DNA of 34,747 bases, taken from positions 1 to 34,747 of the forward strand of contig JARKOL010000371.1 in NCBI GenBank assembly GCA_029975745.1. Reading direction: 5' to 3'. Positions within the stretch are counted from its first letter, which is position 1. Every line of letters begins with the position of its first letter. Made by a program: the position numbers and the translations under genes. This document shows, one piece after another, positions 1 to 34,747 of this stretch. The stretch comes from Myxococcota bacterium (GTDB lineage Bacteria > Myxococcota_A > UBA9042 > DTJE01). The notes under the pieces were generated by a model. It was not told where the DNA came from. It did no database searches and saw only the letters and a list, made by a program, of their open reading frames with translations.

Positions 1-730
1 GAACGGCGTGCTCGACCTTGCGTCGGACGATGTCGCCCCAGTCGTGCCGAGCCTGCGGCTCGCCCTGCTGATCCCACCACCAGGCCAGTGCCGGATGCCA
101 GGCAGTGGCGCCGCCGGGACCGGCATAGGTGAAGAAGCGCCGCGACGATCGAATGCCCTGGCCCAGATCCGCCCAGCAACGCACCGGGCCCGTCATGCCG
201 GGCCCGACAAGCCCCTTGCCACGGTAGGCCCCCGGTTCCTCGGCCAGCGGCCACTCGACGGCCAGGCGAACCCGTCCCTCGACCACCAGGGCACGCGTAC
301 ACGACAGCGCCCCCTCGTCCGCCGCAGGCGAGGCCCACAGGCCGACGCATCGCGTGTCGTCGAACGCGAACTGGCCCGAAGGCAGGCAGACCCGGTCCTC
401 GCGAAATGCCCACCCCACCTCGGGACCGCCCTGGGGAAACGCCCCCTGGCCCACCCGGTTGCCGTCGAACATCACCCCGGGAACCACCCACCGGCAGGTC
501 CCGGGCAAGCCGGTGTCCACCGCAAGGTCCAGGCGCACCCGCCCCCGGCCCGCCAGCGTCCAGGAACGCTCGTGAACGACCAGCGCCCCGTCCAGAAACC
601 GCGTCAGCACGCGATCGACCACCTCGCCCAGGTCGGCGAACCGGTAGCGCACGACGTCCGCGTCGCGATCGACGTCCGACGGATGCAGCACGGCATCGGG
701 GGTGACGAGAGTCGGCGGCAGCACGTCCAT
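1..730 (-). CDS. Hypothetical protein, C-terminus cut off by the window edge
   Basis: The minus strand stays open from an ATG at 730 to the window edge, giving 243 codons. The start lies 28 bp after the stop of the FadL-like gene, so the two are probably co-transcribed. No signal peptide or membrane segment is visible. The N-terminal part reads like beta-rich sequence, with a stretch around residues 85-125 containing VMFDGNRVG and REDRVCLPSGQF, and a tryptophan-rich patch near residues 220-230. That composition recalls the beta-sandwich domains of some glycoside hydrolases, but I cannot assign a family and no catalytic motif is visible in this part. The plus-strand frames over the same bases are Arg/Pro-rich and look like shadows. 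Function is unknown. Confidence 0.6.
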   Translation of the reverse strand, partial: MDVLPPTLVTPDAVLHPSDVDRDADVVRYRFADLGEVVDRVLTRFLDGALVVHERSWTLAGRGRVRLDLAVDTGLPGTCRWVVPGVMFDGNRVGQGAFPQGGPEVGWAFREDRVCLPSGQFAFDDTRCVGLWASPAADEGALSCTRALVVEGRVRLAVEWPLAEEPGAYRGKGLVGPGMTGPVRCWADLGQGIRSSRRFFTYAGPGGATAWHPALAWWWDQQGEPQARHDWGDIVRRKVEHAV

Positions 731-758
731 GGCGGCCTCGCCGAGCAAGGGCTCCGGG

Positions 759-2069
759 CTACAGCCGGAACGAGAAGTCCATGGCGATGTGGGTCATCGA
801 CCCGTGTCCCTTGCCGTTGACCGGCGGGTTCAGGATCGACGTCTGGATGTTCAGCAGGTCGTACCAAGTCCGCTGGAATGTCAGGCCGACCGCCAGCCAG
901 TTCAGCGCGCGCCACCGCACGCCGCAGGACACGCCGTGGTGGCTGCGGGTGATGTTGTCCAGAGACAGCGTCCGGTCCGGAATCGGGGTGGTGTCCCGCT
1001 GGTAGCCGACCATCACGTCCACGGCGTCAATCGGTCGGTAAAGGAGGCCGGCGCTGATGTTCCAGGCGTTCTTGTAGGCCTTCGGCGTCCGCTGCTCCTT
1101 GATGCCGTACAGCGGCGTGTCCAGCTTCATCACCTGTTCCTGCAACACCTGGTAATGCCAGTAGAAGAAGTCCAGCCCCAGTTCGAACCCGGGAGCAACC
1201 TCCCAGTTGATGCCGCCCCGCAGCGTGAACGGGATCGCCATGGTCGTGGTCTGCCGGGACTTGCCGCCGCCACCGGCCGTCGGTGTCGCCTTGATGTCGC
1301 CCTTCATCTTGACGTCGGCGCCGCTGATGAAACTGAAGCCCAGGCCCAGCGTCTCGATCGGCTTGATCAGGATTCCCACGTTCCAGTCCCAGGTCCACCC
1401 CTGGCTGACCAGGTCCATCTTGATGTCCTGGGAACGGACCGCGTCGGACGCATCGAACCGCATGTCCGGATCGGCCGAAACCAGCGGATTGAAGTACTGC
1501 TGGCCTTGCATCCGCATGTACACCGCGCTGATGCCCGCCCCGACGGACAGGTGCTTGGTGAACTGGTACGCCAGGGTTCCGGTCATGTGCAGCGCCGCGA
1601 AGAAGCCCTGGGTCAGGTGGTACCGGGTCGGCCCGTTCTCGGGCAGCGACGCCCCGTACAGATTGGGCGCGTAGACCGCCAGGCCGCCGCGCAACTTCTT
1701 CGTTCCGAAGTCCGTGCCCACGCCCAGGAACGGCAGGATGCCCCAGGACTGCTTGGGGGTGATCTCCTTGTCCGGCTTCAGTTTGCCCATCGAATCGTAG
1801 AAGCGGAACCCCAGTTCCACCTGGGTGTACTGCCCGGCCAGATACAGGTTCGTTCCCTCTTGCAGCGTCAGGCCCGCGGGGTTGTGGAAGATCGCCGTCA
1901 CGTCGTCGGGCTTGCCCATCACGGCCATCATGCCGCAGCGGCGCGTTCCGAAGTCGGGGGTGTGGAAGCCGCCCGCCAGAACATCCCGAGAGGGCGATAC
2001 CAAACTCGCCGCGCAGACGACCGCCGCGACAAGCCACCTGCCGAAGCGCGGCGCGAACAATCCAGTCAT
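759..2069 (-). CDS. FadL/OmpP1-family outer-membrane channel
   Basis: 436-residue outer-membrane beta-barrel of the FadL/TodX family, which passes long-chain fatty acids or other hydrophobic compounds across the outer membrane. An N-terminal signal peptide covers about residues 1-32 and ends in VLA before GGFHTPDFG. The family's NPAGL motif is at residues 63-67, in the plug-like N-terminal region. The rest is alternating beta-strand sequence, and the protein ends in Phe-Arg-Leu, as expected for a barrel C-terminus. Length fits the family (about 400-470). I chose the ATG at 2069 because GGGAG and ACGAGG precede it; an in-frame TTG at 2090 would add seven residues but has no advantage. A promoter lies at 2108-2136. 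The substrate cannot be read from the sequence. Confidence 0.9.
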   Translation of the reverse strand: MTGLFAPRFGRWLVAAVVCAASLVSPSRDVLAGGFHTPDFGTRRCGMMAVMGKPDDVTAIFHNPAGLTLQEGTNLYLAGQYTQVELGFRFYDSMGKLKPDKEITPKQSWGILPFLGVGTDFGTKKLRGGLAVYAPNLYGASLPENGPTRYHLTQGFFAALHMTGTLAYQFTKHLSVGAGISAVYMRMQGQQYFNPLVSADPDMRFDASDAVRSQDIKMDLVSQGWTWDWNVGILIKPIETLGLGFSFISGADVKMKGDIKATPTAGGGGKSRQTTTMAIPFTLRGGINWEVAPGFELGLDFFYWHYQVLQEQVMKLDTPLYGIKEQRTPKAYKNAWNISAGLLYRPIDAVDVMVGYQRDTTPIPDRTLSLDNITRSHHGVSCGVRWRALNWLAVGLTFQRTWYDLLNIQTSILNPPVNGKGHGSMTHIAMDFSFRL

Positions 2070-2107
2070 CCTCGTGCTCCCGTATTTCAAGGGCTCCGGG
2101 CGTCGGG

Positions 2108-2136
2108 ATGCTAGTACGCGGGCCGTTCCAGGTCAA
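2108..2136 (-). promoter_or_regulatory. Sigma70-like promoter of the FadL-like gene
   Basis: On the minus strand, TTGACC (2131-2136) and TAGCAT (2108-2113) are separated by 17 bp. They lie about 40 bp upstream of the ATG at 2069, so the leader would be about 30 nt. Confidence 0.55.
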
Positions 2137-2239
2137 CGCGCCAACCGCCCACTCGCCGCTCCAATCCGCAGCGCCGACACGGATCCGACAACTTCCGCGC
2201 GAAAACACCCCCTCCCCCCATGGTCCCACGACGACGTGT

Positions 2240-2248
2240 TGGTATAAT
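2240..2248 (+). promoter_or_regulatory. Extended -10 promoter for the 2288-4177 operon
   Basis: TGGTATAAT is a perfect -10 hexamer (2243-2248) with the TGn extension. No good -35 element is seen 17 bp upstream, as is usual for extended -10 promoters. It lies 39 bp upstream of the ATG at 2288. Confidence 0.5.
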
Positions 2249-2287
2249 CCGCCGCGGCGTTCTCTGCCGATTCTTGGGAGGCGGACG

Positions 2288-3055
2288 ATGAGGATTCGGT
2301 TCCTTGCTGCCCTGGTGGCGCTGACTTCCTTGGCATGGTCCGGGTGCGGCATCGACGAGTACTACACCGGCATGGGCCAGGGCGCCCTGCCCGGCGACCC
2401 ACTCTACCGGGTGCCCGACGTCTTCGTGGCGGGAGGCTGCGGCCTCGCCGAGGCCAACACGGCACCGGTGACCGTCCCCAGTCTGGTGGGCCAAGCCTTC
2501 CGCTTCGACAGCCTGGCTCTGACGAAGCCGCTGCCGGACTCGCTGTCGGCCATGGTCAACCCGGTCATCCAGGACCAGATGGACACGGCCATCATCAACG
2601 TGCTCCTGGTCGTCGATCGTGACGACCGCAACTCCCAGGAGATGACGTTCCGCCTGGGCGCCGCCGACCCCGCGGGCGAGGCGTTCCGTCTGACCGGAAC
2701 TCCCGCGTCCACCGACGCGACGATGGTCGATGGCCGCTTCGACTTCACGGGCCGGGGCGAGGTCGTCATCAGCGTCGATCTGGGCACCGAGAAGCTGCTG
2801 CTGCCCGTCAAGGCCGTCGAGTTGTCCGGGCTGATCGCCCCCGACGGTTCCCAGATCGGACCCGGCATCCTGAAGGGTGCATTGACGGAAGCCGACGCCG
2901 AGACGGTCGAAATCCTGGGCTCCAGCCTGAAGGACTTCCTGACCGGAACGAACCCGCCGATCCTGCCCGACCTGGACCTGGACGAGGACGGCACCAACGA
3001 CGCCTGGCTGTTCGAGGGGTGCTTCACCGCGACCCCGGTCACCCTGGCCCCCTGA
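2288..3055 (+). CDS. Predicted lipoprotein of unknown function
   Basis: 255 residues. The start is the ATG after GGGAGG at the right spacing. A short basic-hydrophobic signal is followed by Cys20 (AWSGC, a slightly unusual lipobox because Trp occupies -3). The mature protein contains a beta-rich domain with a VNPVI motif, a segment ILKGALTEAD, and a C-terminal Asp-rich stretch (DLDLDEDGTNDAW) ahead of the conserved-looking end. Segments match in order those of the lipoprotein at 12057-13232 (VNP..., then G-x-L-x-G-x-LT-x-x-E), so the two probably share a domain. It is followed after 24 bp by the lipocalin-like gene, probably in one operon. Location is inferred to be the periplasm or cell surface, membrane-anchored. 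Confidence 0.75.
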   Translation: MRIRFLAALVALTSLAWSGCGIDEYYTGMGQGALPGDPLYRVPDVFVAGGCGLAEANTAPVTVPSLVGQAFRFDSLALTKPLPDSLSAMVNPVIQDQMDTAIINVLLVVDRDDRNSQEMTFRLGAADPAGEAFRLTGTPASTDATMVDGRFDFTGRGEVVISVDLGTEKLLLPVKAVELSGLIAPDGSQIGPGILKGALTEADAETVEILGSSLKDFLTGTNPPILPDLDLDEDGTNDAWLFEGCFTATPVTLAP

Positions 3056-3079
3056 TTCCCCCACGAACCGGAGAAGCCC

Positions 3080-4177
3080 ATGCGAACCAGTCGAGTGTGC
3101 GTGTTCCTGAGTGCCGCCCTGTCGCTGGTCTTCCTCGCCCCGGCCCAGGCGAAGGTGACGACGGACAAGAAGGGCGCCGCGATGCAGCGGACCACGATGG
3201 AAGACTTCATGCGGCATCCGGCCGACGGGCGCTACTACACCGAGTCCTGGACGACGATCCTCCAGTCGGACGCGGGCCACGTCCTGTACATCAACTTCAT
3301 GTACAGCAACATCGGCGTCGTGTCCGGACGCGCCGCGGTCGATGTCAGTCTGACCGAACCCGGCGCCGAGGGCCGGCACTTCGGCTGGGAGTCCGACCAG
3401 GCCGACTTCAAACAGGACCCGGAGGCCGGGCGCATCACGATTGGCAAGGACTCGATCACACTGAAGAACGGCAACCTGCACATCGTCGTGGATCACGCCG
3501 ACCTGCGCCTGGACGTCCGGATGAAGGCGTGGACACACGGGGTCAAGTACTACGACGGCATCATCTGGCTGACCGACGACCGATCCGAATTCGTGCAGGC
3601 GTTCTTCCATGTGCCGCGCGGGGACTTCACCGCCGAGGCGGCCATGGGAGGCAAGCGGTTCACGATGAAGGGCGCCGGCTACATGGATCACATGGTCAAC
3701 AACCGCCTCAGCAGCGAGTGGTCGGACCGCTGGTGGACCACGCGGTTCTTCGCGCCGGACCACACCGTCGCCTTCTGGGCGTTCCGGATGCGCGGCAAGC
3801 ATGGCGGCCAGACGATCGTCCGCAGCCTGGTGACCGATCGGACCAAGGTGCTGACCCTGACCGACCGGTTGAAGGTGAAGGGCGAGGCCCCGGCGCAGGA
3901 CCCCAAGCCGAAGGGCCACAAGTACGACACCCGCTACCGTCTGTCGCTGGATCGGAAGGGCCTGAAGCTGGAGGGGGACCTGACGTCGCGCCGCGTGCAT
4001 GACCGCAACGCCGTGGTCGAGCGCCTGCCCTGGGCCCAGCGAAACATCGCCCAGATGGTGGCGGGCAATCCGGTCATCTATCGGATGGAAGGCGACGCGA
4101 ATCTGGTGCTGACCGTGGAAGGCCAGGACCCGATCCCCCTGACGGGCACGGCGCTGATGGAATCCATCGTCAACTGA
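3080..4177 (+). CDS. Secreted lipocalin-like protein (AttH/CrtC/Svf1 type)
   Basis: 365 residues with a cleavable signal peptide ending AQA (about residues 1-24). The start ATG follows GGAGAAG. The mature part is all-beta in appearance, with repeated aromatic strands. A central segment GYMDHMVNN followed by WSDRWWTTRFF resembles the GY-x-DH-x-W signature of the double-lipocalin families that include AttH, hydroxyneurosporene synthase CrtC and Svf1. Some of these bind or modify hydrophobic molecules. The DH pair is present, but the usual Trp after it is displaced. It lies 24 bp after the upstream lipoprotein and converges on the next gene. Binding of a lipid-like ligand is inference; the family assignment is moderate. 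Confidence 0.65.
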   Translation: MRTSRVCVFLSAALSLVFLAPAQAKVTTDKKGAAMQRTTMEDFMRHPADGRYYTESWTTILQSDAGHVLYINFMYSNIGVVSGRAAVDVSLTEPGAEGRHFGWESDQADFKQDPEAGRITIGKDSITLKNGNLHIVVDHADLRLDVRMKAWTHGVKYYDGIIWLTDDRSEFVQAFFHVPRGDFTAEAAMGGKRFTMKGAGYMDHMVNNRLSSEWSDRWWTTRFFAPDHTVAFWAFRMRGKHGGQTIVRSLVTDRTKVLTLTDRLKVKGEAPAQDPKPKGHKYDTRYRLSLDRKGLKLEGDLTSRRVHDRNAVVERLPWAQRNIAQMVAGNPVIYRMEGDANLVLTVEGQDPIPLTGTALMESIVN

Positions 4178-4207
4178 GTGCGGTGGTGCGGGCGAAGGCC
4201 GCCGAGG

Positions 4208-5290
4208 TCACGGAAGGGCCAGGAAGCCCAGGTCGATCGAGCCGTCCACGAAGTTTTCGTTGATCCGCGACACGCACTCGTTGATCGCCGACACGGACAG
4301 CGAACCGCCGCATCCACCCAGGATCACGTGCCCCAGATCCAGCACCTGCGCCACGGTCAGCCCCAGGCACGCGCTGGTGGGATCCTGGACGACCAGGCTC
4401 GCCAGCGGCACATCCGACGCCCCGAAGTCAGGCAAGCACTCGTCGAAACCAACGTTCAGCGCCAGGGCAAGAACCTGTCCGGCCAGCACTCCACCGCTGG
4501 AGGACAACGGATCCACCGCCGACTCCACCAGGACCCCCGGCGTCCCACCCTGGGGCAGGAAGGCCTGGATCGCCGACGAGGACAGGAACTCCAGCGACGG
4601 CCCCTCGGCGCAGCCGATCTCGATGCCGCTCGGGAAGCAGCCGGCGAAGTTGGCATCACGGAACGCGCCGGGATTGTTCCCCTGGGCCCCGCTTCCCCAG
4701 CCTCCCTGGGTCTGCGTACGATGAGCCAGTTCCCCGTCCGGCGGAGGCGGCGGGTCGCACGGCTGGACCTGGTACCGGATGTACGTCGCCCAGTTCTTCC
4801 CGGGGAACCCCGGTCCGTGGCCCCATCCCGTCTCGCGGGCCAACACCTGGCCCTGATCGCCCGAAAGCACGACGACGGCGTGCGCCGCGATGAACAGCGA
4901 ATCGCCCAGGAAGTCGTCCAGCGGGATCTCGAAGAGCGCGGAGTCGGTCAGCGGATTGAAGACCGACTTGTACTGGAACTGCCCGGGAATCGGGTTCCCA
5001 TTCTTCTGGGGAATGCCAGAGAGCGATTCCGCGACGTGCAGATGCACCTCGGACAGCAACCAGCCACCCGAGGTCCCGTACTCCACGAACAGGGTCGTCT
5101 CGTCGTTCCAGATCCTGACCTCCCCCGCATCGATGTGACGGCCGGCGTACAGCGTCTGGCTCTGGACCTGGCCGCACCCGTGCTGAATCGCCAGCCCCTG
5201 GGCGACGCGACCCGGCGCCTCCTCCGCGCCGCACCCGATGACCAGAACAAGTCCAAGAACCGAAACCGCACCTGCAATCAAGTTCTTCAT
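4208..5290 (-). CDS. Two-domain lipoprotein, probably iron-regulated
   Basis: 360 residues. The start ATG at 5290 follows GGGGAG, and the signal ends in the lipobox VIGC (Cys20). Domain 1 (about residues 45-145) contains GGWLLSEVHLHVA, IPQKNGNPIPGQF and LFIAAHAVV, a pattern I recognise from uncharacterised secreted proteins of several phyla. A proline run at about 180-184 links it to domain 2 (about 190-290), which opens with RTQTQGGWGS and continues GNNPGAFRDANFAGCFP, a second recurrent module of uncharacterised secreted proteins. The C-terminus has several Cys, possibly disulfide-bonded. A Fur-box match lies about 90 bp upstream and no other gene reads from that region, so repression by iron is inferred. 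Function is unknown. Confidence 0.8.
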   Translation of the reverse strand: MKNLIAGAVSVLGLVLVIGCGAEEAPGRVAQGLAIQHGCGQVQSQTLYAGRHIDAGEVRIWNDETTLFVEYGTSGGWLLSEVHLHVAESLSGIPQKNGNPIPGQFQYKSVFNPLTDSALFEIPLDDFLGDSLFIAAHAVVVLSGDQGQVLARETGWGHGPGFPGKNWATYIRYQVQPCDPPPPPDGELAHRTQTQGGWGSGAQGNNPGAFRDANFAGCFPSGIEIGCAEGPSLEFLSSSAIQAFLPQGGTPGVLVESAVDPLSSSGGVLAGQVLALALNVGFDECLPDFGASDVPLASLVVQDPTSACLGLTVAQVLDLGHVILGGCGGSLSVSAINECVSRINENFVDGSIDLGFLALP

Positions 5291-5378
5291 GGCGAATCTC
5301 CCCGGGCCCAGCCATGGCCCCGTTGATGGCTTCAACAAGTCACCAAGACCGTCGGACGACTGTCTGTTGCGTGACATT

Positions 5379-5397
5379 GACAATGATTATCACTCCC
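5379..5397 (-). promoter_or_regulatory. Putative Fur box upstream of the 4208-5290 lipoprotein
   Basis: The plus strand reads GACAATGATTATCACTCCC, which matches 15 of 19 positions of the classical Fur consensus. Bases 5378-5392 (TGACAATGATTATCA) match the 7-1-7 palindrome TGATAATnATTATCA with one mismatch. It overlaps a minus-strand GATAAT at 5386-5391 that could serve as a -10 element, in an AT-rich island within a GC-rich region. The remainder of 5291-5530 shows no gene. Inference from motif only. Confidence 0.5.
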
Positions 5398-5530
5398 GAC
5401 TCGTCGCGCAAGTCCAATCGACAAATGCTTCTGGTTTCGAATAGTTCGATCCGAATGGACCGATTGGAATCGCCCCCGAAGGACGGCCCAGAAGGGCCAT
5501 TGGAACCGGCCCCGCCCCGGGGGACAGGCG

Positions 5531-7390
5531 TCAGACGCTTGCCGCCACCACCAGGCGCTCGGCCAGGGTGAGCAGGTCGATCGGCCAGTAGACTCGGGAG
5601 CGTGGGTACCGAGTGGCTGTTCCTGGGAGGGCCCGGGAAGACAGGACCAGATTCCGCCATCGGGCGGGGATGGCGGCGCGTCCGGCGACGGCGCCCAGCA
5701 AGGCACCCGCGATGGCACCGTTCGTGTCGGCATCCCCACCCGCGGCGACCGTGGCCATGAGTCCCCGCTCGAAATCGGGCGCGTGAAGCAGGCGGAAGAA
5801 CGCGTTGCGAAGCGCCACGCGCACCCAGCCCATGTGCGTCATGAAGTCGTCCGGGGGGCCCTGGACCGCGGCCTCGAGGTCCGCGCGGATCAGGGACCCG
5901 GAACGCGTCCGGGAAACAGCCCGCTCCCAGGTGCCGACGGCGGACAAGCCTTCGCGCACCGCTGCGGCGATGGCCACGGCGAAGACCTCGGCGGCCTCCT
6001 GACAGACCGGATGGGGATGCGTCAACAGGGCGTCGGCGCGCGCCGCCGCGGCGGTCTGGTCGTCGGTCCTGCCGGCGCCCCAGACCCCCAGGGGGGCGAT
6101 GCGCATCAACGACCCATTGGCCTGGCTGTCGGGATCGGCGGCCGTCATCGCCGCGAACGCCGCCCTGCCCCGGGCCAGGTCCGAGTCCGTCACGGCCCCC
6201 AGGGCCCTCCGCGTCGTGCTGCCGACATCGAACGCGGGAGACCGAAGCCACGCCACGTAGGCCGCAACGGACCGCTCGGGCGACGGACCGCCGTCGGCCA
6301 CGATCGACCGGGCCAGCATCAGGGCCATCTCGGAGTCATCCGTGGGTTGGCCGGCCAGCAGACGCCAGGTGCCGCCATCCGAGAGATCCACGACCCCCTC
6401 GGGGTGGGCCGCCGCGATCTGGCTGGCGGACAGGAACTCGACCTGCCCGCCCAGGCTGTCCCCCGAGACCAGGCCCAGCAGGCATCCCTGAGCCCGGGAC
6501 AAGACCCCCGCATCGTGAACCACGCTCCCGGGCCGCAGCCGCGTCGGAACCCCGTCGTCGTCGCGGGAGTCCCCGCGTTCGACAGCGCGCGTCCACTCCC
6601 TGCGGGCCAGTTCCCGACACACGTCCAGTCCCCCACCGAAACACCAGCGCACCCGGCTGGAGGCGTCCGGCGCGTACCGAACGGGTTCGCCCTTCTCGTC
6701 GATCAGGTCGCCCCCGCCCCCAAGCAGCAGCGCATGGCCGGCCGCGTAGTCCCAGTCCCCCGGTCCGCTCAGCGAAACGGCCGCCACGGCCTCTCCGGCA
6801 GCGACGAGCGCCAGACGAAGCGCGATGCTGGGCATCGACAGGAAGCGTCCCGGAGCCACGGCCGCCGCGTTTTCGGCCGAGGCCCGGTCCGCGTCCTGAG
6901 ACACGATGACGACATCGGAGGGGCGAAGCACGGGCCCGAAGGACGGCGGCTCGCAGGCGACCCCGTTCCGACGCACCGGACCACACCCCTGGGCCCACGC
7001 GAACAGTTCCCCGTTTCCGTCGGGCCACGTGGGGGCGTACACGACGCCCAGCACCGGGCGCCCCTGCCGTACCAGCGCGATGGATACCGCGGATCCGCGC
7101 ATCCCCCGAAGAAAGGACGCGGTGCCGTCGTTCGGGTCCACGACCCAGATGTCCCGGGCGGCCGACTGGCCGGGCCGGACGCACCCGGTTTCCTCGCCGC
7201 GAAACCCCGTCCCGGGAAAGGCCTGCAGCAGGCGCGCTCGAATCCCCGCCTCGGCCGCGGAGTCCACGGGGGCATGGCCGCCTGCCCCCCGCGGGCCCTC
7301 GGGACGTTCGAACTCGGCACGCACCAGGGCGCCGGCTTCCCGAGCCGCGCCCTCGGCGACCGCAAGCGCCTCCGCGAGTGAACCGACCAT
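5531..7390 (-). CDS. Inositol-monophosphatase-like / ADP-ribosylglycohydrolase fusion
   Basis: 619 residues with two full enzyme domains. Residues 1-265 are an IMPase/CysQ-type Mg-dependent phosphatase: Glu-Glu at 66-67, DPNDGT at 85-90 (the metal site), and GDWDYA at 211-216 carrying the last metal-binding Asp214. Residues 295-619 are an ADP-ribosylglycohydrolase (DraG/ARH fold): GCLLGLVSGDSLGG at 302-315, TDDSE at 350-354, and GGDADTNGA at 551-559. The Asp and Thr ligands of the binuclear Mg site are therefore present (D351, D352, D553, D555, T556). The start ATG follows AAGGAG. No signal peptide, so cytoplasmic. I infer sequential dephosphorylation and ADP-ribosyl hydrolysis of a small phosphorylated ADP-ribose-like substrate or nucleotide, or of modified protein; the true substrate is unknown. 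Confidence 0.88.
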   Translation of the reverse strand: MVGSLAEALAVAEGAAREAGALVRAEFERPEGPRGAGGHAPVDSAAEAGIRARLLQAFPGTGFRGEETGCVRPGQSAARDIWVVDPNDGTASFLRGMRGSAVSIALVRQGRPVLGVVYAPTWPDGNGELFAWAQGCGPVRRNGVACEPPSFGPVLRPSDVVIVSQDADRASAENAAAVAPGRFLSMPSIALRLALVAAGEAVAAVSLSGPGDWDYAAGHALLLGGGGDLIDEKGEPVRYAPDASSRVRWCFGGGLDVCRELARREWTRAVERGDSRDDDGVPTRLRPGSVVHDAGVLSRAQGCLLGLVSGDSLGGQVEFLSASQIAAAHPEGVVDLSDGGTWRLLAGQPTDDSEMALMLARSIVADGGPSPERSVAAYVAWLRSPAFDVGSTTRRALGAVTDSDLARGRAAFAAMTAADPDSQANGSLMRIAPLGVWGAGRTDDQTAAAARADALLTHPHPVCQEAAEVFAVAIAAAVREGLSAVGTWERAVSRTRSGSLIRADLEAAVQGPPDDFMTHMGWVRVALRNAFFRLLHAPDFERGLMATVAAGGDADTNGAIAGALLGAVAGRAAIPARWRNLVLSSRALPGTATRYPRSRVYWPIDLLTLAERLVVAASV

Positions 7391-7418
7391 CTCACGACTC
7401 CTTCACCTTCCGGTCCTG

Positions 7419-7430
7419 GATGCTAGCATC
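7419..7430 (-). promoter_or_regulatory. Palindrome / possible -10 for the phosphatase-glycohydrolase gene
   Basis: GATGCTAGCATC is a perfect 12-bp palindrome centred about 34 bp upstream of the ATG at 7390. On the minus strand it contains TAGCAT, the same -10 hexamer as at the FadL promoter, but the -35 position (GTGTCG) is poor. It may be a -10 element, an operator, or both. The rest of 7391-7563 holds nothing I can identify. Confidence 0.3.
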
Positions 7431-7563
7431 AGCCTGTGACATCGACACCGGATCGCCTGGCAGTGGCCCCGACGCGGGGGCGCACGGATGCCGTCCCGGG
7501 CATGCCGAACGCGACGAGAGGGCGAGGCAGGATCAAGGGAGTGCGGAGGGAATCGAAGGGATT

Positions 7564-7965
7564 CTAGTAGCGACGATCCCGATCACGACCCCAGCCGCCG
7601 CGGTCGCCACCGCGATCACCGCCGCGGTCACCGCCGCGGTCACCGCCGCGATCGCCGTAGCCGCCGCCATAGCCACCGCCACCGCCACCACCGAAGCCGC
7701 CCCGGGGACCGCGGTCCTCGCGCTCGCGCGGGTAGTCCACCTTGATGGTGCGACCGTCCAGCATGGTGCCGTCCAGCGCCGCCTTGGCGCGGGTGGCCGC
7801 CTCCTCGCTGACGAACGTCACGAAACCGAAGCCCTTCGAGCGTCCGGTCGCCCGATCCATGATGATCCGGGCTTCCTCGATCTCGCCGAACTCCTCGCAC
7901 GCAGCCCGAAGGCTTGCATCGGTCGTCGCCCACGCCAGTCCACCGAAGAACAGCTTGTTACCCAT
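7564..7965 (-). CDS. RRM-type glycine-rich RNA-binding protein
   Basis: 133 residues. One RNA recognition motif spans about residues 3-80, with RNP2 LFFGGL at 5-10 and RNP1 KGFGFVTF at 44-51; the aromatic RNA-stacking residues are in place. The tail from about 85 is Gly/Arg/Asp-rich, with GG runs and tandem RGGD units, ending in RDRDRRY, and is likely disordered. Such single-RRM glycine-rich proteins are known from cyanobacteria and many proteobacteria and are often cold-responsive. The ATG at 7965 follows AAGGAG. The frame is open about 49 codons further upstream, but that part is the leader and not RRM-like. A strong promoter about 230 bp upstream leaves a long structured leader, which suggests post-transcriptional control. 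Confidence 0.93.
   Translation of the reverse strand: MGNKLFFGGLAWATTDASLRAACEEFGEIEEARIIMDRATGRSKGFGFVTFVSEEAATRAKAALDGTMLDGRTIKVDYPREREDRGPRGGFGGGGGGGYGGGYGDRGGDRGGDRGGDRGGDRGGWGRDRDRRY
7595..7654 (-). repeat. Five 12-bp tandem units encoding the RGGD repeats
   Basis: Five consecutive 12-bp units near CCGCCGCGGTCA (plus strand) at 7595, 7607, 7619, 7631 and 7643, the two at 7619 and 7631 being identical. They encode the RGGD array of the RNA-binding protein tail. Unit number may vary between strains by slippage without breaking the frame. Confidence 0.8.
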
Positions 7966-8194
7966 CGAAACCCACTCCTTCAGAAACCCCGAACCCGGGG
8001 ACGACGCCTCCCCGGAGGCTGCCCGCCAGTGCGGGCCTCGAGGCCGCGGCCCTACCCCTCCCCACCGACCTGCTCGTCGCGCTCCCATCGGAACGAACCC
8101 GCGCCCAAACAATTGCAGCGATCAGGCGGTCGTTCGAATGGAAAAGCGGTGGGAGCAAGACAGGGCTCAAGGCAGGGCAACCACCTCCGAGAAC
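7966..8194 (-). promoter_or_regulatory. Long structured 5' leader of the RNA-binding protein gene
   Basis: Between the mapped promoter and the ATG are about 229 nt without a credible gene. Next to the ribosome-binding site is a chain of perfect inverted repeats: CCCCG-AACC-CGGGG (7987-8000), GCCTC-CCCG-GAGGC (8006-8019), GCCCGC-CAGT-GCGGGC (8021-8036), and the palindrome GGCCTCGAGGCC (8034-8045). The last two overlap and would be mutually exclusive. They could hold an autoregulatory or temperature-dependent structure. The bases 8230-8308 beyond the promoter show only an AT-rich upstream element. Confidence 0.45.
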
Positions 8195-8200
8195 CATCGG

Positions 8201-8229
8201 ATCGTAAAACTGTCGAAAAAATCCGTCAA
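8201..8229 (-). promoter_or_regulatory. Sigma70-like promoter of the RNA-binding protein gene
   Basis: Minus strand TTGACG (8224-8229), a 17-bp spacer, and TACGAT (8201-8206). It is preceded by the AT-rich stretch TTGAAAATTGTTTGC, which could act as an UP element. Predicted start of transcription near 8194. Confidence 0.6.
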
Positions 8230-8308
8230 GCAAACAATTTTCAACCCGAATCCCGACCATCCCACCCTTCAACGGCCCCTCGAGTGATGCCCCTGGATTG
8301 CCGAGCGG

Positions 8309-11300
8309 TCACTGGAACGAAGCGAGGGCGACCGAGAAGGACTCCTGGCGATAGTAGCCCGTGTCCGTGGAGGTGAAGGCGTTGATGTCGAATCCGGGCG
8401 ACCGAGAGCAGGTCAGGTTCATTCGCATGGCACCGCCGGGCACCGGGTCGTACCCGAACACCCGGGGAAAGTCCGGAAGTTCGACATCGCGGACCGACCC
8501 GCCTGCGGTGATCACCCAGAAGGTGTACCCGGTGGGACCCGACAGCAGCAGTTGCTGGTAGGAGGGTTCCTGTTCGCCCGACAGCGACCACGCCACCCTG
8601 CGGCGCGACCAGGACTGGTTTTCCACGGGCTCCAGAACCAGGGGAAACCCAAGGAACGCGGGCAACGCCGCGAAGTGACGACCGGCCAGCAGCACCTCGC
8701 CCCCGAACGCGCCCCCCGCCAGCAGGTCCAGGGACACGTCGCGCCGGGACCGGTCCGTGAACGAGACGCAGTCGAACCCGACCACCAGGCCGTCCTTGCC
8801 GAAGACCAGCACGTCGCAGTCCCCCCGACGGACAATCCCGGAAACCTCCCCGCCCCCCGGGATCTGCCAGACCGTCAGTTCGTCGCCGGTCATTCGGATC
8901 AGGGCTCCCTCACGACCAACGGCCCAGATGTCCTCGACCCCCGGGCCATCCAGCGCCACCAGATCCTGAGGCGTCGGACGCGTCACGTCGAATGCCTGGC
9001 CGGCACGCCCCACCACCAGGGCCCCCCCGACACCGACCGCGACCACGCTCCCATCAGCGTACCGGCGGACCGCCCGGACCTGGGTTGCCGACGGCAGCGT
9101 CTCGATCGCGAATCCGCCGGAATCGTACCGCAGCAGGTAGGGCCCGCCCGCGATCGAAAGCTCCGGTTCGCCATCCGGACCCACGACGCCCGAGATCCCG
9201 GTCAGATCGACGGCAACACCCGTGGCGACCTCGTGGACCACGCGGTCCTGGATGCGCCACACGCGCCCCCGGTCGCCGACGGCCCAGAAATCATCCGCCG
9301 ACACCCCCCAGAGCCCCCGGATCGGCAGCCCGGTTCGCATCGGCCCCACATGGAAGTCCATGCCGTCGAACCAGTAGGTGGCGCCGCCGTCGTCCGCGAC
9401 CAGCGCGCCGTCCGGCAAGGACGCCATCGCGGTCACCGCCCGGGGAATCTGGGTCGCCATGGGCATCGGTTCGGAGTCCCCGACGACCAGCACGGGCCAG
9501 GACGACGGCGGCTGCACTCCCGCGGACAGCGTGACCGCGTAGGGCATGCCGTTGGAGGACCGCGCCGACACGGACTGGTAGACCGAGTAGCCGTTCCCCG
9601 CGATGGGGTCCTGGAAGGCCCGGGGTTGCCACGCCACCTTCAATCGATCCGCGCCCACGCGCTCGTACCGTCGGAGCAGGTCCAGATACCCGTCGTCGCC
9701 CAGATGCCAGCCCCCCAGGAGGGCGGGGCCGTTGATTCCCAGCGCGTGGTCGGGCAGGCCCCGAACCGCCAGCCACAGGTCGGCGTCCGTCTCGACGTCG
9801 AGCGCGACATCGACTCCATCGACCGGCGTGTCGCGGCAGATGACCCGGGGCACCATGCCCATGCGAACCATGAATGCCTGCCCCCCGGATGGCGGCATCA
9901 CCATCATGGCGCACACGACGCCGAACTGGCCGCGACGCGTGGCAAGACGGAACCGACCACTCCCATCCACGTAGGCCCCGGGCCCCGGGTCCGGATTGCC
10001 GCCGAACATCGTCTGGGACGAGGTCCAGCACTGGCCGAACGGCGTGCCGTCCGCCCAGGGCGGCTTGATCAGGTACTTCCCGTAGTCCAGGATTCGCCCC
10101 GAAACGGTACAAGACGTTCCGGTCGTGCCCCCTGGGGGATTCGTCGGCGACTCGGGCGAAACCACGGTGCCGACGTAGACCGTCGCGTTGCGCGCGTCGA
10201 ACCCGGCCAGCGAGACCGCGGTGTGAGCCAGGGCGGTCGCATGCACGGCGACCGGCCCGCGGAGATCGTCCGCCGCGAAGGTGATCTGCCCCCGGGAATC
10301 CGTCACCCCCTGGTGCGGCGTGTGCGGATCGGCCCCCAGGCTGACGTAGGCGCCGGGAAGGCCACGCCCCGTCTGGCTGCTGAGGACCGTGACGTTGACG
10401 TCGCCGCGAATCGCGGGCCCCCAGGTCCCGCCCCCGCGCAGCATGGGGTCGTAGTAGCGGAAGGCGCGATCCCGGAAGGCCCCTCCGTTCCCCAGGGCCA
10501 TCACCATGACGGGGCCGGTCTGTTCGGCGCGCGGAGCGACCGCCACCACCGAGACCGACGACTCCACCGTGATTTCCGGGGACTGGACCCCACCGAAGAA
10601 CACCCGTTCCACCCCATCGAGCCCCTGGCCGAACAGGCGCACTCGCGTGCCGCCCCCGTGGGCCCCCGAATCGGGCTCGACGGCCAGGACCGCCATGCCC
10701 GGAGCCTTGAACTCGTACCCGTTGCGCAGAAGCGCCTCGCCCACCGAGACCCGAACGACGACATCCACCGGGCCCGGGCTGCCCTCGGGGGTGCGAACGC
10801 GCAGTTCCGCCTCGGAGACGAAGGTCACGCCGACCGCCGGGATCCCGCCGAACCGGACCGACGCCCCCGGAGCGAACCCCGAGCCAAGCACCCGAACCTC
10901 GCTGCCCCCGCGGGACGGGCCCGAGGCGGGAGACACGGACAGGACCGACAGTCCCGGGATCGACGGGCGGATCCCCTCGTCGTCGAAGACGAAGGCCTCC
11001 CGCAGGACGACCTGCTCCTCGCCGGTCAGGGCGTAGAGCGCAACGGGGCCCGGGGCGTGCGGAGGGGTCAGCGCCAGCACGGTCTGGTCATCGACGACCT
11101 GGGCGGAAACCACCTGCCTTCCCCCAAGCAGGAATTGGGGCGCGTCCAGAAAGCCTGCGCCCCGGATCAGGATGGGCGTTCCGCCCCCCGCGGACCCGTG
11201 GGCCGGTTCGACGGCTCGCAGCGACAAGGCCCGCTGGTAGGTGAAGGCGGCGACCAGGGTGGCGGCAGTCCCATCCCCGCGGCGAACGACCACGTCCACG

Positions 11301-11791
11301 ACGCCCGGCGGACCGGCCGGCACCGTGCAGTTCGCCACGTTCGGCCCCAGCACGAACACGTAGGGCGACGGCCGCCCCCCGAAGCGGACCTCGAGCGAGT
11401 CGTCGAAACCCGTGCCCATCAGGGTGACCGTCCCGGGCCGATCGCTGTCGCCGCGGTCGGGTTCGACCGAAACCAGCGTCAGGAGAGCCGCGGGGGCCTC
11501 GGCATCCAGAGCATCCGGCGTCGCCGGCACGATCCCGTCCGAGCCGCCGGCAACGTCGGTCAGACCGGGCAAGGCGTCCCGGGCGGCATCCTGGGCGACG
11601 TCGCGATCGTCGGGCCCCAGGGCCTCCGATTCGACATCCGCCCCGCCAGTGATCGCATCCAAATCGGGGGTGTGCGCATCGCCGCACCCGGACAGAACCA
11701 GGCCGGCGGCCAGCAACCCGATCGGGACCCGTGCCCCCGGTACGCCACCGGGCACACCCCATCGAGAACGCCTGTCGAGGACTCCGGCCAT
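8309..11791 (-). CDS. Large IPT/TIG-repeat lipoprotein with a propeller-like C-terminal region
   Basis: 1160 residues. The signal ends in the lipobox VLSGC (Cys36), followed by an Asp-rich linker (about 40-100). Four IPT/TIG immunoglobulin-like domains follow (about 104-190, 190-280, 285-370, 370-450), each with the V-x-P-x-x-G-x-x-x-G-G-x-x-V pattern and an F-x-F-G-G or similar strand. Next is a carboxypeptidase-regulatory-like segment (about 460-545, VNVTVLSSQTGRGLPGAYV). A region with WGVSADDFWAVGDRG and EDIWAVGREGALIRM repeats follows, as in beta-propeller-like secreted proteins. Probably a surface adhesion or binding protein. The ATG at 11791 is chosen because the signal begins there; its Shine-Dalgarno is weak (GGTGGAG is about 23 nt away), so the start is uncertain. 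Confidence 0.82.
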   Translation of the reverse strand: MAGVLDRRSRWGVPGGVPGARVPIGLLAAGLVLSGCGDAHTPDLDAITGGADVESEALGPDDRDVAQDAARDALPGLTDVAGGSDGIVPATPDALDAEAPAALLTLVSVEPDRGDSDRPGTVTLMGTGFDDSLEVRFGGRPSPYVFVLGPNVANCTVPAGPPGVVDVVVRRGDGTAATLVAAFTYQRALSLRAVEPAHGSAGGGTPILIRGAGFLDAPQFLLGGRQVVSAQVVDDQTVLALTPPHAPGPVALYALTGEEQVVLREAFVFDDEGIRPSIPGLSVLSVSPASGPSRGGSEVRVLGSGFAPGASVRFGGIPAVGVTFVSEAELRVRTPEGSPGPVDVVVRVSVGEALLRNGYEFKAPGMAVLAVEPDSGAHGGGTRVRLFGQGLDGVERVFFGGVQSPEITVESSVSVVAVAPRAEQTGPVMVMALGNGGAFRDRAFRYYDPMLRGGGTWGPAIRGDVNVTVLSSQTGRGLPGAYVSLGADPHTPHQGVTDSRGQITFAADDLRGPVAVHATALAHTAVSLAGFDARNATVYVGTVVSPESPTNPPGGTTGTSCTVSGRILDYGKYLIKPPWADGTPFGQCWTSSQTMFGGNPDPGPGAYVDGSGRFRLATRRGQFGVVCAMMVMPPSGGQAFMVRMGMVPRVICRDTPVDGVDVALDVETDADLWLAVRGLPDHALGINGPALLGGWHLGDDGYLDLLRRYERVGADRLKVAWQPRAFQDPIAGNGYSVYQSVSARSSNGMPYAVTLSAGVQPPSSWPVLVVGDSEPMPMATQIPRAVTAMASLPDGALVADDGGATYWFDGMDFHVGPMRTGLPIRGLWGVSADDFWAVGDRGRVWRIQDRVVHEVATGVAVDLTGISGVVGPDGEPELSIAGGPYLLRYDSGGFAIETLPSATQVRAVRRYADGSVVAVGVGGALVVGRAGQAFDVTRPTPQDLVALDGPGVEDIWAVGREGALIRMTGDELTVWQIPGGGEVSGIVRRGDCDVLVFGKDGLVVGFDCVSFTDRSRRDVSLDLLAGGAFGGEVLLAGRHFAALPAFLGFPLVLEPVENQSWSRRRVAWSLSGEQEPSYQQLLLSGPTGYTFWVITAGGSVRDVELPDFPRVFGYDPVPGGAMRMNLTCSRSPGFDINAFTSTDTGYYRQESFSVALASFQ

Positions 11792-11968
11792 GGCATTGCT
11801 ACCCGAAAATTCCGCTCCACCGAAGATGATAACTGAAAAGGCGCGCCCGAGGGTCCCGCCTCCCGGAAGGCCGCCTTGCACCGCCGTTGCACCGTTCCGA
11901 ACCCCCTCCCAGGGAGCGTTCCGCCTGGGAATTCCAGGGGCTTCTGTGCGCCGACCCCAAAAATTCCC

Positions 11969-11997
11969 TTGCCATCGCGATCCAAAACGACTATGAT
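11969..11997 (+). promoter_or_regulatory. Sigma70-like promoter of the Cys-rich lipoprotein gene
   Basis: TTGCCA (11969-11974), a 17-bp spacer, and TATGAT (11992-11997), 59 bp upstream of the ATG at 12057. The leader would be about 50 nt. No comparably clear promoter is seen for the divergent IPT lipoprotein within 11792-12056. Confidence 0.6.
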
Positions 11998-12056
11998 GTG
12001 CGCGGTTCAAAGGCAGTCGTCCTCGAACCACGGCTAATTCTTTTGGAGGGTTGGAG

Positions 12057-13232
12057 ATGAAGGTGTTTGCAAAGATCCTGGCTGTCGGGCTGATGTCGGT
12101 CGCACTGACCGCGTTTGTCGCCTGCGACAGCGACGATGGCGGAACCAAGGACAACGGGACCACGCAGGACGTGATCCAGGATCAGGGCACGGAAGATCCC
12201 GGCACGACGACGGACGAGGGCCCGCGGCCTGACAACGCCGTTGAGGATCCGGGCACCGTCGAGGATCCGGGCACGGTCGAGGATCCGGGCACGGTCGAGG
12301 ACGTCCCCTGCGTTCCGCAGTGCGGCATCCGCGTGTGCGGCGTCGATCCCGTCTGCGGCGAGCCTTGCGGCGACTGCGACAAGGGCGAAGTCTGCGACGA
12401 GATCCAGGGCCAGTGCTTCGAGGCCTGCGACTGGGCCGAAGACAAGCCCTCCGAGTGGGGCCCCGCGGGCGTCGTGAGCTACCTGCAGACCCCGGCCAAC
12501 AAGACCGCGGCCGGCGAGGTGTGCTTCGACTACACCGGCGAAGGCACCGGCGACTCCGGCCTGGCGGGCCTGGCCGGCCAGGTCAACCCGGCGCTGGCTG
12601 ACGCCATCTCCGGCGGCGACATCGGCATCATCTTCGAGTTCGGCGACGTCGTGGACTTCACGAACTCCGGCACGTTCACGCTGAACGGCCTGCTGGGCGA
12701 GTCCACCGCGGACCCGGCCGTGGTCGGCGGCGAGTACGACGTCTCCGAGGACGGCTACGTCAAGGAGACCTGCCAGCCCCTGATCTACTTCCTGAACGCC
12801 AAGATTGAAGGCGGCGAGCTGTCCACCCCGAAGAGCCGGTTCTCCCTGTCGATTCCGATCGACGCGAACCTGGTCATCGAGGCCAACCTGATCGACGCCC
12901 AGCTGAAGGGCACGGTCACGGAAGGCGGCGCCGACGGCGTGGTCCTGACGGACGGCGTCCTGTCCGGCGTCCTGACCCGCGAGGAGCTGGAAGGCACCAT
13001 CGACGCCCTGCAGGCGAGCTGCGACGACGCCCCCGAGGGCGAAGAGCCCAGCTACTGCGGCTACCTCGACATGGCGAAGCAGCTGCTGCCGACCCTGTTC
13101 GACCTGCACCGGACCGCGGAAGGCGAGTACTTCGTGAAGACCGCCGCCACCGGCCCGTACCCGGCGAACGCGATCTCCGTGTGCATGACCTACGAACTGG
13201 CCAAGGCCACGGTTCGCGGGTTCGCTCAGTAG
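12057..13232 (+). CDS. Cys-rich lipoprotein of unknown function
   Basis: 391 residues. ATG at 12057 follows TTGGAGGG; an in-frame TTG six bases earlier is less likely. The lipobox is AFVAC (Cys23), followed by an acidic linker with three EDPGTV repeats at 63-80. Residues 85-124 form a compact module with nine Cys (CVPQCGIRVCG onward) of the kind seen in deltaproteobacterial secreted proteins. The rest (about 130-391) is a beta-rich domain resembling the lipoprotein at 2288-3055 (VNPALADAI; GVLSGVLTREELE). With its good promoter and ribosome site and the strong hairpin downstream, it looks like a well-expressed single-gene unit. It is probably exposed on the envelope; function is unknown. Confidence 0.82.
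   Translation: MKVFAKILAVGLMSVALTAFVACDSDDGGTKDNGTTQDVIQDQGTEDPGTTTDEGPRPDNAVEDPGTVEDPGTVEDPGTVEDVPCVPQCGIRVCGVDPVCGEPCGDCDKGEVCDEIQGQCFEACDWAEDKPSEWGPAGVVSYLQTPANKTAAGEVCFDYTGEGTGDSGLAGLAGQVNPALADAISGGDIGIIFEFGDVVDFTNSGTFTLNGLLGESTADPAVVGGEYDVSEDGYVKETCQPLIYFLNAKIEGGELSTPKSRFSLSIPIDANLVIEANLIDAQLKGTVTEGGADGVVLTDGVLSGVLTREELEGTIDALQASCDDAPEGEEPSYCGYLDMAKQLLPTLFDLHRTAEGEYFVKTAATGPYPANAISVCMTYELAKATVRGFAQ
12243..12296 (+). repeat. Three 18-bp tandem repeats in the lipoprotein linker
   Basis: GAGGATCCGGGCACSGTC repeated exactly three times (12243, 12261, 12279), differing at one base in the first copy. It encodes EDPGTV x3. The near-identity indicates recent expansion, and copy number may vary. 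Confidence 0.85.
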
Positions 13233-13247
13233 CCAACCGAACGTACT

Positions 13248-13275
13248 CCCCGGGGCGTCTTCGGGCGCCCCGGGG
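13248..13275 (+). terminator. Hairpin terminator after the Cys-rich lipoprotein
   Basis: CCCCGGGGCG and CGCCCCGGGG form a perfect 10-bp stem. The inner TC-TTCG-GG adds a G.U and a C-G pair closing a UUCG tetraloop. It begins 16 bp after the stop codon and is followed by a pyrimidine-rich but not pure-T stretch (ACTCCTCGTCTTCCCC), so intrinsic termination may be partial. Confidence 0.65.
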
Positions 13276-13411
13276 ACTCCTCGTCTTCCCCTTCAATCAT
13301 GTCGAGGACGACTGCCTGGACCCCCTGGTGGCGGTTCCGGATCGCCTGCGCCCGCATCGCGCCGTCTTGGGCTAGAATCGGGGACGCCGGACGGACCGGC
13401 CGGAGCAAGCC

Positions 13412-15952
13412 ATGGGGCCGCGACTCGACATCGAGAATCCACGCTGGCGGTCGGCCTGGTGCGTCGCCGCCCGGCTGACCTTCTGGCTTCTTTGCGTCGG
13501 CGCGGGTGCCGGCATCCTGGGTGCTGCGGCCGCGTACCTGCTGCTGGCCCGGGACCTGCCGGTCATCCCCCCCTTCGAGGCCATCCGCTTCGATACGGTC
13601 AGCCGGGTTCGCGCGACGCATGGACAGGTGCTGGCCGAGATGTTCGCCGAGCGGCGCTACCTGGTGCCGGCCGACGAGATGCCGCCGCTGATCGTGCAGG
13701 CATTCCTGGCGTCCGAGGATGAACGGTTCTTCGAGCACTCGGGGACCGACCTCCGGGGAATCGCTCGCGCGGCGGTCACCAACCTTCGGGCCGGTCGGGT
13801 CAAGGAAGGGGCCAGTACGATCACCCAGCAGTTGGCCCGGTCCCTGCTGCTGTCCCAGGAGCGACGAGTCGTCCGCAAGGTGCGCGAGGCCATCCTGGCC
13901 CGACGCATCGAGGACATCTATTCCAAGGACCAGATCCTGACCCTGTACCTGAACCTGATCTTCCTGGGCAATGGCGCCCACGGGGTCCAGGCCGCGTCGC
14001 GCGTCTACTTCGGCAAGGAGCTGGCCGACCTGACGCCCGCCGAGGCCGCCGCCATCGCGGTGCTGCCCCAGTCCCCCGGTTCGGTCACGCCGGTATCGAA
14101 ACCGGACGTGGTGCGCACCCGGCGGGACCACGTGCTGCGACGAATGCATCTGCGCGGATTGCTGGATGACGAGGCGCTCGAAGCCGCGCTGGGCACCGAG
14201 ATCCTGGCGATTCCCGGCCACGATAATCTGGCGGAACGCGCACCGATTCCGGCCACCGAGGTCATGAAGGAGGTCGGTCCGCTGGCCCGACGAGCGTCGA
14301 ACACCCCGATTCTTTCCGGCGAGGGCGGCATCACGGCGGTGGCGACGATCGACCTGGGACTGCAACTGGCCGCCCAGCAGGCGGCTCGCGAGGCTGCGGT
14401 TCGCCTGGCTCGGCGCCAGGGCTATCCGGGCCCGATCGCGCATCTGATTGCCTCGCGATGGGACGAGTTCGCACGACGCAACGCGACGCACCTTGGCGTG
14501 GCGTCCGCGTCGGAACTGCCGCCCCTGGATCCCGTCCTGGCCCTGGCGACCCGCGTCGAGCCCGCGGGCGTCCACCTGATGATCACGCCGCAGATCACGG
14601 GATTCCTGCCGCTGGACCGGATGCGGTGGGCCACGCCCTACTCGGCCTTTCCGCCGGACGCGCCCGACAAGGACCGGGTCCGCGTGTCCCTGGATGGCCG
14701 CCTGAAGTCCGCCGCCGATGCGGTCGCGGTCGGCGACGTGATTCTGGTGCGACCGGCCGGGGCCGAGCCCCCGCCTCGCCGCAGCCGACGGAGCCGCGAG
14801 GCGCCGCCCCCGGAGCCGACCGGATTGCGGCCTGACACGCCACGATTCGAACTGGATGTCTTTCCGGGTCCCCAGGCCGCCCTCGCGTCGGTCGATCCCC
14901 GGTCCGGCCGCATCGTCGCCCTGGTCGGCGGCACCGATTTCGACGTATCGCAGGTCAACCGGAACCAGTCGGTGCGACAGACCGGCAGCGCGATCAAGCC
15001 CCTGTACTACGCGCGGGCCTACGACGCCGGGATCCCGCCGTCCACCGTCCTCGCGGGCACGCCCTACCGGGAGGGGCAGTGGGCGCCCGTCGGCGACGAG
15101 GACTCGACGGACATGACGTTGTACGAGGCCCTCACGAAGTCCGAGAACCGCGTGTCGCTGCGCGTGTACAGGGCCGTTCTGGACGCGGTGGGACTGGACG
15201 GACTGAACGACTGGCTTCGCCGCCTGGGCTGGTCGCGTGCCCTCCAGGGCTACACGCCCGAGGCCCTGGGCGCCGACGCGACGCCCATGGAGATGTTGAC
15301 GGCGTTCGCCACCTTCGCGAATCGAGGCATCACGGTGACCCCGCATCTGGTCCGCGAGGTCCGGGACTCGACCGGACGCCTGCTGGTCGATCGGCGCTCG
15401 TCGCGAGATCCCGCCGTCCCCCTGCTGGACGCCGTGGCTCGCGAGATCGCCAGCCCCAGCGAGGACGCCCGACGGGTCCTGACGCCCCAGAGCGCGTACC
15501 TGATCGCCCACAACCTGCGCAACGTCGCCGAGGAAGGCACCGGACGCACCACCCGAAAGCTGGGGCGCCCCGTCTGCGGCAAGACCGGCACCCTGCCCTT
15601 CGACGTCTGGTTCATCGGCTGGACGCACGAACTGGCGACCGTTTCGTGGCTGGGCCAGGACCGACGCGAACGCTGGCTGGGCCGCACCAAGTCCTCGGGT
15701 CGCGTCTTCGGCGCCGACACCGCCCTGCCCGCGTGGATGGACTTCATGACCGTCGCCACGGCCGAGCTGCCGGTCATCGACGACCTGGAGGTGCCGCCGG
15801 AGGGCATCACGATGGTCGATATCGACCCCTCGACCGGCCTGCTGGCGACGTCGGGAGGCATGACCATGCCGCACCTGTCGGGAACGGAGCCGACCGACGC
15901 GGCCCCCGAGGCCGGCACCGTGGCCGCGGACGCCGAGGCGGCCGCGTTCTAG
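13412..15952 (+). CDS. mrcA: Penicillin-binding protein 1A (class A, bifunctional)
   Basis: 846 residues. Polymerises lipid II into glycan strands and cross-links the peptides in the periplasm. One N-terminal membrane anchor (about 22-47). GT51 transglycosylase at about 65-245: EDERFFEHSGTD with catalytic Glu102, then EGASTITQQLAR and FLGNGAHGVQAAS. An OB-like insert follows (about 380-460). Transpeptidase: TGSAIKP with nucleophile Ser526 and Lys529, SEN at 577-579, KTG at 724-726. All catalytic motifs are intact. A basic/proline-rich patch lies near 450-470 (PPPRRSRRSREAPPP), and the tail is Ala/Glu-rich. ATG follows GGAGCAAGCC. A TAGAAT at 13373-13378 may be its -10, without a good -35. The symbol follows the PBP1A/mrcA type; another class A paralogue is possible. 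Confidence 0.93.
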   Translation: MGPRLDIENPRWRSAWCVAARLTFWLLCVGAGAGILGAAAAYLLLARDLPVIPPFEAIRFDTVSRVRATHGQVLAEMFAERRYLVPADEMPPLIVQAFLASEDERFFEHSGTDLRGIARAAVTNLRAGRVKEGASTITQQLARSLLLSQERRVVRKVREAILARRIEDIYSKDQILTLYLNLIFLGNGAHGVQAASRVYFGKELADLTPAEAAAIAVLPQSPGSVTPVSKPDVVRTRRDHVLRRMHLRGLLDDEALEAALGTEILAIPGHDNLAERAPIPATEVMKEVGPLARRASNTPILSGEGGITAVATIDLGLQLAAQQAAREAAVRLARRQGYPGPIAHLIASRWDEFARRNATHLGVASASELPPLDPVLALATRVEPAGVHLMITPQITGFLPLDRMRWATPYSAFPPDAPDKDRVRVSLDGRLKSAADAVAVGDVILVRPAGAEPPPRRSRRSREAPPPEPTGLRPDTPRFELDVFPGPQAALASVDPRSGRIVALVGGTDFDVSQVNRNQSVRQTGSAIKPLYYARAYDAGIPPSTVLAGTPYREGQWAPVGDEDSTDMTLYEALTKSENRVSLRVYRAVLDAVGLDGLNDWLRRLGWSRALQGYTPEALGADATPMEMLTAFATFANRGITVTPHLVREVRDSTGRLLVDRRSSRDPAVPLLDAVAREIASPSEDARRVLTPQSAYLIAHNLRNVAEEGTGRTTRKLGRPVCGKTGTLPFDVWFIGWTHELATVSWLGQDRRERWLGRTKSSGRVFGADTALPAWMDFMTVATAELPVIDDLEVPPEGITMVDIDPSTGLLATSGGMTMPHLSGTEPTDAAPEAGTVAADAEAAAF

Positions 15953-16028
15953 GCTCTGTCCAGGATGGACAAGGCCTGGGCGCCGGACGGCCCTGACGGC
16001 GGGGCACCTGCCACGGAAACGAAGTCGA

Positions 16029-16487
16029 TCAGGAAGAGAGTTCCGCCTCGGCAATCTGGCGAACCAGTGTCGCGTCCACCTGGTCCTTGTGGGTCTTCAT
16101 GACGGCGCCCATCAGGCGTCCGACCTGCGAAGGGCCGGCCAGCCCCAGGTCCGCCTTGGCCTGCCGCACAAGCGCGCGAGTCGCTTCATCGTCCAGCGTC
16201 TGGGGCAGGTAGCGGGACAGGAACGAGATCTCGAAGCGATACTTATCGACGATCGGACCGTCGGAAACGCCACCGGATTCGAATTCCGTCAGCGCCTTCT
16301 TCAGGCTCTTGATGTAGGCGCCGATGATCTCGACCGCCACGGCGTCGGTGATCTGACCAACGAAGCCCGGGGAAGTGCGACGTTCCGCCAGCCGGGTCTT
16401 GATCATGCCCAGCGCGTCGGCCTGTTCCCGATTGCGCGCCTTCCGCGCCAGCGTCAGTTCCTCGTTGATGCGTTCCTCGATTCCCAT
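16029..16487 (-). CDS. yqeY: GatB/YqeY domain protein
   Basis: 152 residues, the usual length of stand-alone YqeY proteins. The helical domain resembles the tail domain of the amidotransferase subunit GatB, which contacts tRNA. Family features visible are RNREQADALGMIKTRLAE near the N-terminus, a central FLSRYLPQTLDDEATRALV, and the C-terminal GRLMGAVMKTHKDQVDATLV. A role in tRNA-linked metabolism is presumed for the family but not established. The start ATG at 16487 follows GAGGAG. An extended -10 lies at 16519-16527. It is divergent from the DUF507 gene and convergent with the penicillin-binding protein, with a 76-bp gap showing only a short GTCC/GGAC repeat. Confidence 0.92.
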   Translation of the reverse strand: MGIEERINEELTLARKARNREQADALGMIKTRLAERRTSPGFVGQITDAVAVEIIGAYIKSLKKALTEFESGGVSDGPIVDKYRFEISFLSRYLPQTLDDEATRALVRQAKADLGLAGPSQVGRLMGAVMKTHKDQVDATLVRQIAEAELSS

Positions 16488-16518
16488 CGTCGTCTCCTCG
16501 CCCTGTCGGCCGGGGGGG

Positions 16519-16527
16519 ATTGTACCA
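16519..16527 (-). promoter_or_regulatory. Extended -10 promoter of yqeY
   Basis: Minus strand TGGTACAAT: -10 TACAAT (16519-16524) with a TGn extension. No clear -35. It lies 32 bp upstream of the ATG at 16487. Confidence 0.5.
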
Positions 16528-16583
16528 CGATCCTTTCGACACGAACTCCGGACACACCCTCGCGATTTGTCCCCAAATACTCA

Positions 16584-16613
16584 TTGCGGGACGCCACGTT
16601 CGCGTGCTATCAT
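16584..16613 (+). promoter_or_regulatory. Sigma70-like promoter of the DUF507 gene
   Basis: TTGCGG (16584-16589), an 18-bp spacer, and TATCAT (16608-16613), 46 bp upstream of the ATG at 16660. Confidence 0.55.
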
Positions 16614-16659
16614 CGATCGCCTTTACGGCGCGGATAGCAACACTCCCTGGGAGGGTGCG

Positions 16660-17178
16660 ATGAAACTGCTCAGCGGGAAAGTCCCCGCATTGGCCCACGA
16701 CCTGGTGGAAGCCCTCCGCTCGGCCGAGCTGATCGAGGTTCTGGACGACGAGATCTCCGAGGTCGAGATGGACGTGGAGTCGGTGCTCCGCGAATACATC
16801 CGTTCGGACAAGGAAGTCACGGATCGCGCGCGCGACGTCATCGCGACCCAGAAGCGAGACTACAGCGAACTGAACAAGATCAAGTCGCAGATCGCCCGCG
16901 AGCGGGGCTTCGGCATCGGCGAGACCATGCCCGAGTACCTGACCGCCCAGCTGATCGAGGCCCTGCTGCACAGCCGCCACGTCGAGGAAGTCTTCGGCAT
17001 GGACAACGAACTGGTCGTCGCGATCACCCCCGTGCTCCGCAAGCACCTGGGCGCCGACGAGGAACTGGACGCCGAGGTCAAGCGGCGGATCAAGAACTTC
17101 CAGGAAGGGACGGTGGCGTTCGACGTGCAGTATCGGAAGGTGCAGGAGGAACTGCGACGGACGCGTCGTCTGGACTGA
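16660..17178 (+). CDS. DUF507 family protein
   Basis: 172 residues. ATG follows GGGAGGGTGCG. The sequence begins MKLLSGKVPALAHDLVEAL and falls into two similar halves (about 1-85 and 86-172), each helical and rich in Glu, Asp and Lys/Arg, as in the uncharacterised DUF507 family found in deltaproteobacteria and some other phyla. Both halves carry the family's pattern of a lysine-containing start, a hydrophobic helix and a charged amphipathic helix with an ELIEV or HVEEV-like segment. No signal peptide, so cytoplasmic. The reading frame is open upstream into the yqeY promoter region, but those codons look non-coding. Function is unknown for the family. Confidence 0.85.
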   Translation: MKLLSGKVPALAHDLVEALRSAELIEVLDDEISEVEMDVESVLREYIRSDKEVTDRARDVIATQKRDYSELNKIKSQIARERGFGIGETMPEYLTAQLIEALLHSRHVEEVFGMDNELVVAITPVLRKHLGADEELDAEVKRRIKNFQEGTVAFDVQYRKVQEELRRTRRLD

Positions 17179-17207
17179 CCCCGCGCCCAGGTACCGAGTC
17201 GCCCGAC

Positions 17208-17924
17208 CTACTTGCCGCCCTTCATCGTCATCTCGCCGCAAGCGGGGCCGAACGCAACCTCGACGACCGCGCTGCCCGAGCCGATGTTGCCGTAGCCGGA
17301 CACGCTGGTATCGACCTCGACGCGCAGCATGCCGCCGATGGGACAGCCATCCGCAAGCTGGATGCCGCTGTAGCGAATGTCCATGTCGTAGGACACGGAG
17401 CTGATGTCGTACTCGATGCGGAGCGCGCCATCGACCCGGGTGTCGGTCACGGTGATCGCGCCGCGATACCGATAGACGCCGCTGTAGCCGCTGCTGGAGA
17501 ACGTGATCGAGACGTCCATCTCGATCACGTCGCCGCTGACCGTGATGTAGCCGTTGATGTTGCCGCTGCTGAAGTCGCAGTTGTTGTAGGTGACCTTCGT
17601 GCTGGTGACGACCGCGCAATCCCCCATCCGGAAGACCGGCTCGGCGGCCAACAGGCTCGGAAGGCCCGAACCGGACGAGGAATTCCGGGACATCTGCTGG
17701 GACGTCAGGTAGCTGGCACCCGACTGGATCTCGGAGAACTTGCCGAGGGCGTTATCACCCGACAGGTCCATCTTCAGGGCCTGCAGTGCCTGGGTGTCCT
17801 GGACGACCGAGGTCGCCTGCACCTTCTCCTCGGCCGAGGGGGTGAACTCCTTGACGCCGTCGCCACTGCACGCGGCCAGCGCCAGCAACGCCGCGACCAC
17901 CGGAATCGCAATCATGGACTTCAT
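17208..17924 (-). CDS. Small predicted lipoprotein
   Basis: 238 residues. ATG at 17924 follows AGGAG, and the lipobox is ALAAC (Cys19). The mature part is Ser/Thr/Gly-rich and beta-strand-like, with repeated short strands (YITVSGDVIEMDVSITF; YRYRGAITVTDTRV), two Cys near the middle and two toward the end that could pair. I recognise no family. It ends 29 bp from the end of the DUF507 gene (convergent), and no terminator is obvious there. A promoter is at 17978-18006. Probably anchored in the envelope; function is unknown. Confidence 0.8.
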   Translation of the reverse strand: MKSMIAIPVVAALLALAACSGDGVKEFTPSAEEKVQATSVVQDTQALQALKMDLSGDNALGKFSEIQSGASYLTSQQMSRNSSSGSGLPSLLAAEPVFRMGDCAVVTSTKVTYNNCDFSSGNINGYITVSGDVIEMDVSITFSSSGYSGVYRYRGAITVTDTRVDGALRIEYDISSVSYDMDIRYSGIQLADGCPIGGMLRVEVDTSVSGYGNIGSGSAVVEVAFGPACGEMTMKGGK

Positions 17925-17977
17925 GGACTGCTCCTGCGCAGGAATTGGGTCACCCGTCGGTTATCGACGTACCCGGA

Positions 17978-18006
17978 TCATTAGATCTGGGGGAGGATCG
18001 CGTCAA
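17978..18006 (-). promoter_or_regulatory. Probable promoter of the small lipoprotein gene
   Basis: Minus strand TTGACG (18001-18006), a 17-bp spacer, and TAATGA (17978-17983), 54 bp upstream of the ATG at 17924. The -35 is good and the -10 mediocre. Confidence 0.45.
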
Positions 18007-18037
18007 GCCGTGGGTCAAAACCCTTTGAAATCGATGA

Positions 18038-19543
18038 TTAGAAGCGGGTCGAAAGGGCCAGCCCCCCGCCGTCCGGCGCCCAGAAGGGGGCAAGTCGCAC
18101 GTCGCGCCCCGCGGCCTGACCTGCCGAACGACGGTCGGCCTGGTCGTCCACCAGGAACCACACGATCCCGCCGGCAAGCGCCGCCGCCCCGACCCCCAGC
18201 ATGACCGGCCCCACGATGCGCGCGACGTTCGCGTTCCGGGCGGCCTGCTTCCGCTTCTGGAACTGCGGTTCGATGGCCTCGGCGGTCATCACCGACAGGT
18301 CGTAGGGACGGGTCGCGTCGGCGCGATACTTGAAGTACAGCCCCCCCTCCACCGCACCGACCACCAGGGCCGCAACGCCCAGGGACGACAGCACCCAGGC
18401 CCCCGCGTTGCGACGCCAGCCACCCGCCGTCCCGGCCGCCGGCCCGCCATCCCGCAACGCCTGCTGGGCCAGGAGCCGCGCAGCCTCCCGCGAAGCCCCT
18501 GCCGTCGGAGAATCGACGCGGAACCGCCCCAGTTCGACCTGGGACTCGACATCGATCATCGCCAGGACCGCATCGGCGCCCGACTCGCCGGACTCCCGCC
18601 AATGCAGCGCCACGCGCTGGACGCCGACCATCGCGCCCAGACGCGCCGCGAATGCGACGCCCAGCCTCCCGGCCTCGGCGGCATCCTGGAAGACCAGGCC
18701 CAGGTGTTCCCCGTCGTGGACGACCGCATGCTCGAAGGTCATGTCGATGACGGGTGGGGGAACGTCGCCCGTCCCGATCCGCCGGATCAGCCCCTGACGT
18801 TCCCCGCATCGAACCTGGAGGAAATGAGGTCCCGGATACAGGCCGGTCAGCGTGCCCGGCAGCGACGTCGCGATGTCGCGCCCGTCGATGCGGGCCCGAC
18901 ACCCGTCCAAGCGGCCCGAAACCGCCAGCGAAGCAGTCCGCATCCCCGACATCGCCTTGACCGTTCGCGTGAACGCATTCACCAGCGCCGGGTGATAGTC
19001 CCGGGTCGTCACCTGAAGGTCGTCACCGAAGACGCGGACGACCTCCCGCAGCACCGTCAGCGCCCCGTCCTCCTGGCCCGCATCCAGATGCGCCCTCGCC
19101 AGCAGCATCATGGCTCGCAGCCACAGGGTGCGCATCCGAGGCTGGGAGGCGAGGCTCTCGGCGGACGCCTCCAGATCCCGAAGGGCCCGCGCCAGCACCT
19201 CGATGGCGGCCGACGGCTCGGTGTACAACTGCTCCTCGCCCACGCGCACGACGTCCTCGATGGCCGCCAGTCGCTCGGCGGACAGATGGCGCGCCGGAAC
19301 GACCCCCAGTTGGCCCAGCCGGGCCAGCACCATCGATCGGTCCATCAGCGACACGCGGTGGATGTCCCGGAACTCGCGTTCCAGCACCTGGGACCAGTTT
19401 CCGGCCGCCGGGTCCGGATTGCGACCGACCGTCAGTTCCAGGACCGCCAGGGAGGGGGGCGCCGCGACGGTCAGCGCCGGAACCGCGAGGCATGCCGCCA
19501 CGATGGCGACCCGCAGAAGTCGGGCCGGAAGCAATCGAGACAT
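18038..19543 (-). CDS. Exported protein with PEGA-like segment and two C-terminal membrane helices
   Basis: 501 residues. The ATG at 19543 follows GTGGAGG and opens a signal peptide (about 1-28, ending TVAA). The next part, SLAVLELTVGRNPD and the following LEREFRDIHRVSLMDRS, resembles the start of exported proteins that begin with an AVLEL strand. A helical, TPR-like stretch follows (about 85-185), then a short PEGA-like beta segment (about 205-252: ARIDGRDIATSLPGTLTGL, YPGPHFLQVRC). Two hydrophobic helices at about 379-405 and 440-465 flank a basic loop. The last residues form a strand ending in Phe. This architecture is common in myxobacterial envelope proteins of unknown role. Its promoter is unclear and overlaps that of the tRNA. 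Confidence 0.75.
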   Translation of the reverse strand: MSRLLPARLLRVAIVAACLAVPALTVAAPPSLAVLELTVGRNPDPAAGNWSQVLEREFRDIHRVSLMDRSMVLARLGQLGVVPARHLSAERLAAIEDVVRVGEEQLYTEPSAAIEVLARALRDLEASAESLASQPRMRTLWLRAMMLLARAHLDAGQEDGALTVLREVVRVFGDDLQVTTRDYHPALVNAFTRTVKAMSGMRTASLAVSGRLDGCRARIDGRDIATSLPGTLTGLYPGPHFLQVRCGERQGLIRRIGTGDVPPPVIDMTFEHAVVHDGEHLGLVFQDAAEAGRLGVAFAARLGAMVGVQRVALHWRESGESGADAVLAMIDVESQVELGRFRVDSPTAGASREAARLLAQQALRDGGPAAGTAGGWRRNAGAWVLSSLGVAALVVGAVEGGLYFKYRADATRPYDLSVMTAEAIEPQFQKRKQAARNANVARIVGPVMLGVGAAALAGGIVWFLVDDQADRRSAGQAAGRDVRLAPFWAPDGGGLALSTRF

Positions 19544-19558
19544 CCCGGAATCCTCCAC

Positions 19559-19588
19559 TTGACAGCATTCAAGACAATGCAATATATT
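19559..19588 (+). promoter_or_regulatory. Promoter of the tRNA gene
   Basis: TTGACA (19559-19564, perfect -35), an 18-bp spacer, and TATATT (19583-19588), 21 bp before the tRNA. The spacer contains the inverted repeat GCATT-CAAGAC-AATGC (19565-19580). The -10 lies inside the palindrome AATATATT, which may also serve the divergent gene. Confidence 0.6.
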
Positions 19589-19609
19589 CCCCGCGCCTTT
19601 GTCGCTGCC

Positions 19610-19685
19610 GGCGAAGTAGCTCAGACGGTAGAGCAGGCGGCTCATATCCGCCGAGTCGGGGGTTCAAGTCCCTCCTTCGCCACCA
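19610..19685 (+). tRNA. tRNA with CAT anticodon (elongator Met, or Ile2)
   Basis: A full 76-nt cloverleaf: acceptor GGCGAAG/CTTCGCC, D-stem GCTC/GAGC with GGTA in the loop, anticodon stem GGCGG/CCGCC around the loop CTCATAT (anticodon CAT at 19643-19645), T-stem GGGGG/CCCTC with loop TTCAAGT, discriminator A and an encoded CCA (19683-19685). The 1-72 pair is G-C, so it is not a typical initiator. A CAT anticodon can also be lysidine-modified to read AUA; elongator Met and Ile2 cannot be separated with certainty here. Confidence 0.95.
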
Positions 19686-19699
19686 TTCGCAGCCTTCCG

Positions 19700-20305
19700 T
19701 CATGCCTCGTCCCAGCGTCGCCCCAGCATGTCCCGCATCCGGGCCCGGTCCAGTTCGGCCAGGCGCTGCCGAACCTGCCGAAGATCCTCGATCAACACCC
19801 AGTATTTCTCGGCAAGCCCCGGCAGATACCGGCGCCCGATGAACCGCATCGGCATCCGGTAGCGCACCGGGTCGTCCTGCGGAATGGCCAGCCCGTGCCT
19901 GCGCAGCACCTCGCCGACCAGCACCTCGACCGGCTGGAGCGCGCCCCACAGGCGCGGGTGCTCCTCGAACGAGCGCCCCTCCCCCGGTGGACATGCGGTT
20001 CCCGAAAGCCAGAGCGCGTCGTCCGACAAGCCCTCGATCACGCGATCCCGGGCGACGGGGGCGCCGGCCTCGAGTTCCGACTTCATCCGGGCAATCGCGA
20101 CGTCCGGCAAGGCCCCGGCGACATCCGGATCGGCCAGGAACCGACGTCGGGCCTCCACCATCGGGAAGTGCGCCAGATCCTCGACCAGCGCCTGGCGCAC
20201 CTCGGCCGCCAGGCGAAGCACCGACGCGCAAAGACGGGCCTCGTCGGCCAGTGCAGCTTCCCGCTCGCCGAGTCGTTCGCCGTGTCGCTCGCCATCCCGC
20301 TTCAT
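19700..20305 (-). CDS. Conserved-looking protein of unknown function
   Basis: 201 residues. No family recognised. The ATG at 20305 is supported by a promoter whose predicted transcript starts near 20357, although the Shine-Dalgarno (GGGCGGGCG) is weak; further in-frame codons upstream would begin with TTG inside the promoter. The sequence is largely helical and charged, with no signal peptide or membrane segment. It has a basic/acidic N-terminal helix (ERHGERLGEREAAL), a central ALWLSGTACPP, a segment RYRMPMRFIGRRYLPGLAEKYW, and a C-terminal helix LRQVRQRLAELDRARMRDM that could form a coiled coil. It converges on the tRNA gene with a 14-bp gap. Confidence 0.65.
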   Translation of the reverse strand: MKRDGERHGERLGEREAALADEARLCASVLRLAAEVRQALVEDLAHFPMVEARRRFLADPDVAGALPDVAIARMKSELEAGAPVARDRVIEGLSDDALWLSGTACPPGEGRSFEEHPRLWGALQPVEVLVGEVLRRHGLAIPQDDPVRYRMPMRFIGRRYLPGLAEKYWVLIEDLRQVRQRLAELDRARMRDMLGRRWDEA

Positions 20306-20363
20306 GGCCGCACGCCCGCCCGCAACGTCGAAGGCCCCAGAATCACCGGGAACATCCGCTCTC

Positions 20364-20392
20364 TGTCTAGCATGGTTGGACCGCGAAGGCAA
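20364..20392 (-). promoter_or_regulatory. Promoter of the 19700-20305 gene
   Basis: Minus strand TTGCCT (20387-20392), a 17-bp spacer, and TAGACA (20364-20369), 59 bp upstream of the ATG at 20305. Confidence 0.5.
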
Positions 20393-20538
20393 AGACGGGG
20401 CCCCACCCTGCGGTTCGGAACGCGGGGCTCATCGGGGGCTCGGTCCCGAAGAGTTCACCCGCCGGGCCCACGACAAAAAAACTTTCAGAGCAACGCTCTT
20501 TCCCGGTTTTGCCCCTTTCTCTTTGGCTTGAATCCGGG

Positions 20539-20544
20539 TATAAA
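20539..20544 (+). promoter_or_regulatory. Candidate -10 element of the protease operon
   Basis: TATAAA in an otherwise GC-rich stretch, 63 bp upstream of the ATG at 20608. No acceptable -35 lies 16-18 bp upstream (TTTCTC at 17), so an activator or another sigma factor may be needed. Confidence 0.35.
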
Positions 20545-20607
20545 TCGACGGATTTTCGGGCGGGCGCGCCCGGAATGTTCCGCCTTTCGAGGGTTTGGAG
20601 GTTACAG

Positions 20608-23600
20608 ATGAAGGCCCGATGGCACCTTTGGGGACTGGCGCTTGCCCTTGTGGGCATGGCGGCCTGCGCCACGGACGTGGGCACGATTGACCGGACGCAG
20701 AACGACAAGCTCGAGAAGAAGATGTTCGCTGGGCTGTGGTACCTGGCCCAGACGGTCATCGACATCCCGCAGAGCGGTGCGTTCAGCTTCGTCGGCGAGA
20801 CGAACTTAGGCGCGACCGGCAAGGTTGTCTTCGACATCCAGGAAGACAAGCTCATCGTCTACCCGGTTTCGGAGTACATCGAGGACTCCGAGAACAAGTG
20901 GCACGTCGAGCGCCTTCGCAAGTACTGGGACGATGCCTGCCTGACCCGCGAGAGCGAGGATCCGGCGTACAACTGCATCGACGGCAAGGACAACCTGGGA
21001 ACCCCGTCGCGCGTCTGCTGCTACATCGAGCAGTACGTGGGCCAGCCGGTCGCGATCTTCGCGATCCAGTCCCACTTCGACGTGATGCGGCAGTACAACG
21101 CCCAGACCGGCGAGCAGACCAACGTGATCGTCGAGGACACGTCGGACAGGCGCTGGTGGCAGCGCAAGTACATGCGCGTCAACTGGGCACGCAACCAGAT
21201 CAGCGACTACACCTTCATGGCGCGGATGATCGACCAGACCCCGGTCGATTACTACGTCCAGGAGTTCGAGGGCGAGACCGGCAACCCCGACGCCCCGACC
21301 TTCACCTCCAACTATATGGATGTGGTCACCAAGGTCTACGGCCTTCCTACCAGCACGGGCAGCTGCGACATCTACGGCGTTTCTTACGGCGATTGCGCGC
21401 CCGCGATCGTCAAGTTCCGGACGGCCTTCCGCAAGGTCGATCCGGACCAGAACTACGAGCCGCTGCGCTTCCACAACGAATCCGAGCAGTACCTGTTCGG
21501 CTACTTCCTGACCGAGCGCAACGCGTACGACGAGGACTGGGGCCTGACGGAATCCGGCAAGGTGTCCTACATCAACCGCTGGAACCTGTGGGCGAACAGC
21601 TTCGCCGAGCAGGAAGTCGTCGGCCTGGACGGCAAGCCGAAGCCCTGCTTCAAGGACTGGCGGAACACCGGCTGCGACACCCGGAACATCGAAGGGTCCA
21701 AGGAGTTCTGCAAGGCGGACGAGTGGTACACCCACGGTACCTGCGTGCTGCGGACCCCGCTGCCCTACACCGAGCGCGGGCTGCGCCCGGTCGTCTTCAC
21801 CGTGTCGCCCGACCTGCCGGAACTGCTGTGGCCGGCGACGATGCGGATGGCCGACCAGTGGTCCAAGGCGTTCAAGGACACGGTCGCCTGGCTGTACTTC
21901 TGGGAGGAAAAGGGCGAGATCCTTGGCCAGACCCAGGTTCGCGATTGCGAGACCAACGCCGACTGCGCGGGCCACGCGCTGGTCGATGCTACCTTCGAGC
22001 TGGACCGCGTCGATGGCGACAACCTGCCGAAGAACGCCAGCGGTCGCGTGCTGTGGGCCAGCATGGCCAAGACCCTGATCGCGCTTCCGGGCCAGGGCGT
22101 GACGATGCCCGACTGGCGGATGCCCGACGGCATGGCCGCCCGCTGCGCCGTCCGCCTGGTCAACGTGACCGGCAACCAGAACCTGGATCTGACCGTGGCC
22201 GGCGTCCCGGTCATGAGCGACGTGCCCGCCTTGACCGGCGACTCGTTCAACCCGGACTTCCCGGCCCACGCGCTGGTCGATGCCGGCCTGAACGTGACGT
22301 TCGAGGTTCCCGGGATCGGGACCGCCAACGCCGACTGCCCCGCGAACCACGTCGTGACCGTGGTGGCGACGGGCAACGCGGTCTACACCGCCACCACGTC
22401 GAAGGCGGCGGCGACGATCTCGGGCCTGCGCGTCATCAACGCCACCGGGACCGCCCTCGATGTCTCGATCAACGGCGGTCTTCGCTTCGGAAACCTGCAG
22501 CCCGGCGCCAACACCGGCTACATGGAAATCGGCGGCGGCGGCAACGGCACCAACCTGCCGTCCGATTTCATGCCCCAGCGCCTGGTCGCCACGCCCGCCG
22601 GCACCCGCGGCGACCTGACCTGCTACCGCAGCGACCAGATTGCCAAGTGCGTCGGCTACGGCCATTCGCTGTCCGAGCAGGACTGGCAGCGCTTCGAGGA
22701 AATCCAGGCGACGCTGCCCGAGATGTTCGTGCTGTGCCGCAACAGCTACACCCCGAAGAACGACCAGACCGGGGCCCTGAACGACGACCTGTGGCAGTCC
22801 CGGATGTACGCGCCCTGGACCGCGATCAAGAACGCGACCCAGCAGCAGCTCGACGAACTGCCCCTGCTGAACCCCTGCGTCGATCTCCTGTTCGCCGCGG
22901 ACAAGATGACGCCCGCCGAAAAGCTGGCGCAGGCCCAGTCCATGAAGAAGATCGGCGACGCGCGCTACAGCAGCGTCAACTGGGTCAGCGAGGCCCAGTT
23001 CTCGTCGCCGCTGGGCTACGGTCCCAGCTCCGCCGACCCGGATTCCGGCCAGATCTTCTGGGCCACCGCCAACATCTACGGCGCGTTCATGTACTACTAC
23101 GCGAACCTGTATCGCGACCTGTTCGACCTGATCTCGGGCAAGCTGAGCACGTCCGACTACGTGCTGGGCGAAAACGTCCGCGAGTGGGTTGCCGGCAAGG
23201 GCGCCGGCTCCCGCGAGGCCGCCCTGCAGACCGAGACCGTCGATTCCATGATCTCGATGCCCGATACGTCGGCCGAACTGCGGGCCGCGATGCAGTACCA
23301 GGTCGATCCGGCCATCGCCCGGACCGAGATGGGACGCCCGGTCAGCCACATGGACATGATCAACGTCATCCGGGACAAGGGACTGGCGCGCCAGCTCCAG
23401 GGCACGCTTCCGGCTCTTTCGACCGGACGGGGCAAGGCCCGCCTGAATGCCGTCCGCGGCACGACCATCGAGCACCTGCTGCAAAACACCGAGGTGCAAA
23501 TGGCCGCCGACGCCGGGCATGTGCATAGCCACTCGCCGCTCGATTGGGCGACGCTGCAGGACCTGAACCAGAAGGAGCGCGAGCGTCAGCAGTTCCTGTC

Positions 23601-25950
23601 CAACCACAACTACTGCTTCGCGGACTTCAGTGACGAGGGCATGATCGGCGGCGTCAAGTCCTGGGCCTGCATCGGCGACGACCCTCGGCCGCGCTGCACC
23701 CGGGACAACTTCGACCCGTTGGACGTCTCGACGTACTACCAGAACAAGTGCTGCATCGACGACGGCCCGCTGCTGGCCGAGGCCATCCTGATGCGGTTCT
23801 ACACCGCGGTCGTCGAGCACGAGGTGGGCCACACGGTCGGCCTGCGCCACAACTTCGCCGCATCGACCGACGTGTTCAACTACTTCGACGGCTACTACGA
23901 CATCCGCGCCAAGGAACCGATCCCCTGCACCATCGACAGCGAGTGCGAGCAGGTCTTCGGCCAGTACTGCGACGGCGGCTACTGCCACCAGCGCAAGGCC
24001 ACCACGTGCAGCAAGGCGGCGGACTGCGGCTACATCCTGGGCAGCGGCTCGGTCGAGTACTACGACACCTTCGACTGCGTCTCCGGCCAGTGCGTCGAAC
24101 TGACCCGCTGCGGCCTGCAGGGCCAGTGCCCCGAGGGCATGGTCTGCAACGGCGCGGACCGGAACTGCTACGAGAACGTCGGCGGCACGATGACGCGGAA
24201 GGAAACGCCGGTCGCCGGCGGCAGCGACACGCTGGTCCGCCAGATGATCCCGCGCGGCCCGCTGAACGCGAACGAGATCGACAAGAACCGTGTCATCTAC
24301 CAGTACTCGTCCATCATGGACTACGGCCAGCGCTGGAACAGCGACATCCTGGAACTGGGCAAGTACGACACGGCGGCCATCCGGTTCGGGTACGGCATGA
24401 TCGTCGATGTCTACCAGAACACGCGCAAGCTGCAGGACAGCATCCACCAGTACGCCCAGGCCTACGGGTACACGTCCGACACCCAGACCTCGGACAATCT
24501 GGACACATCCTATTGGAACTGGGGCATCTACTTCTCGCAGTTGTACTACCTGAACAACTACATCGGCATCGAAGCCAACCGGACCGACGGCGGCTTCGCG
24601 CGCAATCGTGCCGCCGTCCCGTACAACCAGCTCCGCCTCGAGCAGGAGATGGTGAACAACTACTACCGCCAGTTGACCGAGTACAGCCGCGTCATGGTCC
24701 CGTACAAGTTCAGCGGCGACGAGTACAACGGCAACGTCGGCGTGTACACGTGGGACACGGGCATGGACCCGCTGGAAATCGTCCACAACTTCGGCATCTC
24801 GCTGAAGGACTACTACCTGATGGACGCCTTCAAGCGGGACCGCTACGGCTTCGGCCTGAACGCGAATCCGTATTCCTACATGTCCCGCCTGCAGAGCCGC
24901 TACATGGACGCGATGCGCGGCTCGGCGATGTACTACGCCCTGTTCGCCCACATCCTGAAGAACTACGGATGGCGGGCCATCTGGGCCAACGCCCGCATGA
25001 TGGGCTGGGGCCTGCGCCGCGCCTCCGAGACGGGCTTCGAGATCCTGGCGAACAGCCTGTCGTCCCCGGCACCGGGCTCGTACAAGCTGGACCCGGGCAC
25101 CCAGATGTTCCGGAACATCAGCTACGATACCGGCGCGCTCGGTTCGGAACTGGACATCGGACTGGGACTGGGCAAGTACCCCTACACGCGCTTCTCGGAA
25201 CAATCCGGCTACTTCTACTGGAAGCACGCGGCGTCCATCGGGTCCTTCTGGGAAAAGATGGCGGCGATGATGACCCTGACCGACTCGACCGTGTACTTCA
25301 CGACGAACTACGTCGGCGAGCAGTTGAACATCGGCGTCGGCACGTCCATCGGCTTCAACACGATGTACCCGCGGCAGCTCACCGAGGTCTTCGGCGGCAT
25401 GGTCGCCGGCGACTCCGGCCACTTCGCGTGGGATGGCGACGGAACGAAGGCCGCGCCGCGCAAGTACTTCGACGAGTTCAACATGGATGCCTACACGGTC
25501 ACGCCTTCCCCGTACCTGACCCAGTTGACGACGAAGCCGACCCGGACGGTCGAGCCGTCGATCGACAACATCACGATGAAGGCCTACCTGATGCTGTTCG
25601 GCATGGCGTACCTGCCGGCGTCCTTCGACCCGTCGTTCCTGGACTCGTTTGCCATCTGCGTCGTCGGCAGCGGCAACTGCTCGGACATCGGACCGAACTC
25701 GGGCATCGTCCCCGAGTTCTTCACCGACCCCTTCGGCGGCAAGACCTACCGGGTGTGGGCGCCGACGTACCGGACGGACTGGTACTCGCCCAACGTGGCC
25801 CTGGTCCGCAAGGCCCAGGCGCAGTTGGCGGCGTGGGAAGCGGCCACCGACGACGCCAAGATCGCGGCCGAGATGGCGCTGCGCGAGTCGGTCGAGGTGC
25901 TGGACCTGATGCGCGGGCTGTACGAAGTCTACAGCGCGATGCGGATCTAG
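20608..25950 (+). CDS. Giant metzincin-type zinc metalloprotease lipoprotein (A)
   Basis: 1780 residues. ATG follows TTTGGAGGTTACAG. Lipobox GMAAC (Cys20), then DVGTIDRTQND, a start shared with the next gene. The zinc site HEVGHTVGLRH is at 1071-1081 (ligands H1071, H1075, H1081; general base E1072). The Met-turn SSIMDYG has Met1237. This is the metzincin pattern of the large DUF4953/DUF5117-type zinc-dependent metalloproteases. The sequence N-terminal to the zinc site includes SHFDVMRQYN, NVIVEDTSDRRWW and NYEPLRFHN, which align with the paralogue. Two insertions are absent from the paralogue: a DUF4397-like pair (about 512-640) and a Cys-rich block (1107-1187) between the zinc site and the Met-turn, which puts about 155 residues between H1081 and Met1237. 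Probably surface-exposed; substrate unknown. Confidence 0.88.
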   Translation: MKARWHLWGLALALVGMAACATDVGTIDRTQNDKLEKKMFAGLWYLAQTVIDIPQSGAFSFVGETNLGATGKVVFDIQEDKLIVYPVSEYIEDSENKWHVERLRKYWDDACLTRESEDPAYNCIDGKDNLGTPSRVCCYIEQYVGQPVAIFAIQSHFDVMRQYNAQTGEQTNVIVEDTSDRRWWQRKYMRVNWARNQISDYTFMARMIDQTPVDYYVQEFEGETGNPDAPTFTSNYMDVVTKVYGLPTSTGSCDIYGVSYGDCAPAIVKFRTAFRKVDPDQNYEPLRFHNESEQYLFGYFLTERNAYDEDWGLTESGKVSYINRWNLWANSFAEQEVVGLDGKPKPCFKDWRNTGCDTRNIEGSKEFCKADEWYTHGTCVLRTPLPYTERGLRPVVFTVSPDLPELLWPATMRMADQWSKAFKDTVAWLYFWEEKGEILGQTQVRDCETNADCAGHALVDATFELDRVDGDNLPKNASGRVLWASMAKTLIALPGQGVTMPDWRMPDGMAARCAVRLVNVTGNQNLDLTVAGVPVMSDVPALTGDSFNPDFPAHALVDAGLNVTFEVPGIGTANADCPANHVVTVVATGNAVYTATTSKAAATISGLRVINATGTALDVSINGGLRFGNLQPGANTGYMEIGGGGNGTNLPSDFMPQRLVATPAGTRGDLTCYRSDQIAKCVGYGHSLSEQDWQRFEEIQATLPEMFVLCRNSYTPKNDQTGALNDDLWQSRMYAPWTAIKNATQQQLDELPLLNPCVDLLFAADKMTPAEKLAQAQSMKKIGDARYSSVNWVSEAQFSSPLGYGPSSADPDSGQIFWATANIYGAFMYYYANLYRDLFDLISGKLSTSDYVLGENVREWVAGKGAGSREAALQTETVDSMISMPDTSAELRAAMQYQVDPAIARTEMGRPVSHMDMINVIRDKGLARQLQGTLPALSTGRGKARLNAVRGTTIEHLLQNTEVQMAADAGHVHSHSPLDWATLQDLNQKERERQQFLSNHNYCFADFSDEGMIGGVKSWACIGDDPRPRCTRDNFDPLDVSTYYQNKCCIDDGPLLAEAILMRFYTAVVEHEVGHTVGLRHNFAASTDVFNYFDGYYDIRAKEPIPCTIDSECEQVFGQYCDGGYCHQRKATTCSKAADCGYILGSGSVEYYDTFDCVSGQCVELTRCGLQGQCPEGMVCNGADRNCYENVGGTMTRKETPVAGGSDTLVRQMIPRGPLNANEIDKNRVIYQYSSIMDYGQRWNSDILELGKYDTAAIRFGYGMIVDVYQNTRKLQDSIHQYAQAYGYTSDTQTSDNLDTSYWNWGIYFSQLYYLNNYIGIEANRTDGGFARNRAAVPYNQLRLEQEMVNNYYRQLTEYSRVMVPYKFSGDEYNGNVGVYTWDTGMDPLEIVHNFGISLKDYYLMDAFKRDRYGFGLNANPYSYMSRLQSRYMDAMRGSAMYYALFAHILKNYGWRAIWANARMMGWGLRRASETGFEILANSLSSPAPGSYKLDPGTQMFRNISYDTGALGSELDIGLGLGKYPYTRFSEQSGYFYWKHAASIGSFWEKMAAMMTLTDSTVYFTTNYVGEQLNIGVGTSIGFNTMYPRQLTEVFGGMVAGDSGHFAWDGDGTKAAPRKYFDEFNMDAYTVTPSPYLTQLTTKPTRTVEPSIDNITMKAYLMLFGMAYLPASFDPSFLDSFAICVVGSGNCSDIGPNSGIVPEFFTDPFGGKTYRVWAPTYRTDWYSPNVALVRKAQAQLAAWEAATDDAKIAAEMALRESVEVLDLMRGLYEVYSAMRI

Positions 25951-26019
25951 GCAGGGAGGCAGACCATGAAGCAGCGTAACGACAACATGGCTCCTCGCCC
26001 GGCGAACGGAGGTACGTTC

Positions 26020-29000
26020 ATGAGTCATTCCGTCAAGGCCGTCCTGCCTGCCGCGCTGGTCGCCCTTCTGGTCGCGTCCTGCGCCCAGGACCTGGGGACG
26101 ATCGACCGCGTCCAGCAGAACGTGGTGTCCAAGCAGGATCTGTTGTTCCACCCGGACGGCACCCGCAAGGAGTGGTACGTCCAGGTCACCACCGTCGATG
26201 CCCCGTACGCCTCGGCGTACAGCTTCATTGGGGAGCAGGGCCCGATGGAGCGGGGCGTGTTCGAGATCCAGGAAAGCGTCCTGTACTTCTACCGGTCCTA
26301 CTCGTTCGCCGAGAACGAGTGGAGCGGAAACCCGCGGCGCGACGTCGATCGCCCCCTGACGAACCGGGACGGCACGCCGTACCTGATCAACGGCCAGGAG
26401 GTCTGGACCTCGAAGAACGCGCCCCTGCTGGCGTACCCGATCGCCGCGCACCTGGACATCATCTGGGAGTACAACCCCAACACCGGCGAAAAGACGAACG
26501 TCCGGGTCGAGAACTCGTCGGACCGGATGTGGTATGAACGCGAATACGTCCGGGTCAAGTGGGGGGCCAACATGATGGCATCCTGGACCGGCGTCGCGTT
26601 TGGCCTCAGGCTCACGGGCGATCCGAGCGGTAGTCTGACCCTCCCCACGGTGTTCCACGACGACGCATCGCACCCGGAGATCGCGCCGCGTCTGACCCCG
26701 GACTCGGGATACATGGACTTCGTCAACGACTGGAATTTCAACGCTAAGACCGAGGAGCTGGAAGGCTACGGAACCGTCCCGTTGTGCTGGTTCTACGCCT
26801 GGTACTCGGGTGGTGTGTACGAGTGCGTGTCCGAGCGTATTCGAGTGCGATCGTCCTTCCTGACCGTCGATATCGAGCGCGAGGCGGGCTACGAGCCGCT
26901 GCACTACGACGACTTCGAGATGAACCGGTTCGGGTATTTCCGGGTCGAGCGGCTGTCCTGGGACCCCGAGTACGGCTTCACCTACGACGGCGTGCGGCGT
27001 CTGGCCAACCGTCACGACATCTGGAAGAAGGATGCCGACGGCAAGATCATCGGCGTCATTCCCGTCCTGTACTACATGAACCCGGGCTACCCGAACGACC
27101 TGGTCGAGGAGGCCGTGGGCGTGGGCCTGGAATGGAGCCGCGCCTTCGACGCCACGGTCCGTGCCGCCACCGGCAAGAATCCCATCGACCTCCCCGCGTA
27201 CCACCGCACCGGCGAGCCGATGCTGCGCGCGGACGGCACCCCGGTGTCCGTGCAGCACATGTTCATCGTCTGCGAAAACAATCGCGACGACGTCAACGCC
27301 CGCGACGGCATCACCGCCGAGACGGACGAGGCGATCTGCGGATCGCTGGACGAGGTCAAGCCGCTGGGCGACCTGCGCTACAGCTTCCTGGCGGCGATTA
27401 CCGCGCCGATGAATTACGGTCTGTTGGGCTTTGGTCCGCCGTCGCCGGATCCCCTGTCCGGCCGGATCGTCAAGGCCGCCGCGAACAACTACGTGGCCGC
27501 GATGCGCGAGGGCGCCCGGCGCGCGTTGGACCGGATCGAACTGCTGGCCGGCGTCAAGTCATTCCGCGAGGTCGCGGACGGCACCTACATCGCCCAGGAC
27601 GTGCGCAACGACCGGCTGCAGCGTTCGAGCTACTTCAAGAAGGGCTACACCCAGGCCGAGGCGGCCGCCCTTGCCGCCAAACTGGTGGTGCCCGAGGTCC
27701 AGTCCGCCCTGACCGGCGGCGCCGTCCAGAAGACCGACCAGAACCCCACCGCGGCGCGCATGGGTCTGCTGGCCGCCAACCCGGACATCGAGGCGATGCT
27801 GGTGTCCGATGATGTTCGCCTGATGTTCAGGGATCCGCGTCTGGGCATGGCCACCGACGGTTCCATGAGAGGGCCGGCAGGGGCCTATGCCCTGAGGAAC
27901 TGGGCGAACTCGCAAGGCGTCCAGAAGCGAATCCAGGCTATGATCGAGCAAACCCGCAGCGGGCTGGACATGGCGGAGTACTTTGACGGCGCGATCCTCC
28001 GCCTGGCCGACGAGTACAAGGCACGCTTCGACCAGGCGATCTGCTCGGGCCTGGAGGGCGCGGCGAACACGGCCTTCGATTTCAGCGTGTTCGACGAGTC
28101 CAACCCCTGCACGACATCGGCGCTGGTCCTGCAGTTGCGCAAGGCGTTCGCCTACTACAACCAGTTGAGCCCCTACGGCTACGAACGCACGTTCATTCCG
28201 ACCCCGCTGGAGATGGAGACCTTCGAGCCCATCCTGGTGGAGTCGCAGAAGGCGATGAACCAGATCCTGGAGAACCTGCGCGCCCAGTTCGCCCAGGAGT
28301 TGTACAAGCGGATCTTCTGGGGCATCGCAATCCACGAGGTCGGCCACACGCTCGGCCTGCGCCACAACTTCGAGGCATCGACCGATGCCCTGAACTTCCC
28401 GAAGGCATACTGGAACATGCGCGTGTCCAAGACGGGCGACACGTACATGCCCGTGGGCCTGTGGGGCGAGACGCCCAGCCAGGTCGCGGCCGGCCTGCGC
28501 GAGTACCAGTACTCGTCGGTCATGGACTACTACGGCAAGTTCAACATGCCGTGGCTGGGGCTGGGCCTGTACGACATCGCCGCCGTCAAGTACGCCTACG
28601 CCCGCACCGTCGAGGTGTTCCAGACGAACCCGGACCGCTCCAGGTTCGCGGCCTACCTGGACATCGACCCCTCGGTGGGCGAGCCGGGCAACGTGTCCGT
28701 GTTCAAGGAGCGCGGCGAGGACTTCGGGCTGGCGCTGCGCCGCGTTCACGCGACCAACTACCCGAACTTCTGGGGGGACATCGACCCGATGTACCAGCGC
28801 CGGGACGTGCCCGTCGCCCAGGTGATCGGCGCCAAGTGCTCGACCGAGGGCGCCTCGTGCGCGGACGGTCAGGTCTGCAAGCGCTTCTACGAAGGGCTGC
28901 GCTGTTCGCCCCAGGACGTGACCATGGTCCCGTACCGCTTCGGCGGCGACGAGATGGCCTTCAGGCTGCCGACGGTCGGCGTGTGGGACGAGGGCGTCGA

Positions 29001-30387
29001 TTCGTTCGAGATCGTCAACAACCTGACGGAACTGTACGAGAACAACTGGGTGTTCGCGGGGTACTGGCACCAGGACCCGACCTACTGGCCCACGAACTAC
29101 GCCAATTCGGTCCAGATGAACTTCTACCAGATGCGCAACCACTTCCAGTGGTGGGCCATCAACTACTCGATCTACAACAAGAACGACTACTGGAAGAACC
29201 GCTTCGGCAAGCGCTGGGAAGAGGATCTGAACGGCGGTCTGCCCGGCGCCATGGCCGCCTACCAGTCGTTCAACACGATGGCCAGCGCCTTCGGTCGGCC
29301 CGAGCCGAACAACTACGGCTACAACTGGATGACCCGGCGCTACGAGCCGGTCGATCAAGTCAACCGGAACAACTACACCACCCAGTTCATGCTGATGGAA
29401 GAGGAAGGCGCACGCCCCATCTACTCGAACTGGGACTACTCGGGCTACCAGCCGGTCGTCACCTCCTCGGGCTCGATCTACGAGCGCCTGGCCGCCTTCG
29501 AGATGCTTGCGGACCCGGAGTCGCGCTTCCTGGCCCAGGACGCCCAGGCGGATTCCCGCAAGTTCCTGGTCAACTACGCGTCGGTCTTCCGCAACGAGAT
29601 TCGCGAGATGTTCGGCGGCCTGATGGCGAACAACTCCGAGAAGTACGGCTGGTGCGTGCTGGTCCACCCGGTCAGCAACCAGCCCATCGCGTTCGCGGAT
29701 CGGGACTTCGTGGGCATGGGCTACACGGGTCAGGACTGCGGCAACAGCTACCGGGGCTGCTTCACGATGAACGGCGTGGTCCCCGATCGGCTGGTTCGCA
29801 CCTTCGGGTTCAACGACGACAGCGCGTCCTGCCCTGCCGGCCAGCAACTGGTCAACATCGGCGGCATCTCGCTGGAGCCCGAGCCGCTGTACACGTTCCC
29901 GACCACGCGCTTCCGCATCCCCATGCTGGCGGCCTACTACGGCATGGCGCTGCTGGTGGACAACTTCGACCGCTCGTTCATGGACTCGACGCGCCTGTGG
30001 ATCGCCGGCGACAAGTACCAGATCACCCCGCCGCCCGGCGCCGAGATCGCCACGTGCGAGGACATGTTCTCGGGTCGGGTCTACACGACGTACCGGATGC
30101 CCGATGGCGCCTACTACCCCGCGTACGATCTGGTCACGCAGTGCGACTTCCTGTTCAGCTGCTATGACCCGACGCGCAACGGCAGCCTGTCCACCGAGGA
30201 CCAGAACGAGTGCAAGTCGTACGCCCGCGGCCAGAAGGCGGTCAAGGATCTGACGCTGGACGACCTGCGCAGCGACTACCTGTTCCACCCGCTGCAGTTC
30301 CTGGTGGGCAAGCTGGAGCTGATCCGGGCCATGCACGCGACCTTCGAGTGGGGCACCTCGACCTACTCGTACGAGGAAGGCAACTAG
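26020..30387 (+). CDS. Giant metzincin-type zinc metalloprotease lipoprotein (B)
   Basis: 1455 residues. The ATG at 26020 follows GGAGG with 7-nt spacing and begins the signal directly. An in-frame ATG at 25966 also has GGGAGG and would add 18 residues. Lipobox LVASC (Cys21), then QDLGTIDRVQQN as in paralogue A. Zinc site HEVGHTLGLRH at 772-782 (H772, E773, H776, H782) and Met-turn SSVMDYYG with Met835, only 53 residues further, as in ordinary members of the family. Shared stretches with A include NTGEKTNVRVENSSDRMWYE, GYEPLHY and VPYRFGGDE. It lacks A's two insertions but has a small Cys-rich block at 940-962. It lies 69 bp after A, so the two are probably one operon. Likely tethered to the outer membrane; substrate unknown. 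Confidence 0.88.
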   Translation: MSHSVKAVLPAALVALLVASCAQDLGTIDRVQQNVVSKQDLLFHPDGTRKEWYVQVTTVDAPYASAYSFIGEQGPMERGVFEIQESVLYFYRSYSFAENEWSGNPRRDVDRPLTNRDGTPYLINGQEVWTSKNAPLLAYPIAAHLDIIWEYNPNTGEKTNVRVENSSDRMWYEREYVRVKWGANMMASWTGVAFGLRLTGDPSGSLTLPTVFHDDASHPEIAPRLTPDSGYMDFVNDWNFNAKTEELEGYGTVPLCWFYAWYSGGVYECVSERIRVRSSFLTVDIEREAGYEPLHYDDFEMNRFGYFRVERLSWDPEYGFTYDGVRRLANRHDIWKKDADGKIIGVIPVLYYMNPGYPNDLVEEAVGVGLEWSRAFDATVRAATGKNPIDLPAYHRTGEPMLRADGTPVSVQHMFIVCENNRDDVNARDGITAETDEAICGSLDEVKPLGDLRYSFLAAITAPMNYGLLGFGPPSPDPLSGRIVKAAANNYVAAMREGARRALDRIELLAGVKSFREVADGTYIAQDVRNDRLQRSSYFKKGYTQAEAAALAAKLVVPEVQSALTGGAVQKTDQNPTAARMGLLAANPDIEAMLVSDDVRLMFRDPRLGMATDGSMRGPAGAYALRNWANSQGVQKRIQAMIEQTRSGLDMAEYFDGAILRLADEYKARFDQAICSGLEGAANTAFDFSVFDESNPCTTSALVLQLRKAFAYYNQLSPYGYERTFIPTPLEMETFEPILVESQKAMNQILENLRAQFAQELYKRIFWGIAIHEVGHTLGLRHNFEASTDALNFPKAYWNMRVSKTGDTYMPVGLWGETPSQVAAGLREYQYSSVMDYYGKFNMPWLGLGLYDIAAVKYAYARTVEVFQTNPDRSRFAAYLDIDPSVGEPGNVSVFKERGEDFGLALRRVHATNYPNFWGDIDPMYQRRDVPVAQVIGAKCSTEGASCADGQVCKRFYEGLRCSPQDVTMVPYRFGGDEMAFRLPTVGVWDEGVDSFEIVNNLTELYENNWVFAGYWHQDPTYWPTNYANSVQMNFYQMRNHFQWWAINYSIYNKNDYWKNRFGKRWEEDLNGGLPGAMAAYQSFNTMASAFGRPEPNNYGYNWMTRRYEPVDQVNRNNYTTQFMLMEEEGARPIYSNWDYSGYQPVVTSSGSIYERLAAFEMLADPESRFLAQDAQADSRKFLVNYASVFRNEIREMFGGLMANNSEKYGWCVLVHPVSNQPIAFADRDFVGMGYTGQDCGNSYRGCFTMNGVVPDRLVRTFGFNDDSASCPAGQQLVNIGGISLEPEPLYTFPTTRFRIPMLAAYYGMALLVDNFDRSFMDSTRLWIAGDKYQITPPPGAEIATCEDMFSGRVYTTYRMPDGAYYPAYDLVTQCDFLFSCYDPTRNGSLSTEDQNECKSYARGQKAVKDLTLDDLRSDYLFHPLQFLVGKLELIRAMHATFEWGTSTYSYEEGN

Positions 30388-30467
30388 CCCCGTTCGCGCC
30401 GCCCCATCGCCGCCGACAACCGTTCCCCCTCAGCCCGAATTCGTGGACATGGGCTCATCGCGCTTCC

Positions 30468-30497
30468 TTGACACTCCAGGGCCGACTGGGTTCTACT
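30468..30497 (+). promoter_or_regulatory. Sigma70-like promoter of the DUF4398/OmpA pair
   Basis: TTGACA (30468-30473, perfect), an 18-bp spacer, and TCTACT (30492-30497), 29 bp upstream of the ATG at 30526. The downstream lipoproteins may therefore be transcribed apart from the protease genes. Confidence 0.5.
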
Positions 30498-30525
30498 TGC
30501 CGGAGGGTTTCGAGAGGCCTGCCTG

Positions 30526-30902
30526 ATGCGATGGCTCCTGGCGAGCCTGGCGGTCGCGGCGTCGTGCCTTGCCGCCGGTTGTGGCCCGGTGCAGACGACC
30601 CGCACCCTGTCCCGCGCCGACCGCGAGATTTCCGCCGCCCGGGCGGAGCGCGCCGACGAGGCGTCGCCCAACGAGTTTGAATCCGCGCTTCTGTACCTGG
30701 ATCAGTCCCGCGCGCGCGAAGGCCACGGGGACTTCGAGGCGGCCCTGGCCTACGCGCGCAAGGCGGTCCAGTTCGCCGTCGAGGCGCGGGTCCGTGCCGA
30801 CGACAACCGGCTGCTGGAGGCGGGCCGGGAACGGCTTCGAAAGACCCTCGAGACCCAGGCCCCCAGGGACACCCCGGCGCCTGGCGACAAGGGGGAACCG
30901 CG

Positions 30903-30906
<4 letters not shown>
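30526..30906 (+). CDS. DUF4398-family lipoprotein
   Basis: 126 residues. Lipobox LAAGC (Cys19). The mature part is a pair of amphipathic helices with the DUF4398 pattern: TLSRADREISAARAERADEASPNE, then LLYLDQSRAREGHGDFEAALAYARKAVQFA, rich in Ala, Glu and Arg. The tail is Pro/Gly/Lys-rich. DUF4398 lipoproteins often sit beside OmpA-family proteins and are thought to be periplasmic, but their role is not established. The ATG lies about 25 nt after a GGAGGG (30502-30507), with no closer ribosome site, so the start is slightly uncertain. Its stop overlaps the start of the next gene (ATGA), indicating translational coupling. Confidence 0.82.
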
Positions 30907-31919
<1,013 letters not shown>

Positions 31920-31938
31920 TCCCTGGCTGAGGAGTCCG

Positions 31939-33150
31939 ATGCGACTGACCCAACGAACCATCCTGCTGGGCGTCTGCGGCGGTATCGCGGCGTACAAGTC
32001 GGCGCTTCTGGCCAGGGCATTGATCCGGGCCGGCGGGTCGGTGCGCGTGGCGATGACCGCCTCGGCGCAACGGTTCATCACGCCGCTGACGTTCGAGGCA
32101 CTGACCGAGCAGGCCTGCCTGACCGACGAGGATCTGTTCCACACGGGCGGCGGCGTTTCGCACGTCGAGATCGCGCGCACCAGCGACCTGATCCTGATCG
32201 CGCCGGCCACGGCCACCACGCTGGCGCGCCTGGCGGGCGGATTCGCCGACAACCTCCTGAGCGCGGTGGTGCTGGCGTCCAGGGCGCCGGTTCTGGTCGT
32301 GCCCTCGATGCACACGGCCATGTGGGAGAGCCTGCCGGTCCAGCGGAACCTGGGACTGCTTGACCCCGACCGCTACCGCATGCTGCTGCCCGAGTCGGGC
32401 GCCCTGGCATCCGGGGACAGCGGACCGGGGCGTTTTCCCGAGGTCGATGACATCGTGGATGCGGCGACCGCCGCGCTGGCGCCCCAGGACCTGGCGGGAC
32501 GATCGGTGGTCGTTACCGCCGGGCCGACCCGGGAGCCACTGGATCCCGTCCGCGTGCTGACGAACCCGTCCTCGGGACGCATGGGAATCGAACTGGCCCG
32601 CGCCGCCCAGATCCGGGGAGCGCGCGTTCACCTGATCCTGGGACCGACCCACCTGGCGCCGCCGCGGCCGCTGGCCCCGGACCGGATGGTCGTCACCCGG
32701 GTCGTCACCACGGACGACATGCTGCGCGCCACGCGCGCCGCAATCGCCGACGCCGACACCCTGATCATGGCGGCCGCCCCGGCGGACGAGCGCCCGGCGA
32801 GCCCCGTGGCGTCCAAGATCCGCAAGGAGGCGTTGCCCGCGACGCTGGCCATGGAACACACCCCGGACATCCTGAAGACGCTGCGCCCCGAGCTGGCCGG
32901 CAGGGTGGTCGTGGGATTCGCCGCCGAGACGACGGACATCGAGACGTCCGGCCGTCGCAAGCTGGAATCCAAGGGCCTGGACCTGCTGTTCGCCAACCCG
33001 GTGGATGGAGGCCGAGGCTTCGGCGCCGAAACGAACCAGGGGGTTCTGTTGGCGCGCGACGGCTCGCGATTGGACGTGCCGCCACAGTCGAAGTCGGCCC
33101 TGGCGGACCTGATCCTGGAGCGGGTGGCGCGTCTGCCCGCGGACCGTTGA
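31939..33150 (+). CDS. coaBC: Bifunctional CoaBC (phosphopantothenoylcysteine synthetase/decarboxylase)
   Basis: 403 residues. Joins phosphopantothenate and cysteine (CTP-dependent), then decarboxylates the product to phosphopantetheine, in coenzyme A synthesis, cytoplasmic. FMN-dependent decarboxylase domain about 1-180: GVCGGIAAYKS at 11-21, SHVEIAR with His75, PSMHTAMW at 122-129, and a flap ESGALASGDSGPGR at 152-165. Ligase domain about 187-403: TAGPTREPLDPVR, VLTNPSSGRMG (Asn209), FAAETTDIE, and SKIRKE for the KxK-type loop. Compared with the E. coli enzyme, the motif Asn125 is His and the flap Cys158 is Ser. To my recollection actinobacterial CoaBC carry similar changes, so activity is likely retained. 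ATG follows TGAGGAG. Confidence 0.93.
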   Translation: MRLTQRTILLGVCGGIAAYKSALLARALIRAGGSVRVAMTASAQRFITPLTFEALTEQACLTDEDLFHTGGGVSHVEIARTSDLILIAPATATTLARLAGGFADNLLSAVVLASRAPVLVVPSMHTAMWESLPVQRNLGLLDPDRYRMLLPESGALASGDSGPGRFPEVDDIVDAATAALAPQDLAGRSVVVTAGPTREPLDPVRVLTNPSSGRMGIELARAAQIRGARVHLILGPTHLAPPRPLAPDRMVVTRVVTTDDMLRATRAAIADADTLIMAAAPADERPASPVASKIRKEALPATLAMEHTPDILKTLRPELAGRVVVGFAAETTDIETSGRRKLESKGLDLLFANPVDGGRGFGAETNQGVLLARDGSRLDVPPQSKSALADLILERVARLPADR

Positions 33151-33175
33151 CCCCACGCAACCCTCTGGGAGCCGA

Positions 33176-33973
33176 ATGGACGACTCGCCCCTGTCGATGC
33201 ACATCGCGAACACGGTGGCGGCGCTCCGGCATCTGCTGCGGTCACAGGCCGGGGGGCTGCCTCGCGTCGTGCGGCCCCCACGCCCGCCCGAGCCCGTGCG
33301 CGTGGCTCCCCCGGCGGCCGTCCGAACGCCCCCAGCCCCCTCGAAGGCGGCGGCCCCACCGACCCCGGTGCCACGGGACACCCTGTCCCTGCCCGAGGTC
33401 GATCCATGGCCGGACCTGGACCTGGCGGGCGTCGGCGGCCTGGTGGCGGCCTGCACGCGCTGCGATCTGGCCTCGACGCGCACGCACACCGTCTTCGGCG
33501 AAGGGGCCCTGAACCCGCCCGTGATGTTCATCGGCGAGGGTCCCGGCGCCGAGGAGGACAAGGCGGGGCGCCCGTTCGTTGGACCGGCGGGCCAGTTGCT
33601 GGACAGCATGATCCGGGCCATGGGCCTGACGCGCGAGGCGTGCTACATCGCCAACGTCGTCAAGTGCCGACCGCCGAACAACGCGGTGCCGCGCCCCGAC
33701 CAGGCCGGCCCCTGCATGCCGTACCTGTTCGCGCAGATCCGGCGGGTCCAGCCGCGATTCATCGTCGCCCTGGGCGCCACCGCCGCGAAGGCCCTGTTCG
33801 GCAAGCCCGAAGCATCCGTGGGACGCCTGCGCGGTCGCCTGCACCAGCTGGGTGACATCCCCCTGGTCGTGACGTATCATCCGGCCGCCCTGCTGCGCGA
33901 TCCAGGGTTCAAGCGCCCCACCTGGGAAGACCTGAAACTGGTGATGGCGCGACTGAAGACGGGAGACGAGTGA
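33176..33973 (+). CDS. Family 4 uracil-DNA glycosylase (4Fe-4S)
   Basis: 265 residues. Removes uracil from DNA to start base-excision repair. Four cysteines, C93, C96, C164 and C180, match the iron-sulfur ligands of family 4 enzymes. Motif A is GEGPGAEED at 120-128 (with GRPFVGPAGQLL after it), and motif B is HPAALLR with His235. The first 85 residues are a proline/alanine-rich linker with a short helix, absent from the shortest family members and likely flexible. ATG follows GGGAGCC. It starts 25 bp after coaBC, and its TGA stop shares a base with the ATG of the next gene. The linker's role is unknown. Confidence 0.93.
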   Translation: MDDSPLSMHIANTVAALRHLLRSQAGGLPRVVRPPRPPEPVRVAPPAAVRTPPAPSKAAAPPTPVPRDTLSLPEVDPWPDLDLAGVGGLVAACTRCDLASTRTHTVFGEGALNPPVMFIGEGPGAEEDKAGRPFVGPAGQLLDSMIRAMGLTREACYIANVVKCRPPNNAVPRPDQAGPCMPYLFAQIRRVQPRFIVALGATAAKALFGKPEASVGRLRGRLHQLGDIPLVVTYHPAALLRDPGFKRPTWEDLKLVMARLKTGDE

Positions 33974-34747
33974 TGTCCAGCCACCCCGCGGGCGTCCGCT
34001 TCGGGACGCACCGAGTGATCGAGCCCCTGGGCTGCCTGCCCCAGGCGGCCTGGCGAATCGACAACGCGCTGCCGCTCCACCCGACCGAAATGCGGATCGA
34101 CGTCGAGGTCCTGAACATCGATGCCGCCTCGTTCACCCAGATGAAGGAGGCGGCCGGCAACGCCCCCGATGGGGTGGCGAACCTGATCCGCCAGACGGTC
34201 GAGGCCCGGGGCAAGCAGCACAACCCGGTGACCGGATCCGGCGGCATGCTGGTGGGCACGGTTGCGCAGATCGGCGACGACTACGATGGGCCGGTACACG
34301 CCGCGGTCGGCGATCGCGTCGCGACGCTGGTTTCGTTGTCGTTGACCCCACTGCACCTGAGCGCGATCCACCAGGTCCACCTGGACCGGGATCAGGTGGT
34401 CGTGTCGGGGCATGCCATTCTGTTCTCCAGCGGCATCGCCGCGGTGCTGCCCAGCGACCTGCCCCGCGACCTCGCCCTTGCGGCGCTGGACGTCGCCGGT
34501 GCGCCGGCCCAGACGGCCCGCCTGGTCCGTCCCGGCATGTCGGTGGGCATCCTGGGAACCGGAAAGTCCGGACTGCTGTGCGCGGCCATGGCCCGGCGCA
34601 TCCTGGGGCCTTCCGGACGCGTGCTGGGCATCGCGCATCGGCCCGAGTTCCTGGCGCCCGCGGTGGACCTGGGGTACGTCGATACCCCGATCGTGGCGGA
34701 CGCCCGGGATCCGGTGGCCGTGCTCGAGGCCGTCCACGCCGCGACGG
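33973..34747 (+). CDS. kdd: L-erythro-3,5-diaminohexanoate dehydrogenase, 3' end cut by window
   Basis: The first 258 residues are present; the family is about 340-350. The enzyme oxidatively deaminates (3S,5S)-3,5-diaminohexanoate to 5-amino-3-oxohexanoate with NAD(P)+, in lysine fermentation to acetate and butyrate. Recognised from GSGGMLVGTV (88-97), GDRVATLVSLSLTPL (113-127), the LDVAGAPAQTARLV stretch and the nucleotide-binding loop GILGTGKSG (192-200). The ATG overlaps the glycosylase TGA by one base and follows GGGAG. The pathway partners (lysine 2,3-aminomutase, lysine 5,6-aminomutase, cleavage enzyme, ammonia-lyase) would be expected beyond the window. No frameshift seen. Confidence 0.87.
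   Translation, partial: MSSHPAGVRFGTHRVIEPLGCLPQAAWRIDNALPLHPTEMRIDVEVLNIDAASFTQMKEAAGNAPDGVANLIRQTVEARGKQHNPVTGSGGMLVGTVAQIGDDYDGPVHAAVGDRVATLVSLSLTPLHLSAIHQVHLDRDQVVVSGHAILFSSGIAAVLPSDLPRDLALAALDVAGAPAQTARLVRPGMSVGILGTGKSGLLCAAMARRILGPSGRVLGIAHRPEFLAPAVDLGYVDTPIVADARDPVAVLEAVHAAT

Follow-up and report, generated by a model that had tools for sequence, protein, structure and literature searches.

The window is an entire contig of 34,747 bases from a draft genome that is 87% complete. On its reverse strand lies a gene (5531..7390) that encodes, from an ATG start, a chain of 619 residues with the same architecture as its relatives. The frame contains no internal stop or frameshift over its 619 codons and both Pfam matches lie far above the curated cut-offs, confirming the single two-domain chain proposed in the first-pass annotation. 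The N-terminal part (residues 6-239; 6674..7375, on the reverse strand like all features of the gene) is an inositol monophosphatase (IMPase) domain (Inositol_P, PF00459; E = 1.5e-31), and the C-terminal part (residues 302-577; 5660..6487) is a DraG-type ADP-ribosylglycohydrolase (ARH) domain (PF03747; E = 3.1e-60). Comparison of subfamily motifs identified the metal/phosphate motif DPNDGT (residues 85-90; 7121..7138). In addition, alignment located D214 of WDYAAGH, in the GDWDYA region, as the third metal ligand of the IMPase site (6749..6751), together with the TDDSE (residues 350-354; 6329..6343) and GGDADTNGA (residues 551-559; 5714..5740) motifs of the ARH di-metal site. The four motifs named earlier were therefore found where they had been claimed, and both sites are complete.

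An AlphaFold2 model of the fusion, computed from an input alignment of 27 fusion sequences, had a mean pLDDT of 94.3 and a pTM of 0.94. Foldseek matched one half of the model to SuhB-type IMPases and the other half to DraG, with a TM-score of 0.88 on the target. The pLDDT blocks delimited the end of the phosphatase fold and the linker (residues 240-293; 6512..6673), and lower confidence was limited to approximately residues 271-290 (pLDDT 62 for 271-280 and 85 for 281-290). Public records label the fusion 'inositol monophosphatase family protein', thereby hiding the ARH half. PHROGs profiles match the ARH half only, and PADLOC contained no defence model for the whole fusion protein. A profile search detected no ARH gene in the source genome other than this one.

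The neighbours of the gene in the window encode a lipoprotein-like protein (4208-5383), for which no Pfam or PDB relatives were found, a TIG-domain protein (8309-12163) and a penicillin-binding protein (13412-15952). The TIG-domain protein, encoded on the reverse strand, has 1284 residues with IPT/TIG domains and is probably a surface or secreted protein. The 365-residue product of a forward-strand gene (3080-4177) has a match to the lipocalin-like Svf1 C-terminal domain, which is known chiefly from fungi. No WYL, Nudix or defence gene was present among the scanned neighbours, and no TY-type chaperone, restriction enzyme or helicase was seen beside the fusion; the WYL pair of the source genome lies on a different contig. 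The window copy is an orphan, and this chromosomal locus shows the enzyme itself with no partner gene.

The family position of the phosphatase half was evaluated against curated models. It belongs to the Inositol_P superfamily (110.3 bits for PF00459 against a cut-off of 27, with E67, D85, D88, T90 and D214 present), and its fold and metal ligands are like those of SuhB/IMPase, CysQ and the IMPase-like histidinol phosphatase HisN. However, it scored far under the cut-off of each of these families: 78.2 against 228.8 bits (TIGR01331) and 64.1 against 379 bits (NF008182) for CysQ, 69.6 against 275.15 bits for HisN (TIGR02067), and 45 against 332 bits for the SuhB/IMPase model. The earlier CysQ-type label, at 78 bits where 229 are needed, is consequently dropped. 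In the tree, the phosphatase halves group together as one clade, from which six generic IMPases are separate (SH-aLRT 100). The third position of DP[NHQ]DGT is N, H or Q in 58 of 60 clade members, whereas it is I, L or M in generic IMPases, and R98, W132, R192 (K in the six generic IMPases) and H219 are also shared by clade members; DP[NHQ]DGT, R98, R192 and H219 differ from SuhB/IMPase, CysQ and HisN as well. D214 was present by inspection in 67 of 68 alignment rows, with L016, L018 and L031 set aside, and was invariant in alignment A2. By these sequence characters, the IMPase half of the fusion is a subfamily of its own. Solo phosphatases of the fusion clade, approximately 40-45% identical and annotated as inositol monophosphatase, also occur on large Pseudomonas-type plasmids (L130-L133 and L173).

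The ARH half likewise belongs to its superfamily (ADP_ribosyl_GH, PF03747: 204.7 bits against 26.2, with E318, T350-D352, D553, D555 and T556 present). DraG is the closest characterised protein in both fold and sequence and has the ARH fold and the di-metal ligands in common with it, but the identity is 27%, the score falls under the DraG family cut-off (TIGR02662, 141.4 against 337.05 bits), the genome lacks DraT and a phosphatase is fused on. The ARH immunity protein Tri1 also has this domain (NCBIfam match E = 9.5e-24; PDB match 6e-18), but the fusion scored 84 bits against a Tri1 cut-off of 490 and comes without a toxin partner. Moreover, 39 solo ARHs form one clade (support 99) nested among the fused ARHs, for which loss of the phosphatase and its exchange are alternative explanations. 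An NAD-dependent DNA ligase gene immediately precedes one solo ARH (L035:5838-8942, Rhizobium sp. BK376), and a SIR2 family gene immediately precedes another (L040:7118-8924).

The full fusion was present in 30 of 379 Myxococcota genomes, as counted from match spans, and two of the 30 belong to the host's own family. A cross-phylum scan of one genome per species recovered full-length relatives with 41-56% identity in Chloroflexota, Myxococcota, Acidobacteriota, Pseudomonadota (Ruegeria) and unplaced bacteria, and plasmid-borne fusions were found in Azospirillum, Rhodobacter and Pseudomonas luteola. The domain-architecture search that had been proposed as a check thus returned the same fusion in Myxococcota, in other phyla and on plasmids. 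A stop or frameshift between the domains, named beforehand as a refuting observation, occurs neither in the window frame nor in the recurring relatives. An assembly or frameshift artefact, or a chance joining, was ruled out because the same stop-free two-domain chain recurs in many genomes, in other phyla and on plasmids. Among 50,697 records of a phage collection there was no full fusion and only two short partial matches; one viral-type contig (L156) carries a full fusion beside McrBC and a repressor-like gene. On the evidence of the phage records, a phage-borne gene was rejected.

The phylogenies place the fusion as one ancient clade. In genomes G284 and G252, a basal IMPase of the fusion clade and an ARH of the fusion kind are encoded by separate, unlinked genes, likely the pre-fusion state; IMPase and ARH genes thus travel together even when unfused. 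Two further observations concern individual copies. Metagenome-assembled genomes titled Burkholderiales (L006) and UBP9 (L004) carry nearly the same fusion, with the next gene 81% identical, which suggests that a bin label or a contig could be in error. In G016, a 944-residue frame (L099:7956-10790) carries a region like DHH/DHHA1 phosphoesterases, below the Pfam cut-off, before the IMPase and ARH domains.

Conservation of the two active sites was assessed in an alignment of 35 fusions. The IMPase ligands E66/E67, D85, D88, G89, T90 and D214 and the ARH ligands E318, T350-D352, D388, D553, D555 and T556 were all invariant or nearly so. In a residue audit, both sites were complete in 44 of 53 fused copies, or in 42 when ARH D388 was also required. 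These alignments support selection on both active sites. The exceptions are of two kinds. In three fusions of one Chloroflexota clade (L016, L018 and L031), the phosphatase ligands are gone but the ARH site is still complete. Conversely, ARH ligands are missing from L112, L117, L120, L121 and L126, all of which retain the phosphatase site, L122-L125 and L154 keep the phosphatase with a C-terminal part reduced to a remnant, and the four Pseudomonas-type plasmid genes L130-L133 encode the phosphatase alone; L023 is incomplete only through the end of its contig. Mapped on the phosphatase tree, the ARH state required a minimum of nine changes, although many forks are weakly supported and the true number may be lower. 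Loss of ligands in close homologues, the other refuting observation named beforehand, was therefore seen in part: most fused copies are intact at both sites, but the ARH site was lost repeatedly and the IMPase site once. Either head is thus dispensable, and the two are not obligatorily coupled.

This reciprocal decay also bears on how the heads would work together. According to the first-pass annotation, joining these domains would imply that a single compound passes through both reactions in succession. Sequential action is possible, but the reciprocal losses weaken it, and the fusion as such does not imply it. The losses are what would be expected if one chain carried two independent activities, with the phosphatase serving its own pathway (pAp-like or sugar-phosphate) and the ARH acting as an accessory or scaffold that is often lost. 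Consistent with this explanation, the IMPase is intact in each of the copies that lost the ARH ligands or domain, the solo ARHs are nested among the fused ones, and the three Chloroflexota copies are dead only in the IMPase. However, the copies intact at both sites come from several phyla, the IMPase and ARH also occur together as an unlinked pair in G284 and G252, and no pathway gene is common to the neighbourhoods. We therefore regard independent activities as a tentative alternative.

No operon common to the fusion loci across phyla was found, and most chromosomal loci lack a conserved neighbour; a conserved cross-phylum operon was accordingly rejected. Associations nevertheless appear in the contexts of relatives, which were gathered at a few loci. 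Four Myxococcota genomes, all from the same family, have a WYL/PafC-type pair immediately upstream of the fusion, and in three of them (G213, G360 and G362) this pair gives the only WYL matches of the genome. By locus, a WYL gene adjoins the fusion in L107, L114, L118, L119 and L127, and a Nudix domain is found beside it in L129 and L156. On the Rhodobacter plasmid L129, the Nudix gene starts 8 bases past the fusion. In L156, the fusion is followed by a 437-residue protein that corresponds to the L129 Nudix gene plus the next L129 frame, and then by McrC and McrB genes, which were identified by eye and partly by homology. The Nudix protein is thus split over two overlapping frames in L129 (7698-9018) and is a single 437-residue frame in L156. 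A search with the Nudix protein gave, as the best plasmid relative outside Rhodobacter, a gene on Aeromonas pE31A, in a locus ordered WYL, ARH, hypothetical, Nudix, DUF262 and SNF2. The pE31A WYL protein is 45% identical to the WYL protein near the P. luteola plasmid fusion.

Further defence-type genes accompany the fusion at individual loci; defence genes are common on plasmids. A TM0106-type RecB-like nuclease-helicase lies near the fusion in L127 and L129. In Myxococcota G256, one frame of 2078 residues (L112:7494-13730) combines the IMPase domain, a partly degenerate ARH, a RecB-like region and SF1 helicase domains, and a McrB homologue adjoins it. In Ruegeria (L015), genes for a CBASS-type cyclase, an E2 and a phospholipase lie downstream of the fusion, and L004 and L006 carry near it a YbjN-like gene that matches TY-Chap1 weakly. 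Four fusion copies of alphaproteobacterial type have a divergent recombinase-like gene with them. On an Azospirillum brasilense plasmid (L134), a second, distant ARH and two genes for calcineurin-like phosphoesterases lie upstream of the fusion (1285-4066), and a NERD/UvrD helicase and a DUF2779 protein are encoded downstream.

These contexts were compared with a predicted class of bacterial systems. Gene-neighbourhood analysis predicted that ARH/ARG systems reverse virus-inflicted ADP-ribosylation, with a phosphatase, WYL or Nudix regulators, TY-type chaperones, restriction enzymes and helicases as partners (Iyer, 2022, Viruses; PMC9503650, section 3.8). A WYL or Nudix regulator occurs in over 42% of the published systems, and the phosphatases named are of the rhodanese-type, calcineurin-like, HD and HAD families; the word 'inositol' is absent from the text (PMC9503650). 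The fusion couples an ARG/ARH domain to a phosphatase in one protein, as these systems do in the same or an adjacent protein, and its relatives adjoin WYL or Nudix genes, restriction enzymes, helicases and a YbjN-like gene. In contrast to the published systems, the phosphatase is of the IMPase type and the window copy stands without any partner gene. Scans for the DarT and DRAT families found no linked transferase: both are missing from the source genome, and DarT is unlinked to the fusion throughout the 30 fusion genomes.

As the mobile relatives show the predicted associations one by one and the published text names other phosphatases, we propose that the fusion may be a bifunctional ADP-ribose-clearing enzyme, an IMPase variant of the ARG-centred counter-ADP-ribosylation systems, with a probability of about 50%. 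In favour of this reading we counted both folds, the near-invariant ligands, the supported clade, the unlinked pair in G284 and G252, the contexts of relatives and the published prediction (PMC9503650). Against it we counted the envelope-type neighbours in the window, the lack of a cross-phylum neighbour, contexts drawn from few loci, the losses of either head and the lack of a PADLOC model.

According to this proposal, the gene would encode a soluble, two-headed enzyme. The C-terminal DraG-type head would hydrolyse the alpha-linked bond of an ADP-ribosyl group carried by a macromolecule or a small molecule. As part of the same clean-up, the N-terminal IMPase-type head would take a phosphomonoester off the acceptor, the released nucleotide or a sugar. 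The Nudix protein encoded next door in relatives could split ADP-ribose further. With the IMPase as its coupled phosphatase, the enzyme would thereby reverse ADP-ribosylation or eliminate ADP-ribose signals when bacteria and mobile elements are in conflict. We infer the activity of both heads, their chemistry, the substrate, the order of steps and the role in conflict. The Nudix and WYL contexts of relatives indicate ADP-ribose chemistry and agree with the earlier suggestion of a candidate substrate containing ADP-ribose. It is also conceivable, though doubtful, that the IMPase subfamily evolved with the ARH and that both heads successively destroy a novel ADP-ribosyl compound bearing a phosphate, such as a phosphorylated ADP-ribose signal or mark that a mobile element or its host produces.

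The chief rival is a housekeeping function, which would account for the chromosomal copies without conserved neighbours. The fusion could repair damaged NADP-type nucleotides, the IMPase removing the 2'-phosphate of alpha-NADP(H) or 2'-phospho-ADP-ribose and the ARH splitting alpha-NAD into nicotinamide and ADP-ribose. This would explain why a single compound has both a phosphate and an alpha N-glycosidic bond; the Nudix neighbour fits as well. ARH1 and ARH3 hydrolyse alpha-NAD+ (PMC9738213), and the IMPase family includes NADP phosphatases, one of them, MJ0917, fused to NAD kinase (PMC8553519). MJ0917 thus offers the precedent of an IMPase domain with reported NADP phosphatase activity joined to an NAD-related enzyme, although its partner is a kinase and not an ADP-ribosyl hydrolase. 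However, the patchy distribution (30/379), the plasmid copies and the defence neighbours are unlike housekeeping, and one head has repeatedly been lost, which makes such repair unlikely.

Action on the by-product of KptA/Tpt1, or on ADP-ribosylated RNA phosphate ends, with the ARH removing ADP-ribose and the IMPase the remaining phosphate, is far less plausible. ARH-like enzymes do act on RNA ADP-ribosylated at phosphate ends (PMC11833690), and full-length KptA was more frequent in fusion genomes (12 of 30) than in the remaining genomes (53 of 349), with an odds ratio of 3.7 and p = 0.0017, uncorrected for ancestry or genome size. But KptA was seen adjacent to the fusion nowhere and is absent from the window's genome and from all fusion genomes of its class, on which ground an obligatory KptA partner was rejected. 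Reactivation of a DraT-modified host protein by the fusion, acting as a regulator like DraG, is scarcely credible and largely refuted already, since the closeness to DraG in fold and sequence stands against a score of 141 where 337 bits are needed, no DraT partner (PF07357, DRAT family) was found in the source genome (G000, 87% complete), and the DRAT family is missing from 29 of 30 fusion genomes, the source genome among them.

In the open literature, we found no description of an IMPase-ARH fusion and no paper in which ADP-ribosylglycohydrolase and inositol monophosphatase are named together. Each of the two folds is already known, as is the concept of phosphatase-coupled ARH systems; the IMPase-type fusion is the new part. 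For most bacterial ARH proteins, to our knowledge, no substrate has been established. The recurring fusion with an IMPase subfamily, together with the Nudix and WYL neighbours, leads to a concrete and testable list, namely ADP-ribosyl compounds that bear a phosphate as well. Relatives that have naturally lost one head are ready-made comparison partners for deciding which activity matters. If the conflict reading is true, the fusion would add a new phosphatase type to the predicted class of bacterial counter-ADP-ribosylation systems.
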